Assembly (NCBI RefSeq): GCF_000427405.1
Contig: NZ_KE386491.1
Coordinates: 4,101,812 to 4,165,811, forward strand
Direction of reading: 5' to 3'
DNA length: 64,000 nucleotides
Source: Flectobacillus major DSM 103
GTDB taxonomy: Bacteria > Bacteroidota > Bacteroidia > Cytophagales > Spirosomataceae
In this document: piece after piece, positions 1 to 64,000 of the stretch
How positions within the stretch are numbered: the stretch's first letter is position 1
Layout: the number at the start of each line of letters is the position of its first letter
Program-made: the position numbers and the translations under genes
The notes under the pieces: generated by a model
What the model was told of the DNA's origin: nothing
The model's input: only the letters and a program-made list of their open reading frames with translations
Database searches by the model: none

Positions 1-1
1 C

Positions 2-85
2 GAAAGTACCTCAAAATCACAATTGTCCAGAGCAAGAGTTATCTTGCAAAACGCAGTCACTAGCCAAAAAACGACAGTAAACTAA
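2..85 (+). CDS. ECF-type RNA polymerase sigma factor, C-terminal end only (partial)
   Basis: The first bases read in frame 2 as the last 27 residues of a protein ending in a TAA stop at 83-85. The text contains GxSK/TSKSQLSRAR-like residues (seen: TSKSQLSRARVIL), which is the end of the region 4.2 recognition helix typical of ECF sigma factors. The gene begins outside the window. The next gene starts 8 bases after this stop and encodes a one-pass membrane protein of the kind usually paired with ECF sigmas in Bacteroidota, which supports the call. The sigma subgroup and its targets cannot be judged from so short a piece. Confidence 0.7.
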   Translation, partial: ESTSKSQLSRARVILQNAVTSQKTTVN

Positions 86-93
86 AAACGCTC

Positions 94-918
94 ATGGAAA
101 AGTCTCATATAGATAAATATTTTGGCGAACGCTTACAAAACTATGAGCGTAAACCTCGTCCTGAAGCATGGGATAAACTGAATGCCAGACTTCAAAATTC
201 TGACACCAAAATAGTGCCACTTTGGTGGAAATATACCCGTGCAGCTTCGGTGGTATTTTTGCTAGGAGCAGGTACATATTTTGTGTACAATAGCCTTGAA
301 AGTCATTCACAAGCAGATGCTATTTCGGGTGTTATAACAAAACAAAATACAACTACCGCCCCAACTGTCAATCCAGCTATAGATATTCCTAAGCAAAAAG
401 CCTATAAAGAGGTAGTTACTCCAGTACCAGCAAATGTGTTGACAGCTCAGGCTGAAATACCAACGAGGAAAATTCAGAAAAAAACCTCAGAAAATAAACA
501 ATTGCTTCATACAAATCCATTGGTGAAACAGGCCGTTGAAGAACATATTGATATAGCCCAGATTACACCAGATAGGGCTTTGACAAATACCAATAATACG
601 ATTGTGTTGGTGATAGAGCAACCCAATATAGAAAAGAAAAAGCTCGAAACCGAAACAATAGTGCTGAGCATGGTTGATACCAAACCCGAAATATCATCTA
701 TTGTGAACGAAGATGTAGAAAGTGAAAATACCAAAAAAGCTAGTAGAGTCAGTAGAATTTGGCAGCAATTGAAAAGAGCTAAAAATGGAGAAGGTGTCAA
801 CTGGAATGAAATTGGACTAAAGCCCCAAAAGGTGCTTGCACGAGCCGATGCTAAGCTAGAAAATACCAAGGATTCCATTTTAGAAACTGTCAATAATAGT
901 CGTTATTCAGAAAAATAA
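94..918 (+). CDS. Anti-sigma-like single-pass membrane protein next to ECF sigma
   Basis: A 274-residue protein begins 8 bases after the sigma-factor stop, so the two are almost certainly co-transcribed. Its N-terminal ~45 residues (DKYFGERLQNYE...PEAWDKLNARL) resemble the cytoplasmic segment of Bacteroidota proteins encoded beside ECF sigma factors. One hydrophobic segment follows at about residues 48-66, and the rest is polar and low-complexity, probably periplasmic. The C-terminal ~60 residues (IWQQLKRAKNGEG.NWNEIGLKPQKVLARAD) form a second conserved-looking block. No zinc-binding ZAS motif (HxxxCxxC) is present, so it is not a classical anti-sigma. A role in holding or sensing for the sigma factor is inferred from context. 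Confidence 0.6.
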   Translation: MEKSHIDKYFGERLQNYERKPRPEAWDKLNARLQNSDTKIVPLWWKYTRAASVVFLLGAGTYFVYNSLESHSQADAISGVITKQNTTTAPTVNPAIDIPKQKAYKEVVTPVPANVLTAQAEIPTRKIQKKTSENKQLLHTNPLVKQAVEEHIDIAQITPDRALTNTNNTIVLVIEQPNIEKKKLETETIVLSMVDTKPEISSIVNEDVESENTKKASRVSRIWQQLKRAKNGEGVNWNEIGLKPQKVLARADAKLENTKDSILETVNNSRYSEK

Positions 919-1011
919 ATATTCAAGAATAGATGCAACCAACAATCGCAATCAAGCATCTAGGATACATAAACATTAAAAATCTAAACTGAGGTATAAC
1001 CTTATAAAGTC

Positions 1012-2214
1012 ATGGAAACGATAACCACAAAACAAGTAGCAAAAGGGTTTATAAAATCATTTATTGTTGTAGGCATCACCTTCTTGTCAGGTATTTTTAA
1101 TCAAGGCTTGGCCAAAGGATATGAGGGTGATTCAACTATCATTAAAATAGACAAACGTAATCAAACGGTTATTGATGGTAAAAATACCAATACCAGCCTC
1201 AAAGAAGATTTACAAGCCTTATTTCAAAAAAGCGGATTAGTGTTGGACGATGAAACATGGAAAGGTATTCGCCGAGTAGTCAATAGTGATATTACCAAAG
1301 ATACGGTATTAGTAATTACCCAAAACAACAAAAGTATCAATGTAGCTATCAAAGCACAGCACTCCGAAAATGTTAATGTTTCTGTAAATACAAATACTAC
1401 CTATAATTCGTCAAGAAACAATGATAAGAAAGACGTAAAAGTAGGATTTTCGGGTGTACATGTCAAAGATGGCAATGAAGAAGTCCACGTAAGTTTTAAT
1501 GGAGTGGTGGTAAAAGATGGCACAGAAGAAACAAAAGTAGTATGGAGAGATACCACTCGTGTTAATCGCAGAACACAAGGGTACGGCTCACGAACAGGTT
1601 TTAATATTTATTTAGGTTTGAATGCCTTTTCCAATACAGGTTCGATTGGTGGGCAATATAATAGTAAAGATTTTGAATTGAGTCCATTTGGTTCAAGATA
1701 TTTTGGATTTGGTTGGACAAGAAGTACCTATATTAGTAAAGGACAATCAGCAGCTTTAAAATTAAGCTATGGCTTAGAGTTTTCGTGGTACAACTTTATG
1801 TTTGAAAACAATCGCTATATTGTTAAAGGAGCTAATAATATTGAGTTCAAAGATTATGTAGATAACAATGGCCAGCCAGTAGACTTGTCGCGCAATAAAT
1901 TGACCGTAGCTTATATCAACCTACCTATTATGCCTTATGTAGCATTTAAAAGAGGAAGTGCTGTAAGTTATATTGGAGCAGGAGGGTATGTTGGTTATCG
2001 ATTGGACAGTTACACCAAAACCAAAGAAGACAAAAGTGGCGACAAGGCTTGGAATCACAGCAGTTTTTACATCAATAATGTTCGTTATGGCTTAGCATTT
2101 GAACTAGGTTTAAAAGATTTTCCAGATTTATTCTTTAATTATGACCTTACAGATTTATTCCAAACGGGCAGAGGGCCTAAGGTTGGAGGCTTAAATTTTG
2201 GAGTACGGTTCTAA
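1012..2214 (+). CDS. Outer-membrane beta-barrel protein (PorT-like)
   Basis: A 400-residue secreted protein, third in the sigma-led cluster, 93 bases after the previous gene. Residues ~15-35 form a hydrophobic signal-peptide-like segment ending near GLAKG. Residues ~40-130 are a polar region. It is followed by two tandem ~16-residue repeats (VGFSGVHVKDGNEEVH / VSFNGVVVKDGTEETK), then alternating aromatic strands to a terminal phenylalanine-containing strand (LNFGVRF), as in outer-membrane barrels. The ligand is unknown. Together with the sigma and membrane protein it forms a small envelope-linked cluster. The barrel call rests on strand pattern and the C-terminal aromatic signature only. Confidence 0.6.
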   Translation: METITTKQVAKGFIKSFIVVGITFLSGIFNQGLAKGYEGDSTIIKIDKRNQTVIDGKNTNTSLKEDLQALFQKSGLVLDDETWKGIRRVVNSDITKDTVLVITQNNKSINVAIKAQHSENVNVSVNTNTTYNSSRNNDKKDVKVGFSGVHVKDGNEEVHVSFNGVVVKDGTEETKVVWRDTTRVNRRTQGYGSRTGFNIYLGLNAFSNTGSIGGQYNSKDFELSPFGSRYFGFGWTRSTYISKGQSAALKLSYGLEFSWYNFMFENNRYIVKGANNIEFKDYVDNNGQPVDLSRNKLTVAYINLPIMPYVAFKRGSAVSYIGAGGYVGYRLDSYTKTKEDKSGDKAWNHSSFYINNVRYGLAFELGLKDFPDLFFNYDLTDLFQTGRGPKVGGLNFGVRF

Positions 2215-2241
2215 AACACACAAAAAAGTTTAATTTTTTTT

Positions 2242-2286
2242 CAGAGTCTAATGGGTTTGTAATTATGTACATTAGGCTCTGATTTT
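2242..2286 (+). terminator. Hairpin after the beta-barrel gene
   Basis: A 12-bp stem (CAGAGTCTAATG at 2242-2253 with CATTAGGCTCTG at 2270-2281, one G-T pair) followed by a short T-rich run. It lies 28 bases after the stop and before the tRNA promoter. Confidence 0.55.
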
Positions 2287-2363
2287 CAGTATTATATGTA
2301 GTATATAATGCGATAATTAAGGAAATATTGAAAAAAAACATTAAATTTTTTTTCAAATACCCT

Positions 2364-2393
2364 TTGACAATATCAAAAATCTATATACTTTTG
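2364..2393 (+). promoter_or_regulatory. Promoter of the tRNA-Tyr/Gly/Thr-tuf unit
   Basis: TTG at 2364-2366 and TACTTTTG at 2386-2393, with a 19-base spacer, match the Bacteroidota primary-sigma consensus TTG/TAnnTTTG. The predicted start of transcription is near 2400, about 45 bases upstream of tRNA-Tyr. Confidence 0.65.
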
Positions 2394-2444
2394 CACACTC
2401 TTTCACGAGAACGATATGTGAAAGTAAACAAAATCAAGAAAAAA

Positions 2445-2527
2445 GGGGATATACCAGAGCGGCCAAATGGGGCAGACTGTAAATCTGCTGGCGTATGCCT
2501 ACGGTGGTTCGAATCCATCTGTCCCCA
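2445..2527 (+). tRNA. tRNA-Tyr (GTA)
   Basis: The acceptor stem GGGGATA pairs with TGTCCCC at the 3' end. The anticodon GTA is at 2479-2481, a long variable arm is present as expected of class II tRNA-Tyr, and GGTTCGAATCC forms the T-arm. CCA is not encoded directly after the discriminator A. It is the first of three tRNAs ahead of tuf, an arrangement common in bacteria. Confidence 0.95.
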
Positions 2528-2597
2528 CAAGTAAAACATTAATTGCACAAATAGGCACGTCTATTTTGCAATTTTTGTTCGTACCAATTATAGTAAA

Positions 2598-2670
2598 GCG
2601 GGAGTAGCTCATTTGGTAGAGCGATAGCCTTCCAAGCTATAGGTGGCGGGTTCGAGCCCCGTCTCCCGCT
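2598..2670 (+). tRNA. tRNA-Gly (TCC)
   Basis: The acceptor stem GCGGGAG pairs with CTCCCGC at 2663-2669. The anticodon loop CTTCCAA gives TCC at 2631-2633, and the T-arm holds GGTTCGAGCCC. CCA is not encoded. It lies 70 bases after tRNA-Tyr in the same unit. Confidence 0.95.
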
Positions 2671-2689
2671 CAAGAATAAGATGGTTGAT

Positions 2690-2713
2690 TGTTAATAGTT
2701 AATAGTTAATAGT
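2690..2713 (+). repeat. Short tandem repeat between tRNA-Gly and tRNA-Thr
   Basis: Three copies of the 7-base unit GTTAATA in the 150-base spacer between two tRNAs. No function is apparent. It could be a slippage-prone tract in the processed spacer. Confidence 0.6.
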
Positions 2714-2820
2714 TTAGCGAATTAGCGATTAACGATTAACCATTTCTGTTTGTAACGTATTATAGTTTTAAGAACTTCAGTTCGACTCTAAAGATTCAAA
2801 ATTAAAGTCTCTTAAAATCT

Positions 2821-2892
<72 letters not shown>

Positions 2893-3021
2893 CCACTCAA
2901 AACAACAATTAGCATAGACCTTTAAGAATCCTCCAAGAAACTTTTATCTATTGGTAGTTGGACGTTGAAAAGTATCAATTTTTTCATTCTTTTTATAAAA
3001 CTAATTAAGAACTAAATAATC

Positions 3022-4209
3022 ATGGCAAAAGAGAATTTTGACCGTAGTAAACCTCACGTAAATATCGGTACAATCGGTCACGTTGACCACGGTAAAACTA
3101 CTTTGACTGCTGCCATCACTAAGGTGTTGTCAGAAAAAGGTCTTGCTGAAAAGAAAGATTTCTCTTCAATTGACTCAGCTCCAGAAGAAAAAGAACGTGG
3201 TATTACTATTAACACTGCGCACGTAGAATATTCAACAGCAAACCGTCACTATGCTCACGTTGACTGTCCAGGTCACGCTGACTACGTTAAAAACATGGTA
3301 ACTGGTGCTGCTCAAATGGACGGTGCTATCATCGTAGTTGCTGCAACAGATGGTCCAATGCCTCAAACTCGCGAGCACATCTTGTTGTCTCGTCAGGTTG
3401 GTGTACCTCAATTGGTTGTATTCATGAACAAAGTGGATATGGTTGATGACCCAGAATTGTTAGAACTAGTTGAAATGGAAATTCGTGAATTGTTATCTTT
3501 CTACGAATTCGATGGCGACAACATTCCAGTTATCCAAGGTTCTGCTTTGGGTGGTTTGAATGGCGAACCAAAATGGGTTGCTACTATCGAAGCGTTGATG
3601 GATGCAGTTGATAACTGGATTCCACTTCCAAAACGTGATGTTGATAAGCCTTTCTTGATGCCAGTTGAAGACGTATTCTCGATTACAGGTCGTGGTACTG
3701 TAGCTACTGGTCGTATCGAAACTGGTGTTATTAACTCAGGTGATCCAGTTGATATCTTGGGTATGGGTGCTGAAGGATTGAAATCAACAGTAACAGGTGT
3801 TGAGATGTTCCGTAAAATCCTTGACCGTGGTGAAGCTGGTGACAACGTAGGTTTGTTGTTGCGTGGTATCGACAAAGAATCTATCCGTCGTGGTATGGTT
3901 ATTTGTAAGCCAGGTTCAGTTAAGCCTCACTCTAAATTCAAAGCTGAGGTTTATATCTTGTCAAAAGAAGAAGGTGGTCGTCACACTCCATTCTTCAACA
4001 AATATCGTCCACAATTCTATTTCCGTACAACTGACGTAACAGGAGAAATCATGTTGCCAGCTGGTGTTGAAATGTGTATGCCTGGCGATAACTTGACAAT
4101 CGACGTTACATTATTGAACAAAGTAGCTATGGACAAAGGTCTTCGTTTCGCTATCCGTGAAGGTGGACGTACTGTAGGTGCTGGTCAGGTAACTGAAATC
4201 TTAGACTAA
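3022..4209 (+). CDS. tuf: Elongation factor Tu
   Basis: A 395-residue protein of full normal length. It delivers aminoacyl-tRNA to the ribosome as a GTP complex. The GTPase motifs are intact: GHVDHGKT at residues 19-26, RGITI at 59-63, DCPGH at 81-85 and NKVD at 136-139. Domains 2 and 3 follow, with the family ending [10 protein letters not shown]. Codon use is strongly biased (GGT, CGT, GTT), as expected for a very highly expressed gene and unlike most of the window. It lies downstream of three tRNAs and upstream of tRNA-Trp, secE and nusG, the usual bacterial order. Confidence 0.98.
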
Positions 4210-4234
4210 TCTCTTTGATTTGAGCATATATTAG

Positions 4235-4268
4235 GAAGGCATTGTCGAAAGGCAATGCCTTCTTTTTT
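4235..4268 (+). terminator. Rho-independent terminator of tuf
   Basis: A 10-bp stem (GAAGGCATTG / CAATGCCTTC), an 8-base loop and a run of T follow the tuf stop by 25 bases. This separates the tRNA-tuf unit from tRNA-Trp/secE/nusG. Confidence 0.85.
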
Positions 4269-4269
4269 G

Positions 4270-4639
4270 GAAAATATTCGATATAATACTTCAACTACTC
4301 TGTACAATTGTTTTATCTAGTTTAAGTATTAGCTGACAAATGAAATCGTTTTCTGAATAGTAAAAAAACAAGACTTTAAAAGCCTATTTGTATAAATAAC
4401 AAAAGCAATATACTTTTTAGAATACCGTTCCTTCAAGCATAAAACATGTTTCAATAGCTCGGTTATCAAAATAGTATTTTGGTTACGAGATGATATTTGG
4501 TGCAAGCATCAAATATTTTTTGTTATTATTCTATAAATAAAGCTCAAGTATAACTCTTTATATTTTAGTGATTTACCCATAAATAAAGAAAATAAAATTA
4601 TATTTGATAGATTTTTTCTGATAATTAAGAAGCAGATTC
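4270..4639. other. AT-rich intergenic stretch, nothing recognised
   Basis: About 370 bases between the tuf terminator and the tRNA-Trp promoter. I see no open frame with coding character, no tRNA and no strong hairpin. Confidence 0.5.
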
Positions 4640-4670
4640 TTGCAATATTAAAACCAAAAAACTATCTTTG
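4640..4670 (+). promoter_or_regulatory. Promoter of tRNA-Trp/secE/nusG
   Basis: TTG at 4640-4642 and TATCTTTG at 4663-4670 with a 20-base spacer give a full match to the Bacteroidota consensus. The expected start is about 4677, nine bases before the tRNA. Confidence 0.75.
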
Positions 4671-4685
4671 CATTCCCTTAGATAT

Positions 4686-4756
4686 ACGGGCATAGTATAA
4701 GGGTAGTACAGAGGTCTCCAAAACCTTCGGTCTGGGTTCGAATCCTGGTGCCCGTG
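4686..4756 (+). tRNA. tRNA-Trp (CCA)
   Basis: The acceptor stem ACGGGCA pairs with TGCCCGT at 4749-4755 and the discriminator is G. The anticodon loop CTCCAAA gives CCA at 4718-4720, and the T-arm is GGGTTCGAATCCT. Its place just upstream of secE is conserved in many bacteria. Confidence 0.95.
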
Positions 4757-4762
4757 CAAAGT

Positions 4763-4841
4763 AAGTTCCGAGTTTTTGGTTTTAAGTTTCAAGTTAATTT
4801 TTTAAATTAGCTAGAAATTTGAAAGCTAAAATTCGGAACTT
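4763..4841 (+). repeat. Long imperfect inverted repeat between tRNA-Trp and secE
   Basis: AAGTTCCGAGTTTT (4763-4776) faces AAAATTCGGAACTT (4828-4841), 13 of 14 positions pairing plus one G-T. A second, weaker pairing lies inside (AGTTTCAA with TTTGAAAGCT). In RNA this would fold into a ~79-nt hairpin starting seven bases after the tRNA, possibly a processing site between the tRNA and the mRNA. No T-run follows, so it is not a clear terminator. Confidence 0.6.
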
Positions 4842-4930
4842 TAAAGTTTATAAAGGATAGCATTTAGCAACTATGACTAGGCAATGAGCAAGTACAATAA
4901 AACTCAAAGCCCAAAACATTCACAAAGACC

Positions 4931-5122
4931 ATGAATAAATTAACACAATTGATTAAAGATTCTTGGACAGAGGTTACAGAAAATGTAACGTGGCCTAAAT
5001 TCAGTGAATTGCAAGCGAGCTCTACGCTAGTGTTGGTCGCTTCTTTGATTTTTGCTCTTGTGGTGGGCATGATTGACTTCCTATTTAAGTCTGGTTTAGA
5101 GTTGTTCTATCAGTCATTCTAA
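4931..5122 (+). CDS. secE: Preprotein translocase subunit SecE
   Basis: A 63-residue protein, the usual size of the short bacterial SecE. An amphipathic N-terminal helix carries the conserved VTWPK segment (residues 18-22), followed by one transmembrane helix at about residues 30-56. SecE clamps SecY in the inner membrane as part of the SecYEG channel. It is placed between tRNA-Trp and nusG as in most bacteria, 174 bases after the tRNA and 95 bases before nusG. Confidence 0.93.
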   Translation: MNKLTQLIKDSWTEVTENVTWPKFSELQASSTLVLVASLIFALVVGMIDFLFKSGLELFYQSF

Positions 5123-5217
5123 TTGAGCATTGAGGATTTTAGAAAGAATATTGTTTGCCAAAAACGTATTCGTGTTATTGTCTGAAGTTCTTAATCTCAG
5201 CGAAATCAAAAATAAAG

Positions 5218-5769
5218 ATGGCAGAAACTAATTGGTACGTTCTGAGAGCTGTTTCAGGACAGGAAAAGAAGATAAAAAGTTATCTTGAAAACGAAGTATT
5301 AAGACAAGGTCTTCAAGAATTTGTTCCTCAAGTTATATTACCTACCGAAAAGATTTACGAAATACGTAATGGCAAGAAGATTGTTCGTGAAAAAACACTA
5401 TTTCCAGGTTATGTATTCGTAGAAGCTGATATTAAGTATGGTGAGGTTTCTCACATTATCACTTCTATGCCAGGTGTAATTGGTTTCTTGAGCTGGAACG
5501 ATGGTAAAACGTCTAAAACGCCTATTCCTTTGCGTGCTAGCGAAATCAAAAGAATCTTAGGTAAAATTGATGAGGTTGCCCCTATCGAAGAAGTAGCTGC
5601 TATTTCATTTACAAAAGGTGAAACAATCAAGGTTATTGATGGCCCTTTCTCTACATTTGAAGGTACTGTAGAAGAAATTTTTGACGATAAGAAAAAACTT
5701 AACGTTATGGTTAAAATCTTCGGACGTAATACTCCTGTTGAATTAAACTACTCTCAGGTAGAGAAATAA
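5218..5769 (+). CDS. nusG: Transcription termination/antitermination protein NusG
   Basis: 183 residues. The start is set at the ATG of MAETNWYVLR because the family begins with this strand; the open frame extends upstream without homology. The N-terminal NGN domain (to about residue 115) contains FPGYVFVEA and MPGVIGFLSW. The C-terminal KOW domain contains GETIKVIDGPFSTFEGTVEEI. NusG binds RNA polymerase and links it to Rho or to ribosomal S10. In most bacteria rplK, rplA, rplJ, rplL and rpoBC follow directly; here a strong terminator and an unrelated channel gene follow. Confidence 0.96.
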   Translation: MAETNWYVLRAVSGQEKKIKSYLENEVLRQGLQEFVPQVILPTEKIYEIRNGKKIVREKTLFPGYVFVEADIKYGEVSHIITSMPGVIGFLSWNDGKTSKTPIPLRASEIKRILGKIDEVAPIEEVAAISFTKGETIKVIDGPFSTFEGTVEEIFDDKKKLNVMVKIFGRNTPVELNYSQVEK

Positions 5770-5787
5770 TAATATTACAATTGTTGT

Positions 5788-5822
5788 ATGCGTTCTTGTT
5801 GAAACAGGGACGCATTTTTTTT
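5788..5822 (+). terminator. Rho-independent terminator of nusG
   Basis: An 11-bp stem with G-T pairs (ATGCGTTCTTG 5788-5798 / CAGGGACGCAT 5805-5815), a 6-base loop and an 8-base T run. It closes the tRNA-Trp/secE/nusG unit and overlaps an apparent TTG start at 5821, which argues for the ATG at 5827 as start of the next gene. Confidence 0.85.
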
Positions 5823-5826
5823 GCCT

Positions 5827-6657
5827 ATGAAATTCATTTATCTTGCTAGCAGCTACCTAGAATCCTTTCCTGAAAAAGGATTACCTATTGTTATTCAGTA
5901 CGGTATTAGGGTATTAATGTGTGTACTTTTGTTTTTATTGGGTCGATTGCTCATCAAAAAAGTGATAGTGCTTTTGACATCAAAAATGAAACTTGAAAGT
6001 ATCGATCCTGATGTACAGCCTTTCTTGGCATCGTTGGTCCGTGCGGCACTTAATATTATGTTGGTGCTAAGTTGTGCTGGTGTGTTAGGAATTCAAACCT
6101 CATCTTTTATTGCCGCTTTGGGTGCAGCTGGGTTGGCAGTAGGTTTGGCTTTACAAGGAAGCTTATCAAACTTTGCAGGTGGAGTACTTATTTTAGTATT
6201 TAAACCTTTCAGAGTAGGCGAGCTTATTACAGTACATGGTTATACAGGTTATGTAGAATCTATTCAGATATTCAATACTGTTATTAGTACAACAAGCCAC
6301 CGAACCATTATTTTGCCTAACGGAAATTTATCGACATCGCCTGTTATGAATATTTCAAGGAAAGGCGTTATTCGTGTAGATATGCAGTTTCAAACCAGTC
6401 TCAATGCCGATATTGATAAAACGAAGGCTTCTATCAAAACGGTTATCGATAATTGTCCTTTTTTGACTAGCGAACGTAAATATGACATTTTGGTAGGAAA
6501 ATTAACCGATAGTGCTATCGTATTTGATGTAAAGGTTTGGATAAGCTCGGCCGATATTGATAAAACCCAGTATTTTATGAATGAACATATCAAAAAACAA
6601 TTCGATAAAGATAGCATTCCGTTTCCTGACCCTGTTCTTACAGTAAAGACGCTTTAG
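5827..6657 (+). CDS. Small-conductance mechanosensitive channel, MscS family
   Basis: 276 residues from the ATG at 5827. Three hydrophobic helices come first. The third is the glycine/alanine-rich pore helix (LGAAGLAVGLALQGSLSN), the MscS hallmark, followed by FKPFRVGELI and the beta domain with the RTIILPNGNL segment. Length and order match short MscS (~280 residues). The channel opens under membrane tension and releases solutes in osmotic downshock. Only five bases separate the nusG terminator from this ATG, so its transcription start is unclear; it may be fed by read-through. Confidence 0.9.
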   Translation: MKFIYLASSYLESFPEKGLPIVIQYGIRVLMCVLLFLLGRLLIKKVIVLLTSKMKLESIDPDVQPFLASLVRAALNIMLVLSCAGVLGIQTSSFIAALGAAGLAVGLALQGSLSNFAGGVLILVFKPFRVGELITVHGYTGYVESIQIFNTVISTTSHRTIILPNGNLSTSPVMNISRKGVIRVDMQFQTSLNADIDKTKASIKTVIDNCPFLTSERKYDILVGKLTDSAIVFDVKVWISSADIDKTQYFMNEHIKKQFDKDSIPFPDPVLTVKTL

Positions 6658-6658
6658 T

Positions 6659-6695
6659 AAAAAGCCTTCCCTATATTGAATGGGAAGGCTTTTTG
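6659..6695. terminator. Bidirectional terminator between mscS-like gene and alpha-2-macroglobulin gene
   Basis: A 13-bp perfect stem AAAAAGCCTTCCC / GGGAAGGCTTTTT (6659-6671 and 6682-6694) with a 10-base loop. The T run is present on both strands, so it serves both convergent genes. Confidence 0.85.
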
Positions 6696-6697
6696 TT

Positions 6698-9600
6698 TTA
6701 TTCTACAGTTACAATACCTGCTCCGTGATAACTCCTTAGCTCGCCATTATACATGGCATCGGCACTCACTGGGCCACGGGTAAATTTGCCTTTTGAAACA
6801 GCTCTTACCAAATAATAGAAGCTTTGCTGTTGGGCATTGATACTTGTAAAGAAATTGATTCTATCGTCACGAATATCAAAATGCTCGGGATTAGTTTGGT
6901 CTTTTATCCATATTAAATCTCTGTCGGCGGTTAATCGTGGGTTTTCGATTTCTAAACCAGCAGGTAACATATCTGTAATGACAATATTTTCGGCAGGTAC
7001 TTTGCTCGAAAGTGTGATTTTTACAATAATAAGCTCGTTTTGCTTGAACCTTGCCTGAGCAATTGGCTGCCCGCTACGAGTATAATACGAACGCCGAACT
7101 TGCAAATAATTATCTGATTCAGCTACCTGACCATTTGTTTTTAGCCCCTCACTCGATAGAAAATAATATAGAATACCACTTCCCTTTGTTGAGACACTGC
7201 TTTGGTTGGCAATGTGGTTTATGAGCAAATCTTTTCCTGTAAACGATGCTGTTTGTGTACCGCTTTTGATTGTAGCTACAAGTTGTGTGTTATTGGCTTT
7301 TTTGGCTAGCTTGCCCAAGGCCAAAAAGCTGAAAGCTTCTTCTTGGGTTGACAGCCACGGTTGTGCTTTCAAACTTTGTGATAATAACCTTGCTAATACC
7401 GGAATCTGTAAGTTTTGAGGGTCGGTATCTATTAATGTATTAAGTACTAAAGCCAAATTACGAATAGGAGAGCTGAAACTACCTCCTGTTTGGCGTTCTG
7501 TTGTTTCTAGTGAATACGTTTTAGGAAGCAAGATATTTTGGCTTTTAGGGTCGCCAATCAGTGCAAATGCCGAAGCCAATAAGTATTTTTCATCTAACGA
7601 TAGAAGGCTTTCATTGGCTTTGTAATAATTCATGACGGCTCTGTTGGGTTTGCCAGCCAATGCCAACACATAAATACCATAAATATTTTCTCGATTGGCA
7701 ATCGTTCTTGTCGAGAACGAATTATCGGCTTGATAAATATATTCCGATTGCGTTTCTTTTTTGTTTGAGCGATTATTGAGGTATTCTAAAAGTCGGCCTA
7801 GCGTATTGTTATTGATTTCAAAATCTGCTTTTTGTGCTTCAAGTAAAAAGTGACAAGCAAAGGCCGTACCCCACCAACTTTCTTTGTCCGAGCCTGCCCA
7901 GTAAGCTAAAGCCCCATTAGGAAGTTGCATAGATTCAATTTTATGAATAGCCTCAATCACATTATTACTTGGATTAAGTTCATTTTCGCCTGATTTAAGA
8001 TAAGGGTTTTTGCCTTTTTGAATCAGAGTAGTGAGCTCTCTAAAATAGAGCTGCGGGAATGCCTTGGAGGTTGTTTGCTCGATACAGCCATGAGGGTAGC
8101 CTAACAGATGTTCAAATTTATCAAAAAACTGCACCATTGGCGATTTGCTGACAGTTAGGGTAGATTTTATACTTGATGCAATAAAATCGTGTGTTCCTGC
8201 CCAAATATTCACAGTTTGATTGGCTGAAATGCTTCCTGAGGTTGTAGTTTTTATTAGCGAACTCGACGGCCTAATGGTAAGGTCGATACTTTCCGAGAAT
8301 TTTTCTTTTAGACCATTTACTGTTACTACTACTTTACCTGTGCCAATTATGGGGCTGGCTTTAATAGAAAAATACAAACGGCCTTCTTTTTCGGCAGGAA
8401 TTACCAGTTGTTGCTGACGAACACTACCAATAGTTAAACCTCCAGATGTACTAACTGTAGCACTAATCGAGGCATTTTGTTGGGTTGTATTGGTAATATT
8501 TACAGGCATTTGGATTTCATCGTTGGGGCTAGCAAAGCGTGGTAACGCTGTGCTAATTACTAATGGATCGGCAACTTTCATGTTTTTGGTGGCCGACCCA
8601 AAGGCATTGTCCTTATAAGCCACAGCCATAATACGGAGGTCGCCCGAAAACTGCGGAATACTGACATTGACCTCGGCCTCACCATTGCTATTACTGGTAA
8701 TTTTACCAGACCATACAGCTACTAAATTTACTCGACCGTTGGTAAGAGGGTTTACTCTTTTTTCTAAATCATAACCATCGCCACCGATACTTGAAGAGCC
8801 TCTGATAGATAGTTCAGGAAATAAGTAGGGATATAAGTCAAAACTATTGACCTCTAAAGCCTGTTTTTGATAAAAAAAGCCATGTGGGTCGGGTGTTTTG
8901 AAATTTTTCAGTTGTAAAATCCCTTCGTCTACAATTGCTACAGTTAGTTCGGCATTAGCTTGGGTTTTGATACGGATTTTTTGAGTTGTTTTTGACCGTG
9001 ATTTTTCGACTGCTACAATTTCAACTGGCATTTTGGTATCTTCATCTTCGACCATCACAGCAGCATAGCCATGAGCCACTGTTAGAGGAAGATTGGAGTC
9101 GTCCATTGGGCGAATAAGGGTTGCCGATACAAATACATTGGGAAGGTGTTCTTTCCCAACTTTAAAGCTTAATTCTGCCGATTTTTTATCAGTTTGTAAA
9201 TAATGGTATTCTAGTACTTTATTTCGTTCTATGGTTACTAGCAATTTTCCTGCAAAAGGGGTTTTAAACAAAACTTTGGCTTTATCGCCAGTTTGGTATT
9301 TATCCTTGTCAAACTCCATGGTTACTTGGCCTTCTGTATTTACTTCAAACGATGAGTTTTCGGTATTGCCCCAGCTATAGGCATAAAAAGCCTGAGCTGT
9401 CCAAGATTTTGCTCCTTCTCGATGTACCCGTATTTCGTATTCACCCGAAATAGGAGGGGCATAAGCAATAGTAGCCTGACCTTTACTAAAATCAACAGTA
9501 CGATTATAAACCACCTTGGTTTGTTTCTTGGAAGAATATTTAAGCGACTTGTCAGGGTTGCGTTCAATAACGGTTTGGTAATCAAACCGCACAATTTCTA

Positions 9601-12223
9601 TTTTACCTTTGGCAGTAACAGGCTGGCCATCTTTGTTGAGTGCAACCAACGGAATTTGGACAGGGGTATTTGTACCAATATAGCTGTCGGCCATACCAAT
9701 CCCATAAAATACCGATTGGGTAAAAATATCAAGGCGTTTGAGGCGATTGACAGGGCGACCAGTTTCATCAAAAACAGTTACATACGTTTTGCCTTCCAAA
9801 ACGCCCATATCGGACAGAGTGGCAGGTACTTGAAAACTTTCGGAAGCCAGCCCGCTTTCGTTGGTAACACCTTGGCGAGTAATAGCTTCAAAATTGGTAT
9901 TGTCTTGAATATCGAAGATAAATTGGGAATAGGCTTTGGGTAAAAATGCTTTTCGTGCCAGCTTAAACTCCATTTCATAGTTTCGGTTAGATGCAGGTGG
10001 CCCAAATAAATTTTGAGCAAAAGCATTTACCTGAATACTTTCTCCATTTTTAAAAAATTCTTTAGAGGTCTTGATGTCTACTTTGATGCGGTCGGGCATA
10101 AATTCCTCAATAGCAATATTGCGAGAGGTCAGGAGTACATCGTTGCCATTCAATACTTCGGCTATATATGTACCCGTAACACTAGAGCGGTCGGTAGGAA
10201 TAGATACATCAACAGCACCTTGCTGATTGGTTTCTAAGCGAAAAGTGCGGTATTCTTTGCCATTGGGTAGCATCAGCCGAACTTTAACAGGAATCGAACC
10301 TACTGATTTCCATTGTTGGTTGCGGATAATTGTATTCAGATGAATCGTTTCGCCAGGGCGATAAATATCTCGGTCGCCATAAATGAAAGCTTCAAATCCT
10401 GATATATTGTCTCGTTTACCCTCAACCTCAAATCGGGAAGTTTCTACTGCTGTATCGTCAAGGAACAAGTAGTTGAAGTCTTCTTCGGTATGAGCCGTAA
10501 TCATGGCTATTTTGAAGCCAGATTTTTTGAAATCTTTAAAAGAAACAACACCTTTAGAATCAGTTTTGAGTTTCTGAACCGTTTGATTATTGCTAGATAC
10601 CAATGTAACTTCAACATTGGCAATGGGTTCGGTAGTTTTGATAGAGTTGGCAAAAACAAATAGCTCGTTGTCTGATTGTTTGGTAATAAGGCCAATATCC
10701 GAAATACTCACCAGTTTGGTGGCATTGCGGAAATATTCATCCGTCGAATTGATACTTACCAAGTAAATCCCCCGAATATTATTTTGGTCGGGCAAAGAAA
10801 GGTTCAAGGCTCGTATGCCTTTGGCTTTAGGTAGATTGGTTGTTTCGACGGTTTTATTAACAATTATATCTGAGTATAATCCTGACTCGTCTTCGTAATA
10901 CACATAGTTTTTTCCTGAATTATTGGCCGATTCATTATCATAATCATAGTCTTCATATCTGTTTTGACGAAGGAAATTAAGGATATTATTTTCGTATATT
11001 TTAGCTACTTTGACATTTACCCTTGGAATATTGACAATGTTGATAGCAACATTTTTATTCCCTTTTGAGGTTAAATAAACAGCCTTTTTATTCAGAAAAG
11101 CTACCGATGCGGGCATCTCACCAAAATAAATATCTTTGGTATATACATCTTCTAGGTTTGCACCCAAAACACCCTTTGTTTTTTCATTGATGCTAAGAAT
11201 ATAATTATCGGTTTCATTGAAATCGCCCGAAATAATAAATCCATTTTCGATAAGCTCCGTTTTGGTGCTGATTATGGTATTTTGTTGGGGTTTCTTCTCG
11301 GCGATAGCCTTTTCGATGGGATTGCCCAACGAGTCATATTCTATAGCAGTATCTTCTTCCCGAGTAGCTTCTGCAAGGCCATTGATACTAATCTGGTAAG
11401 CATCTTTGAGGTTTTCGGCAACAATAGCCTGATTAAACACAACCTTAATAAATCCTTGATTATTGTTGAAGCCATGTTCTACTGCCAGTACTTCTAAATT
11501 CTTTGGGTCGGGAAGTACCACTTTATTAGTAATGTCGTCGGGTGTTGTAAACTTAGAAGCAGGTAACGAAAGCCCTTTTTCTAATTTTATTGCCAAAGTT
11601 TGGTTGTCGGCAGGAGCAAGGTCTTTTAGGCGAACCACCACACTCGAAGTAGCTACCGATTGGTTAATTAGGGCGGTTAAAGATTTGTCATCGTTTGTCT
11701 GAATAGATAACATTTTAGCTACTTCCTGTGGGTTGACAGGATAGTTGAAATTGAGCTTGAGCATGGCAATACCCTGTCCATTTTCACGAGATTTTGCCCA
11801 AAAAGACTCTATTTGGTCTAGCTTGAGATAGGGCGTATGAAAACTAATTTCGTCGGTATCTAACTCGTACGATTCTTTGGCCTTGTTAAGTACCAATTTA
11901 GATACCTCGGCCTTGTATTCGGTGGCAGGCTCAAAACCAACGGCTGGCGAAAAAATAAGTTCGTTGGGGGCTGTCCATTTGTATTTGCCTTCTATTTTGG
12001 GCGAAAACTCAATATATTCAGTCGAAAACCAAGTATTTAGTTCCGAAGCTGGTACAAGGTCTTTGTTGAAAGTAAATACCAAATTTTGTGTTTGCTCAAT
12101 TTCATCCTCAAAATTGTGACTAGCAACTTTGACATCGCCAAACTGAGAACAAGAAAAGCACAAACAGCACAGAATAGGAACAATCAATAATAGCGGTTTG
12201 CTAATGGAAAAGAAGATTTTCAT
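6698..12223 (-). CDS. Alpha-2-macroglobulin family lipoprotein (YfaS-like)
   Basis: A very large 1841-residue protein with an N-terminal lipoprotein signal ending at Cys25 (CFSC), so it is probably anchored in an envelope membrane. Repeated macroglobulin/MG beta domains fill the first two thirds. The thioester motif PHGCIEQ is at Cys1380-Gln1383, inside the alpha-helical toroid region. Bacterial homologues trap attacking proteases through this reactive thioester. The C-terminal part holds the receptor-like domain (ITDMLPAGLEIENPR). No penicillin-binding protein 1C gene is adjacent, although that is the frequent partner elsewhere. Reading frame is uninterrupted over 5.5 kb. Confidence 0.92.
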   Translation of the reverse strand: MKIFFSISKPLLLIVPILCCLCFSCSQFGDVKVASHNFEDEIEQTQNLVFTFNKDLVPASELNTWFSTEYIEFSPKIEGKYKWTAPNELIFSPAVGFEPATEYKAEVSKLVLNKAKESYELDTDEISFHTPYLKLDQIESFWAKSRENGQGIAMLKLNFNYPVNPQEVAKMLSIQTNDDKSLTALINQSVATSSVVVRLKDLAPADNQTLAIKLEKGLSLPASKFTTPDDITNKVVLPDPKNLEVLAVEHGFNNNQGFIKVVFNQAIVAENLKDAYQISINGLAEATREEDTAIEYDSLGNPIEKAIAEKKPQQNTIISTKTELIENGFIISGDFNETDNYILSINEKTKGVLGANLEDVYTKDIYFGEMPASVAFLNKKAVYLTSKGNKNVAINIVNIPRVNVKVAKIYENNILNFLRQNRYEDYDYDNESANNSGKNYVYYEDESGLYSDIIVNKTVETTNLPKAKGIRALNLSLPDQNNIRGIYLVSINSTDEYFRNATKLVSISDIGLITKQSDNELFVFANSIKTTEPIANVEVTLVSSNNQTVQKLKTDSKGVVSFKDFKKSGFKIAMITAHTEEDFNYLFLDDTAVETSRFEVEGKRDNISGFEAFIYGDRDIYRPGETIHLNTIIRNQQWKSVGSIPVKVRLMLPNGKEYRTFRLETNQQGAVDVSIPTDRSSVTGTYIAEVLNGNDVLLTSRNIAIEEFMPDRIKVDIKTSKEFFKNGESIQVNAFAQNLFGPPASNRNYEMEFKLARKAFLPKAYSQFIFDIQDNTNFEAITRQGVTNESGLASESFQVPATLSDMGVLEGKTYVTVFDETGRPVNRLKRLDIFTQSVFYGIGMADSYIGTNTPVQIPLVALNKDGQPVTAKGKIEIVRFDYQTVIERNPDKSLKYSSKKQTKVVYNRTVDFSKGQATIAYAPPISGEYEIRVHREGAKSWTAQAFYAYSWGNTENSSFEVNTEGQVTMEFDKDKYQTGDKAKVLFKTPFAGKLLVTIERNKVLEYHYLQTDKKSAELSFKVGKEHLPNVFVSATLIRPMDDSNLPLTVAHGYAAVMVEDEDTKMPVEIVAVEKSRSKTTQKIRIKTQANAELTVAIVDEGILQLKNFKTPDPHGFFYQKQALEVNSFDLYPYLFPELSIRGSSSIGGDGYDLEKRVNPLTNGRVNLVAVWSGKITSNSNGEAEVNVSIPQFSGDLRIMAVAYKDNAFGSATKNMKVADPLVISTALPRFASPNDEIQMPVNITNTTQQNASISATVSTSGGLTIGSVRQQQLVIPAEKEGRLYFSIKASPIIGTGKVVVTVNGLKEKFSESIDLTIRPSSSLIKTTTSGSISANQTVNIWAGTHDFIASSIKSTLTVSKSPMVQFFDKFEHLLGYPHGCIEQTTSKAFPQLYFRELTTLIQKGKNPYLKSGENELNPSNNVIEAIHKIESMQLPNGALAYWAGSDKESWWGTAFACHFLLEAQKADFEINNNTLGRLLEYLNNRSNKKETQSEYIYQADNSFSTRTIANRENIYGIYVLALAGKPNRAVMNYYKANESLLSLDEKYLLASAFALIGDPKSQNILLPKTYSLETTERQTGGSFSSPIRNLALVLNTLIDTDPQNLQIPVLARLLSQSLKAQPWLSTQEEAFSFLALGKLAKKANNTQLVATIKSGTQTASFTGKDLLINHIANQSSVSTKGSGILYYFLSSEGLKTNGQVAESDNYLQVRRSYYTRSGQPIAQARFKQNELIIVKITLSSKVPAENIVITDMLPAGLEIENPRLTADRDLIWIKDQTNPEHFDIRDDRINFFTSINAQQQSFYYLVRAVSKGKFTRGPVSADAMYNGELRSYHGAGIVTVE

Positions 12224-12599
12224 TGGTTAAAAACGATTGTTTCAATCGAGAAAAGTTAAAGGTTTACTAAGGCTTACAATCAATGATTGTAGTATAATCA
12301 ATACTTGAAAGTCAGGGTTAAAGTTCTTTTGGGGAATTAACGTAAGAAGTTCCAAAATCTTTAATTGATAATCAACAAAAACGCAGAAAATATAGTAAAT
12401 GGTTGGGTTGAAAAATAGCCACAAAAGTAGTTTTTGATATTATGAGGATATTGGAATCAGTGAAATCGGCAGAAACCTTGGAGTTTTGTATAAAGAATCA
12501 ACCATTCATCACAAAAAAAAGCAAATCGAAACCTATGTATAGGATCTGATGTTTTCAGAACAGAGCTAAATCAAAACGCATTATTTTAGAAAATATCAC
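12224..12599. other. Divergent intergenic region with one candidate minus-strand promoter
   Basis: 376 bases between two divergent starts. On the minus strand TACTTTTG (12422-12429) fits the -7 element for the alpha-2-macroglobulin gene, but no well-spaced TTG is visible. Nothing else recognised; the small frames here look non-coding. Confidence 0.4.
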
Positions 12600-13862
12600 A
12601 TGAATAAACTACTTATTATTCCTATCGTAACGGCCATTTTTTTATTAATCGATTGGTACGTTTGGCAGGCCGTTAGGGTTTCGTTTCAGAATACCTCACA
12701 AAACGTTCAGAATGGAGCAAAATATATTTTTTGGGGAGTCAGTGCTATTACCATCGTAGGTATGTGGCTTTACAACTTTACCAATCCCGACTGGTTGGGT
12801 AAGAGCCTCAGAACATGGATTATGGTAGGCGTATTTATGAATTATTTCTCCAAAATCTTTGTCATATTGTTTTTATTGATTGACGACTTGGGGCGTTTGG
12901 TTCGTTGGGTTATAGCAAAGGTACAAGGTGTTTTGGCATCGCCAGTAGCTAGTAATATAGAGGCAACACCTATTTCTCGCTCAGAGTTTTTGATGAAAAC
13001 GGCCGTAGTAGCTGGTACTATTCCAGCAGTAGCAATGACTTGGGGGATTTTGTCTGGTGCACACGATTATCGTGTTCGAAAAGTGAAATTAGCCTTGAAA
13101 AACTTGCCGAAAGAGTTTGAGGGCTTAACGATTGCCCAAATTTCGGATATACACTCTGGAAGTTTTTTCAACAAAGTAGCTGTAAAGGGAGGTATCGAAA
13201 TGTTGCTTAATCAAAAACCTGATATGGTGTTTTTTACGGGCGATTTAGTCAATAACAAAGCCTCGGAAGTACAAGAATATATTGATATTTTTAGTAAAAT
13301 AAAAGCTCCTCTGGGTGTGTTTTCTACGCTTGGCAATCATGATTATGGCGACTATGTACAGTGGGCAAGCCCTGCGGCAAAGGCCCAAAATCTAAAAGAC
13401 CTCAATAGGGCACATAAAGTATTAGGATGGGATGTCCTAAACGATGAAAACCGCTTTATAGAGCAAAATGGTGAAAAACTTGCTATTATTGGCGTACAAA
13501 ATATTAGTGGACAGGCTCGTTTCCATACCTATGGCGATTTGTCGAAGGCAGTACAGGGAACAGATGAAGCTGCGGTAAAATTACTGTTGTCTCATGACCC
13601 AACGCATTGGGATAGTGAGGTTAATAAAAAGTTTAAAGATATCGACGTAATGTTTTCGGGGCACACCCATGGTACTCAGTTTGGTATTACAGTAGGTGAT
13701 GTAACGTGGTCGCCAGCACAATATGCTTATAAGCAATGGGCTGGGTTGTATGAAGAAGGCAATCAAAAGCTTTATGTAAACAGAGGTTATGGTTATATTG
13801 GTTATCCTGGGCGTGTAGGAATGCCACCCGAAATAACACTTTTTGAACTAAAAAGAGCATAA
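12600..13862 (+). CDS. Membrane-bound metallophosphoesterase (YkuE/YaeI type)
   Basis: 420 residues. Transmembrane segments occupy the first ~115 residues and another hydrophobic stretch lies near 135-155. A calcineurin-like phosphoesterase domain follows with its full metal set: D183-x-H185, D215 in GDLVNN, GNHD at 245-248, LLSHDP, and GHTHG with H355 and H357. Family members hydrolyse phosphate esters such as UDP-diacylglucosamine or other envelope lipids on the outer face; the substrate here is not known. It is transcribed alone, with repeat element A just after its stop acting as terminator. Confidence 0.9.
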   Translation: MNKLLIIPIVTAIFLLIDWYVWQAVRVSFQNTSQNVQNGAKYIFWGVSAITIVGMWLYNFTNPDWLGKSLRTWIMVGVFMNYFSKIFVILFLLIDDLGRLVRWVIAKVQGVLASPVASNIEATPISRSEFLMKTAVVAGTIPAVAMTWGILSGAHDYRVRKVKLALKNLPKEFEGLTIAQISDIHSGSFFNKVAVKGGIEMLLNQKPDMVFFTGDLVNNKASEVQEYIDIFSKIKAPLGVFSTLGNHDYGDYVQWASPAAKAQNLKDLNRAHKVLGWDVLNDENRFIEQNGEKLAIIGVQNISGQARFHTYGDLSKAVQGTDEAAVKLLLSHDPTHWDSEVNKKFKDIDVMFSGHTHGTQFGITVGDVTWSPAQYAYKQWAGLYEEGNQKLYVNRGYGYIGYPGRVGMPPEITLFELKRA

Positions 13863-13871
13863 AGCTACCAG

Positions 13872-14039
13872 CATGAGTCATCCCGCATTTGGAGATAATT
13901 TGCAATAGAGACCTCTTGTGTGTATTTATTGGAAAAACACACACAACTGTTAGGCATTTATTGACTATTAATCAAACAAGGCGGTCGAAAAACTAATTTC
14001 GACCGCCTTGTTTTTTCTAAAAATTTGGGATGATTTATG
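13872..14039 (+). repeat. Terminator-bearing repeat element, copy A (168 bp)
   Basis: It begins with CATGAGTCATCCC nine bases after the metallophosphoesterase stop and ends with the inverted relative GGGATGATTTATG. Inside, next to the left end, is GAGACC, shared with copies B and D read in reverse. The core is a 14-bp perfect hairpin followed by T6. Shorter than B and D, so probably an internal-deletion version. Confidence 0.7.
13977..14016 (+). terminator. Hairpin terminator inside repeat element A
   Basis: A 14-bp perfect stem (13977-13990 with 13997-14010; core GGCGGTCGAAA / TTTCGACCGCC), a 6-base loop and a T6 run. It terminates the metallophosphoesterase transcript. On the other strand the T run is poor. 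Confidence 0.85.
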
Positions 14040-14080
14040 TTTTCATGTTAGATTTCAAAATCACTGATGTTGGTTTTGTA

Positions 14081-15289
14081 CTAGAAGTTGAATTGAGCCT
14101 GTAAACGTAACAAATTTCCCTTCTGTTGATTATCGGGTAGGTTGGCATCTTCAAAAGTTCTATCCGAAATGGTATAAACAGCCGTAAGTTCAAAATAGCT
14201 TTTTAGTTGCCATTCTGCACCAATTTCAAGGTCTTTGACCAAATAACTACGAGCATCAATCTCATGCTTTTTTCCGCCTTGATAGTATTGGTATCTTACA
14301 AAAGGTGTAATGTAGTTCTCGTCTATCTTTTTTCTCCACATCAGTTGGGCATATCCGCCTTGTAGTTTTTTATGTTCGGTAGTCATTGTATTCGGATTAA
14401 ATTCTGGCCCTTCACCTATATTATATTCTGCCTGAAAACCTATTGGCTGAGGATACACCACAAGTGTACCTGCAATACGGCGGTCGTTGAATGAAACGTT
14501 CTTCGCATTGTTTTTGGCATGTTTTTCTATAACATATTGTCCAGAATAGGCTTGAAGGCTAGTTTCTATAATTTGTCCACTTTTTAATTTAAAAGGGTAA
14601 GTAATTCTTGAAACAATATGGGGTTGATTATTCATTTCGGCTCTATTAGAATTTTGTCCATTATAAACCCCAAAGGCAAATACACCATAGTCGCCACTAC
14701 CCTTTAGTCCCGATGATACCAAGTATGAAAAACGTTCTCTAATCTTGGTGGGAGCCCAGTAGAAAAATACACCAAGGTCACGTTCGTTTGCCACAGGGCT
14801 GTTGGTTGGGTCGGCACGGTCGAGCGACAAGCGGTTTTGCGAAGATTGCATATTTTCAAAGCCATAAGGAACTTTACTTTGTCCAAAGCGTAGGCGATAC
14901 TCTTTGTGGGTATCCAAGGCTAAGTCAAAGTAAGCATCTCGAATTTGAAGGGCATGCTGGAATGTACCACTAACATTGGAGGCAAAGTCGGGCTGAACGT
15001 AAATATATAGACGGTCGGATATATCGCCAGATAAAATTAAACGACCACGACGTATAAAAAAGCCACCGTTTTCGCCCCAAGACCTGTCACATTGTTCGCA
15101 TTTTAGCTTTTCGTTGGTTTCCAACAAGCGATTATAACGAATTTGGGCGTACCCTCTGAGCGATATTTTTTCATACCACTTCTTGTTTGGAGCTTCCTTT
15201 TTGATGTCGGATGCTACAAATTGGGCAATAGTTTCTACATTGATGATACAACATATCATCAAGATACCAAGTCCTTTAAACGTTTTCAT
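14081..15289 (-). CDS. Phosphate-selective porin O/P family protein
   Basis: 402 residues from the methionine of MKTFKGLGIL, chosen because it starts a clean signal peptide (cleavage probably after ETIAQ); the open frame extends 10 codons further up. The mature protein begins with a strand reading ISLRGYAQIRYN, then FFIRRGRLILSGDISDRLYIYVQPDF, the hallmark of OprO/OprP barrels, and ends in a terminal phenylalanine strand (LRLQAQFNF). Such porins pass phosphate or polyphosphate through the outer membrane. It lies near a PiT phosphate permease, which supports a phosphate role. A Cys pair (CEQC) near residue 64 is unusual for a porin. Confidence 0.85.
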   Translation of the reverse strand: MKTFKGLGILMICCIINVETIAQFVASDIKKEAPNKKWYEKISLRGYAQIRYNRLLETNEKLKCEQCDRSWGENGGFFIRRGRLILSGDISDRLYIYVQPDFASNVSGTFQHALQIRDAYFDLALDTHKEYRLRFGQSKVPYGFENMQSSQNRLSLDRADPTNSPVANERDLGVFFYWAPTKIRERFSYLVSSGLKGSGDYGVFAFGVYNGQNSNRAEMNNQPHIVSRITYPFKLKSGQIIETSLQAYSGQYVIEKHAKNNAKNVSFNDRRIAGTLVVYPQPIGFQAEYNIGEGPEFNPNTMTTEHKKLQGGYAQLMWRKKIDENYITPFVRYQYYQGGKKHEIDARSYLVKDLEIGAEWQLKSYFELTAVYTISDRTFEDANLPDNQQKGNLLRLQAQFNF

Positions 15290-15507
15290 AAGATGGGCTA
15301 CCGTATTGCTTTTAACCAACGATAAATCATGAAATTAGTGTCGTCAAGCTAAAATTTGGGCAAAAACAAGACAGAACACGAAAATGTATCTTCGATAAGT
15401 AAAAGCAATACAGGCATATTATTATTATGTATGTGATTTAGTATTTAGTAAGTAAAATGAGTGATTGGGTATTATCAAGATTACTTACTACTCTTAATGG
15501 TATTAGA

Positions 15508-16344
15508 TTACTTTTTGCTTGAAAATAATTGTTCAAAATTGTTGACAGCTAAATTTAACTGTAAGATATTATTGATTTCAACATTGTCTTTGTTGGCGTT
15601 GTTGAAACGATAAATAGTTTGTTGCATATAACCAGCCTCTACCGACAAAAATTTGTTGAATTTATATCCTAGACCAATTAAGACACGGTTTTGGTCGAGT
15701 AAATTGAGATTTGCAACATTTTTGCCTGCATTGATAAATAACTCATTATAGGCTTGAGCATATAATGTTTTGTCGTCCATTTTGGCATGGTTGATAGGAA
15801 GAGTCATTTTTAATTGGTATCTAAAACGCTCACGGAAAGTAGCATTAGTAAAATCGCCACCATACAAAAAGCTTTTATCATCAACGCTTTCATTTTGACC
15901 GAGCCATCTGAATTCATAGCGGAAGCGGTTGTCGATTTTTAAACGGCCAATATTTTGAGTCAAGATTACTTGTGGTGAAATACGGTATTCGGCAAAAAAA
16001 GCGGAAGGAGCACCATCTTTAAAGCGGTTTGTGCCTATCCAGCCAAAAGGCATTAACGAGAAGCGAACGTTAGGATTCATTTGGAAGTGAACCCAAGGTC
16101 TAAAAACGTGCTGATTGAGATTATGATATGGGTTTCCTGTGGTGGTAGCCTCGTTGTAGTCTCCTTGCATATCTTGGCGACGTTGTTGGTTTTCGAGTTG
16201 CCACGAAAATTTTCCAGCAATTTTTCCAGAGATATTTAAGTCTGTCCATCCGTTAGCAATATGATAATACTGCCTTGGGTTTTGAGCAAAAGACAAAGCA
16301 GTAGCTAATAACGGCAAGATTGCCGTTAGGAAAGTCTTTTTCAT
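15508..16344 (-). CDS. DUF2490 family secreted protein
   Basis: 278 residues with a signal peptide ending at about SFAQ-NP. The text matches the DUF2490 pattern: an early W-x-D-L-N strand, ENQQRRQDM, FRPWVHFQ, then RLKIDNRFRYEFRW and a final block with FLSVEAGYMQQ. This is a barrel-like outer-membrane family of unknown function common in Bacteroidota. It sits between a porin and a phosphate permease, all on the same strand, which suggests a part in phosphate uptake (inference). The PiT gene upstream has its own terminator, so this gene is probably transcribed separately. Confidence 0.8.
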   Translation of the reverse strand: MKKTFLTAILPLLATALSFAQNPRQYYHIANGWTDLNISGKIAGKFSWQLENQQRRQDMQGDYNEATTTGNPYHNLNQHVFRPWVHFQMNPNVRFSLMPFGWIGTNRFKDGAPSAFFAEYRISPQVILTQNIGRLKIDNRFRYEFRWLGQNESVDDKSFLYGGDFTNATFRERFRYQLKMTLPINHAKMDDKTLYAQAYNELFINAGKNVANLNLLDQNRVLIGLGYKFNKFLSVEAGYMQQTIYRFNNANKDNVEINNILQLNLAVNNFEQLFSSKK

Positions 16345-16385
16345 GATTTTGATTTTCTATATTGGTTGGTATATGTTGAAGTACT

Positions 16386-16423
16386 AAAAAAATAGTCTCA
16401 TGGCTTCAACAACCATGAGACTA
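16386..16423 (-). terminator. Terminator of the PiT transporter gene
   Basis: An 11-bp stem TAGTCTCATGG / CCATGAGACTA (16393-16403, 16413-16423), loop of 9, and T7 on the minus strand. It ends the permease transcript before the DUF2490 gene. Confidence 0.8.
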
Positions 16424-16436
16424 CCGTGCGTTTATC

Positions 16437-17888
16437 TTATCCGATAATCCAACGCAAGAAAATAAATAACGTGGCCGACAGGATAATAGTAACAGGAAGT
16501 GTTAATACCCAAGCCATAACGATATTTTTGACAGTACCGCCTTGCAAGTTTTTGATACCTTTAGATGCCACCATAGACCCAGCAATACCCGACGATAAAA
16601 CGTGCGTTGTAGAAACAGGCCATTTGTAAGCAGTAGCCAAACCAATGGTAATAGAAGCTACCAACTCGGCCGAAGCACCCTGAGCATAAGAAAGGTGTTG
16701 CTTTCCGATTTTTTCACCAATCGTTACCACAATTCTTTTCCAACCAATCATTGTTCCTAAGCCCAACGATAAAGCAATCATCCACATTACCCAAGTAGGA
16801 GCAAAGTCTGTTAAGGAAGAAAGCCCTTTGTTGGAGTTGCCAAATGTAAAGAATGGAGGTTTTTCGCCAGCAGTAGCCAACTTCAATACCTTTTTGTCAT
16901 CGGCACTCAAAGCAACAGCATCGCTTTCCGATAATTTTTTGGTATGTTTTGAAATAGCCAAAACATCTTTACGAATTTCTAGTTTTTTTTCTGTTGAAAG
17001 ATGGTCAATCAACGTTTTGTCGAGCAATATTTTGTTTAAGCCATTCGTTGCTTTAACAACTTTATTATAACTCTCTTTTTCGGTAGACGAAAGTTTGTTA
17101 GTATCTATTTTAGCTATAATCGATTGTACTTTTACTACTTCGCCCTGTAATTTGAATGGGTCAACGTCTGTATTCAAGGCAAAATAGTTAGGTAAAAAAG
17201 CAATCAAAATAAGCATTACCAAACCAATCCCTTTTTGTCCATCATTACGACCGTGGAAAAAGCTTACCAAAGTACAAGTAGTAAATAACATTGCACGAAT
17301 CCACATTGGTGGAGGTGTATCTTTTTTAGGTTCTTTGAAAATTTCTTTGTTGGCAACAGATTTTTTCAAGATATACATAAAAACAATAGCTACTGCAAAA
17401 CCAAAAAGTGGCGATAGCAAAAGAGCTTGCCCTATCTCGGTAGCTTTGTCCCAGTTTACGGTCGACAAACCCGCTTTATTTTCAGGTAATAGGGCATATC
17501 CTACACCAATACCAATGATTGAACCAATCAAAGTGTGCGATGATGACGCAGGAATACCAAAGTACCACGTACCTAAGTTCCAGATAATAGAAGCCCCTAA
17601 CATGGCTAGTGCCATCGACATGGAGTGATAAACATTGGGGTCGATGAGGAGCTCGGTGGGTAACAAACCAATGATTGACATAGTTACACCTACACCACCT
17701 GTAAGTAAACCCACAAAATTCATGAAGCCCGACCAAACAACGGCTTGTGTTGGTTTTAAGGAATTGGTATAAATAACGGTAGCAACAGCATTTGCTGTGT
17801 CGTGAAAACCATTGACAAATTCAAATGCACAAGCTAAGAATAAGCAAAGGAAGAGAAGAATGAACAAGGACGTGTCTAATCCGAACAT
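16437..17888 (-). CDS. Inorganic phosphate transporter, PiT family
   Basis: 483 residues, many transmembrane helices. Both halves of the PiT inverted repeat carry their signature: GFHDTANAVATVIYTNSLKP near residue 28, and QGASAELVASITIG...WPVSTTH near residue 430. Between them is a hydrophilic, lysine-rich helical insert of about 105 residues (around residues 240-350), longer than in E. coli PitA, probably a cytoplasmic loop. It moves phosphate with protons or sodium across the inner membrane. A full promoter lies upstream at 18027-18054. Confidence 0.93.
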   Translation of the reverse strand: MFGLDTSLFILLFLCLFLACAFEFVNGFHDTANAVATVIYTNSLKPTQAVVWSGFMNFVGLLTGGVGVTMSIIGLLPTELLIDPNVYHSMSMALAMLGASIIWNLGTWYFGIPASSSHTLIGSIIGIGVGYALLPENKAGLSTVNWDKATEIGQALLLSPLFGFAVAIVFMYILKKSVANKEIFKEPKKDTPPPMWIRAMLFTTCTLVSFFHGRNDGQKGIGLVMLILIAFLPNYFALNTDVDPFKLQGEVVKVQSIIAKIDTNKLSSTEKESYNKVVKATNGLNKILLDKTLIDHLSTEKKLEIRKDVLAISKHTKKLSESDAVALSADDKKVLKLATAGEKPPFFTFGNSNKGLSSLTDFAPTWVMWMIALSLGLGTMIGWKRIVVTIGEKIGKQHLSYAQGASAELVASITIGLATAYKWPVSTTHVLSSGIAGSMVASKGIKNLQGGTVKNIVMAWVLTLPVTIILSATLFIFLRWIIG

Positions 17889-18026
17889 AGTTTTGTAAAT
17901 TAATTTGAGATATAAGACTTGGGCTAAAAAGGAAATGATAGATAATTAGTGATTTGGGTACTAAGCCTTTTGTTTTCTTATATCGCGTATCTTTTTATAA
18001 GATTTTTCATATTGGTAATTACTGTA

Positions 18027-18054
18027 CAAAAGTAAAAATACTTATTTACGTCAA
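18027..18054 (-). promoter_or_regulatory. Promoter of the PiT gene
   Basis: On the minus strand TTG (complement of 18052-18054) and TACTTTTG (complement of 18027-18034) are 17 bases apart. The 5' leader would be about 130 bases. The rest of the 17889-18206 gap shows nothing further. Confidence 0.6.
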
Positions 18055-18206
18055 TGTTAAGGAATTGTTAAATTTGGTAACATTAGGATAATTGCTTGAT
18101 TTTAAGTTTTATAATATAATTTTTTGTGGGTTCTCTATTATTTTACAAATATATTGCTGTCTTGAATCTAAAATAGCTTATTCTTTATGCTAATGCCTTT
18201 CCCACT

Positions 18207-20627
18207 ATGACCCAACTGTACATGCTTTTGTGCTGCTTTACTTTAAGTGGTTACTTCGCCAATATTACGCTTGCTCAAGCACCTACTAGGTATACAATTA
18301 GTGGATATATCAAAGAAAAAGGAAGTGGCGAGCTACTGCAAGGGGTAAGTGTGTATATTAAGGGGGCCAAAATAGGTACTCAAAGTAATAACTACGGCTT
18401 TTATTCTCTGAGTGTTAGTCATGCTGAAAAGCTGTCGATAGTATTTAGCTTTGTGGGTTATCAGCCCCAATCTATAGAACTTACCTTACAACCCAAAAAT
18501 GAACTAAATATTGATTTACAGCCTGTTAGTCAAGACCTCGACGAAGTAAGGGTCGTTGCCAATGCTCCTGAGCAACAGAAAGTTTCTGAACAGGTTCAAA
18601 TGTCGCAAATTTCGTTACCCATCCAACAAATAAGAGATATTCCTGCTTTTTTGGGTGAAAAGGATGTGCTAAAAGTACTACAACTCATGCCCGGTGTACA
18701 AAAAGGAGCTGAGGGCAGTGCGGGTATTTATGTGCGTGGCGGTGGCCCCGACCAAAACTTGCTTATTCTCGACGATGCCCCAGTTTATAACGCCTATCAC
18801 TTATTCGGCTTCTTTTCGGTGTTCAATGGCGATGCTCTCAAAAGTGTAGAACTGACCAAAGGTGGTTTTCCTGCTCGTTTTGGAGGACGGCTTTCGTCGG
18901 TTATTGAAATGCAAATGAAAGAAGGTAACAAAGAGCAATACCATGTTGAAGGTGGCATTGGTATTATTGGAGCTAGGCTTGTAGCTGAAGGGCCTATTTC
19001 CAAAAACCAGAAATCATCGTTTTTAGTATCGGCAAGGCGTACCTACTTAGATATTCTGACTCAGCCTTTTATCCCAAAAGAATCTAAAGGTAGCCGATAC
19101 TATTTTTATGATTTTAATGCGAAGCTAAACTATGATTTTGGTCAAAAAAACCGACTCTTTTTAAGCGGATATTTTGGACAAGACCGCCTATTTGCCAGAG
19201 ATTTTCAGGAAAAATCAAGCCTAGAAGCAGCTATAGAATGGGGCAATACCACCGCTACAGTACGTTGGAATCATTTGTACAACGAACGCCTGTTTAGCAA
19301 TCTATCGCTGATTTATAGTAATTACAACTTTCAGACAGCCAATCAACAGTCCAATATCAGTATTGCAGGGTTTAATAATTTTAGTTTATACTATTCGTCG
19401 GGTATTCGTGATATAGGTATCAAGGTAGATTTTGATTTTATCCCCAGCCCAACACATACTATCAAATGGGGAGGACTACTGACTCAACATAGGTTTACCC
19501 CTTCGGCTATCGAGCTTCAAGACGATGTGGCCTCTCGCTACAAAGATGCCGTCGAAAACATAGACGCTACCGAAACAGGTATCTATTTTGAAGATACCTA
19601 TCGCCCTATTCAAAACCTCCGAATCAATTTAGGGCTAAGGCATTCTAGCTTTAGTACTCCTAAACAAACCTATCAGAACTTTGAACCTCGGATAGCCTTG
19701 GCGTGGACACTACCCAAGGACTGGGCTATTAAGTCGTCGTATGCTGTTATGAATCAATATATTCATTTGGTATCTAATTCAGGAGCAAGCTTGCCTACAG
19801 ACCTGTGGGTACCTTCTACCGACTTGATTCATCCTCAAAACTCAAAACAAATAGCCTTAGGAATGGCCAAAGATTTTACCGAAAAGCAGTTTGCCATAAC
19901 GCTCGAAGGATTTTACAAAACCATGCAGAATATCGTTGCCCTTAAAGAAGGAAGTTCCTTTATTTTAAATGGCACCTTAGACCGTTTTACTCGTTCAAAA
20001 GCACAAGAGCGACCTTGGGAAGAAAATATTACTGCTGGCAAAGGACATTCGTATGGAGCTGAGTTTTTATTACAAAAAAAATCAGGAAAATTTTCGGGTT
20101 GGGTTGGGTATACGCTTTCATGGATAATTCATCAGTTTGACGAATTGAATTTTGGTAAAGAATTTTATCCTAAATACGACCGTCGTCATGACCTTTCATT
20201 GGTAGGAATTTACCATATTAACCCCAAAGTAACATTGTCGGCTACTTGGGTGTATGGTACGGGTAATGTATTTACGATTCCAGTATCAACATATCAAACC
20301 TACAGCCATATTCCAGGACTCAGCGACGTTGGGATAAGCCAATACTACAATAGCTCCAGAGAAATTCCCGATTATGTAGAACGCAACAATTTTAGGGCTA
20401 TTCCTTATCATCGTTTTGATATAGGAGTGCAGTTTCATAAAAAGATGAAAAAAGGACATTTACGAACATGGGAGTTTGGTTTTTATAATTTGTATAACCG
20501 AAAAAATGCCTATTTCTATACCTTCAAAAGTGTGTACGACCCTGTTACCCAAACAACAGAAAAGTCGTTGGCACAATATGCTTTGTTTGGTATTATTCCT
20601 TCGGCCACGTATAGTTTTAAATTTTAG
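18207..20627 (+). CDS. TonB-dependent receptor with carboxypeptidase-like regulatory domain
   Basis: 806 residues. The signal peptide ends near ITLAQA. A CarboxypepD-reg-like domain follows (YTISGYIKEKGSGELLQGVSVYIKG...GFYSLSV), then a plug domain (LGEKDVLKVLQLMPGVQKGAEGS and YVRGGGPDQNLLILDDAPVYN) and a ~550-residue barrel. Such receptors use the TonB-ExbBD energy system to import siderophores, sugars or cobalamin. The partner gene 31 bases downstream encodes a DUF4249 lipoprotein, a pair recurring in Bacteroidota. The substrate cannot be told; it is not the SusC type with a SusD partner. Confidence 0.93.
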   Translation: MTQLYMLLCCFTLSGYFANITLAQAPTRYTISGYIKEKGSGELLQGVSVYIKGAKIGTQSNNYGFYSLSVSHAEKLSIVFSFVGYQPQSIELTLQPKNELNIDLQPVSQDLDEVRVVANAPEQQKVSEQVQMSQISLPIQQIRDIPAFLGEKDVLKVLQLMPGVQKGAEGSAGIYVRGGGPDQNLLILDDAPVYNAYHLFGFFSVFNGDALKSVELTKGGFPARFGGRLSSVIEMQMKEGNKEQYHVEGGIGIIGARLVAEGPISKNQKSSFLVSARRTYLDILTQPFIPKESKGSRYYFYDFNAKLNYDFGQKNRLFLSGYFGQDRLFARDFQEKSSLEAAIEWGNTTATVRWNHLYNERLFSNLSLIYSNYNFQTANQQSNISIAGFNNFSLYYSSGIRDIGIKVDFDFIPSPTHTIKWGGLLTQHRFTPSAIELQDDVASRYKDAVENIDATETGIYFEDTYRPIQNLRINLGLRHSSFSTPKQTYQNFEPRIALAWTLPKDWAIKSSYAVMNQYIHLVSNSGASLPTDLWVPSTDLIHPQNSKQIALGMAKDFTEKQFAITLEGFYKTMQNIVALKEGSSFILNGTLDRFTRSKAQERPWEENITAGKGHSYGAEFLLQKKSGKFSGWVGYTLSWIIHQFDELNFGKEFYPKYDRRHDLSLVGIYHINPKVTLSATWVYGTGNVFTIPVSTYQTYSHIPGLSDVGISQYYNSSREIPDYVERNNFRAIPYHRFDIGVQFHKKMKKGHLRTWEFGFYNLYNRKNAYFYTFKSVYDPVTQTTEKSLAQYALFGIIPSATYSFKF

Positions 20628-20658
20628 GAAAATAGAAAAGAAAAATACCTACCAATCA

Positions 20659-21606
20659 ATGAGTTTGATTATGAGAAAATATTGGTTAATTATCATATTG
20701 GGCATAACGGGCTGGTCGTGCGAAAAGCTCGTTAACGACATTGTATTGCCCTTCGAGGAAAGGCTGGTTTTACAAAGTTTTATTTCGCCACAAGATACTC
20801 TTATCGAAATATCGTTAACCTATAATACTCCTGTAATTGGCGTAATTCAGGAAGGAGAAGACCGCTATCCTGTTATTCCAAATGCTAAAGTGACTCTATC
20901 AAATAACGCTAAGACCGTACAGGCTAGTTACCGAGAGCTACAGTATATAGAAAATATAGAACTAACCCATAACGATAGTGTAGTAAGTACCTACAATAAG
21001 AAATATCGCTATGTGGTAAGTGCTAAGGATATACCTATTAGGGCAGGACAAAGCTACACTATTGAGGCTACCGTTGGAAGCAAAACCGTGCGTGCTAGTT
21101 GTACTGTTCCTACCAAAAGGGTAGCGTCAAATACAGTATCTACTTTTTTTAGTACAGACTACGACCGCAATAATGTAGAATACCCTGCCGTGAATATTCG
21201 ATTCCCTGACTTTTCTAACGAAGCCAATTATTATGCTATAGGTGTATTTTACTACGAAAGCCAGCGGGTGATAGACCCAACAGGAAAGGCATTTAATCTA
21301 AGACAATTGGTGAATACTCGCCAAGAATACATGAGCGACTATGGCCTAGAAAATGGTATTATGACCTCTCAGGCATTTCTTTTGTCGGTATCCAATACCC
21401 CCGAAGTAGTTAGGCGTTATGTCGATATATATGTAGCTGTAACCGACGAACCGTACTATTTATTCAATACGTCGGTAGATAAAGTACGACGCAGCGGCCG
21501 AAACCCTTTTAGCGAACCCGTTTTGACCTATACCAATGTAGAAAATGGATTAGGTGTATTTGCAGCCTATAACCAAATCAAACTGAGCAGCCCTGTGTAT
21601 AAATAG
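20659..21606 (+). CDS. DUF4249 family lipoprotein, partner of the TonB receptor
   Basis: 315 residues from ATG at 20659 (an alternative ATG at 20671 gives MRKYWLII). The frame is open further upstream into the receptor gene, but the lipoprotein signal fixes the start region: hydrophobic stretch, then lipobox GWSC. The mature part is beta-rich, with an FEERLVLQSFISPQDTLIEISL opening typical of DUF4249. It starts 31 bases after the receptor stop and so is co-transcribed. It is likely to sit at the outer membrane and assist ligand capture (inference from pairing; no function is established). Confidence 0.85.
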   Translation: MSLIMRKYWLIIILGITGWSCEKLVNDIVLPFEERLVLQSFISPQDTLIEISLTYNTPVIGVIQEGEDRYPVIPNAKVTLSNNAKTVQASYRELQYIENIELTHNDSVVSTYNKKYRYVVSAKDIPIRAGQSYTIEATVGSKTVRASCTVPTKRVASNTVSTFFSTDYDRNNVEYPAVNIRFPDFSNEANYYAIGVFYYESQRVIDPTGKAFNLRQLVNTRQEYMSDYGLENGIMTSQAFLLSVSNTPEVVRRYVDIYVAVTDEPYYLFNTSVDKVRRSGRNPFSEPVLTYTNVENGLGVFAAYNQIKLSSPVYK

Positions 21607-21614
21607 TTGCAAAA

Positions 21615-21649
21615 TTGTCGGTTTCGCCTTTTGAGTTTTATTACCTTTG
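21615..21649 (+). promoter_or_regulatory. Candidate hemB promoter
   Basis: TACCTTTG at 21642-21649 is a good -7 element. The nearest suitable TTG (21615-21617) is 24 bases upstream, slightly long. The leader to the ATG would be about 65 bases. Confidence 0.5.
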
Positions 21650-21719
21650 TGGCACCAACAACTGAAATACAGGGTTTCTAATTTAAAGTCCATACCGCTA
21701 AAGGTTGGCACAAGTAAAG

Positions 21720-22682
21720 ATGTTAAGAAGACCAAGAAGAAATCGTCAATCGCCTGCTATCAGGGCAATGGTTGAAGAAACTACATTGTCAGTAAATGAT
21801 TTTATTTATCCAATGTTTGTAATGGAGGGGCAAAACCTTGTCAGCGAGGTAAAGTCAATGCCTGGGATTTTTCGCTATTCATTAGATAAGCTATTAGAAG
21901 AATTATCGGTAGTACAGGATTTAGGTATTCGTTCGATTGCCTTGTTTCCACAATTGCCAGAAGCATTAAAAGATAAATACGCCTCAGAAAGCCACCGTGA
22001 AGGAAGCTTGTATTTGGAGGCTATCAATGAAATCAAAAATGCCTTCCCTAGTATCTGTGTGATGTCGGACGTTGCAATGGACCCTTACAGTTCAGATGGC
22101 CACGATGGGATTGTGGAAAATGGACAAATTCTCAACGACGAATCCTTGGAAGTATTGGGTAAAATGGCTTTGGCTCAGGCAGAAGCAGGTGCCGATATTG
22201 TAGGCCCTTCAGACATGATGGATGGCCGTGTGGGGTATATCCGTGATATTCTAGACAACGAAGGCTATACCGACGTGTCTATTATGGCTTATTCGGCCAA
22301 ATATGCTTCAGCATTTTATGGGCCATTTAGAGATGCCCTAGATTCAGCTCCGAAGTTTGGTGACAAAAAAACATATCAAATGAATCCTGCTAACGTGCGA
22401 GAAGCTTTGATAGAAGCAGAACTAGACTATCTGGAAGGTGCAGATTTTTTGATGGTAAAACCAGCTTTGGCTTATTTAGATGTTATCAAAACACTCAACG
22501 ATAACTTCAATATTCCTATTGCGGCTTATAACGTATCGGGCGAATATGCTATGGTAAAAGCGGCCGCTCAAAACGGTTGGTTAGATGGTACAAAAACCAT
22601 GATTGAAAGCTTAACTTCTATTAAAAGAGCAGGTGCAAAAATCATATTGACTTATTTTGCCAAAGAATTTGCTCAACTATAA
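21720..22682 (+). CDS. hemB: Delta-aminolevulinic acid dehydratase (porphobilinogen synthase)
   Basis: 320 residues from the ATG at 21720; an in-frame TTG 15 bases earlier is less likely. HemB joins two 5-aminolevulinate molecules to porphobilinogen in heme synthesis. The N-terminus RRPRRNRQSPAIRAMV, the active-site lysines K194 (YSAKYAS) and K247 (FLMVKPALAYLD, the Schiff-base lysine) and the FGPFRDA-like segment are all present. The metal region reads MSDVAMDPYSSDGHDG and lacks the three-cysteine zinc site, so this is the magnesium-type enzyme. A single-gene unit. Confidence 0.97.
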   Translation: MLRRPRRNRQSPAIRAMVEETTLSVNDFIYPMFVMEGQNLVSEVKSMPGIFRYSLDKLLEELSVVQDLGIRSIALFPQLPEALKDKYASESHREGSLYLEAINEIKNAFPSICVMSDVAMDPYSSDGHDGIVENGQILNDESLEVLGKMALAQAEAGADIVGPSDMMDGRVGYIRDILDNEGYTDVSIMAYSAKYASAFYGPFRDALDSAPKFGDKKTYQMNPANVREALIEAELDYLEGADFLMVKPALAYLDVIKTLNDNFNIPIAAYNVSGEYAMVKAAAQNGWLDGTKTMIESLTSIKRAGAKIILTYFAKEFAQL

Positions 22683-22697
22683 TATTCCTTGAATTGG

Positions 22698-22729
22698 CAG
22701 TTGCAAAGATATATTCTTCTTTGCAACTG
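22698..22729 (+). terminator. Hairpin after hemB
   Basis: A 12-bp perfect stem CAGTTGCAAAGA / TCTTTGCAACTG, loop of 8, followed by a loose T-rich stretch. Sixteen bases after the hemB stop. Confidence 0.55.
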
Positions 22730-22813
22730 TGCTTCTGTGTTTTTCATTTTCAGTGACTTAAGTGGTTGAGTATAGTCTTATAAACATAACGATAAAATTA
22801 CGCTTATAAGACC

Positions 22814-23680
22814 ATGCTAAAAAAAACTACCCCTTGGGCCATAGCCCTAGCCCTGTGGATTGCAGGCTCTACCTACTGGCACGTTTGCAAAATTAAAGAG
22901 CTTTGTGATGCCCCTATTATAGAAAGTGTTGTTACTCCCAACATACAAGCTCAGTTGCCAACTTTACAATTAAAAGATGGTACTTCTTTCGACCTGACAG
23001 CACAAGGTAATATCAAATTCCCAAGGTCAGGGAATACTCCCGATTTCAGTGAAGTCTTGCCCGAAATGGCTCAACTTCAATCATATCTTCAGAAAAATAC
23101 AGGTATATCCACACTCTTAGTTGGTTACTATAGCAGTAGCGAAGGCAATACGACAAATTTTCCTAATTTGGGGATAGCACGTGCCGAAGCTATCAAAAAC
23201 TATTTGGTTACTAATGGCGCTAATAGCAAAACTATTTCTACTGAAGGGCAACTACTAGACGATCTAGTATTCAAGTTGGATACGCTTATTGGAGGTGTTA
23301 GTTTTGCTTTCCAAGCCTCAGCCCCAGCATTAACAACAAGTAATATGCCTTCTTTGACACTCTACTTTGATTATGGAAAAACTACCTACCACACAGCCGA
23401 CTCAAGCGATATTAAACTAAGTAAAGTTGTTGATTTTTTGAAGACATCAACCGACAAAAAGGTGTCATTATTAGGCTTTACGGATGATTCAGGTACAGAA
23501 TCTTTCAATTTAAAATTAGGAGCTTACCGAGCAAATGTTGTAAAGAAATACTTACAAAAACAAGGTATTGATGCTAGTCGCATTACTGTTATTTCAAAAG
23601 GTGAGGCCGAACCACAAAGCCCGAACGACACAGAAGAAGGTCGTAAAGCTAACCGTCGTGTTGTAATCAGTATTCAATAA
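22814..23680 (+). CDS. OmpA-family protein with two peptidoglycan-binding-like domains
   Basis: 288 residues. One N-terminal hydrophobic segment (residues ~7-25) acts as signal or anchor. A first, degenerate OmpA-like domain spans about 55-155 (LVGYYSSSEGN...NLGIARAEAIKNYLV). A second, complete one spans about 175-288, with LTLYFDYGKT, LLGFTDDSGTESFNLKLGAYRANVVKKYL and GRKANRRVVI; these are the diaminopimelate-binding residues of OmpA_C. No outer-membrane barrel is present. It is followed closely by two small membrane genes (gaps of 19 and 75 bases), probably one operon. Confidence 0.85.
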   Translation: MLKKTTPWAIALALWIAGSTYWHVCKIKELCDAPIIESVVTPNIQAQLPTLQLKDGTSFDLTAQGNIKFPRSGNTPDFSEVLPEMAQLQSYLQKNTGISTLLVGYYSSSEGNTTNFPNLGIARAEAIKNYLVTNGANSKTISTEGQLLDDLVFKLDTLIGGVSFAFQASAPALTTSNMPSLTLYFDYGKTTYHTADSSDIKLSKVVDFLKTSTDKKVSLLGFTDDSGTESFNLKLGAYRANVVKKYLQKQGIDASRITVISKGEAEPQSPNDTEEGRKANRRVVISIQ

Positions 23681-23699
23681 CCCTAAACTCATAACAAAG

Positions 23700-24218
23700 A
23701 TGTTTGAACTTAATCCATTATTACAAGAAAATGCTTGGTGGCAGCACCTTATTATGTTGCTTGGTGCAGGTTTTTTAGGTTATATTATTGGATACCGTAA
23801 TTCCGATAAGTCCATTAGTCTTGATGCTCAAATTCAGCAGCTTGACGAAGAGTTGAAGTTGTGTGAAAAACAAAGAAAAACAAAAGTCAACACAGACGCT
23901 ACCTTACCACTAAATGCTACCGAAAAAGCATTTGCTCGTGCTTTGCTCGTGCCTCTTGGAGATGAAAAAGACGATTTGAAGTTGATAGAAGGAATAGGCC
24001 CTAAAATAGAACAATTGCTTAACCAAAACGATATTTATACTTTTGGGCAACTCAGTAAAGTTCCAGTAGAAACTATCCGTGAGTTATTACATTTGGCGGG
24101 GCCACGTTTTCAGATGCACGACCCAAGTACATGGCCACGCCAAGCCCAAATGGCTGCCAATGGCAACTGGCAAGAACTCAAAGATTGGCAGGATATTCTT
24201 AATAAAGGAAAAGAATAA
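23700..24218 (+). CDS. Single-pass membrane protein with helix-hairpin-helix-like domain
   Basis: 172 residues. One transmembrane segment near residues 15-32 is followed by a coiled-coil-like stretch (LDAQIQQLDEELKLCEKQRK). The C-terminal ~80 residues read DDLKLIEGIGPKIEQLLNQNDIYTFGQLSKVPVETIRELL, the LxxIxGIGPKxxxxLxxxGI pattern of helix-hairpin-helix domains that occurs in several Bacteroidota envelope proteins. In cytosolic proteins such domains bind DNA, but here the membrane anchor and OmpA neighbour make an envelope role as likely. Starts 19 bases after the OmpA gene. Confidence 0.7.
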   Translation: MFELNPLLQENAWWQHLIMLLGAGFLGYIIGYRNSDKSISLDAQIQQLDEELKLCEKQRKTKVNTDATLPLNATEKAFARALLVPLGDEKDDLKLIEGIGPKIEQLLNQNDIYTFGQLSKVPVETIRELLHLAGPRFQMHDPSTWPRQAQMAANGNWQELKDWQDILNKGKE

Positions 24219-24293
24219 AATACACAAGTTGTAAAGCTACACAAATTGGCGAATTAATATTTTGCCTATAGGATCAACTAAAAAAATACCGTT

Positions 24294-24503
24294 ATGATAT
24301 ATCTAGTCTTAAACCCCTTATCAAAAGGGGTAGCTATTACAGAAATAATTATTTTGCTACTTCTTGTAGCTATTATTGGTTTTGTGATTGGACATTGGGT
24401 TATTCAACAAAAAAACACTCAGCTCCAAATACTCATCAAAGACAAACAAAGTCAATTGAAGGCCTGTCGAGGGCAAAAAAACTCACAGAATACACCAACA
24501 TGA
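24294..24503 (+). CDS. Small one-pass membrane protein of unknown function
   Basis: 69 residues: a hydrophobic helix at about residues 15-38 followed by a charged tail (QQKNTQLQILIKDKQSQLKACRGQK). The layout resembles the N-terminal part of the gene before it (membrane helix, then QLDEELKLC...QRK), so it may be a shortened relative. It starts 75 bases after that gene. The TGA stop at 24501-24503 lies within the CATGAGT end of repeat element B, so the original C-terminus may have been replaced by insertion of the element. Confidence 0.6.
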   Translation: MIYLVLNPLSKGVAITEIIILLLLVAIIGFVIGHWVIQQKNTQLQILIKDKQSQLKACRGQKNSQNTPT

Positions 24504-24780
24504 GTAATCCCAAATTTAGTGAATGAGTAATTATTTTTGAATATGTTTTTTACCAGTAGAGACGCAATGCTTTGCGGCTGAAGATGTGCAATGCTGACAT
24601 TCAACATAAAAAAGCAGTCGAAAAACAATTTTCGACTGCTTTTTTATAAATACCCCTTAAATTTCTATCATTTAAGCAATTGATAAGCCTCTTCAATGTT
24701 CACTTAACAACCCTATGAATCACAATAAACCCCAATAGGTGGTCTCTTTTTACATTACCTAATATTGGGGATGACTCATG
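24499..24780 (+). repeat. Terminator-bearing repeat element, copy B (282 bp, both ends clear)
   Basis: The left end is CATGAGTAATCCCAAATTTA; the right end, read inverted, is CATGAGTCATCCCCAATATTA. These are imperfect ~20-bp terminal inverted repeats. The body is clearly similar to copy D over almost its whole length, sharing AGTAGAGA(C/T)GCAATGC, TTTGCGGCT, CTATCATTT, AATAGGTGGTCTC and more. The central hairpin is a strong terminator whose stem differs from that of D. No open frame lies inside, so it is a non-autonomous, MITE-like unit. Confidence 0.8.
24608..24645. terminator. Hairpin terminator inside repeat element B
   Basis: A 17-bp perfect stem (A6-GCAGTCGAAAA with TTTTCGACTGC-T6) and a loop of 4. 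The A and T runs make it work on both strands. It ends the OmpA/HhH/small-protein unit. Confidence 0.85.
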
Positions 24781-24863
24781 TTTTTGTTGCCAAAATACAA
24801 GCTTAAATTTTACTTCTCCTTTTTCCCAATGGTATTTTTAGAGAATCTATCCTAAGAAATTAG

Positions 24864-24871
24864 TATTTTTG
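24864..24871 (+). promoter_or_regulatory. -7 element upstream of purM
   Basis: TATTTTTG fits TAnnTTTG; no clear TTG at the right distance. Start of transcription would be near 24878, giving a leader of only ~19 bases to the TTG start codon. Confidence 0.4.
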
Positions 24872-24896
24872 CCAAATATTTGATGTTTGAGTAAAA

Positions 24897-26102
24897 TTGG
24901 CTACTCAAACAGTTTTGTTTTTAACTCATACTACTGTGAATCAAGAACGCTACGCACAAAGAGGGGTTTCGGCCTCGAAAGAAGACGTACACAAAGCAAT
25001 TGAAAAGCTAGATAAAGGGCTTTTTCCAAAAGCATTCTGTAAAATTTCGCCCGATATGCTGGGTGGTGACGATGCTTATTGTAATATCATGCACGCCGAT
25101 GGAGCTGGTACAAAATCATCTTTGGCCTACCTGTATTGGAAAGAAACAGGCGATATTTCGGTATGGCGTGGTATTGCTCAAGATGCTGTGGTGATGAATA
25201 CCGATGATTTGATTTGTGTGGGTGCTACCGACAATATGCTCCTTTCGAGTACCATTGGGCGTAATAAAAACTTGATTCCAGGCGAAGTTATTGCCGAAAT
25301 TATCAACGGTACTGAAGAAGTATTACAAATGCTTCGAGATAATGGTATTGGTATTTGGAGTACAGGTGGTGAAACCGCCGATGTTGGCGATTTGGTAAGA
25401 ACAATCATTGTTGACTCAACAGTGGTAGCTCGGATGAAACGTTCGGATGTTATTTCAAACCATACTATCCAAGCAGGAGATGTTATTGTTGGATTGGAGT
25501 CGTTTGGACAAGCTACCTACGAAAATAGCTATAACGGTGGTATGGGTAGTAATGGCCTCACTTCTGCCCGTCATGATGTGTTAGGGCATTATTTGGCTAA
25601 TAAATATACCGAAAGTTTTGACCCTGCCGTTCCTGAATCGTTGGTATATAGTGGCTCTAAAAACCTGACCGATACCGTAGCAGATACGCCGCTCAATGTG
25701 GGCCAGTTGATTCTGTCGCCAACTCGAACTTATGCTCCAGTAGTGAAAGCCTTGTTGAAAGAGTTACGTGCCGTAATTCATGGAATGGTACACTGCTCAG
25801 GTGGTGCTCAGACAAAGGTGCTGCATTTTGTCGAGAATGTGCATATCATCAAAGATAATATGTTTGAACTGCCTCCCTTGTTTAAATTGATTCAAGAAGA
25901 AAGCGGAACAGATTTCAAGGAAATGTACAAAGTATTTAATATGGGACACCGTTTAGAGGTATATCTCAAGCCTGAATACGCTCAAACAGTGATTGATATT
26001 TCTAAATCGTTTGGTATCAATGCCCAAATCATTGGCCGTGTTGAAGCTTTAGCAAATAAACAAGTAACCATTCAGTCGCCTTTTGGGGAGTTTGTTTACT
26101 AA
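24897..26102 (+). CDS. purM: Phosphoribosylformylglycinamidine cyclo-ligase (AIR synthase), Bacteroidota type
   Basis: 401 residues starting at TTG. A stop codon lies only six bases upstream in frame and the next ATG is about 50 codons inside the conserved region, so TTG is the only reasonable start. Homology to the family begins with RYAQRGVSASKEDVHKAI. MHADGAGTKSSLAY, NTDDLICVGATDN and STGGETADVGD are the ATP/FGAM-binding motifs of PurM. It makes aminoimidazole ribonucleotide in purine synthesis. The protein is longer than E. coli PurM (345), with additions in the C-terminal half, as usual in this phylum. Confidence 0.85.
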   Translation: MATQTVLFLTHTTVNQERYAQRGVSASKEDVHKAIEKLDKGLFPKAFCKISPDMLGGDDAYCNIMHADGAGTKSSLAYLYWKETGDISVWRGIAQDAVVMNTDDLICVGATDNMLLSSTIGRNKNLIPGEVIAEIINGTEEVLQMLRDNGIGIWSTGGETADVGDLVRTIIVDSTVVARMKRSDVISNHTIQAGDVIVGLESFGQATYENSYNGGMGSNGLTSARHDVLGHYLANKYTESFDPAVPESLVYSGSKNLTDTVADTPLNVGQLILSPTRTYAPVVKALLKELRAVIHGMVHCSGGAQTKVLHFVENVHIIKDNMFELPPLFKLIQEESGTDFKEMYKVFNMGHRLEVYLKPEYAQTVIDISKSFGINAQIIGRVEALANKQVTIQSPFGEFVY

Positions 26103-26104
26103 AA

Positions 26105-26158
26105 TAGCATTTGTTATTGGCTTTGGGTAATATCACTCAAAGCCAATAACAAATGCTA
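26105..26158 (+). terminator. 21-bp perfect hairpin after purM, no T run
   Basis: Stem arms 26105-26125 and 26138-26158 are perfectly complementary over 21 bp (TAGCATTTGTTATTGGCTTTG and its complement), with a loop of 12. It starts two bases after the stop. No T run follows on the plus strand, so it may be a terminator of a different kind or an mRNA 3'-end protector. It fills the whole gap to the next gene. Confidence 0.5.
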
Positions 26159-26169
26159 AACCCTTACTT

Positions 26170-26859
26170 ATGTATAAGCACATCTTTTTCGACCTAGACC
26201 ACACCCTTTGGGATCATCATGTAAATTCCAAAATTGCTTTAGAGGAGGTTTATCAATTATTTCAATTGAAAGACTTAGGGATAGCTACGCCCGAAAAGTT
26301 TTATCATAAGTTTAACGAAGTGAATCATAAGCTTTGGTTGGATTATGAACGAAGTAAGATTTCGCAAGCAGAGTTACGTCATGCTCGTTTCAGGATAATT
26401 TTTTCTGCTTTGGGAGTTGACAACCATGAAAAGTGTGATGCAATATCGGATACTTACTTGGAAATTTCGCCTCGAAAGCCGTATTTGTTACCTTATACCC
26501 AAGAAATTCTGACTTACCTAAAACCTAAATACCCCCTTCATATTATTACCAATGGATTCGATGAAATTCAGGATGTAAAAATGAATAGTGGAGGTATAAA
26601 ACATTATTTTGGACATATTGTTACCTCTCAAAATTCAGGATTTAAAAAACCTGACCCCGAGATATTTCATTATGCCCTCGATTTGGTGAAAGCCAAGCCC
26701 AAAGAGTGTTTGATGATTGGAGATACTTTCTATACCGATGTTCTGGGGGCAATGAGCGTAGGAATAGATGCTGTATTTTTTAATCCCAACGACCAACGGC
26801 ATCCCGAAAAACCAACCTTCCAAATCCGTCATTTAAAAGAATTAAAAGCGATATTATAG
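26170..26859 (+). CDS. HAD-superfamily phosphatase, YjjG-like (noncanonical nucleotidase)
   Basis: 229 residues. Motif I is FFDLDHTLWD (nucleophile D8, acid/base D10), followed by a helical cap. Motif II region is LHIITNGFDEIQ, motif III is the lysine in SQNSGFKKPDPEIF, and motif IV is MIGDTFYTDVLGAMSVG. The TNGFDEIQ..K signature matches the YjjG/YfnB group, which dephosphorylates dUMP, dTMP and modified pyrimidine nucleotides. Substrate is inferred from family only. The stop codon directly abuts the stop of the opposing nuclease gene with no spacer. Confidence 0.88.
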   Translation: MYKHIFFDLDHTLWDHHVNSKIALEEVYQLFQLKDLGIATPEKFYHKFNEVNHKLWLDYERSKISQAELRHARFRIIFSALGVDNHEKCDAISDTYLEISPRKPYLLPYTQEILTYLKPKYPLHIITNGFDEIQDVKMNSGGIKHYFGHIVTSQNSGFKKPDPEIFHYALDLVKAKPKECLMIGDTFYTDVLGAMSVGIDAVFFNPNDQRHPEKPTFQIRHLKELKAIL

Positions 26860-27477
26860 CTAAAACAAGTTGAGTTGTGTAGTGTCTGTTTGTGTTACAA
26901 AGATTTTCTTATCTCTGATTTTTTTACGATTCTGTCTCAAAAACTCCATAAAGCTATCTATTTCTTGATACAGAGGGCTAAAGTTATAGTTGGCAAGGCT
27001 ATAAGTTTCTTGATACACCTCTGTAAAATCAGTAATAATATAGTCTAGGGTTTTGATACCATAGTTTTGCAAACCTAATAAATATAGGTTTTGGTGGTTG
27101 TTCAAAAACTTATTGGGTTCGTAATAGCGTGTACTTTTGAGGTCAATAGCCCGACTACCCCCCACAATATCTACATAGCCATAAATAATACATTCTTTAT
27201 AGCGTGTTTCGGCATACACTTGAGTTTTGTACTTGGGAGGAAGAAAGGCCCTTGTTTTTTCCACTACATACTCGCTAAAAGCCTCTTCGTTTTCGCCAGT
27301 AGTGATGGCTTTTTCAAAATTAATGCCTCTTTGTTGGGCTTCGGTAGTAGGCTTGGGAACACGATTGATGCGGTCTAGCATTTCGCCCAAATCAACCAAA
27401 AGGTTGCCCTGCGAATCTTTCGTTTCGTTCAGATACAAAGAAAAAGTATTGAGCAGGGTTGGATAAACTCTAAACAT
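26860..27477 (-). CDS. PD-(D/E)XK nuclease-superfamily protein with C-terminal clamp-binding-like motif
   Basis: 205 residues from the second methionine (MFRVYPTLL), or 207 from the first at 27483 (MAMFRV). With the 207 numbering, E57 lies in GINFEKAI, D105 in GYVDIVGG, and D114-x-K116 in IDLKST. These match the RecB/Cas4/lambda-exonuclease-like order (GxxFE, then D...DxK). The last five residues are QLNLF, close to the QLxLF consensus by which DNA polymerases and repair proteins bind the beta sliding clamp. No helicase gene is adjacent. A DNA-repair or replication-coupled nuclease is the best guess. Confidence 0.7.
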   Translation of the reverse strand: MFRVYPTLLNTFSLYLNETKDSQGNLLVDLGEMLDRINRVPKPTTEAQQRGINFEKAITTGENEEAFSEYVVEKTRAFLPPKYKTQVYAETRYKECIIYGYVDIVGGSRAIDLKSTRYYEPNKFLNNHQNLYLLGLQNYGIKTLDYIITDFTEVYQETYSLANYNFSPLYQEIDSFMEFLRQNRKKIRDKKIFVTQTDTTQLNLF

Positions 27478-27520
27478 AGCCAAATGGAATTTAGATGTTA
27501 AAGCGTAAATTTGTAGAAAT

Positions 27521-27554
27521 ATAACGATGAATCATCACAATGACTCATCGTTAT
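27521..27554 (-). terminator. Hairpin between ferredoxin gene and nuclease gene
   Basis: ATAACGATGA-A-TCAT faces ATGA-C-TCATCGTTAT: a 14-bp stem with one mismatch and a loop of 4, five bases past the ferredoxin stop on the minus strand. No T run follows, so termination is uncertain. Confidence 0.45.
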
Positions 27555-27558
27555 CGAA

Positions 27559-27861
27559 CTAAGCTATTACCAATCTTTCAACAACCTTGTCGTTTACTAA
27601 GTGGCTTTCAACAATTTCTTCAACATCGGAGGGTTGAACATTGCCATAAAATACGCCTTCAGGATATACAACCAACCCTGGGCCAAAAGCACAGACATCT
27701 AAACAACCTGTTTTTTGAGCTCGAATTTCAGTTTGTAAACCTTTTGCTTTCAGAGACTCTTTGAAGGCATTAACCAAGGTCATGCCTCTGTCTTCTCCAC
27801 AACATTTCTTGGGTGCATCTTTCTGATTAGTACAGATAAATACGTGTTTTTTGTATTTCAT
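27559..27861 (-). CDS. Thioredoxin-like [2Fe-2S] ferredoxin
   Basis: 100 residues with four cysteine positions arranged as in thin thioredoxin-fold ferredoxins: C10 (VFICTNQ), C20/C21 (KKCCGEDRG), C53 and C57 (TGCLDVCAFGP). The segment GCLDVCAFGPGLVVYPEGVFYGNV is typical. Such proteins carry electrons; the partner here is unknown. It lies upstream of the nuclease gene on the same strand, separated by 75 bases and a hairpin. Confidence 0.9.
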   Translation of the reverse strand: MKYKKHVFICTNQKDAPKKCCGEDRGMTLVNAFKESLKAKGLQTEIRAQKTGCLDVCAFGPGLVVYPEGVFYGNVQPSDVEEIVESHLVNDKVVERLVIA

Positions 27862-28197
27862 AAATTGCTTGGAAATGAATGTTTATTGATTCAAATAAAA
27901 AGTAGCGAGATAATTGTGTTAATTTTTGGTACAAAAAACCTTATGTTGGCAAAAGTGATAATAATCTTTCCTAAACAATAACATAAATCAAAACGTTTTA
28001 TATGAATTTGATTATTAATGTGTTGATTGTCAGTTGATTATTTTATCGGCTATTGCCCAATAAAGTTATTCAGTTACTTATATGCAAGTTAAGGCTTTTA
28101 TGTATTCCAACAAAACCTTTAAATTTGGCTATAGATTACATTTTTGATCGATACTATGATATAGTTTGACCGTTATGATACGGATTTTCAAACAAAA
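27862..28197. other. Divergent intergenic region, nothing recognised
   Basis: 336 AT-rich bases between the ferredoxin gene (minus) and the fructosamine kinase gene (plus). No clear promoter pair, hairpin or short gene seen. Confidence 0.4.
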
Positions 28198-29094
28198 ATG
28201 AACGATACAATGACATTTCAGACACAAGAACAATACCAGTTTATAGAAACGATTCTTTTTGAAAACTTAGGATACAACCCCGAAGTACTTGACTTCCAAT
28301 TTTTTTATGGAGGAAATTTTAACTTGGCTGTAAAAGTAAAAGTAAAGGAAGGCGATTTCTTTATTAAATGGAATCATGGCGACCACGATGGAATGTTTGA
28401 ATCGGAGGCTAAAAGCTTGAAAGTATTGGGCGACACCCATGTTATGTCTATTCCGAAGGTAGTGAATTATGGCAAAATTGTAGATAAGCATTACTTAATG
28501 ATGGAGTTTTTGACTGCCGCTTTCAAACAAAATAATTATTGGTCTGATTTTGGGCAGAAATTAGCCCAATTGCATTTGCATACTGCTCCACAATTTGGCC
28601 TAGACTATAATAATTACATAGGGGCATTGCCACAAAGTAACGAATGGATGGACAATGGCGTAAGTTTTTGGATCGAAAAACGCCTAAAAGTACAAGCAGG
28701 CTTAGCCTTGTACGAACGCCGTATTACCCAGCAATTATACGACCGTATTTTGGCTTTTTGCGAACAACTGCCTACTCTCATCCCCAACGAAAAGCCTGCT
28801 TTGATTCATGGCGATTTGTGGTCGGGTAATGTTATGACCGACTCAAGTGGGCTTGTTGCCCTCGTAGACCCAGCCTGTTATTATGGCTTGCGAGAAGCCG
28901 AATTAGCCTTTACCACAATGTTTGGAGGTTTTGATACCAATTTTTATGAAGCGTATCATGAAATATATCCTATCGAAAATGGCTTTGGCGATAGAATTCC
29001 AATTTATAATTTATACCCTTTAATGGTACATGTCAATCTTTTTGGAGGGGGCTATTTAGATGCCGTAGAAAAGATTCTGAAAAAATTTGAATAG
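28198..29094 (+). CDS. Fructosamine kinase family protein
   Basis: 298 residues, near the usual 285-300. Kinase-like fold: a glycine-rich start (FYGGNFNLAVKV), lysine in FFIKWN, catalytic loop IHGDLWSGNVM and metal-binding LVDPACYYGLREAELAFTTMFGGF; the last two are diagnostic of FN3K relatives. These enzymes phosphorylate ketoamine sugars on proteins or free metabolites and so remove glycation. The ATG at 28198 is followed by another at 28210 (MTFQTQ); either could be used. A single-gene unit ending in repeat element C. Confidence 0.88.
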   Translation: MNDTMTFQTQEQYQFIETILFENLGYNPEVLDFQFFYGGNFNLAVKVKVKEGDFFIKWNHGDHDGMFESEAKSLKVLGDTHVMSIPKVVNYGKIVDKHYLMMEFLTAAFKQNNYWSDFGQKLAQLHLHTAPQFGLDYNNYIGALPQSNEWMDNGVSFWIEKRLKVQAGLALYERRITQQLYDRILAFCEQLPTLIPNEKPALIHGDLWSGNVMTDSSGLVALVDPACYYGLREAELAFTTMFGGFDTNFYEAYHEIYPIENGFGDRIPIYNLYPLMVHVNLFGGGYLDAVEKILKKFE

Positions 29095-29115
29095 TATAAG
29101 AATATCTAACAAAAA

Positions 29116-29250
29116 CATGAGTCATCCCGAAGTTTGGAACTAGGATTATACTCCCAACTGTGTATCAAAAAAGGCGGTCAAAAAACAATTTTCGACCGCC
29201 TTTTTTGACATTATTTTTAGACACAAGCTATTACGTCTCTATTAATGCTT
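29116..29250 (+). repeat. Terminator-bearing repeat element, copy C (right end missing)
   Basis: It begins with CATGAGTCATCCCGAA 21 bases after the fructosamine kinase stop and contains the same type of hairpin. Past the hairpin, ATTACGTCTCTATT resembles GCATTGCGTCTCTACT of copy B read in reverse. No right-hand inverted end is visible before the ispH stop at 29258, so the copy seems truncated. The right boundary is approximate. Confidence 0.55.
29167..29206. terminator. Hairpin terminator inside repeat element C
   Basis: A6-GGCGGTC (29167-29179) with GACCGCC-T6 (29194-29206), a 13-bp stem with A and T runs on both sides. It serves the kinase gene and the convergent ispH gene. Confidence 0.85.
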
Positions 29251-29257
29251 TTTGTAT

Positions 29258-30592
29258 TTATAAACTAGCAATAACATCTTCTACTTTTCGAGCATCTGGA
29301 AAGAACGATAAAAGCCGTAGTAAAATAGCCTCAACAACTGCATCAGGACAAGATGCCCCGCAAGTAAGCATAATGGTAGATACTTCTTTTTGAGGCAAGA
29401 AATCTTCCGTAACTTTTTCTACCTTTTGATGTAAGTCAAAATGACTAATTAAATTATTGGCCAGAATTTTTTCGGCCGACGAAATAAAATAAGTTGGTAG
29501 TTTTTGTTCGCAGAGTTCTACCAAATGCGATGTATTCGACGAATTATATCCTCCAGCAACAATAGCCAAATCAGCTTCTTTTTCAAGTAGACCATAAGTT
29601 GCACTTTGGTTGTCGTTGGTTGCATAGCAAAGGGTGTCACGGGTATCTGCAAAATACGCTGTTATGTCAGTTCCTTCTACATGGTATTTGGCTTTCATGA
29701 TTTGCTTCAGGTAGTCGGCAATAGCCTGTGTATCAGATGCTAGCATGGTTGTTTGGTTGACTACGCCAATACGAGTCAAATCCTTTTCAATATCGAAACC
29801 CTCCGAGTATTGTCCCTGAAATTCAGTATAAAAATCTTTGGCAGGTTTTTCACCAGTAATATATTTAGCCAACTCAATCGTCTGCTTCATATCTTTTACC
29901 ACAATAGTAGGGGCATTTTGTTTAGCATGCGAAAACGTAGCTCTGGTTTCTTCATGAGCAGGCTTACCATGTACCACAATGGTGTAATCCTTTTGTCCAA
30001 TAGCCGAAGCTCTATTCCAAACTTTTTCTACAAAAGGACAAGTCGTATCGTATTGGTAAGCATTAATTCCAATATGAGAAAGACGTTGTTGAATTTCGAG
30101 AGTTGTACCAAAAGCAGGTACAATGACAACATCGTCGGCAGTGAGGGTATGCCAAGGAATAAGCTGTGTTCCTGAAGTATCCATAATAAATTTTACCCCA
30201 CGACTCAGCAAATCTGCATTCACGTCGGGATTATGAATCATTTCTGATAACAAAAAAATACGCTTATTCGGATTATTTTCAATGGTTTTATAAGCAATTT
30301 CCACGGCGTTTTCTACACCATAACAAAACCCAAAATGCCTTGAAATAAGAAATCGCACTGAACCAAAGTCTAATACCGTAGGGGTAAAATCTTTTTTTAA
30401 TTTATCCCTAAAGCGACGTATTTCTTTGATTCCTCCAATGATACTGCTCTGATAGAGTTCTGGTATTTGAAAAGATTTCATTTTCTTCATTTTTTTTCGT
30501 GCATCCGTACCAGCTAATTCTGTACCTGATACCGTAGCACGTTGTGCTTCCATTGCGGGAGAATTGGTAAATAACTCCATTTCTTTAAACAA
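29258..30592 (-). CDS. ispH: 4-hydroxy-3-methylbut-2-enyl diphosphate reductase (IspH/LytB)
   Basis: 444 residues as the longest frame. The last enzyme of the MEP isoprenoid pathway, an iron-sulfur reductase. The three cluster cysteines are present in FGFCYGVENA, TTCPFVEKVW and CGASCPDAVVEAI, plus the EEvT-like HGKPAHEETRAT segment. It belongs to the longer Bacteroidota form, with ~60 residues before the usual start of the fold. The first ~37 residues (MFKEMELFTNSPAM...) look unconserved, and MKSFQIPELY (start at 30481) is a good alternative initiation site. Confidence 0.93.
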   Translation of the reverse strand: MFKEMELFTNSPAMEAQRATVSGTELAGTDARKKMKKMKSFQIPELYQSSIIGGIKEIRRFRDKLKKDFTPTVLDFGSVRFLISRHFGFCYGVENAVEIAYKTIENNPNKRIFLLSEMIHNPDVNADLLSRGVKFIMDTSGTQLIPWHTLTADDVVIVPAFGTTLEIQQRLSHIGINAYQYDTTCPFVEKVWNRASAIGQKDYTIVVHGKPAHEETRATFSHAKQNAPTIVVKDMKQTIELAKYITGEKPAKDFYTEFQGQYSEGFDIEKDLTRIGVVNQTTMLASDTQAIADYLKQIMKAKYHVEGTDITAYFADTRDTLCYATNDNQSATYGLLEKEADLAIVAGGYNSSNTSHLVELCEQKLPTYFISSAEKILANNLISHFDLHQKVEKVTEDFLPQKEVSTIMLTCGASCPDAVVEAILLRLLSFFPDARKVEDVIASL

Positions 30593-30864
30593 GTTTTTGG
30601 CCTAACAGTTTTGAAAAAATGCGTTTAAAAGATAAAAATTCGATAAAACTGAATTAGCTCCTCCTAAACAACGTTTTTTTAGGCCGTTTTTGGTTGCATT
30701 ATTACTACAAAATATTCATCAGTCCGAAGGACTAACAATAAAAGTTCATCAAAGATAATAGTTGGAATAAGTATATTTTCATTATCGAGGATTTCTTGTT
30801 CATTCTTTCTTGCTACAAATAGATCCAACTTATTAAAATCCAAAATAAGCAAATCTCTTTTCAA

Positions 30865-31573
30865 GTATTTTTAATAATTATTTGCTCTGGAAAAGTAGTT
30901 CTACTTTAAAATATACGAACACGTAATAAATTACCACTTTTGGTGTTTTTTTTGAAATGCTGAAAGAAGGAGCAAAATAATAACCCTGAATGTCAGGTTA
31001 TTGGTAGGATTTTGATGTAGTGAAAATATTTTGTTGTGTTATGAAATAGAGACTCCTTCTGTAAATCCTCTATACAGGTCATTATTTACGAAAATGAGGC
31101 AATATTTTTTTATAAAAAATGTACTAAATACTCAATCAAAACAACACTGAAAAAAAAAGAAAGGCCTATAAGAAGCAATTACAGACAAGTAAAAAAAGGC
31201 TTATTTATTTATAAATAGAATACAGTAGTTTGTAATGAGTTGTTTATGAGGGGCTTATTTGTTGTATGAAAAAAAACATCAAAAACATAGCAACCTTTTG
31301 GGGAGGTATAGCGTCTATAAAACAATATTGTAGCCGAATCAAAAAAAAAGCGAGTATAATTTAAAAACATACCGTTTAATAACTTTAATTCAAATACAAT
31401 CGACAAATTATTGATTTACTAGGATAACTATAATACTTTTGCTTTTGCTTAGATTAGAAAAGTACAACTTAAATGTTGATTTTTGAGGAAAACAATCTCA
31501 ACATAAAGGAGGAATTTATAAAGTAAAAGCAATTAATAGCCTAATGTTAAAGTACATTTAAATTATTAAGTGC
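30865..31573. other. AT-rich intergenic stretch
   Basis: About 700 bases with no convincing gene. There is a hairpin at 30979-31002 (AATAACC-C-TGA / TCAGGTTATT), and a perfect AAAGGAGG at 31505-31512 with no start codon in range. Several poly-A tracts occur. The TTG-start 61-codon frame just before (30679-30864) is doubtful. Confidence 0.4.
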
Positions 31574-32131
31574 ATGAAAATTAAAAGAAGAAGACTCCTC
31601 AGTAGTCCCACGTTTCTATTAGGAACAATCTTAGCTTTGGTTGGGAGTATCATCTCATTTAGTCATGGGTTGGCCGAGTTCAATCAGCGTAAAGAAGGGT
31701 ATTTCCAAGGGACAATAAGCTTTGGCGACAGTACAACACACAAAATGCGTACAGCCGAAGTAGAGGTGAAAAAGGCATCAGAAAGAGGGAGTCAGAATAT
31801 CACAATCATTGTAACCGACGATAAAACGGCTGAGTCTGTGTATGTAAAGTTATACAATGTTAATGATAAAGGAACATTTTTTATTCCGGGCAATAATGCA
31901 CAGAAAAATGTTGGGAATTTGGTAAAAGACATCAATCGTTATAGAGATATTAATAATTTTTATCAGACTATCTTGCCCAATGAGGAAGGGTTACAGAATG
32001 GGGTAGGTCGTGTAAATATTACCAAACTTACCGATGATGAAGTAGAAGGTGAATTGATAATCGTAGCCAACAATGCAGCAGGCGAACAAGCTCAGTTATC
32101 ATCGGCTCGATTTAAAGCAAATATTCGATAA
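31574..32131 (+). CDS. Exported or membrane-anchored beta-rich protein of unknown function
   Basis: 185 residues. A positively charged start (KIKRRRLL) and one hydrophobic segment (residues ~12-32) indicate a signal anchor. The rest alternates polar and hydrophobic residues. The C-terminal part (GRVNITKLTDDEVEGELIIVANNAAGEQAQLSSARFKA) matches a strand pattern often seen at the end of small secreted Bacteroidota proteins (DUF6252-like), but I cannot name the family firmly. It stands alone between an empty stretch and a terminator. Confidence 0.6.
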   Translation: MKIKRRRLLSSPTFLLGTILALVGSIISFSHGLAEFNQRKEGYFQGTISFGDSTTHKMRTAEVEVKKASERGSQNITIIVTDDKTAESVYVKLYNVNDKGTFFIPGNNAQKNVGNLVKDINRYRDINNFYQTILPNEEGLQNGVGRVNITKLTDDEVEGELIIVANNAAGEQAQLSSARFKANIR

Positions 32132-32194
32132 GGAAAGATTAAGAAATGTAATCATTCTTGTCTATAAAAATATATTTAGTGGTTAGGTGATACC

Positions 32195-32228
32195 AAAACG
32201 CTCGTGGCAGTTGCAACGAGCGTTTTTT
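32195..32228 (+). terminator. Rho-independent terminator upstream of fusA
   Basis: An 11-bp perfect stem AAAACGCTCGT / ACGAGCGTTTT with loop of 10 and T6. Separates the exported-protein gene from fusA. Confidence 0.85.
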
Positions 32229-32336
32229 GTTGAATATAACCAGATATTGAATCATAGAATAGCATCTTAGGATAGTACAAAAAGAGCGAGAAGGTTTTTG
32301 AAAGCTTAAATAACGAAAACTTATCACCTAGAATTT

Positions 32337-32365
32337 TTGTATTTCATTAAGATTCAGTAATTTTG
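32337..32365 (+). promoter_or_regulatory. fusA promoter
   Basis: TTG (32337-32339) and TAATTTTG (32358-32365) with an 18-base spacer. The leader would be about 115 bases. fusA therefore has its own promoter rather than being read from rpsL-rpsG. Confidence 0.65.
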
Positions 32366-32488
32366 CACCCTGATTTTAAGATGGTTAGTCGTGGGAAATC
32401 AATTAAATATTGATAGTTAGAAGATTACGACAAGGTATAACCAGTTTAATGAAGCAAGAAATAAAACTAAATAATCAACATTTAAACA

Positions 32489-34582
32489 ATGGCACGGGAT
32501 TTAAAATTCACAAGAAACATTGGTATCGCTGCCCACATTGATGCCGGTAAAACTACAACCACAGAGCGTATTCTTTACTATGCAGGTGTAAGCCACAAAA
32601 TTGGTGAAGTACACGATGGTGCTGCTACAATGGACTGGATGGAGCAGGAGCAAGAACGTGGTATCACTATTACTTCGGCAGCTACTACTGTAAACTGGAA
32701 CTATAGAGGTGACAATTATCATATTAACATTATTGACACACCAGGTCACGTTGACTTTACCGTAGAGGTAAACCGTTCTTTGCGTGTATTGGATGGTCTA
32801 GTATTCTTGTTTAGTGCTGTAGATGGTGTTGAGCCTCAATCAGAAACTAACTGGCGTTTGGCCAACAACTATAACGTAGCACGTTTAGGGTTTGTAAACA
32901 AAATGGACCGTTCGGGTGCCGATTTCTTGAATGTATGTAAGCAAGTAAAAGAAATGTTAGGTTCTTATGCTGTGCCTTTACAATTACCAATCGGTGCTGA
33001 AGATAAATTTGAAGGTGTAGTTGACTTAGTGAACTTCCGTGGTATCAAATGGAATGAGCACGATAAAGGAATGACTTTTGAAGTTGTACCTATTCCTGAA
33101 GATATGCTTGACGAAGCAACAGAATACCGCGAGAAATTGTTGGAAGCTGTAGCTGAATTTGATGAGTCTTTGATGGAGAAATATTTTGAAGACCCTGAGT
33201 CTATCTCTGAAGACGAAATCTTGGCTGCTCTTCGTGCTGCTACTATCTCAATGAAAATTGTTCCTATGTTGTGTGGTTCATCTTTCAAAAACAAAGGTGT
33301 TCAAACAATGTTGGATTATGTAATGGCTATCTTGCCTTCTCCATTGGACAAAGAATCTATTAAAGGTACTGATCCAAGAACAGAACAAGAAATCGAACGT
33401 AAACCAAGTGTTGACGAGCCGTTTGCTGCATTGGCATTCAAAATTGCTACTGACCCTTACGTAGGTCGTTTGTGTTTTGTTCGTGCTTATTCTGGTGTAC
33501 TTGAAGCGGGTTCTTATATCTTGAACAACCGCTCAGGCAACAAAGAACGTATTTCACGTATCTTCCAAATGCACGCTAACAAGCAAAATTCTATCGAGCG
33601 TTTAGAGGCTGGTGATATTGCTGCGGTTGTAGGTTTTAAAGATATCAAAACTGGAGATACCCTTTCTGCTGAAAAATCTCCAATCGTTCTTGAATCAATG
33701 GTATTCCCTGACCCAGTTATCGGTTATGCTATCGAGCCTAAGAAATCTGCTGACCAAGACAACTTCTCGAAAGCTATTGGTAAATTGATCGAAGAAGATC
33801 CTACTTTGCAAGTTGAATCTAACGAAGAAACAGGTCAGACTATCATCAAAGGTATGGGTGAACTTCACCTTGAAATCATCATCGACCGTATGCGTCGTGA
33901 ATTCAAAGTAGAAGTAAACCAAGGTGCTCCTCAGGTAGCTTACAAAGAATCGTTAACTAAAACTACCGAACACCGTGAAGTTTACAAAAAACAATCAGGT
34001 GGTAAAGGTAAGTTTGCCGATATCGTATTCGAAATGGGACCAAGAGAAGATGGTAAAGAAGGTTTGGAATTCGTTAACGGTATCGTTGGTGGTGTAATTC
34101 CAAAAGAATTTATCCCTGCTATCCAAAAAGGTTTTGAAGGTGCTATGAAAAATGGTGCTTTAGCTGGTTACCCAATGGATTCAATGCGTGTTCGTTTGTT
34201 CCACGGTTCATTCCACGATGTCGATTCAGATGCATTGTCATTCGAATTGGCAGCTCGTATGGGTTACAAAGAAGCAGCAAAAGCAGCAGGTGCTAAATTG
34301 ATGGAGCCTATCATGGCTGTTGAAGTTGTTACTCCAGACGAATATACTGGTCCTATCACAGGTGACATGAACCGTCGTCGTGGTATGATGAAAGGTATGG
34401 ACTCAAAACAAGGTGCTGTAATCTTGAAAGCAGATATTCCATTGTCTGAATTGTTCGGTTATGTAACTGACCTTCGTACAATGTCTTCTGGTCGTGCTAC
34501 AGCTAACTTGACTTTCTCTCACTATGAATTCGTTCCGCAAAACATTGCTGACGAAGTAGTGAAAAAAGCTAAAGGTTTGTAA
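32489..34582 (+). CDS. fusA: Elongation factor G
   Basis: 697 residues, normal length. This GTPase moves tRNA and mRNA through the ribosome after peptide transfer. AHIDAGKTT is at residues 15-23, [14 protein letters not shown] and NKMDRSGAD follow, then domains II-V to [17 protein letters not shown]. Strong codon bias shows high expression. In most bacteria fusA sits in rpsL-rpsG-fusA-tuf or is followed by rpsJ within the S10 operon. Here neither rpsL nor rpsG precedes it, and a terminator plus truC separates it from rpsJ. Confidence 0.98.
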
Positions 34583-34614
34583 TAACACGCTAGCTTGCTA
34601 GTTGTATATAAGCT

Positions 34615-34651
34615 ACCGCCTCCTCGACTTGTCGTGGGGGCGGTTTTATTT
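34615..34651 (+). terminator. Terminator of fusA
   Basis: A long GC-rich stem (ACCGCCTCCTCGAC with GTCGTGGGGGCGGT, one mismatch, one G-T pair) followed by TTTTATTTAT, 32 bases after the stop. It ends seven bases before the truC start. Confidence 0.75.
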
Positions 34652-34658
34652 ATCCCCT

Positions 34659-35360
34659 ATGCCAATGACACTCCCCATTCTTTATCAAGACGAATATCTT
34701 GTAGCTATCAACAAACCTCATAATTTGTTGGTACACCGCTCGCCTATTGCGGCCGAAGAAACTGTATTTGCCTTACAGCTACTTCGAGACCAACTGGGTG
34801 TATGGGTAAGTCCATGTCACCGAATTGACCGTAAAACGGGTGGCGTACTATTATTTGCCTTGAATAAAGAGGTTGATAAACTGGTCAAACAGCAGTTTGA
34901 ACAACATACCACACACAAAAAATACTGGGCTTTGGTACGAGGATATTTGCCAGAAGAAGGCTTCATTGATAGGCCACTGGCCAAAGAAAATGGCGATATG
35001 CAGGATGCTCTTACTCGATTTAAGTGTTTACAGCAAATAGAGCTACCCATAGAAGTAAGTCGTTATCCAACGTCTCGGTATTCATTGGCCGAGATTTATC
35101 CTGAAACTGGCCGTATGCACCAAATTCGTAGGCATTTTGCCCAATTACGCCATTATTTGATTGGTGACAAAACTCATGGTGAGTGTAAACACAATAAGAT
35201 GTTTGAACAACATTTTGGACTGAACACAATGCTGTTACATGCCGCCTCATTATCGTTGGTACATCCTATTACACAACAGCCACTTACTATAGATGCACCT
35301 CTGAATGAAGAGTTTGTCAGAATTTTAGCAGTAATAGGCATGAATCCAATTGAACCATAA
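34659..35360 (+). CDS. truC: RluA-family pseudouridine synthase, TruC-like
   Basis: 233 residues from the ATG at 34659 (a second ATG lies at 34665). The frame is open upstream, but that part overlaps the fusA terminator. The active-site motif is HRIDRKTGG with catalytic D57. ILYQDEYLVAINKPHNLLVHRS opens the domain and ETGRMHQIRRHFA closes it; GDKTHGECKHNK is typical of TruC, which modifies uridine 65 of tRNA. It lies between fusA and rpsJ, so it seems to have entered a formerly continuous translation operon. Confidence 0.85.
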   Translation: MPMTLPILYQDEYLVAINKPHNLLVHRSPIAAEETVFALQLLRDQLGVWVSPCHRIDRKTGGVLLFALNKEVDKLVKQQFEQHTTHKKYWALVRGYLPEEGFIDRPLAKENGDMQDALTRFKCLQQIELPIEVSRYPTSRYSLAEIYPETGRMHQIRRHFAQLRHYLIGDKTHGECKHNKMFEQHFGLNTMLLHAASLSLVHPITQQPLTIDAPLNEEFVRILAVIGMNPIEP

Positions 35361-35378
35361 AAAAAACATTGTGCAATG

Positions 35379-35409
35379 TTGTACAATAACTTGAAAGTCA
35401 GTAATTTTG
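35379..35409 (+). promoter_or_regulatory. rpsJ promoter
   Basis: TTG (35379-35381) and TAATTTTG (35402-35409), 20-base spacer, full consensus. Predicted start near 35416, about 55 bases before the ATG. Confidence 0.7.
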
Positions 35410-35470
35410 TAGTCCCCAATCCGAAGCTTATGGTACTTTCGGGTTGGTTTTCATTAAACGTACCAACACA

Positions 35471-35776
35471 ATGAATCAAAAAATCAGAATCAAATTGAAG
35501 TCATTTGACCACACATTAGTGGACAAATCGGCTGAAAAAATCGTGAAGGCTGTTAAGGCTACAGGTGCTGTTGTTTCAGGTCCTATTCCTTTGCCTACTA
35601 AAATTGAGAAATTCACAGTTCTGCGTTCTCCACACGTTAACAAAAAAGCTCGTGAACAATTCCAATTGTGTACTTATAAGCGTCTAATCGACATCTATTC
35701 ATCTTCTCCAAAAACAGTTGATGCTTTGATGAAATTAGAATTGCCTTCAGGTGTTGATGTTGAAATCAAAGTGTAG
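35471..35776 (+). CDS. rpsJ: 30S ribosomal protein S10 (NusE)
   Basis: 101 residues from the ATG at 35471 ([14 protein letters not shown]). Full-length S10 with [26 protein letters not shown] and the conserved ending. It is part of the small-subunit head and also partners NusG in transcription-translation coupling. Normally it is the first gene of the S10 operon (rplC and others follow). Here it has its own promoter and terminator and is followed by an oppositely directed peptidase gene, so it stands alone. Biased codon use agrees with high expression. Confidence 0.97.
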
Positions 35777-35798
35777 TTTACCTTGATTAGAAGACAAT

Positions 35799-35836
35799 AA
35801 AAAATCCCATCCAGACCTAGTCTCGATGGGATTTTT
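35799..35836. terminator. Bidirectional terminator of rpsJ
   Basis: AAAAATCCCATC / GATGGGATTTTT, a 12-bp stem with loop of 13 and T runs on both strands; it also serves the converging peptidase gene. Confidence 0.8.
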
Positions 35837-35863
35837 GTTAAATACCATACAACAGCCTTGGCT

Positions 35864-37603
35864 TTAGGCTTTTAGGGCTTTTAGCTCATTTTGTAAGAAA
35901 TTCATTAATGACGCAATATGTTCTTTTGAGAAATCGAAAGGAATATTGGCCGCTTCATAAATAGCTCCCATGGGTTTGGTATAGCCTAATTTTAGGGCAT
36001 TCAAATACCCCTGCAACCCTTTTTGTGGATTCTCTTTGTAGTTTTTCCATACGCCAATCGCTCCTAATTGAGCAATACCATATTCAATATAATAGAATGG
36101 TAACTCAAAAATATGCAATTGACGTTGCCACAATGTAGCCTTATAAGCTTCTATACCACCCCATGAAGTTACCGAATCGGTAAATTGTTCATAAATATTA
36201 ATCCAAGCTTCTGTGCGTTCGGCTACAGTGTGGGTAGGATTTTCATAAATCCAATGTTGAAACTTGTCGACAGTAGCTACCCAAGGCAAAGTACTTAGAA
36301 TGTCTTCTAAATGCTGAATTTTGGCTCGACGGAGGTCTTCTTCATTATTAAAGTAAACGTGCCAGTAATCCATCGTGATAAGCTCCATTGACATAGAAGC
36401 CAGCTCGGCCACTTCCGAAGGAAAGCTACGGAATGTATTTAGGCTCAAATCTTTTGTAACAATCGAATGTACAGCATGACCGCCTTCATGCAAAATTGTA
36501 ATGACATCGCGCATCAGCGACGAGGCATTCATGAAAATAAACGGAAAGCCTGTTTCTTCTAAAGGATAATTGTATCCACCTGGAGCTTTTCCAACCCTTG
36601 ATTCAAGGTCTAAACGTCCCATTTGTTTCATCAATGTTAGGCATTCGCCCAAGAACGGGTCGAGTAGGTTGAAACACTCAATTGTTTTGTTCAGCAAATC
36701 TTCACCTCCGTTGAAAGGATGTAGGGCAGGCCGCCCTTGAATATCCACGCCTTTGTCCCAAGGACGAAGGTCTGTTAGTTGTAAGGCATTTTTTCGTTCG
36801 CTTGCCAACTGATTCAAAATAGGCACAATTGTTTCGGCTACAGCCTGATGAAACTGAAAGCAGTCGTTAGGAGTATAATCAAAGCGCTTGAGGGCTGCAA
36901 AAGAATAATCTCGGTAGTTGTCAAAACCTGCATTAATAGCCACCTGATGACGTAAATCACGCAGTTTGTTGAAAAGCTCATCAAGCTTATCGTGGTCTTG
37001 AAAACGGCGTTCTTGTACTTTTCGATAGGCCATTTCACGCACTTCACGATTGGCATTTTCCAGATAAACACCTGCCTGCTGAAGCGTTTTGGTAACACCA
37101 TCAATTTCAACGGTCATTACACCAACAGTACCTTGGTACTCGCTCGAAAGGTTTTGGATTTCGGTAAATAATGGAATATTCTCGCTTCTAAAAATTTCAG
37201 TAGATTTTTGCATTCCACGCAGTGTTACATAAAAAGCCTCAGCTTCTGTACCACTTTCGGAAAGTTCTTTTAGATAAGGGCTATCTAAGGTTTTTTTGTT
37301 CAATAAATCGTCGTAGCTCGCTAATTCTGGTTGGATTTCAGTAACAAATTGGTCAAAATGAGCTTTTACATTCTTGTCGGTAGTATCGCAAGTCATTTTG
37401 ATATATCGCCAAGCAAAGTTTTCAGAAAGATAGCTTTCTAATTCAGAGCGGTCGGCAAATAATTTACGGAGGTCATCGGCACTGGCGATGTTTCGGCTAA
37501 TAAGGTTTTCGTAGAAAGGCTTGACGCTTTCCCAAGTAGTGAGTTCAAAATCTTCACCTAAGAACTGACGAGTTGGACGTGCTGTTGAAATAGTTTCTGT
37601 CAT
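35864..37603 (-). CDS. pepF: M3-family oligoendopeptidase (PepF type)
   Basis: 579 residues from the methionine of MTETISTARP; the longer frame adds 12 unlikely residues. The zinc site is HEGGH (H372, E373, H376) within TILHEGGHAVHSIV, with the third ligand region SEVAELASMSMELI following. Residue order matches M3B oligoendopeptidase F. These enzymes cut short peptides in the cytoplasm. No signal peptide. The gene converges on rpsJ and shares its terminator. Confidence 0.9.
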   Translation of the reverse strand: MTETISTARPTRQFLGEDFELTTWESVKPFYENLISRNIASADDLRKLFADRSELESYLSENFAWRYIKMTCDTTDKNVKAHFDQFVTEIQPELASYDDLLNKKTLDSPYLKELSESGTEAEAFYVTLRGMQKSTEIFRSENIPLFTEIQNLSSEYQGTVGVMTVEIDGVTKTLQQAGVYLENANREVREMAYRKVQERRFQDHDKLDELFNKLRDLRHQVAINAGFDNYRDYSFAALKRFDYTPNDCFQFHQAVAETIVPILNQLASERKNALQLTDLRPWDKGVDIQGRPALHPFNGGEDLLNKTIECFNLLDPFLGECLTLMKQMGRLDLESRVGKAPGGYNYPLEETGFPFIFMNASSLMRDVITILHEGGHAVHSIVTKDLSLNTFRSFPSEVAELASMSMELITMDYWHVYFNNEEDLRRAKIQHLEDILSTLPWVATVDKFQHWIYENPTHTVAERTEAWINIYEQFTDSVTSWGGIEAYKATLWQRQLHIFELPFYYIEYGIAQLGAIGVWKNYKENPQKGLQGYLNALKLGYTKPMGAIYEAANIPFDFSKEHIASLMNFLQNELKALKA

Positions 37604-37848
37604 GACAAAATTGCTTTTGAGCTTTAAGGCAAAAAGCAATAGGCTTTAGCTAGCACAAAATTAGCCTTATGAATACCAAAGACACCAAGTGACAATGCTT
37701 TTAGTGTAAGAATATAGCATGCTTTATTATGTGCCTGTAATCTAAAGCTATTCATTTACTCAAGTGCTTAAAGCCTGTTGCATTTTTCGTATTGAGTTAA
37801 TATTTCAAATGTAATAGAAGTTCTGCTGAAAGCCTACATCAAACTATT

Positions 37849-39348
37849 TTATAAGTAATTGATAAGGTGCATAAGCCAGTCGGCTTTAAAAAATAGGATC
37901 AATAAAGGAGCCGTAAAAACAATCGCTAATAAATATTGCTCTAGTGAAATAGTAATATTCTGTTGCGTTTGGGAGGTTTTGAAAAATAGATAAAATGGAA
38001 TTTTGAGATAGAAGAAAAGCGAGACCGCCGTATTGAGCAAACCAAACAAGAATAAGCCTAAAAGGATACTCTGATGGCTTTCTGCCTGCTGGTATGCCTC
38101 CCAAATAGCAGAAAAAATGTTAAACTTTGCAAAAAAACCAGCTGTTGGTGGTAATCCTGCCAAAGAAATCATTATAATTACCATCAAAATACCCAAGAAG
38201 GGTTTCTGACGGCCTAACCCTTTCAAATACTGAAGGTCGATATCATTAGAAATATTCAAATTCAAAGCGATAATATCGAGTAAAAAAAATGCAGCATAAT
38301 TAGCAAATAAATAGGTAACCAAATAAAAAACAACACTCTTTAAGCCCATTTCACTAAGTCCAACAAGCCCAATTAGCATAAATCCTGCATGAGCAATTGT
38401 TGAATAAGCCAAAAGCCTTTTTGCCTGATTTTGCCACAATGCCGAAAAATTACCAAAGGTAATAGTTGCCAATGCTATTACTGCCGTAACAAGTCGCAAA
38501 TCGTTGGGTACAGCCAAATAAAATCGCATTGCTACTAATATAGCCGCCACTTTAGGAGCAATTGAGAAAAAAGCCACCACAGGAGTCGAAGCCGCTTGAT
38601 AGGTGTCGGGTGTCCAGATATGAAAAGGGGTAGCCGAAAGTTTAAATAAAAAGCCACTAATTGTCATTACTACCGCCACAGTAGCTGCCAATTCGTCAAT
38701 TTGAGTAATTCCTCTGCTAAAGTCGGGCGAGGTAATATTTAATGTCCCAGTCATACCATACAACAATGACATTCCGTATAGCATAATGGCCGACGACGTC
38801 GCCCCAAAAATAAGATACTTGATACCTCCTTCGGCACCGGCTTTATCTTTGTTGAATGCCGTAAGGATATAAGACAATAACGAAACCATTTCTATCGACA
38901 AATATATCATTAGCAAATTGACCGACATCGTCATTAGCTGTAACGCAATAACCAACGCAATAACTATGGCATAAAATTCTCCTGCATATTTTCGTTTGTT
39001 GACCTCGATATGTGCAAACATAAAAATACCTGCAATACTAATAAGGGATTTAAAGAAAATGGCCTTAGCATCCAAAAATAACATTTTATCAAACAAAAAT
39101 GTATCGTTGTTGTGATAATACTGATTTGAAATTTGATAAATATTGATAATCAATGCTCCTATACAAAGTATATTGAATATACTAAACTGGGGCGATGTTG
39201 AAGGGGCAATTTTTCTTTTATGGGCAAAAACAAGGTCGGCTATTATTAAAAACAAGAAAATACCAGCCAAAAAAACCTCTGGCGAAAGTACTCCAAGACT
39301 ATTGATAATTTGGAGGAGTTGTTGGTTTAAGTCTAAATTTTCTGTCAT
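37849..39348 (-). CDS. nuoN: NADH-quinone oxidoreductase subunit N
   Basis: 499 residues, about 14 transmembrane helices, one of the three antiporter-like proton-pumping subunits of complex I. Typical segments are seen: EMVSLLSYILTAF, GGIKYLIFGATSSAIMLYG, KLSATPFHIWTPDTYQAASTPVVAFFS (with the pumping lysine) and LLAYSTIAHAGFMLIGL. Normally nuoN directly follows nuoM. Here an opposite-strand histidine kinase gene separates them, so nuoN needs its own promoter within the 82-base gap to that gene, where I could not see a consensus match. Confidence 0.95.
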   Translation of the reverse strand: MTENLDLNQQLLQIINSLGVLSPEVFLAGIFLFLIIADLVFAHKRKIAPSTSPQFSIFNILCIGALIINIYQISNQYYHNNDTFLFDKMLFLDAKAIFFKSLISIAGIFMFAHIEVNKRKYAGEFYAIVIALVIALQLMTMSVNLLMIYLSIEMVSLLSYILTAFNKDKAGAEGGIKYLIFGATSSAIMLYGMSLLYGMTGTLNITSPDFSRGITQIDELAATVAVVMTISGFLFKLSATPFHIWTPDTYQAASTPVVAFFSIAPKVAAILVAMRFYLAVPNDLRLVTAVIALATITFGNFSALWQNQAKRLLAYSTIAHAGFMLIGLVGLSEMGLKSVVFYLVTYLFANYAAFFLLDIIALNLNISNDIDLQYLKGLGRQKPFLGILMVIIMISLAGLPPTAGFFAKFNIFSAIWEAYQQAESHQSILLGLFLFGLLNTAVSLFFYLKIPFYLFFKTSQTQQNITISLEQYLLAIVFTAPLLILFFKADWLMHLINYL

Positions 39349-39430
39349 TTCATTTCTGCACGTAAATCGCAGATTCTTCTTTTGGTTGATTTTTTTATGT
39401 AAATTTACTCGACAGAGCTAATTAATAACA

Positions 39431-40456
39431 ATGAAGAGAAATAAGTTCTATTGGATTATTCAAGTAATATGCTGGTCGTTTGTGGCTTTTACCTCAGTTA
39501 AGTATAGTGAATTAGGAAATGAAACGCTAACCTTTCAAGCCACCTATTTTGGTGTCTATGTTTTGCTAGGCTTGGTTGTTAGTCATCTTTACAACTATAT
39601 TCACGAGAGCTACGACCCCGACCAAACTACCTCTCAACAATTTGTGGTATTTCCCTTGTTAGGAAGTTTTACCATTGGTACAATATTCGCTATTACAGAC
39701 TATATTTTCTTTAATCGTAACCGCTTGTTGATTGGAGAAATCAGCCTTTTCGATTTGATTTATTCCATTTTTGATAATATTTGGCTAGTAATACCTTGGT
39801 TTCTGTTTTATCATTTGTACCGTTTTGTGAATGTCTACGAAGACAGACGACAACGTGTTTTGACAGCCGAAAAAATGCTCAAAGTTGTGGAACTAGAAAA
39901 TCTTAAAAAGCAACTCAATCCTCATTTTTTGTTCAATGCTCTCAATAGTATCAAGGCTCTTACCATTAGCGATAGCCGCCAAGCTCGTGATGCTATTATG
40001 CAGTTGTCAGACTTGTTACGCTTGTCGCTCAACCTTGGTGAACAACATAAAGCCATGCTTAGCGAAGAACTTAAACTAGCAAGCGACTATTTATCATTAG
40101 AAAAAGTTCGTTTTGATAACAGGCTTCAATACGAATTTCATGTTCAAGAAAATATTAGCGATATCCTGATTATCTCTATGTCGTTAAATACTCTTATTGA
40201 AAATGCAGTTAAGCATGGTATTGCCAAAACCAAAACGGGAGGCAAAATAATTGTTTCTATTTTTACCGTTGGTAATGAAATTACCATAAAAGTTTGTAAT
40301 ACAGGGCAGTACAACCCTCAGCCCAAAAGTAATGCCAGCGGTATAGGGCTAGATAACCTTCGTAAAAGGCTTGATTTACATTATGGTTCTAAGGCTTCGC
40401 TCAATATCATCAACGAAAACGACATGGTTGCCGCTATTATTCATATGCCGTTCTAA
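39431..40456 (+). CDS. LytS/YehU-type sensor histidine kinase, orphan
   Basis: 341 residues. Four transmembrane helices in the first ~135 residues, a short coiled linker, then the His_kinase domain (PF06580 type) with QLNPHFLFNALNSIKAL (phospho-acceptor H165) and an ATPase domain with NTLIENAVKHGI and ASGIGLDNLRKRL. Such kinases normally sit beside a LytTR response-regulator gene; none is here. It lies on the plus strand between nuoN and nuoM. Its stop overlaps the nuoM stop by four bases (CTAA), and it starts 82 bases from the divergent nuoN. Confidence 0.9.
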   Translation: MKRNKFYWIIQVICWSFVAFTSVKYSELGNETLTFQATYFGVYVLLGLVVSHLYNYIHESYDPDQTTSQQFVVFPLLGSFTIGTIFAITDYIFFNRNRLLIGEISLFDLIYSIFDNIWLVIPWFLFYHLYRFVNVYEDRRQRVLTAEKMLKVVELENLKKQLNPHFLFNALNSIKALTISDSRQARDAIMQLSDLLRLSLNLGEQHKAMLSEELKLASDYLSLEKVRFDNRLQYEFHVQENISDILIISMSLNTLIENAVKHGIAKTKTGGKIIVSIFTVGNEITIKVCNTGQYNPQPKSNASGIGLDNLRKRLDLHYGSKASLNIINENDMVAAIIHMPF

Positions 40457-42129
40457 GGGAACAGTTTGAGTAATTCATTTACCGAAATATGAGAAATATC
40501 AAACATTAGGTGTGGAAAAATACCAAATACCAGTGCTAGTAGTCCTAAGGGTACTAGCATTATTTTTTCCCTCAAAGTCAAATCCACTAAGGTTGATTCA
40601 TCATACCTTGACCAATATTTCCCAAAAAATATCCGCTGCAATGTCCACAAGAAATAGGCAGCACCAAGTACCAACCCAAATACCGCAATAGCAGTAAGCC
40701 AATTCGGAAAAAGGGTACTATTAAAACCCCCTATCAAAGTAAAAAACTCGCCAATAAATCCTGAGAATGCAGGCAAACCCAGTGATGCAAAGAAAGCTAC
40801 AGCCGTTAGGGCGGTATAAATAGGCATCTTGGCCGCAAGGCCTTGGTAGCTATCTATACGGCGGTCATGTGTACGGCTATACAAAACACCCACCAATAAA
40901 AATAACATAGCCGACAAAATACCGTGTGAATACATTTGGTAGATTGCTCCATTGATACCTTCGCTGGTAAGCGATGCTATACCCAACAGCACAAATCCCA
41001 TGTGTGAAACAGACGAATAAGCAATCATTTTTTTGAGGTCGTTCATAGCCAAAGCATTGTACGCTCCATATACAATCGACACCACACCAAAGGCCGCAAT
41101 AATAAAAGCAAAATCCATAGCTGCTTCAGGGAAGATAGGATAGGCGATTCGGAGGAAACCATATCCGCCAATTTTCAAGAGAATCCCTGCCAAAACTACC
41201 GAAACAGGTGTTGGTGCTTCTACGTGTGCGTCGGGTAGCCAAGTGTGTACGGGTACTGCGGGTAATTTGATACCAAAACCCACCATCAGCAAAATAAATC
41301 CTAAGGCTCTGATACTTAATCCACCTAGTTTGATATTAGAAAAAATATGAAACCACGATTCGGGCAAGTAGTTGCTTGTATCAGGCAAGAAACGCAAGTC
41401 GAAAGTATGTACAAGCTGTTCGGAAGGAATTTTACCCTCGGCCAACAAAGCCTGAATTTCTGAAATAACCGATGGGGTTATTTGGGCATAATCGCCGATA
41501 AGTCCAGTTTGCAAGGCTGTTTCTACGGGGTCGATAGCCGATAAATAAAGCCCAATCATCACCACCAAGATAAATAACGACCCCACCAATGTATAAATAA
41601 AGAATTTGATAGAAGCGTACTCCTTGCGTGGCCCTCCCCAAATACCTATTAAAAAATACATAGGTAAGAGCATAAACTCAAAGAAAAGATAAAACAAGAA
41701 TAAATCTAAGGCCATAAAGCAGCCTACAATCGATGCCGTTAATAAAAGATACAACGAAAAATAGCCTTTTTCCTTTTGCTTGATTTCAAAAGAAGAAATA
41801 GCTCCAATCAACATCACCAAGCCCGTAAGTAGCACCATTGGCATACTTATACCGTCGATACCCAACAAATAATCAATAGAGCCAATACCCAATGCACCCA
41901 ATGGCAGGGTTATCCAATCTATTTGCTCAACAAATTGGTATTCTGCCGTTTGTTGGTCAAACAAAAAGTACAAACGCATACACAGCAAAAACTCAATCGC
42001 TGTAACGGCCAATGTAATCCATTTGTAGTATGCTCTGTAATTTTCTGGTAAAATGGCAATGACCAAAGAAAATACTAATGGTAAAAATATGAGTACTGAA
42101 AGTATAGACATATCGTAGTGAAATTTCAT
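40453..42129 (-). CDS. nuoM: NADH-quinone oxidoreductase subunit M
   Basis: 558 residues, about 14 helices. Proton-pumping antiporter-like subunit. Family segments: LLPMYFLIGIWGGPRKEYASIKFFIYTLVGSLF, KLPAVPVHTWLPDAHVEAPTPVSVVLAGILLKIGGYG and YSSVSHMGFVLLGI. A loop of about 60 residues between helices near residues 200-260 is somewhat longer than in E. coli. It starts 42 bases after nuoL, so the two are one transcript. The first methionine (MKFHYDMSILSV) may be replaced by the second, six residues later. Confidence 0.96.
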   Translation of the reverse strand: MKFHYDMSILSVLIFLPLVFSLVIAILPENYRAYYKWITLAVTAIEFLLCMRLYFLFDQQTAEYQFVEQIDWITLPLGALGIGSIDYLLGIDGISMPMVLLTGLVMLIGAISSFEIKQKEKGYFSLYLLLTASIVGCFMALDLFLFYLFFEFMLLPMYFLIGIWGGPRKEYASIKFFIYTLVGSLFILVVMIGLYLSAIDPVETALQTGLIGDYAQITPSVISEIQALLAEGKIPSEQLVHTFDLRFLPDTSNYLPESWFHIFSNIKLGGLSIRALGFILLMVGFGIKLPAVPVHTWLPDAHVEAPTPVSVVLAGILLKIGGYGFLRIAYPIFPEAAMDFAFIIAAFGVVSIVYGAYNALAMNDLKKMIAYSSVSHMGFVLLGIASLTSEGINGAIYQMYSHGILSAMLFLLVGVLYSRTHDRRIDSYQGLAAKMPIYTALTAVAFFASLGLPAFSGFIGEFFTLIGGFNSTLFPNWLTAIAVFGLVLGAAYFLWTLQRIFFGKYWSRYDESTLVDLTLREKIMLVPLGLLALVFGIFPHLMFDISHISVNELLKLFP

Positions 42130-42171
42130 CTACATGAACAACCCACTAGGAGTTTGTTCGTGCTTGATTGC

Positions 42172-44070
42172 TTAGTAAATAATAAACACAATTAGACTAA
42201 TTAGCCCCATCAGTGCAGCTACAACATAAAGTTGTACTTTGCCCCCTTGAACAGAGCGTGTTATTTTTCCGATAATTCCTGTTAATGAAGCCAATGCGTT
42301 TGGGACACCGTCTATCCAACGGCTATCAAACCACATTACTATTTTTGCCATAATTACCTGTACATTAGCTAGGCTATTAACAGTTTGGTCAATAACCTGC
42401 TTGTCAAAATACTGTAGCCCTTGGGCCAAAAGCAAAGTTGGTTGTACCCAAACTAGATCATAAAGTTTGTCGAAAGTAGGTACTTTATTGTCAAAAATGA
42501 TATTTCTTGAAATATAACCAAGCCCAATACCCAATACTACACAGGCTATCGAGGCATAACCAATCCAATGATTTTCTGCCAATATAAAATCAGGATTGAT
42601 AACATGCCAAAACCAGCTATGTCCTGCATGGAAGGGGTTGGTCGAGAAAATCATACCAAAAGATAGAATGGCTAGCAATGCCAAAGGGAATTTAATTTTG
42701 ATACTTCCTTCATGAATATAATTAGCTTGTATTGCTTCATTGCGAAGTTCGCCCATAAATACCAACCAAACCTGCCGTGACATATAGAACGCCGTCATGA
42801 CAATCCCAATAAAAGTGAAACCTCCAATCCAGTTGAAATAAGGATTTAGTTCAGCCATTTGGTATAAGTTGGCCAAGATAGCATCTTTCGACAAAAAGCC
42901 TGAGAACAAAGGAAGACCCGCTAATGCCGCCGCAAAAATGACAAAAACGATAAAAGTAAATGGAAGTTTTTTGCGTAAGCCACCCATCAAACGCATATCT
43001 TGGGCATCGAAGTGCTGATTATGCCCAGCGTGGTGCAAAGCATGAATCACCGAGCCTGCCGCCAAAAACAAACCCGCTTTGAAAAAGGCATGAGTCAATA
43101 AATGAAATAAAGATGTTGCCGTTCCTAATCCAATCAGCATAAGGCCAAGCTGTGAAATAGTCGAGTAAGCTAAAGTTTTTTTGATGTCTGTTTGGAAAAT
43201 GGCATAAATAGACCCCAACAACATTGTAATACAGCCAATGGTAGCAATTACAATATAGGCAGTATCGGTAAAAACAGGTTGGATTCTTGCCAAAAGGAAT
43301 ATACCAGCGGCCACCATTGTAGCAGCATGAATCAGTGCCGAAACGGGCGTTGGGCCTTCCATTGCATCGGGTAGCCAAGTGTGCAGTGGAAATTGGGCTG
43401 ATTTGCCCATACAGCCACAAAAAAGTAAAATACCCGTCAGGGTAGCCCATTCGGGTGTAATCTGGCTCGGATGATTACCTAAACTTAAAAAGCTAAAGTT
43501 ACCCCAGAAATAATACACCAAGAAGATTCCTAAAAGAAAGCCCAAATCGCCAACACGATTTACCAAAAAGGCTTTTTTAGCGGCTTTTACGGCACTATCT
43601 TTGGTGTACCAAAAACCAATTAATAAATAAGAGCTCAAGCCCACCAACTCCCAAAAAGCATACATACACAGCAGGTTGTCGGTAAGAATAATACCCAACA
43701 TCGAAAATACAAATAACTGAATAAAGCCAAAATAGCGATATTGTGCGGTATCTTCGTGCATATAGTCAATAGAAAATAGCTGTACCAAAATAGCAATGAA
43801 ATTGACTAATAGCAACATCATTATGGCATTGGCATCGAGTAGAAAACCAAATGAAATGGACGAATTACCTAAATTAAACCAACTAAAGGTAAAATGAGAT
43901 GGAATATCAATTTGCTGAGTAAGCCAAATTGTTAACAGCAAATTCAATCCTGACAGCCCAGTAGCAATCCATCCTGAAAGGGCATTATTTCGCTTTCCTA
44001 ACAGTATTGATATACCAAATCCTGCAAGCGGAGTCAATAATATGAACCAAATAATAATGGCAGGAGTCAT
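42172..44070 (-). CDS. nuoL: NADH-quinone oxidoreductase subunit L
   Basis: 632 residues, normal length. It carries the antiporter core plus the long C-terminal lateral helix that runs along complex I. Motifs seen: FWELVGLSSYLLIGFWY, KSAQFPLHTWLPDAMEGPTPVSALIHAATMVAAGIFLLAR and YSTISQLGLMLIG. It is the first gene of this partial nuo cluster; nuoA-K do not precede it, because the upstream neighbour is a divergent thioesterase gene. A minus-strand TATATTTG at 44156-44163 may be its -7 element. Confidence 0.96.
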   Translation of the reverse strand: MTPAIIIWFILLTPLAGFGISILLGKRNNALSGWIATGLSGLNLLLTIWLTQQIDIPSHFTFSWFNLGNSSISFGFLLDANAIMMLLLVNFIAILVQLFSIDYMHEDTAQYRYFGFIQLFVFSMLGIILTDNLLCMYAFWELVGLSSYLLIGFWYTKDSAVKAAKKAFLVNRVGDLGFLLGIFLVYYFWGNFSFLSLGNHPSQITPEWATLTGILLFCGCMGKSAQFPLHTWLPDAMEGPTPVSALIHAATMVAAGIFLLARIQPVFTDTAYIVIATIGCITMLLGSIYAIFQTDIKKTLAYSTISQLGLMLIGLGTATSLFHLLTHAFFKAGLFLAAGSVIHALHHAGHNQHFDAQDMRLMGGLRKKLPFTFIVFVIFAAALAGLPLFSGFLSKDAILANLYQMAELNPYFNWIGGFTFIGIVMTAFYMSRQVWLVFMGELRNEAIQANYIHEGSIKIKFPLALLAILSFGMIFSTNPFHAGHSWFWHVINPDFILAENHWIGYASIACVVLGIGLGYISRNIIFDNKVPTFDKLYDLVWVQPTLLLAQGLQYFDKQVIDQTVNSLANVQVIMAKIVMWFDSRWIDGVPNALASLTGIIGKITRSVQGGKVQLYVVAALMGLISLIVFIIY

Positions 44071-44401
44071 TCTTCTAAATATTCAAATGTAAGTGGTACA
44101 ATTCAATGTATTCAGGGTTTTGTACCTAAATTCTTGGAAAATTTCTATTTTTATACAAATATACGGGTCAAAATTTAATTAAGCCTAATAGTTTTTATAT
44201 AAAATCTACTAAGTTTGTGGACTTTTCGTATTGTGGTTACTATTTTATCGTGAGCAGGCGTATCAATTACATCACCTGTTTGGTCTAAATATGGTATAAA
44301 TAGGGTTTCTAAAAAAGCTAAAAGCCTTCATAACAATAGGAGTAGCATCTTTTAAGCCTCACTTGTTCATTTGTTAGTATTAAATTAACCATTAAAATTT
44401 T
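44071..44401. other. Divergent intergenic region nuoL / thioesterase
   Basis: 331 AT-rich bases. The only signal is TATATTTG on the minus strand (44156-44163), a -7 candidate for nuoL without a well-placed TTG. Confidence 0.4.
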
Positions 44402-44974
44402 ATGGAAAATACCAAATCTGTTAATTATTCAAAAACAACAATTACAGAATTAATGATTCCTTCTTATGCCAATTTTGGTGGAAAAATTCACGGAGGAATA
44501 TTGCTTTCGCTGATGGATAAAGTGGCCTATGCTTGTGCCGCCCGACATGCGGGTACTTATGTTGTAACGGTATCGGTAGACAACGTAGAGTTTCGGCAGC
44601 CTGTAGAAGTAGGCGATTTGGTTTCGTTACATGCTTCTGTAAATTACGTAGGGCGTTCGTCTTTGATTATTGGAATACGTGTTATTGCCGAAAACATTAG
44701 AACCAAAGAAATGAAGCACACCAACACTTCATATTTTACCATGGTTGCCAAAGATGACGACGGCCGACCAACCGAAGTGCCAGGCTTGGTACTAGAATGC
44801 GATGACGATATACGTAGGTTTTTGGAGGCAATCAAACGCAAGGAAATCAAAAATGCTTACAAAGGGTTGCTCGACGATGCCAAAACCAGTATGAATATCG
44901 ACCAGAACCTCCACTTGCTCGAAAATGAAAGATGTATTATCAAAAGAGAAAGAGATATGGAGAGTTTGTGGTAA
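44402..44974 (+). CDS. Acyl-CoA thioesterase, hotdog fold (YciA/BFIT type)
   Basis: 190 residues. The first ~130 hold one hotdog domain: LMIPSYANFGGKIHGGILLSLMDKVAYACAARHAG, with the conserved N/GG-x-HGG and catalytic D, then VSVDNVEFRQPVEVGDLVSLHASVNYVGRSS. The last ~60 residues form a helical, charged extension. It splits acyl-CoA to free acid and CoA. It is followed 42 bases later by a DUF2911 gene on the same strand. Confidence 0.9.
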   Translation: MENTKSVNYSKTTITELMIPSYANFGGKIHGGILLSLMDKVAYACAARHAGTYVVTVSVDNVEFRQPVEVGDLVSLHASVNYVGRSSLIIGIRVIAENIRTKEMKHTNTSYFTMVAKDDDGRPTEVPGLVLECDDDIRRFLEAIKRKEIKNAYKGLLDDAKTSMNIDQNLHLLENERCIIKRERDMESLW

Positions 44975-45016
44975 TTTTGTAGCTAGCGTATTGTTCACTA
45001 GATTTACAGATATAAC

Positions 45017-45577
45017 ATGATAAAACCTTTTTCCATGATTAAGATACTCCGGATTGTCTTGGTACTATTAGCACTGTTAGCGATAGGTTTTGTAGGTATG
45101 CGATTTTACACCAAGTCATTTAGCCCTTCGTCAACAGCCGAATTTGAACAAGGTGATTTAGATATAATGGTAGAATATTGTCAGCCTGCCAAAAAAGGAC
45201 GATTGATATTTGGCCCTCAAACCTCAAAAGCTCTAGTGCCTTATGGCAAATGGTGGCGTACAGGAGCCAACGAAGCTACTGTAATTACTTTTACACGGAA
45301 TGTCACAATTGCTGGTCGTCCTCTCAAGGCAGGAACTTATACACTTTTTACGATTCCCGAACAAAACGACTGGACGATCATTATCAATAGCGAGGTAGGG
45401 CAATGGGGGTTGTCGTACGACGAGACCAAAGATGTGCTAAGAGTACCCGCCGTTTCTGTCAAAAAATCGGATAGTGTCGAAAAATTTGTGATAGATTTTA
45501 ATGAACAAACCAACGGTGCAGATATGATTCTGCGTTGGGACAATGTTGAGGTGACTGTGCCCATCAGAACACGATAA
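45017..45577 (+). CDS. DUF2911 domain protein, membrane-anchored
   Basis: 186 residues (the second ATG, MIKILRIVL, is 6 codons in). A hydrophobic anchor lies at residues ~8-27. The DUF2911 domain follows: VEYCQPAKKGRLIFGP, LVPYGKWWRTGANEATVITFTRNVTIAGRPLKAGTYTLFTIP, and the ending LRWDNVEVTVPI. This beta-sandwich family is common in Bacteroidota and has no proven function. Probably faces the periplasm. It may be co-transcribed with the thioesterase and is followed by a strong terminator. Confidence 0.9.
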   Translation: MIKPFSMIKILRIVLVLLALLAIGFVGMRFYTKSFSPSSTAEFEQGDLDIMVEYCQPAKKGRLIFGPQTSKALVPYGKWWRTGANEATVITFTRNVTIAGRPLKAGTYTLFTIPEQNDWTIIINSEVGQWGLSYDETKDVLRVPAVSVKKSDSVEKFVIDFNEQTNGADMILRWDNVEVTVPIRTR

Positions 45578-45635
45578 AAGTGCTTTGGCATACCAAGCAA
45601 CGGTTTGAGCTAAATAAGAGTCATAAAAATATCAT

Positions 45636-45670
45636 AGTCTGCTAGTCTGTCGGCAAGCAGACTTTTTTTA
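45636..45670 (+). terminator. Terminator after the DUF2911 gene
   Basis: AGTCTGCT / AGCAGACT, 8-bp stem, loop of 12, T7. Fifty-eight bases after the stop. Confidence 0.75.
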
Positions 45671-45684
45671 TAAACCGAATATAT

Positions 45685-45692
45685 TATTTTTG
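45685..45692 (+). promoter_or_regulatory. -7 element upstream of dsbD
   Basis: TATTTTTG matches TAnnTTTG; the upstream TTG is not clear because the preceding terminator occupies that position. Leader about 80 bases. Confidence 0.35.
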
Positions 45693-45777
45693 CATACATC
45701 TAACCGTAAAGAAACTATCCCTTGAGTACTTACGTTTAAGGTTTACAAACGAAAAAACTTTTCTTATAACCCACAAA

Positions 45778-47871
45778 ATGAAGAAGTTATTATTAAGTAT
45801 TTTGTTGTTATTTACTTTATCAACAATTAATTATGCTCAGAAGGTAAATCCTGCCAAATGGACATGGGCTTTGTCAAAACCCAATCCTGCTGTCGGAGAA
45901 ACTGTCGATATTATCTTTACGGTAAATATTCAAAAAGATTGGTATTTATATTCGTCAGATTTTGACCCAGATTTGGGGCCTATCGTTACTACTATTAAGC
46001 TAAAGCCCGACGAGTCTTATGAGGCTATTGGTAGCCTAAAAGCTATTAATCCTTCCAAAAAATTTGACAAAGAAATCTGGAACGGAGAATATACGTATTT
46101 TAAAGGTAAAGCCGAGTTCCGTCAGTCTGTCAAAATTCTGAAAGACAAAGTAAATATCGAGGGTAGCTATGACAGCCAATCGTGTTCAGACGTTACGGGG
46201 CAATGTGTACCTGTAAAAGGCCCTTTTTTGTTAGAAGCACTGGCTGGTTCAGGGCAAAAAAAAAATGAAGAAGAAGTAGCCAAAAAAGTTAATACAGATT
46301 CCTTAAAAGCTCTGGAGGTAGCCAAAGAGGAAGTAAAACTAGATACTATTGCTACCGAAACGGTATCGGTTACAGATACAACCACGCTTGGCAATGTATC
46401 TATTGATAGTACAGAAGAAGAGAAAACTGAAGATACTTCACTTTGGGGATTCTTTTTATTGGCTCTTGGCGGAGGCTTTGTAGCCCTGCTTACACCTTGT
46501 GTGTATCCATTAATTCCAATGACTGTATCGTATTTTACCAAGCAAAAAGGTGGTTTACAAAAAGCCTTATTGTACGGCTTTTTTATCATAGCTATTTATG
46601 TACTTTTTGGTACTATCATTGCGTATGCTTTTGGGCAGGCTGCTCCTAATTTTATCAGTACTCACTGGTTACCCAATCTCTTGTTTTTTGTAGTGTTTGT
46701 GGTATTTGGGGTGTCATTCTTGGGCTGGTTTGAAATCGTATTACCATCATCTTTTGTCAATAAAATCGACGCTCAGTCAGACAGAGGAGGTTTAGGGGGT
46801 ATTTTCTTTATGGCTTTTACCCTAGTATTAGTATCGTTTTCGTGTACTGGTCCAGTGGCGGGTACTATTCTAAGCTTGGGTTCGCAAGGGCAAATCATTC
46901 GCCCAATTATCGGAATGTTTGGTTTTGGCTTAGCATTTGCTGTTCCATTTACCTTATTTGCTATTTTTCCTAATTGGTTACAAAATTTACCAAAATCGGG
47001 TGGTTGGATGAACTCAGTGAAGGTTGTTTTGGGCTTTTTAGAACTTGCATTAGCATTGAAGTTTTTGAGTACAGCCGACCAAACCTACCACTGGCATATT
47101 CTCGACCGTGAGGTATATTTGGCAGCATGGATTGTTATATTTAGCTTAATTGGTTTATATTTATTAGGCAAAATCCAGTTGCCACACGACAGCAAGGTCG
47201 ATAAAGTAACCGTACCGAGAGCATTAATGGCTATTGCTGTTTTATCATTTGTAGTGTATATGATTCCGGGAATGTTTGGTGCTCCACTCAAAGCCTTGTC
47301 GGGCTGGTTGCCTCCAATGGAAACCCAAGATTTTGTGATTGGGGTAAAATCTGAATCGTCGGCAAGTGCAAATACTGGCGACCCCAACTTTCCGAAAAAA
47401 GTTAAATATGATGAGTTTTTGAAGTTGCCATTAGACTTACAAGGTTTTTTTGATTATAAAGAGGCATTGGCTTATGCCCAAAAAGTCAATAAACCTTTGT
47501 TTATTGATTTTACAGGACATGGTTGTGTGAATTGTCGTAAAATGGAAGCTTCAGTTTGGTCAAATCCTGCCGTGAAAAGTCGCCTAGAAAATGATTATGT
47601 AGTAGTAGCTTTGTATGTCGATGACAAAACAGAGTTGCCAAAGTCTGAATGGTATAAGTCGAAAGACGATGGTTTAGAAAAAACTAGTATTGGCGACCAA
47701 AATTTAGATTTTGAAATAACTCGTTTCAATGGCAATGCTCAGCCTTATTATTGCTTGGTAAACCCCAACGACGATGCCAAACCAATGGTAAAACCACGTG
47801 CTTATAATGAAGATATAGAGGCTTTTGTGAAGTTTTTGGACGAAGGAAAAGCTAAATTCAACAAAAAATAA
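45778..47871 (+). CDS. dsbD: Thiol:disulfide interchange protein DsbD
   Basis: 697 residues with all three DsbD parts. A signal peptide ends near NYAQ. A periplasmic N-terminal domain with its cysteine pair in SCSDVTGQCVPVKGPF comes next, then a ~100-residue acidic linker. The membrane domain has LTPCVYPLIPMTVSYF and SCTGPVAGTIL (the two redox-active cysteines). A C-terminal thioredoxin-like domain holds CVNC in FTGHGCVNCRKMEASVW. It carries electrons from cytoplasmic thioredoxin to the periplasm to reduce disulfides. It stands alone and is closed by repeat element D. Confidence 0.95.
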   Translation: MKKLLLSILLLFTLSTINYAQKVNPAKWTWALSKPNPAVGETVDIIFTVNIQKDWYLYSSDFDPDLGPIVTTIKLKPDESYEAIGSLKAINPSKKFDKEIWNGEYTYFKGKAEFRQSVKILKDKVNIEGSYDSQSCSDVTGQCVPVKGPFLLEALAGSGQKKNEEEVAKKVNTDSLKALEVAKEEVKLDTIATETVSVTDTTTLGNVSIDSTEEEKTEDTSLWGFFLLALGGGFVALLTPCVYPLIPMTVSYFTKQKGGLQKALLYGFFIIAIYVLFGTIIAYAFGQAAPNFISTHWLPNLLFFVVFVVFGVSFLGWFEIVLPSSFVNKIDAQSDRGGLGGIFFMAFTLVLVSFSCTGPVAGTILSLGSQGQIIRPIIGMFGFGLAFAVPFTLFAIFPNWLQNLPKSGGWMNSVKVVLGFLELALALKFLSTADQTYHWHILDREVYLAAWIVIFSLIGLYLLGKIQLPHDSKVDKVTVPRALMAIAVLSFVVYMIPGMFGAPLKALSGWLPPMETQDFVIGVKSESSASANTGDPNFPKKVKYDEFLKLPLDLQGFFDYKEALAYAQKVNKPLFIDFTGHGCVNCRKMEASVWSNPAVKSRLENDYVVVALYVDDKTELPKSEWYKSKDDGLEKTSIGDQNLDFEITRFNGNAQPYYCLVNPNDDAKPMVKPRAYNEDIEAFVKFLDEGKAKFNKK

Positions 47872-47895
47872 ATCAAGGATATTTTCTACGGAAAA

Positions 47896-48162
47896 TATGA
47901 CTTATCTCAAATTTAGTGATATGAGTGATTATTTTTGAATATGATTTTCGCCAGTAGAGATGCAATGCTTTGCGGCTAAAGGTGTGTCATTATACAAAAG
48001 GCGTTCGGAATTAGTTTTTCGAACGCCTTTTGCATGAATATCCCCTAATTTTCTATCATTTGAGCAATTGGCCAGCCTCTTTAAGGTGTACTTGACAACC
48101 TTATGAATCAACACCAATAGGTGGTCTCTTTTAATATTACCTAAAATTCGGGATGACTCATA
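47896..48162 (+). repeat. Terminator-bearing repeat element, copy D (about 267 bp)
   Basis: Its left end ATGACTTATCTCAAATTTAG is a worn version of the family end; its right end, inverted, reads ATGAGTCATCCCGAATTTTAG. The body aligns with copy B over nearly the whole length, but the hairpin stem sequence is different. It starts about 25 bases after the dsbD stop and ends 13 bases before the DUF2905 stop, so it fills the convergent gap. Confidence 0.75.
47995..48032. terminator. Hairpin terminator inside repeat element D
   Basis: CAAAAGGCGTTCG (47995-48007) with CGAACGCCTTTTG (48020-48032), a 13-bp perfect stem, loop of 12. T4 only, so weaker than those in A-C. Confidence 0.7.
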
Positions 48163-48174
48163 TTTTACTTTTTC

Positions 48175-48402
48175 CTAAGAGTTGAGTTTGTTAAAAAGCC
48201 ATACAACAAGATTGATAAAACCCGTAATAAGCAAGCACGTAGTAATAGGAATGTACAAATTGAAATGTTCTTTTTCAATCCGAATATCGCCAGGAAGTCG
48301 GCCAAGCCATTGTAATTTGTTGTGGAAAAAATAGATAACTACACCTCCCAAAATCAAGAAAGCTCCAATACTGATGAGTAATTTGCCAAGATGTTCGTTC
48401 AT
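48175..48402 (-). CDS. DUF2905 family small membrane protein
   Basis: 75 residues, two transmembrane helices (about 5-27 and 48-70) with the family signature LGRLPGDIRIEKEHFNLYIPITTCLLI between them. DUF2905 proteins are widespread and uncharacterised. Length is normal for the family. It converges on dsbD with repeat element D between. Confidence 0.9.
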   Translation of the reverse strand: MNEHLGKLLISIGAFLILGGVVIYFFHNKLQWLGRLPGDIRIEKEHFNLYIPITTCLLITGFINLVVWLFNKLNS

Positions 48403-48660
48403 TTAAAACTCAATAATAAATTTATCTATAAAAAACCAAAGTTATAACATAAGCTAACTATTGATAAAATTACTATAAAAGGTGACATTTAGAACTAAAT
48501 TCAGTCAAAATGCTATGTAAAAAGTAGTATTCTATAAAGTGATAGAAAAAAAACTCGAAAAGCTTTTGTTGCACTAAGCTGTTTTTTTCGATGTTTGTAA
48601 GTTTTCAGGCACAGAAATTGTACTACTTTATTGTAACAAACTACAACATAGCCTGAAATT

Positions 48661-49266
48661 ATGGATAACAATGAAATCTATGAATTACTACTCAACAATA
48701 CCGTTTATGAAATCCTAAATGCAGATTATATATTTACTCAAGTTTTTGAACAAAAAAAGCAAGCGTTGACACTTCGCAATTGGGTAATAGGATACTTCGT
48801 AGATATGTACGAGCAAACATTACAAAGGAAATATCTTTTTAATGATAGAAAAAATATACTATTGGCTACCCAACTCCATGCCGAAGGATTGATATATTTG
48901 AATGTAGAAAAACTGTCAATCTACAAACAGTTTTTTTTGCGTTATCCACAATTTGTCCAATTATTGCCTGTTAATTGTCCAATAGAGGCTATTCAATGGC
49001 AAGAAAACCATATTTCACCATTGGCACATATTTTACTCAACAAATTGTCGTTTGAGCATTTAGTGGTTTTATCCACTATCAAAACGCCAATAAAGAGGGC
49101 ATTTTATGAAATCGAAATTATCAAAAACAACTGGACTGTCGATGAACTGCAGTGGGCTATCAGTCATTTTATTTTTGAACAGACAGGCTTAGAAATCGAC
49201 GATAAAGAAGCACTATTGCAAAGTTATATCCACAAAATCCATTATGATGAAGCTGATTTTAGCTAA
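48661..49266 (+). CDS. Lone DUF1016-N-terminal-like (YhcG N-terminal) protein
   Basis: 201 residues with no signal peptide or membrane segment. Three blocks match the order of the DUF1016 N-terminal domain: LRNWVIGYFVDMYEQ (40-54), then YLNVEKLSIYKQFFLRYPQ (about 79-97), then LLNKLSFEHLVVLSTIKTPIKRAFYEIEIIKNNWTVDELQWAI (126-168). In YhcG-type proteins a PD-(D/E)XK nuclease domain follows; here the protein ends without it, in a proper stop. No restriction genes are nearby. The stop overlaps that of the opposing gene by four bases. Identification is by pattern and needs a profile search. Confidence 0.5.
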   Translation: MDNNEIYELLLNNTVYEILNADYIFTQVFEQKKQALTLRNWVIGYFVDMYEQTLQRKYLFNDRKNILLATQLHAEGLIYLNVEKLSIYKQFFLRYPQFVQLLPVNCPIEAIQWQENHISPLAHILLNKLSFEHLVVLSTIKTPIKRAFYEIEIIKNNWTVDELQWAISHFIFEQTGLEIDDKEALLQSYIHKIHYDEADFS

Positions 49267-49748
49267 AGCATCATTCGTAATCTATTGACAGCCTGCTGTT
49301 CTTGCCGAATAAGTCGCTCTAGCTCATCTTCAAACAGGCTTGATTTAGCGGCTAAAAAGACTGTACTAGGGTATCCACAAAACTTTAGGAAAGACAACCT
49401 TACTCTTTCAAGGTGGTAGTCGGAACTAATAACCACAGCTACCTCGGGATTATGCCTTTCCAAAACTCGTTTACATAACTGAGCATCTTCAATGGTATTT
49501 TCGCTCAAAATAAACTCTAGGAACTGCTCGTGAGGAATACCATTTTCAAGTAAAAAATTTTGTAGATATTGGGCATGTGGGTAATCGCTTGTATTGAAAT
49601 GATTGCCAAAGCCACCTGTACAAAGAATTTTGAAATCAGGATTATATTTTAAAAAATTCAGAGCCGTTAACAGCCTATCAAAGGCAATATGCGTTAATTC
49701 GCCATCATGTGTATTGTTTGCTCCGCAGATAATCAAGATTCCGTTCAT
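49263..49748 (-). CDS. YdcF/SanA-like DUF218 domain protein
   Basis: 161 residues. DUF218 pattern: a first strand ILIICGANNTHDG, FKILCTGGFGNHFN, an acidic pair in LSENTIEDAQLCKRVLE and VVISSDYHLERVRLSF. This Rossmann-like family has a possible nucleotide- or cofactor-binding site; some members affect envelope integrity, but the reaction is not known. Here no transmembrane helix is present, unlike SanA, so it may be cytoplasmic. Convergent with the DUF1016-like gene. Confidence 0.82.
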   Translation of the reverse strand: MNGILIICGANNTHDGELTHIAFDRLLTALNFLKYNPDFKILCTGGFGNHFNTSDYPHAQYLQNFLLENGIPHEQFLEFILSENTIEDAQLCKRVLERHNPEVAVVISSDYHLERVRLSFLKFCGYPSTVFLAAKSSLFEDELERLIRQEQQAVNRLRMML

Positions 49749-49901
49749 AAGATAAAAATTATAGATTGAGAGACCCGAACATTTCTCAAAGATAATTCAA
49801 ATTTATGGAATGACTCAAGGATTCAAAAAGGGTATTTTGTTTTACACAAACCCACAAGACCAATCCCCACAAATTATCTTCTCCCCAAAGCTTTTCTTTA
49901 T

Positions 49902-49909
49902 TACCTTTG
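49902..49909 (+). promoter_or_regulatory. -7 element of the PaaE-like reductase gene
   Basis: TACCTTTG matches TAnnTTTG; no TTG is well placed upstream. A small hairpin (TTTTGGC / GCCAAAA near 49917-49935) follows at the start of the predicted ~140-base leader. Confidence 0.4.
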
Positions 49910-50065
49910 CACTGCCTTTTGGCCATGTGCCAAAAACAAGATATTTAGCAGAAACCTAAACTTGTCGGCTTTAGATTTGTTATCAATAGATTCATTGAAA
50001 TATATTGGAGATACTAGCATGCCTACCACTTCTCCAATTTTATGTAACATCAAACATCCATATTA

Positions 50066-51130
50066 ATGAGTGCAAAATACTTTCATTTGACCGTAAAGGA
50101 GATTATCGACGAAACTCCCGATACCAAAACCTTTTCATTCTGGCATCCTATCCATCAGGCAATTAGCTATAAAGCAGGGCAGTTTTTGACACTCATTCCA
50201 GAAATAGAGGGAAAAAAAGTTCGTCGTAGTTATTCGATGTCGAGTTCTCCCAACAAAGATGCTTCTCTGGCCGTAACAATTAAGCGAGTACCTGGGGGGC
50301 TGGTTTCTAATTATTTATGCGACAACCTCAAAGTGGGCGATGCTATCGAAACGATGGAGCCTATGGGGCATTTTGTTATAGAACCAAACCCTACCAAAGA
50401 ACGTGTTATCGTATTATTTGGTGGTGGCTCAGGCATAACACCTTTGATGTCTATTGCTAAGTCGGTATTGCCTGTCGAAACCAAAACAAAGGTGTATTTG
50501 GTGTATGGTTCAAGAAATGAAGAAAATATTATTTTCAAAAAACAACTAGACGAACTCGAAGCTCAATATAGTAATCGATTCAAAGTTTTACATGTACTTA
50601 GTCAACCATCTTATACTTGGATAGGGTATAAAACCCGTATCAATCAGGCATCGGCGGTTACTTTTTTGAAGCAGGATTTTGCTATTGATATTGCCAAAGC
50701 TGAGTATTATTTGTGTGGGCCAGAAGGTATGATGCAACACGTGGAGGCAGCTATCAAAATTTTTGGAGTAACCGACAACCAAATACATAAAGAGCATTTC
50801 TTTTCGGCACATGACGAAAAAGCAATGGAAGATGAAGACGAAGCAGGTAGCCTAAAAGAACAAACTATTACGATTCAGTACGAAGGCAATGATTATACCG
50901 TAGTAGTAAAACCTCACGAAACCATTTTGGATGCTGCCCTTCGTGACGATATCGACTTGCCATATTCTTGTCAGGCGGGTATGTGTACGGCTTGTATGGG
51001 CAAATGTATTGCAGGTAAAGTGAGTATGGACGAAGAAGATGGCCTTACCGATAATGAAATCAAACAAGGCTATATTTTGACTTGTGTGGCTCATCCAACT
51101 AGCTCGGGCGTAGTAATTGAAATAGATTAG
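50066..51130 (+). CDS. Ferredoxin-NADP reductase-like oxidoreductase with C-terminal [2Fe-2S] domain (PaaE type)
   Basis: 354 residues in three domains. An FAD domain (1-100) carries RRSYSMSSSP. An NAD(P) domain (about 105-235) carries LFGGGSGITPLMSIAKSVL and YYLCGPEGMM. A plant-type ferredoxin domain (about 265-354) has cysteines C302, C307, C310 and C340. It passes electrons from NAD(P)H through FAD to the iron-sulfur centre and on to an oxygenase or desaturase. No phenylacetate genes are nearby, so the partner is unknown. Followed by an exceptional 23-bp inverted repeat. Confidence 0.92.
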   Translation: MSAKYFHLTVKEIIDETPDTKTFSFWHPIHQAISYKAGQFLTLIPEIEGKKVRRSYSMSSSPNKDASLAVTIKRVPGGLVSNYLCDNLKVGDAIETMEPMGHFVIEPNPTKERVIVLFGGGSGITPLMSIAKSVLPVETKTKVYLVYGSRNEENIIFKKQLDELEAQYSNRFKVLHVLSQPSYTWIGYKTRINQASAVTFLKQDFAIDIAKAEYYLCGPEGMMQHVEAAIKIFGVTDNQIHKEHFFSAHDEKAMEDEDEAGSLKEQTITIQYEGNDYTVVVKPHETILDAALRDDIDLPYSCQAGMCTACMGKCIAGKVSMDEEDGLTDNEIKQGYILTCVAHPTSSGVVIEID

Positions 51131-51135
51131 AATTA

Positions 51136-51193
51136 GTTACCAACAAAAGTTATCCACAGTATTATAGAAATGTGGATAACTTTTGTTGGTAAC
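51136..51193 (+). repeat. 23-bp perfect inverted repeat with two DnaA boxes
   Basis: Arms 51136-51158 and 51171-51193 are perfectly complementary; the loop is 12 bases. Each arm contains TTATCCACA, the exact DnaA-box consensus, in opposite orientations. It begins five bases after the reductase stop. No T run follows. It could be an mRNA 3' hairpin, a DnaA-binding site, or both. Confidence 0.7.
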
Positions 51194-51730
51194 CTTTGTG
51201 AATGAAATAATTAGCGGGCTAAATACTTGTTAGTCAGTAGATAAATAAAAGTTGAGCCTAGTTTGTATCATATTCTATAGAAAAAATAAAAAATGGTTTC
51301 AAAAATTTACTAGTACAAATCACCAATAGTGCATATTTCTGAAACCTATTTTATCAAAGAGAAGTCAAACAAAGCGGTTTAAGATGCTTATCTAATTTTA
51401 GGGAAAGCATGCCGTCAAAATATTCTAAGTTTGACAACGTTTATTGCAAACAAAAGACTAGGTTATTAGTTGCTTGCTCGAAGTTCGTTGCTCATGAGGG
51501 AACTTTTCTATAGAGAAGTTTGTCTGGCAGTTATAACCGATGTTAGTCATTTGCTAAAAAATGTTAGTAGTTCTCAAATTTTGCAAGTAGCTTTGAGCCA
51601 AAATAGAGCTAATAGGTATAATAAGCAAGTAGCAAACAATTAGGTTATATAAGATTATAAAGATAAAGTTTTCACTAACCATTAATGTATACAATCATTA
51701 GTTCTATTTAAAAAATATCACTAGAAAGTT
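51194..51730. other. AT-rich intergenic stretch upstream of purF
   Basis: Over 500 bases without a coding frame, tRNA or further DnaA box. No purine riboswitch or clear PurR-type palindrome was recognised. Confidence 0.4.
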
Positions 51731-51731
51731 C

Positions 51732-51763
51732 TTGGTATTGTCGAGATTTTCTACCTAATTTTG
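51732..51763 (+). promoter_or_regulatory. purF promoter
   Basis: TTG (51732-51734) and TAATTTTG (51756-51763), 21-base spacer. The leader is about 145 bases, AT-rich. Confidence 0.6.
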
Positions 51764-51916
51764 TTTACTGAAAATTAACCCATCGTTAACCCTCTATTAA
51801 TCCAGATTTTATTGCGAAATTTTATAAAACCACTTGAATTATTATAAAATGGTTTAAGGAGTACTATTTTTTTTGAATAAGGCTCAACAAACGCAAAATA
51901 ACTACAAAGTAAGGTC

Positions 51917-53809
51917 ATGTCTGACGCAATCAAACACGAGTGTGGTATAGCACTCATCCGTCTCCGAAAAGACTATCAGTACTATATTAATAAGTACGGC
52001 ACACCCTTGTACGGTATTAATAAGCTTTACCTAATGATGGAAAAGCAAGTAAACCGAGGGCAAGATGGTGCAGGAGTAGCCAACATCAAAATTGATGTTC
52101 CCGCTGGGCATAGGTATATTAGCCGATACCGCTCCGTCGAACAAAATGCTGTAGCTGATATCTTTGGGAAAATTTACAAAAAGTTTCGTAAGGGTCTTAA
52201 AGACCACAAAGACAAAGGAAGAGATGCCAAATGGATTCAAGAGAATGTGGCGTTTTCTGGCGAAGTTTTCTTAGGGCATTTGCGTTATGGAACGCACGGC
52301 CAGAATGAAATAGAAAACTGCCACCCAATGTTAAGGCAAAACAACTGGAGAAGCCGAAATTTGGTTGTTGCTGGGAACTTTAACATGACCAACGTAGAGG
52401 AGCTATTTGATAAGCTCGTTTCGCTTGGACAACACCCCAAAGAAAAGGTAGACACTGTTACGGTAATGGAAAAAATAGGTCACTTTCTTGATGAAGAAAA
52501 CCAACGCCAATTTGATTTCCATAAACACAGCTACGAAAATCCTGAATTGTCGGATGTAATAGAAGACAATATCGATTTACAAAGAGTTCTTCAACGTTCT
52601 TGTAGAGATTTTGACGGTGGATATGCCATGTGTGGTGTTACCGGACACGGTTCGGCCTTTGTGGCTCGTGACCCTTCGGGTATTCGCCCAGCTTATTGGT
52701 ACGCCGACGACGAAGTGGTAGTGGTTGCTTCTGAAAAACAAGCTATCAAAACATCGTTCAACTGTAATTATGAGGACATACAGGAGGTTCAGCCAGGTCA
52801 TGCACTGATTATCAACAAGCGTGGTGATTATGCTGAAAAGAAATTTATAGAACCGCTAGAAAAGAAATCATGTAGTTTTGAAAGAATTTATTTCTCTCGT
52901 GCTTCAGACCCCGATATTTATGCCGAACGTAAGCAATTAGGCCGTTTGGTAATCCCACAAGTACTCGAAGAGGTTAATTACGACCTAAAAAATACCGTAT
53001 TTTCGTATATTCCAAATACTGCCGAAACAGCATTCTTAGGAATGATTGAAGGCTTGGAAGACTATTTGGCCAAAGAACGCAAGAAAGCTATTATGGAAGG
53101 CGGTCTTGCCGAAAAAGCTTTGGAAGAGTTATTGACTTTCCGCCCAAGGGTTGAAAAGTTGATTTCTAAAGACGTTAAGTTGCGTACCTTTATTACCAAC
53201 GATGCCGACCGTAACGACATGGTGTCGCATGTTTATGATACAACGTATGAAGTAATCAAAAAAGGCGTAGACAATGTTGTATTGATCGATGACTCGATTG
53301 TGCGTGGTACAACCTTAGAGCGTTCTATTTTGAAGCTTTTAGATAAACTAGGCCCTAAAAAGATTGTGATTGTATCGTCTGCTCCACAAATTCGCTACCC
53401 AGACTGCTATGGTATCGATATGTCACGTATGAAAGACTTTGTGGCTTTCCGTGCAGCTTATGAGCTATTGCACGAGCGTGGTATGGACGATGTATTAGAG
53501 GATACCCTCGGACGTTGTTTGAGTGCCTTAGAGTTGGGACAATCGGCTTCACAAAACTTTGTAAAAGCTATTTATGAGCCATTTACACAAGAAGAAATCG
53601 CTGCTAAAATTGCTGATATAGTAAAACCTAAAGACCTAACCGCTGATTTGGCTATTGTGTATCAAACGGTATCTAGCTTGAACAAAGCTTGTCCAAATAA
53701 TTTAGGTGATTGGTATTTCACTGGAAACTATCCAACTCCTGGAGGAAACAAGGTGGTTAATAAAGCCTTCGTAAACTTCATGAAAGGTGTTGAAATTAGA
53801 GCATATTAG
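51917..53809 (+). CDS. purF: Amidophosphoribosyltransferase, long Bacteroidota form
   Basis: 630 residues, longer than E. coli PurF (505). It makes phosphoribosylamine from PRPP and glutamine, the first committed purine step. The N-terminal glutaminase has its nucleophile at C9 (HECGIALI), so an eight-residue propeptide must be removed, as in B. subtilis PurF. GHLRYGTHGQNEIENCHP and VVAGNFNMTN follow. The transferase half holds CSFERIYFSRASD and the PRPP loop VVLIDDSIVRGTT (D458, D459). Extra length lies in inserts in both domains and a ~90-residue tail. Confidence 0.93.
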   Translation: MSDAIKHECGIALIRLRKDYQYYINKYGTPLYGINKLYLMMEKQVNRGQDGAGVANIKIDVPAGHRYISRYRSVEQNAVADIFGKIYKKFRKGLKDHKDKGRDAKWIQENVAFSGEVFLGHLRYGTHGQNEIENCHPMLRQNNWRSRNLVVAGNFNMTNVEELFDKLVSLGQHPKEKVDTVTVMEKIGHFLDEENQRQFDFHKHSYENPELSDVIEDNIDLQRVLQRSCRDFDGGYAMCGVTGHGSAFVARDPSGIRPAYWYADDEVVVVASEKQAIKTSFNCNYEDIQEVQPGHALIINKRGDYAEKKFIEPLEKKSCSFERIYFSRASDPDIYAERKQLGRLVIPQVLEEVNYDLKNTVFSYIPNTAETAFLGMIEGLEDYLAKERKKAIMEGGLAEKALEELLTFRPRVEKLISKDVKLRTFITNDADRNDMVSHVYDTTYEVIKKGVDNVVLIDDSIVRGTTLERSILKLLDKLGPKKIVIVSSAPQIRYPDCYGIDMSRMKDFVAFRAAYELLHERGMDDVLEDTLGRCLSALELGQSASQNFVKAIYEPFTQEEIAAKIADIVKPKDLTADLAIVYQTVSSLNKACPNNLGDWYFTGNYPTPGGNKVVNKAFVNFMKGVEIRAY

Positions 53810-53832
53810 TCTTGAACTGAACAAGTATATAT

Positions 53833-53866
53833 AAAGGAAGCCCCATAACGGGGCTTCCTTTATTTT
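53833..53866. terminator. Bidirectional terminator of purF
   Basis: AAAGGAAGCCCC / GGGGCTTCCTTT, a 12-bp stem with loop of 5 and a T-rich tail. Also ends the converging prmC, whose stop lies within it. Confidence 0.8.
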
Positions 53867-54708
53867 TGTAGAATACCCTTTACAAACCTATCCCGTCCTA
53901 ACATATCTTGAATAATCTCTACGTCTTGAAAACCAGCTTTTACAAATACCTCAGCTGTTTCTTTGCCAAAATATTGGTTGATTTCGACCATACACAATCC
54001 ATTTTCTACTAAATTAAGGCTTGCAAACTGAGCAATAGCCTTGTAAAAAAGTAAAGGATTATCATTTTCAACAAAAAGGGCTAAGTGAGGTTCATAGTCT
54101 AATACATTAGCTTCCATTTCTGATTTTTCATGATTGGTAACATAAGGTGGATTACTAACAATAATATCAAACTTTTGAGACAATGTTTGTTCTTGTGTCG
54201 CTAATATATCTTGATACTGAAACTGCACTTTGGCCTGATGCGTAATATTATTATTCTGGGCTATAGTTAGTGCTTCTTCCGAAATATCGTAAGCCACTAC
54301 CGCTGCACCTTGTATTTCGCAGGCTAGCGAAATGGCAATACAGCCTGTGCCTGTACCGATGTCTAAGATACGGACAGGAGCTTTTGCTTTTTGTATAATA
54401 TACTGAACCAATTCTTCGGTTTCGGGGCGAGGAATCAAGGTTGCAGAGCTTACCTGAAAGCTACGGCCATAAAAATCTCCATATCCTATAATATATTGAA
54501 TAGGTTCAAATGCCTTGATACGAGCCACAGCAGGGGCAAGCGGTTCTCGAATTTCGACGGACTTATCCATCAGAATATCGGTTTTGCTAAGTTTTCCCCA
54601 ATATTCCAAAAGCAAATACGCCATGCTTTTTGCTTCGTTTTCTGGGTAAACTGCCGTAATTTCGGCTACTAAATCAGAGAAAAGTTTTCGAGAAGATTGA
54701 TAAATCAT
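53860..54708 (-). CDS. prmC: Peptide chain release factor N5-glutamine methyltransferase
   Basis: 282 residues, the normal length. Methylates the GGQ glutamine of release factors RF1 and RF2. A helical N-terminal domain (~80 residues) precedes the SAM-binding fold: TLIPRPETEELVQYI, ILDIGTGTGCIAISLA, and the catalytic NPPY at 186-189. The divergent ribD starts 29 bases away, so the two share a very short promoter region. RF1 is not nearby. Confidence 0.95.
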   Translation of the reverse strand: MIYQSSRKLFSDLVAEITAVYPENEAKSMAYLLLEYWGKLSKTDILMDKSVEIREPLAPAVARIKAFEPIQYIIGYGDFYGRSFQVSSATLIPRPETEELVQYIIQKAKAPVRILDIGTGTGCIAISLACEIQGAAVVAYDISEEALTIAQNNNITHQAKVQFQYQDILATQEQTLSQKFDIIVSNPPYVTNHEKSEMEANVLDYEPHLALFVENDNPLLFYKAIAQFASLNLVENGLCMVEINQYFGKETAEVFVKAGFQDVEIIQDMLGRDRFVKGILQK

Positions 54709-54737
54709 ATCATTAAGTTAAAGCACAAAGTTACACA

Positions 54738-55799
54738 ATGCCGCAATCAAATAATAATTCGCTTTCTGAAACAGCTATTTTGTCTTTTATGAACAGGGCT
54801 TTGCAATTGGCACAGCTAGGAGCTGGAGCAGTATCGCCCAATCCAATGGTGGGCTGTGTAATTGTACATCAAGGTACGATTGTGGGCGAGGGCTGGCATC
54901 AGCGGTATGGTGATTGGCACGCCGAAGTAAATGCTGTCAACGATGTTGCCGATAAAAGTATTCTGTCCGAATCGGAGGTATTTGTTACTTTAGAACCTTG
55001 TTCTCATTTTGGTAAAACCCCACCTTGTGCCGATTTATTGGTAAAGCACCGTGTCAAAAAAGTATATATCTGCAACGACGACCCTAATCCGTTGGTAGCG
55101 GGTAAGGGTATTCAAAAACTGCGGAATGCAGGTATTGAGGTGGTATCGGGTATTTTAGCCGAAAAAGGACGAGAGTTGAATAAACGTTTTTTTACATTTT
55201 TTGAAAAAAAACGCCCTTATATAATCCTTAAATGGGCTCAATCGTCCGACCGCAAAATAGCATTACCCCAGTATCAGGCCATACAAATATCGAATGCCTT
55301 ATCTAGGCGTTGGACTCACAAACTACGCTCGGAAGAAGATGCCATTATGGTAGGCACTCGAACCGCACAGTTTGACAACCCATCGCTTGATAATCGTTTT
55401 TGGACAGGAAAAAGTCCCATACGCATTCTTATCGACAAAGATTTACGTATTGCAGATAATGCCAAAATTTATTCAGAAGGGCAAAAAACGATCTGTTATA
55501 ACCTTCAAAAAGAAGCAATAGAAGGAGATATACTATTTTGTAAAATACCTCCGCAAACAGACTTACTAAGCTTTTTGATAGACGACTTGTACCAAAAGAA
55601 AGTTCAATCACTAATTGTGGAAGGAGGGGCTTATTTGTTAAACTCGCTGATAAAAACGAGCTTATGGGACGAAGCCTTGGTCTGGGAAAGCTCAATGGTT
55701 CTTGGCGATGGTATTGCTGCTCCTATTTTAGAAAAGCCTGTATTTGCCCAACAACAAGTGGGCGATAATATCTTGAAAAACTATCGAGCCAACCCATAA
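54738..55799 (+). CDS. ribD: Bifunctional riboflavin deaminase/reductase RibD
   Basis: 353 residues. The deaminase half has the zinc site H61-A-E63 (WHAEVNAV), C88 in EPCSHFGKTPP and C97. The reductase half has RPYIILKWAQSSD, a truncated NADPH region (IMVGTRTAQFDNPSLD) and LIVEGGAYLLNSLI. Catalyses two successive steps of riboflavin synthesis. The upstream gap to prmC is only 29 bases, so no FMN riboswitch can be present. No other rib gene is adjacent. Confidence 0.95.
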   Translation: MPQSNNNSLSETAILSFMNRALQLAQLGAGAVSPNPMVGCVIVHQGTIVGEGWHQRYGDWHAEVNAVNDVADKSILSESEVFVTLEPCSHFGKTPPCADLLVKHRVKKVYICNDDPNPLVAGKGIQKLRNAGIEVVSGILAEKGRELNKRFFTFFEKKRPYIILKWAQSSDRKIALPQYQAIQISNALSRRWTHKLRSEEDAIMVGTRTAQFDNPSLDNRFWTGKSPIRILIDKDLRIADNAKIYSEGQKTICYNLQKEAIEGDILFCKIPPQTDLLSFLIDDLYQKKVQSLIVEGGAYLLNSLIKTSLWDEALVWESSMVLGDGIAAPILEKPVFAQQQVGDNILKNYRANP

Positions 55800-55850
55800 G
55801 TTGAGGTTAAAGTTATACGAATAAAAGTAGAACTGTTAGATTTATTTCAC

Positions 55851-55898
55851 TTGTACTTTACTTCATATTTCAATTCTGGAATATGAAGTAAAGTACAA
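55851..55898. terminator. 19-bp perfect hairpin between ribD and aroE, no T run
   Basis: TTGTACTTTACTTCATATT (55851-55869) with its exact complement at 55880-55898; loop of 10. It lies in the convergent gap. No T run follows on either strand, as with the long hairpins after purM and the PaaE-like gene. Confidence 0.5.
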
Positions 55899-55959
55899 CT
55901 TATCTTCACAAACCTTGCTGCGTTGTAGTAGTAGTGCTTGTAAAGATAAATTGAAATCA

Positions 55960-56718
55960 TTAAGCCTCATTCCAAATTTCCCATGCTTTTTCTGCTTGTC
56001 CATGAAGCATCTCTAAGCCAAAATGTACGGCTTTTGCACCAGCCTCAAGTCCTTTTTTGAGGAATAAGGTTTCGAGAGGGTTATACACAATATCGTAAAG
56101 CAAGTGTTGCGAGCCAAGCAGTTCGTAAGGAATAGGCGGGCAAGCATCTACCTTAGGGTACATTCCTAGGGGTGTAGTATTTACCACCAAAAGGTGCTTT
56201 TGCATTACCTCGGCTGTAAGCTCTTCGTAAGTAATGGTATCTTCTTCTTTTCTTCGAGAAACCAATTGTACCTCCAAGCCTAAATCTTCGAGAGCCACAA
56301 CAATAGCTTTGGCTGCCCCGCCTTTGCCCAATACCAATGCTTTTTTAGGAGCTATTTCTGTAAAGGCATCCCATTTTTCGAGGGTCCATCTAAAGCCCCA
56401 ATAGTCGGTATTAAAACCCTTGATTTTTCCATTCGGGAGAAACTTGATGGTATTGACAGCCCCGATTTTGCGAGCAGCCTCATCTATTTCGTCCAAAAAC
56501 GGAATAATACTTTGTTTATGAGGAATCGTAACGTTGAGCCCACGAAGGTGAGCGGTATGGCTTTTGAGTAAAGCTGGAAAATCAGCAACATTTTCTAGCT
56601 CAAACTTCTCGTAGGCGTGTGTATTGGACAGGCCAAGTTGAGCAAATTTTTCAGTAAAATACCCTTTAGAAAACGAATGTCCTAAAGGAAAACCAATAAG
56701 GCCAAATAGATTATTCAT
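55960..56718 (-). CDS. aroE: Shikimate dehydrogenase
   Basis: 252 residues. Reduces 3-dehydroshikimate with NADPH in aromatic amino-acid synthesis. The start FGLIGFPLGHSFSKGYF has the substrate serines. LNVTIPHKQSIIPFLD holds the catalytic lysine, and GAVNTIK, GFNTDYWGFRWTLE, ALVLGKGGAAKAI (nucleotide loop) and the VSRR adenosine-phosphate contact follow. It is shorter than E. coli AroE (272) as usual in this phylum. On the minus strand below dedA, separated by a terminator. Confidence 0.95.
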   Translation of the reverse strand: MNNLFGLIGFPLGHSFSKGYFTEKFAQLGLSNTHAYEKFELENVADFPALLKSHTAHLRGLNVTIPHKQSIIPFLDEIDEAARKIGAVNTIKFLPNGKIKGFNTDYWGFRWTLEKWDAFTEIAPKKALVLGKGGAAKAIVVALEDLGLEVQLVSRRKEEDTITYEELTAEVMQKHLLVVNTTPLGMYPKVDACPPIPYELLGSQHLLYDIVYNPLETLFLKKGLEAGAKAVHFGLEMLHGQAEKAWEIWNEA

Positions 56719-56761
56719 GTGCTGCTAAAAACGTTGGGCTATATTTTCAAGACTGTTGTTC

Positions 56762-56820
56762 AAAAAAGGCTATAAACTTTATACAAAGCCCAATTGACTT
56801 ATGAATAAAGCTTATAGCCT
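56762..56820 (-). terminator. Terminator of the dedA gene
   Basis: AGGCTATAA-A-CTTTAT faces ATAAAG-C-TTATAGCCT, 15 paired bases with one mismatch and a 22-base loop. T6 on the minus strand follows the stem. Confidence 0.7.
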
Positions 56821-56844
56821 AAAAATAGAATAAATGAGCAAGTA

Positions 56845-57492
56845 TTACTTGGCCAATTTGGCTTTTACAAAGCCAATAATCATTGGCAAAACAGATACTG
56901 CAACAATACCTAATACTACTTTCTCAAAATTATGTTTTACCCATTCGTTGTTGCCTAAAAAGTACCCCAAAAGCGTAATAGAGGTTACCCACAAAATAGC
57001 CCCAATAATACAAAAAGTAATATATTTGGGATATTTCATGCTACCAGCACCAGCCACAAAAGGAGCAACCGTACGAACAATCGGTACAAAACGAGCCATA
57101 ATTACAGTTTGGCCACCATTTTTTTCATAGAAAGCCTCTGTTTGTGCAATATGTTCACGTTTTAGAAAAAGGATTTTATCTTTAGATTTCACAAAGTCAC
57201 TAAAGTATTTTCCGATGAAGTAATTGACATTATCGCCAATCAATGCAGCACCAATCAACAACGGAATAACAAATGTAATATCAATTTTACCACCTGTTGC
57301 AGGAGCAGCCAATACGCCAATAGCAAATAACAAAGAGTCGCCAGGCAAAAGAGGCATTACCACGAGGCCGGTTTCGGCAAAAACAATCAAAAACAACAAA
57401 CCATACGTAAGCGTACCATTGTCATTGATAAATTGTGTTAAAGCTGTCAAAGGGTCTTTTAACAGTTGAAGAACAAACTGAATGATTTCCAT
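56845..57492 (-). CDS. DedA-family membrane protein
   Basis: 215 residues, about five hydrophobic segments. DedA family signs: FAETGLVVMPLLPGDSLLFAIG (the acidic residue and PGD loop) and FMARFVPIVRTVAPFVAGAGSM (the second conserved arginine loop). Members move phospholipid carriers such as undecaprenyl phosphate across the inner membrane and support envelope stability. The exact substrate is not predictable. It lies 58 bases downstream of comA on the same strand and may be co-transcribed with it. Confidence 0.92.
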   Translation of the reverse strand: MEIIQFVLQLLKDPLTALTQFINDNGTLTYGLLFLIVFAETGLVVMPLLPGDSLLFAIGVLAAPATGGKIDITFVIPLLIGAALIGDNVNYFIGKYFSDFVKSKDKILFLKREHIAQTEAFYEKNGGQTVIMARFVPIVRTVAPFVAGAGSMKYPKYITFCIIGAILWVTSITLLGYFLGNNEWVKHNFEKVVLGIVAVSVLPMIIGFVKAKLAK

Positions 57493-57550
57493 TGTCTTAG
57501 AGAATGAGTTTTGAGGTTAGAATAAGCCAAGCAAGGCTATTTATTCAAGT

Positions 57551-58312
57551 TTATTTATCAAGAAAGTGAGAAAATGTATCGCCTCTTAGCCCCAAACGAA
57601 TAGTTTCTAATGAAATAACTTCGTGCGGAGCAATATTACCAACGTTTACATTGGCACCTACCAACTTCACAAACCATACTTGTTGCGATTTTTGAGGAGC
57701 TTCCCAAATAATTTTTTCTTCTGGAATCTCAGTCAAAATTTCTTCTACAAGCCCCTGACGAACCTCGCCCGATGCACGAAACAAACCAACATTACCCCCT
57801 TCACGAGCCTCGCCAATAACTTTCCAAGCACCTGCTTCTAATTCGGCCTTCATCAATTTAATCCATTTGTAAGGAGGGATGATTTTGGCTTCATCTTTTG
57901 AGCCTACTTCCGAAAGTACAGTTACTTGTTTTGATAACGTTTGAATATATTCACATTTTTGGTCTTGTTCCATTTCCAAAGAACCGTCAGATACCTCGGC
58001 GTATTCCATACCAAACTGGTCGAGTACACGACGGTATTCGTCAAACTGACCACGGACAATAAATGCCTCGAACAAAGTACCACCAAAATAAACAGGAATG
58101 CCTGCCGACTTGTACAAAGCCAATTTTTCTTTTAGATTGGGAGTAACAAAAGAAGTCGCCCATCCCAACTTCACGATGTCGGTATAATTGGAGCCAAGTT
58201 CCAAAAAATCTTCAACTTGTCTAAGACTAAGCCCTTTGTCCATTACCATTGTCAAACCTTTTTGACGTGGCTTTTCAGTTCTTTCAGGAATCTGGTTAAG
58301 TGGGTAATTCAT
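57551..58312 (-). CDS. comA: Phosphosulfolactate synthase (ComA family)
   Basis: 253 residues from the methionine of MNYPLNQIPERTEKPRQ; the longer frame (start 58375) adds a cysteine-rich stretch without family likeness. The text follows ComA: PRQKGLTMVMDKGLSLRQVEDFLE, DIVKLGWATS, PVYFGGTLFEAF, EVSDGSLEM, VLSEVGSKD and VIGEAREGG. ComA joins sulfite and phosphoenolpyruvate to phosphosulfolactate, known from archaeal coenzyme M synthesis. Many Cytophagales make sulfonolipids, so a sulfonate role is possible (inference). Upstream is a complete minus-strand promoter. Confidence 0.88.
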   Translation of the reverse strand: MNYPLNQIPERTEKPRQKGLTMVMDKGLSLRQVEDFLELGSNYTDIVKLGWATSFVTPNLKEKLALYKSAGIPVYFGGTLFEAFIVRGQFDEYRRVLDQFGMEYAEVSDGSLEMEQDQKCEYIQTLSKQVTVLSEVGSKDEAKIIPPYKWIKLMKAELEAGAWKVIGEAREGGNVGLFRASGEVRQGLVEEILTEIPEEKIIWEAPQKSQQVWFVKLVGANVNVGNIAPHEVISLETIRLGLRGDTFSHFLDK

Positions 58313-58433
58313 ATTTTTTGAAATTTCTGGGATTAAATATTGGTTTTCAGAACAACTGCATTGCAATTTTTGCACCTATCCTAATTATCACTAATTGAGT
58401 CACTTCAAAGAGGTCTATTTTGGTGCAATTTTA

Positions 58434-58464
58434 CAAAATTAGAAATATCTTAGTTATAGCACAA
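58434..58464 (-). promoter_or_regulatory. comA promoter
   Basis: On the minus strand TTG (complement of 58462-58464) and TAATTTTG (complement of 58434-58441), 20-base spacer. Leader to the start at 58312 is about 115 bases. Confidence 0.6.
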
Positions 58465-58592
58465 ACTACTAATTTAATAGATTGTCTTTAAATAATAATC
58501 TATTTTATTTAACTTGCTGTAAATCAGTGTTTTGATTTTTTTCAAAAAATGATTTTTCATAGATTTTTCAAAAAAGATATGTAAAAATTTCA

Positions 58593-58615
58593 TTTACTGA
58601 ACACTGTTTAGTAAA
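58593..58615. promoter_or_regulatory. Candidate TetR operator, site 1
   Basis: A 23-base palindrome centred on one base: TTTACTGAACA-C-TGTTTAGTAAA, with a single imperfect position. Its 14-base core TGAACACTGTTTAG recurs (inverted) just upstream of the TolC gene. It lies about 180 bases before the DUF2147 gene and about 800 before tetR. The rest of the 58313-58793 gap shows only the comA promoter. Confidence 0.55.
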
Positions 58616-58793
58616 TTCACATCGTTGTTAAAATAATCTTCGATATATCATGTAGCCTAATAATATCAGATAGAGAAGGAATCTAAAAAAGTTTTGAGTA
58701 ATATTACTTATCTATTTTGGGAGTCTATATTGATTATCAAAGGATTGAAAACAACCTTCAAAAAGCAAATCTCACAAACCAATATCAATTATT

Positions 58794-59216
58794 ATGAAAA
58801 AAATCGCTTTTATTTTATCAGCCTTACTATTAGTAGCCACTTGGGCAACAGCCCAGCAAACCAACAAAGACGCTATTTTGGGCGAATGGCTTTCAGAGAA
58901 TAAAGACGGAAAAGTATTGATTTATAAACAAGGTGAACAATACTTCGGCAAGGTATCTTGGGGAAAAGACGGTACTAAAAAAGATGTACATAACCCCGAC
59001 GAAGCGTTGCGTTCACAAAATATCATAGGCTCGGTTATTCTAAAAAACTTTACTTTCAAAGGAAAAGCCTGGGAAGATGGCAGTGTTTACGACCCCCAAA
59101 ATGGAAAAACCTATTCGTGTATTATAAAGCTAAAAAATACTAACGAATTAGAAATTCGGGGATATGTAGGTATTTCGTTGTTAGGCCGCACTACGGTTTG
59201 GTCAAGAGTGAAATAA
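58794..59216 (+). CDS. DUF2147 family exported protein
   Basis: 140 residues: signal peptide (MKKIAFILSALLLVATWATAQ) and a DUF2147 beta-sheet domain beginning ILGEWLSENKDGKVLIYKQGEQYFGKVSW and ending LEIRGYVGISLLGRTTVWSR. Homologues bind or process unknown small molecules at the envelope. A palindromic site shared with the efflux operon lies upstream, so it may belong to the TetR regulon. Full length for the family (~140-150). Confidence 0.88.
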   Translation: MKKIAFILSALLLVATWATAQQTNKDAILGEWLSENKDGKVLIYKQGEQYFGKVSWGKDGTKKDVHNPDEALRSQNIIGSVILKNFTFKGKAWEDGSVYDPQNGKTYSCIIKLKNTNELEIRGYVGISLLGRTTVWSRVK

Positions 59217-59418
59217 AGTACATAAGTGAATTATTGAGCATAATGAATAGGGGCTTCTATTGGATTTGTAAATGGGTAATATCTGGGCTAACAGTGTAGT
59301 ATATTGATGCAAAGAAAATTAGTTATTTTTACGGGTGTAGACTGAAACATAAACCCAAGTCAAAGGTTGTCAGCAAAAGTCAATAAACGAACTCACTAAT
59401 TTACCAACGAATAGATAA

Positions 59419-60057
59419 ATGGGTATTATAGAAAGAAAAGAGCGGGAAAAGATGGAGCTTCGCCAGCGAATATTAGAAGCTGCCAAGGAGATTTTTATCG
59501 AAGAAGGTTTTGAAAAAGCATCTATCAGAGCGATTGCCGACAAAATCGAGTACAGTCCCGCTACAATATATTTACACTTCAAAGACAAGGATGAATTGTT
59601 TTTTGCTGTACACGAGCTAGGATTTGACAAGTTATTTGAGGTTACGAAGCACCTAGAAGCTATTCCTGATAGCTTTGAGCAGCTTTATCAACGAGGAAAA
59701 ATCTATTTGCAATTTGCAATAGAAAACCCCGAACTGTACGATTTGATGTTTATTAAAGATGCCCCAATGGAGGCTATCAAGAAAAAAAATGGCGATGACC
59801 AGTGGGATTGTGGCATGCAAAACTTTGTCCATCTTCAAAAAAACATCATGCTTTGTATGGAACAAGGCTACATTCAAGTAGCCGATGTAAATGTAACAGC
59901 TATGTCGATTTGGGCGTATGTGCATGGCTTGGCATCGTTGTATATCAGAGGGCGTTTTCAAACGTTTGCACTCATGAATCCAAGTGCAGATTTACCTCAT
60001 TTAATGGAGGTCTCGCTCGAACAAGTACTAACACTTTTAAAGAAAACAAATGAGTAA
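59419..60057 (+). CDS. TetR-family transcriptional regulator
   Basis: 212 residues. The N-terminal DNA-binding domain (about 12-60) reads RQRILEAAKEIFIEEGFEKASIRAIADKIEYSPATIYLHFKDKDELFF, a standard TetR helix-turn-helix. The C-terminal ligand domain is helical. The next gene, a PaaI thioesterase, overlaps its end by eight bases, so the two are translationally linked. Upstream of a TolC/adaptor/RND efflux operon, it is the natural candidate repressor. Acyl-CoA-type ligands are possible given the thioesterase (inference). Confidence 0.93.
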   Translation: MGIIERKEREKMELRQRILEAAKEIFIEEGFEKASIRAIADKIEYSPATIYLHFKDKDELFFAVHELGFDKLFEVTKHLEAIPDSFEQLYQRGKIYLQFAIENPELYDLMFIKDAPMEAIKKKNGDDQWDCGMQNFVHLQKNIMLCMEQGYIQVADVNVTAMSIWAYVHGLASLYIRGRFQTFALMNPSADLPHLMEVSLEQVLTLLKKTNE

Positions 60058-60490
60058 TACAGCATTGGCTTTTTTTCAACAAAATATTGGAAAACGTATT
60101 GCCGACAATAGTCCATCGCCTGTAGCAAGGTTTTTAGATGGCACACTGATTGCAGCCGAAGAGGGTTCTATAACCGTAGAGTATATAGTGAAAGAAAATA
60201 TGGTAAATCCTGCCCATATTTTGCATGGAGGTATTGCCGCTACGATGCTCGACGATATTATAGGTATGACTGTATTTACCATGGGAAATAATGTTTTTTA
60301 TAGTACAGTAAACCTTTCGGTAGATTATCTTTTTAGTGCAAAAATAGGCGAGAAGGTACTCGTAAAATCGAGGGTAGTGCGGATGGGTAAAAAAATAGCT
60401 CATGCCGAAGGAGAAATAAGAAATGAAAATGGTGTTTTGATAGCAAAATGTACAACCAATTTGGTGGTTACAAGCAATACTATTAAATAG
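60050..60490 (+). CDS. PaaI-family hotdog thioesterase
   Basis: 146 residues. Hotdog domain with MVNPAHILHGGIAATMLDDIIGMTVFTMG (conserved HGG and the catalytic acidic residue) and VNLSVDYLFSAKIGEKVLVKSRVVRMGKKIAHAEGEI. It hydrolyses acyl- or aryl-CoA. Its ATG lies inside the last codons of tetR (overlap of eight bases), so its synthesis depends on the regulator transcript. Confidence 0.9.
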   Translation: MSNTALAFFQQNIGKRIADNSPSPVARFLDGTLIAAEEGSITVEYIVKENMVNPAHILHGGIAATMLDDIIGMTVFTMGNNVFYSTVNLSVDYLFSAKIGEKVLVKSRVVRMGKKIAHAEGEIRNENGVLIAKCTTNLVVTSNTIK

Positions 60491-60623
60491 TTTTAGTTAC
60501 TTTGTCTTTGAATCTTTGAAGCAATAGTAACTAATTGATTTTAAGGATTTACAAAGTGAATTAAGCAGTGAAGATTTAACAGCTTTTTTGGGCTGAAAAA
60601 ATCTAAAAATCCCCTAGTGTTAA

Positions 60624-60654
60624 GACCTGCGAGAGCGATGAACTCTTGCAGGTC
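60624..60654 (+). repeat. 12-bp hairpin GACCTGCGAGAG / CTCTTGCAGGTC
   Basis: Arms 60624-60635 and 60643-60654 (one G-T pair), loop of 7. It lies in the 274-base gap between the thioesterase and TolC genes. No T run follows directly. GC content is higher than its surroundings, which suggests a dispersed palindromic repeat rather than a local terminator. Confidence 0.5.
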
Positions 60655-60716
60655 CAACCAAGTTTGTTGGCATTAATTTTTGGCATAGCCAAAGTTGATG
60701 CTTTTTATTTAACCTT

Positions 60717-60738
60717 ATGCTAAACAGTGTTCATAAAC
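60717..60738. promoter_or_regulatory. Candidate TetR operator, site 2
   Basis: CTAAACAGTGTTCA (60720-60733) is the exact complement of the 14-base core of site 1. It sits 31 bases before the TolC start, where a repressor would block transcription of the efflux operon. Confidence 0.55.
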
Positions 60739-60764
60739 TTACAAATGTATTTTAAATATACTAT

Positions 60765-62120
60765 ATGAAATATCTACTTACTCTTTTTGGTATGATGCTC
60801 GGATATAGGGGTATAGCCCAGTCCGATTTGCTCAACAAGTATGTACAAGAAGGCTTAGCAAATAGCCAAATTGTAAAACAACAGAACTTTCAACTGCAAA
60901 AGGCCATTTTTGCCCTTAGTGAAGCCAAAACGCTATTCAAGCCCTCTGTCAATTTTAATACTACGCTTTCTTCGGCTTTGGGTGGGCGTACTATCGACAT
61001 CCCTGTGGGCGATTTGGTCAATCCTGTTTATTCTACCCTAAATCAGCTTACTGGTAGTAATGCTTTTCCTCAAATACAAAATGTTAGTGAGCAATTGATT
61101 CCTAAGGATTTTTATGATATGCGTGTTAAAACAACCATGCCTTTAATCAACGCCGAAATCAAGTATAACCAAGGTATCAAAAAAGAACTGATTGCTATGC
61201 AACAAACCGAGGTGGTAGTCTATAAACGAGAATTGGTAAAGGATATTAAAATAGCCTATTTTAATTACTTAAAAGCCTCTGAAGCTCTAAAGGTATATGA
61301 TAATGCCTTGAAAATTTTGAAAGAAAGTGAACGTGTCAATCAAAGCCTTATTCAAAATGGTATGGCTAATCCAACGGTATTGGTCAGAACCAAAAATGAA
61401 ATCGCTGGTATCATGGCCGAAATAGAAGCTGCCAAAGGAACACAGAAAAATGCCGCTGCATATTTCAACTTTTTGCTAAATAAAGATTTTGCTGAAACCA
61501 TTACAATTGACTCGGTTTTTGAAACAAGTATGATTCCTCTCAAAATTGAAGCCAGCCACCGTGAAGAACTAGACAAACTACAAGCAAACCTCAACCTGAA
61601 CCGACAACTATTAGGACTCAGCCAGTCGTACAATAAGCCCAAAATTGGAGCTTCTCTGGATGTAGGTTCGCAGGGGCGTTTTGCCCAAATTGCAAGTGCC
61701 GATAAAAATTTTTTGTCGCCAAATGCTTTTTTCTTAGTTGGTGTTTCTATCGACCTCCCTGTGTATTCTTCTGGGAGAAATCAACTGAAAGTTAAGCAGG
61801 CCGAAATGGATTTAGCCGCAGCCGATACACAGTTACAGTATGTCAAAAATCAATTAGACCTGCAGGTTGTGCTTGCCCAAAATGCCCTAAATGCCGCCCA
61901 TGAAATTGTAGCTTCAAAAGCCACTCAGGTAGCTACTGCCGAAAGATACTACAAAGATATGTTGCGTCGCTACAAAGAAGGAAATCTCAATTTTATAGAA
62001 CTACTCGATGCCCAAACCCAGCTCAATAAAGCACAGCTACAGCAGGCCATTGCTCATTATGATGTATGGCTCAAGTGGACAGAGTTAGAAAGAGCTACGG
62101 CGGCTTATCAATTAAAATAA
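60765..62120 (+). CDS. TolC-family outer-membrane efflux protein
   Basis: 451 residues. The signal peptide ends near YRGIAQ. Two similar halves of long helices with short strands follow, as in TolC: first half with LQKAIFALSEAKTLFKPSVNFNTTLSS, second half with LGLSQSYNKPKIGASLDVGSQGRF, FLVGVSIDLPVYSSGRNQLKVKQAEMDLAAAD and RYKEGNLNFIELLDAQTQLNKAQ. It forms the exit duct of a tripartite pump whose adaptor and RND permease are encoded next, 59 bases away. Confidence 0.93.
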   Translation: MKYLLTLFGMMLGYRGIAQSDLLNKYVQEGLANSQIVKQQNFQLQKAIFALSEAKTLFKPSVNFNTTLSSALGGRTIDIPVGDLVNPVYSTLNQLTGSNAFPQIQNVSEQLIPKDFYDMRVKTTMPLINAEIKYNQGIKKELIAMQQTEVVVYKRELVKDIKIAYFNYLKASEALKVYDNALKILKESERVNQSLIQNGMANPTVLVRTKNEIAGIMAEIEAAKGTQKNAAAYFNFLLNKDFAETITIDSVFETSMIPLKIEASHREELDKLQANLNLNRQLLGLSQSYNKPKIGASLDVGSQGRFAQIASADKNFLSPNAFFLVGVSIDLPVYSSGRNQLKVKQAEMDLAAADTQLQYVKNQLDLQVVLAQNALNAAHEIVASKATQVATAERYYKDMLRRYKEGNLNFIELLDAQTQLNKAQLQQAIAHYDVWLKWTELERATAAYQLK

Positions 62121-62179
62121 TTTTTTGTAATCAGGATAAAAGCCCATCGGGGTATCCACAAATCTAAACAATACACAAG

Positions 62180-63229
62180 ATGAAGACAATATACAAGCTC
62201 TCATTATATGCCCTTGTTGCTTTATTGATGGTAACGAGTTGCGGCAAGAAAAAAGCCCATAACAAAACCACACTCGACGATACCGTAATACCTGTAAAAT
62301 TGGTAGATGTAGCCCTAGCCAATGCTACAGAGCCTATCAAAGCTTCGGGCTTGATAAGTTCGTTGCACGAAGCCCGGTTGTCGTTTAAAACAGGAGGTAT
62401 TATTGAAAAAATATGGGTAAGAGAAGGCCAAACGATTCGTAAAGGACAGCTTTTGGCAAGCCTTAATCTTACCGAAATTAACGCTCAGGTACAGCAAGCT
62501 CAAGAAAATGTTATCAAAATAGAGCGTGATTTAAGAAGAGTAAGCAACCTTTACCGAGACTCGGTAGCTACTTTAGAGCAAGTTCAAAATCTTACAACGT
62601 CGTTGAGTGTAGCCAAACAAGGGTTACAGATAGCACAATATAACCAAGGGTATTCTAAAATTTATGCTTCTACCAATGGGGTGGTAGTGAAAAAAATGAT
62701 GAACGAAGGTGAATATGCCAATGTTGGTGTTCCTATCTTTTTTGTCAATGCAGCCAGTGCCAACGACTGGGTGGTGAAGGTTGGTATTGCCGACAAAGAC
62801 TGGACTCGCCTAAAACTAGGCGACCACGCCAGTATTCAGCTCGACGCTTTTCCAGATACCCAATTTCAGGCTATCGTTACGACTTTGTCACAAGGAGCAG
62901 ACCAAGCTTCGGGTTTGTACCAAGCCGAGCTAAAACTGAATACCCAGGGCAAGAAAATAGCGACAGGGTTATTTGCCAAAGCATTGATTAATCCTTCTAT
63001 CAAACAACAATTACCCTCTGTGCCTGTCGATGCAATTATTGAAGGCAATGGCGATGAGGCTTTTGTGTACACTATCGAAAATGGTAAAGCCAAGCGAATC
63101 GCTTTGGTAATAGCCTATATCAACAACCAAAGGGCTTTTGTACAAAGTGGGCTAACGGGCATTACACAGGTAATTACCGATGGTTCGGCGTATTTGGTAG
63201 AAGGAGCAAAAGTAAAAGTGGTTCAATAA
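62180..63229 (+). CDS. RND efflux adaptor (membrane fusion) lipoprotein
   Basis: 349 residues. The lipoprotein signal ends in the lipobox VTSC. A lipoyl/barrel-sandwich domain is split by a helical hairpin: LISSLHEARLSFKTGGIIEKIWVREGQTIRKGQLLASL, then QVQQAQENVIKIERDLRRVSNL, then IYASTNGVVVKKMMNEGEYANVG. Beta-barrel and membrane-proximal domains follow. It links the inner-membrane permease to TolC. Gaps of 59 and 74 bases to its neighbours indicate one operon. Confidence 0.93.
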   Translation: MKTIYKLSLYALVALLMVTSCGKKKAHNKTTLDDTVIPVKLVDVALANATEPIKASGLISSLHEARLSFKTGGIIEKIWVREGQTIRKGQLLASLNLTEINAQVQQAQENVIKIERDLRRVSNLYRDSVATLEQVQNLTTSLSVAKQGLQIAQYNQGYSKIYASTNGVVVKKMMNEGEYANVGVPIFFVNAASANDWVVKVGIADKDWTRLKLGDHASIQLDAFPDTQFQAIVTTLSQGADQASGLYQAELKLNTQGKKIATGLFAKALINPSIKQQLPSVPVDAIIEGNGDEAFVYTIENGKAKRIALVIAYINNQRAFVQSGLTGITQVITDGSAYLVEGAKVKVVQ

Positions 63230-63303
63230 AACCTTTGCCCTTACGCATTTTTTCTTTTTGACAATCCCTTAAACCCTTGGTTTGAGCTTTACCATATTCC
63301 TTT

Positions 63304-64000
63304 ATGAGAATCTCAGAATTTTCCGTAAAAAACTATCAATTTACCCTTGTGGTATTTTTGGCAGTACTTTCAATAGGGCTTTATGCTTTATTTAATATGC
63401 CTAGGGGCGAAGACCCCGAGTTTGAATCGCCTCAATTTGGGGTTACGATTATTTATCCAGGAGCAACCCCCAAAGATATGGAGGAGCTGGTTGTAGATCC
63501 CTTTGAAAAACGCATTAATGAATTAGATAATATCGACAGAATCAGAACGGTTATTTTGGATGGAGCTGCCGTATTTCAGATAGAATACGATTTTTCGCAA
63601 GACCCCGAAGAAAAATACCAAGAGGTAGTCCGTGAAGTAAATGCAATACGCAAAGATTTACCAACCGAAATACTTGATATTAGGGTACAAAAATTCCGCC
63701 CAACCGATGTCAATATTTATCAATTTGCTTTGGTTAGCGAAAATCTGCCCTATTCCAAATTAAAAGAGCAAGCCGACGAATTAGAAAAAAAACTTGAGAA
63801 GGTAAAAGCTCTCACCAATATCAAGTCGTGGGGGTTTCCTGCTCGAAAAGTAGCCGTTGAATTGAATTTGGCCAAAATGGCTCAAGACCAAATCCCTGTA
63901 AATCGGGTTTTAGGGGCAATTCAGTCTGAAAATGTAAATATCCCTGGAGGTAGTATCAATGTCACAACCAAAAAATTTAATATAAAAACGTCTGGAGCGT
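63304..64000 (+). CDS. RND efflux permease, N-terminal part (cut by window end)
   Basis: Open from ATG at 63304 to the last base (232 codons), with no stop. The start MRISEFSVKNYQFTLVVFLAVLSIGLYALFNMPRGEDPEF is the first transmembrane helix of AcrB-type permeases, followed by the porter domain (VTIIYPGATPKDMEELVVDPFEKRINELDNIDRI and NIPGGSINV). Full-length members have about 1000-1050 residues. It pumps drugs, metals or lipophilic compounds with proton energy. The acidic PRGEDPEF start resembles the heavy/multidrug group common in Bacteroidota; substrate unknown. Confidence 0.92.
   Translation, partial: MRISEFSVKNYQFTLVVFLAVLSIGLYALFNMPRGEDPEFESPQFGVTIIYPGATPKDMEELVVDPFEKRINELDNIDRIRTVILDGAAVFQIEYDFSQDPEEKYQEVVREVNAIRKDLPTEILDIRVQKFRPTDVNIYQFALVSENLPYSKLKEQADELEKKLEKVKALTNIKSWGFPARKVAVELNLAKMAQDQIPVNRVLGAIQSENVNIPGGSINVTTKKFNIKTSGA

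Follow-up and report, generated by a model that had tools for sequence, protein, structure and literature searches.

A conserved palindrome on both sides of a tetR gene in Flectobacillus major, the probable operator of a local efflux regulon

In the window (the whole stretch of 64,000 nucleotides of Flectobacillus major DSM 103 that was analysed) a palindrome recurs in the gaps on either side of a tetR gene, and we consider it highly likely that it is the operator of the TetR protein encoded between the copies, which would repress both the DUF2147-tetR-paaI unit and the tolC-adaptor-RND operon. The gene order (calls confirmed by Pfam) runs comA (minus strand), DUF2147, tetR, paaI-like thioesterase, tolC, RND adaptor and RND permease; tetR thereby adjoins a complete OMP-adaptor-RND operon, whose permease gene (1017 aa) extends beyond the window, to about window coordinate 66357. 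The features are as follows:

58593-58615 (no strand assigned): putative operator 1, the 23-bp near-perfect palindrome TTTACTGAACACTGTTTAGTAAA with its core at 58598-58610, in the comA/DUF2147 gap; position and core are kept in eight genomes that share the gene order, as well as in other named relatives
58794-59216, plus strand: DUF2147 gene (PF09917, E 2.7e-35), the first gene behind operator 1
59419-60057, plus strand: tetR (TetR_N PF00440 and TetR_C_33 PF13305), with recognition helix SPATIYLHF at residues 46-54
60050-60490, plus strand: paaI-like hotdog thioesterase gene (PF03061, TIGR00369), overlapping the tetR stop
60669-60709, plus strand: hairpin and U-run resembling a Rho-independent terminator (-15.3 kcal/mol, z -3.45), at the end of the tetR-paaI unit and just before operator 2
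60716-60738 (no strand assigned): putative operator 2, core TAAACAGTGTTCA at 60721-60733, 32 bp upstream of tolC
60765-62120, plus strand: TolC-family outer-membrane efflux protein (PF02321)
62180-63229, plus strand: RND periplasmic adaptor (PF16576; TIGR01730 above cut-off)
63304-64000, plus strand: RND permease, of which the first 232 codons lie in the window

The N-terminal helix-turn-helix of TetR scored 59.8 bits against PF00440 (cut-off 24), its C-terminal domain matched PF13305 above the cut-off, and its AlphaFold model (pLDDT 91.3) had TetR-fold regulators as top Foldseek matches. The N-terminus of the DUF2147 protein, judged by eye, is signal-peptide-like.

A scan of the 6.22-Mb genome returned exactly two copies of the 14-base repeat TGAACACTGTTTAG, at 58598-58611 (plus strand) and 60720-60733 (minus strand), both in the gaps beside tetR, and one additional site with one mismatch, whereas 0.08 exact matches would be expected genome-wide from base composition. 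The sequence-only reading, which had drawn attention to this repeat flanking tetR, is thereby confirmed, and so is its description of site 1 as a 23-base near-perfect palindrome: a single pair, at -5/+5, is mismatched in operator 1, while the symmetry of operator 2 lies mainly within the core. Its warning that a chance 14-base match in the window is not rare was also borne out, as any common 14-mer arose between two composition-matched gaps in 69 of 5000 resamplings (1.4%, p ~0.014 within the window alone). The match in the window is thus suggestive by itself, and the weight of the palindrome rests on its conservation.

The gaps around the operators gave no Rfam match for an RNA element. Upstream of operator 1, in the comA/DUF2147 gap (58455-58575), blocks such as ATAGATTGTCTTTAAATAATA and AAAAAATGATTTTTCATAGATTTTT are kept in eight genomes, a conservation beyond that of plain spacer which perhaps marks the comA promoter region. 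Between paaI and operator 2 lies an inverted repeat, GACCTGCGAGAG..CTCTTGCAGGTC (60618-60655); none of the aligned relatives showed it, and its left arm has no second copy in the genome.

Judged by its conservation, the 13-bp core of the repeat, TRAACANTGTTYA, is very probably a real operator, and a deeply conserved one. With the core pattern read backwards as control, we found it at all 30 tetR loci examined in this genome and its relatives within the order (27 exact, 30 within one mismatch), and the 107 kb around these loci held 43 exact copies, as against one for the backwards control and 0.0 in Markov resampling. In a class/phylum sample, 32 of 39 tetR loci had the core within one mismatch; it was absent at this threshold from the other seven, several of which carry the variant associated with Thr48 (see below). 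Among the 80 best named relatives, which were found by peptide patterns including the recognition helix and never by the DNA site, the core was near tetR in every case (63 exact, 17 with one mismatch), compared with no exact and two near matches of the control. These relatives, the nearest named congener being Flectobacillus sp. BAB-3569, include Dyadobacter, Spirosoma, Runella, Chitinophaga, Pedobacter, Saprospiraceae and Ignavibacteria, as well as KSB1, Calditrichia, Nitrospirae and Methanoperedens records; the three sets (order, class/phylum and named) partly overlap. The comparison of orthologous efflux operons that the sequence-only reading had proposed hence finds the motif conserved upstream of them. 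At ten loci of distant TetR genes TRAACANTGTTYA was found at none, but these genes were dropped as a clean negative control, since two of them carry a T/A variant and may be relatives of the system. Six archaeal records (L211, L216, L221, L224, L234 and L244; Methanoperedens and an uncultured archaeon) hold TetR relatives of 43-51% identity with a near-operator 4-40 bp upstream and no TolC match nearby; such close relatives of a bacterial TetR point to either transfer or binning error.

Genome-wide, the motif is not scattered: the core had five matches versus three for the backwards control, a difference made up by the two sites beside tetR, and a relaxed pattern had fewer matches than its own control. 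Across nine genomes the core occurred 40 times against 23 for the control, an excess explained by the tetR-linked sites; most of the others fall in coding sequence or lack conservation. Motif occurrence elsewhere is therefore at chance level, and by this count the TetR of the window is a local regulator. A global regulator with many scattered sites was rejected on the same five-to-three comparison; further regulon members were likewise rejected, the other core matches in the nine genomes equalling the control count and most of 20 inspected sites lying inside genes or having no common neighbour.

The usual architecture in the relatives is operator-tetR-operator-tolC-mfp-rnd, with the operators usually ~25-50 bp before tetR and ~11-50 bp before tolC. 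Between the first operator and tetR, Flectobacillus, Arcicella and Pseudarcicella have DUF2147, which lies some 35-50 bp behind that operator in Arcicella and 183 bp behind it in the window. Other lineages have DUF2147 behind tetR with an operator of its own (L085, L087) or behind the RND gene (L082, L083); TetR at these more distant loci is 45-50% identical to that of the window, and the recurrence of DUF2147 beside them suggests a functional link with TetR proteins of the window type. One congener (L088, G001:C45) has, as its second such locus, a paralogous tetR-tolC-mfp-rnd cluster at which three TTRAACASTGTTCAA-type operators lie.

The sites, their positions and conservation, the promoter geometry of the relatives, the local regulon and the covariation of the helix are read from sequence; from there we infer TetR binding, repression, induction and read-through into tetR. 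Without inducer, a TetR dimer would sit on operators 1 and 2 and cover the -33/-7 spacer of both promoters, blocking RNA polymerase; on operator 1 it would hold down DUF2147-tetR-paaI, a negative autoregulation, and on operator 2 the tolC-adaptor-RND efflux operon. A ligand, which may be a substrate of the pump, an aromatic compound or one resembling acyl-CoA, would release TetR, and pump, DUF2147 and repressor would be induced together. Because paaI overlaps the tetR stop, the two genes are probably co-transcribed, and the terminator-like hairpin between paaI and operator 2 (arms GCATT.../...GATGCTTTTTATTT, kept in most congeners) implies that tolC probably has a promoter of its own, with operator 2 serving it.

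The regulon foreseen in the sequence-only reading (DUF2147, tetR-paaI and the pump) is supported by conservation and covariation, except for the separate site that it had placed upstream of tetR: the weak relative of the motif at 59287-59298 exists but aligns with nothing in seven relatives. We regard it as unlikely that tetR-paaI has its own promoter and its own weak operator at 59287. While GCTAACAGTGTA resembles part of the motif and the DUF2147-tetR gap is longer in the window (202 bp) than in relatives, the corresponding gap of the seven relatives, in which the 59287 stretch is unaligned, measures 22-107 bp and holds no site. From this alignment it appears more likely that tetR-paaI, as the last part of a DUF2147-tetR-paaI operon controlled at operator 1, is autoregulated by read-through.

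A Bacteroidota promoter consists of TTG, about 19-21 bp and TAnnTTTG. Among 76 sites upstream of tetR, 34 have a TAnnTTTG whose first base is at +8 relative to the operator centre, and 33 of the 76 have TTG at -16 or -15; at the tolC-side sites TTG lies at -18/-17 in 41 of 67, with a weaker -7 element, so that the overlap of operator and promoter, clear before tetR in the relatives, is weaker before tolC. By these positions, the operator upstream of tetR is in the relatives the spacer of a Bacteroidota promoter, which implies promoter-occluding repression. In the window the DUF2147 promoter is degenerate in both elements, and its -33 together with the 183 bp between operator 1 and DUF2147 counts against the proposed mechanism; since the -33 TTG reads TTC (several congeners have TTG), the following assignment is a putative one:

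58612-58619, plus strand: TAAATTCA, a degenerate -7 element that overlaps operator 1 in its right arm, assigned from relatives

Beside operator 1, congeners carry TAnnTTTA at the -7 position. Some TetR proteins activate, and the exact overlap at operator 1 is not established in the window, where the promoter elements are degenerate; even so, it is improbable that TetR activates, or acts both ways, at these operators rather than being a simple repressor, as activators usually bind upstream of -33 and the operator of the relatives sits in the -33/-7 spacer, contributing its outer arm to the -7 element, a place for occlusion.

That the TetR subfamily of the window itself reads the palindrome is very likely from the covariation between residue 48 of the recognition helix and the base at -5/+5, counted after thinning to <85% identity. 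With Thr48 the operator had T/A at this pair in 31 of 33 cases (T/C in the other two), as against none of 99 with Ala48 or Gly48; G/C was found in 23 of 32 with Gly48 versus 11 of 67 with Ala48, whose other operators almost all have a purine at -5. On a tree built without the covarying columns, the Thr48 trait changes six times and the T/A operator seven times. The Thr48 contrast gave six independent pairs, only two on well-supported branches, with agreement in nearly every pairing, and the Gly48 versus Ala48 contrast gave six supported pairs (on average 4.4 agree and 0.1 disagree); owing to the few pairs, sign tests on the tree did not reach 0.05 at the median. Residue 48 presumably aligns with Pro39 of TetR(B), which we take to be a known specificity residue.

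It is very unlikely that another regulator, encoded elsewhere, reads the palindrome and that its adjacency to tetR is incidental. In its favour, cores can be common to related TetR proteins, the variant TTAACANTGTTAA lies upstream of some distant TetR genes (L133, L153), and the case for TetR as the reader is drawn from sequence; against this, the site follows tetR across phyla and rearranged gene orders, stays at chance level elsewhere in the nine genomes, and its -5/+5 base tracks residue 48 of the window TetR. The chance of a coincidental 14-base match, for which the 1.4% of resamplings speaks, is negligible, being already refuted by a core kept in 30/30 and 80/80 relatives with a nearly absent backwards control.

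On balance, we favour the broader view that one TetR subfamily has a simple code at -5/+5 of NNAACANTGTTNN (by residue 48: T:A for Thr, A or G for Ala, preferentially G:C for Gly), that this code has persisted across Bacteroidota, Nitrospirota, KSB1, Calditrichota and the archaeal bins of Methanoperedens, and that the Flectobacillus/Arcicella clade recruited DUF2147, which has no known function, into the efflux regulon. This would define, at the level of sequence, the operator of a widespread TetR subfamily fronting RND pumps in Bacteroidota, making pump regulons readable from genomes; it would also give TetR DNA specificity a one-residue rule that can be tested, and hint at a function for DUF2147 (efflux or envelope stress).

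Among solved structures, none comes from a close relative of the window TetR; the best by sequence is PvrA of P. aeruginosa (7w2o, E 3.9e-11), and PvrA and FadR of Bacillus, TetR-fold fatty-acid regulators, rank at the top by fold. They share about 20% identity with the window TetR, whose targets, apart from the thioesterase, include no fatty-acid genes; their relatedness and the linked thioesterase make an acyl-CoA-like ligand thinkable. The NCBIfam AcrR and MtrR models match this TetR only far below cut-off, and its assignment as an AcrR equivalog was rejected (NF007949, 36.8 bits vs cut-off 271).

In open-licence papers we found neither the operator and its breadth nor the DUF2147 link or the residue-48 rule; literal searches for several versions of the motif matched only unrelated papers there, and the titles and abstracts of papers on DUF2147 with TetR gave no functional link. 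The circuit type, a local TetR repressor of an RND pump, is already known. In Bacteroides fragilis, according to a review (PMC4790292), the TetR repressor BmeR5 reportedly binds between bmeR5 and bmeC5, in the intergenic region, and bmeR5 deletion raises pump expression. By that description, BmeR5-bmeABC5 resembles the window system in phylum and in having a TetR gene beside an RND operon, and differs in that the passages on it mention neither DUF2147 nor paaI as a partner. In CmeR-CmeABC (Campylobacter), MexZ-MexXY (Pseudomonas) and AcrR-AcrAB, a local TetR repressor binds an inverted repeat in the pump promoter (PMC4790292, PMC9736018), and they are in this like the circuit predicted here; unlike them, the window has a second operator, before the DUF2147-tetR-paaI unit.
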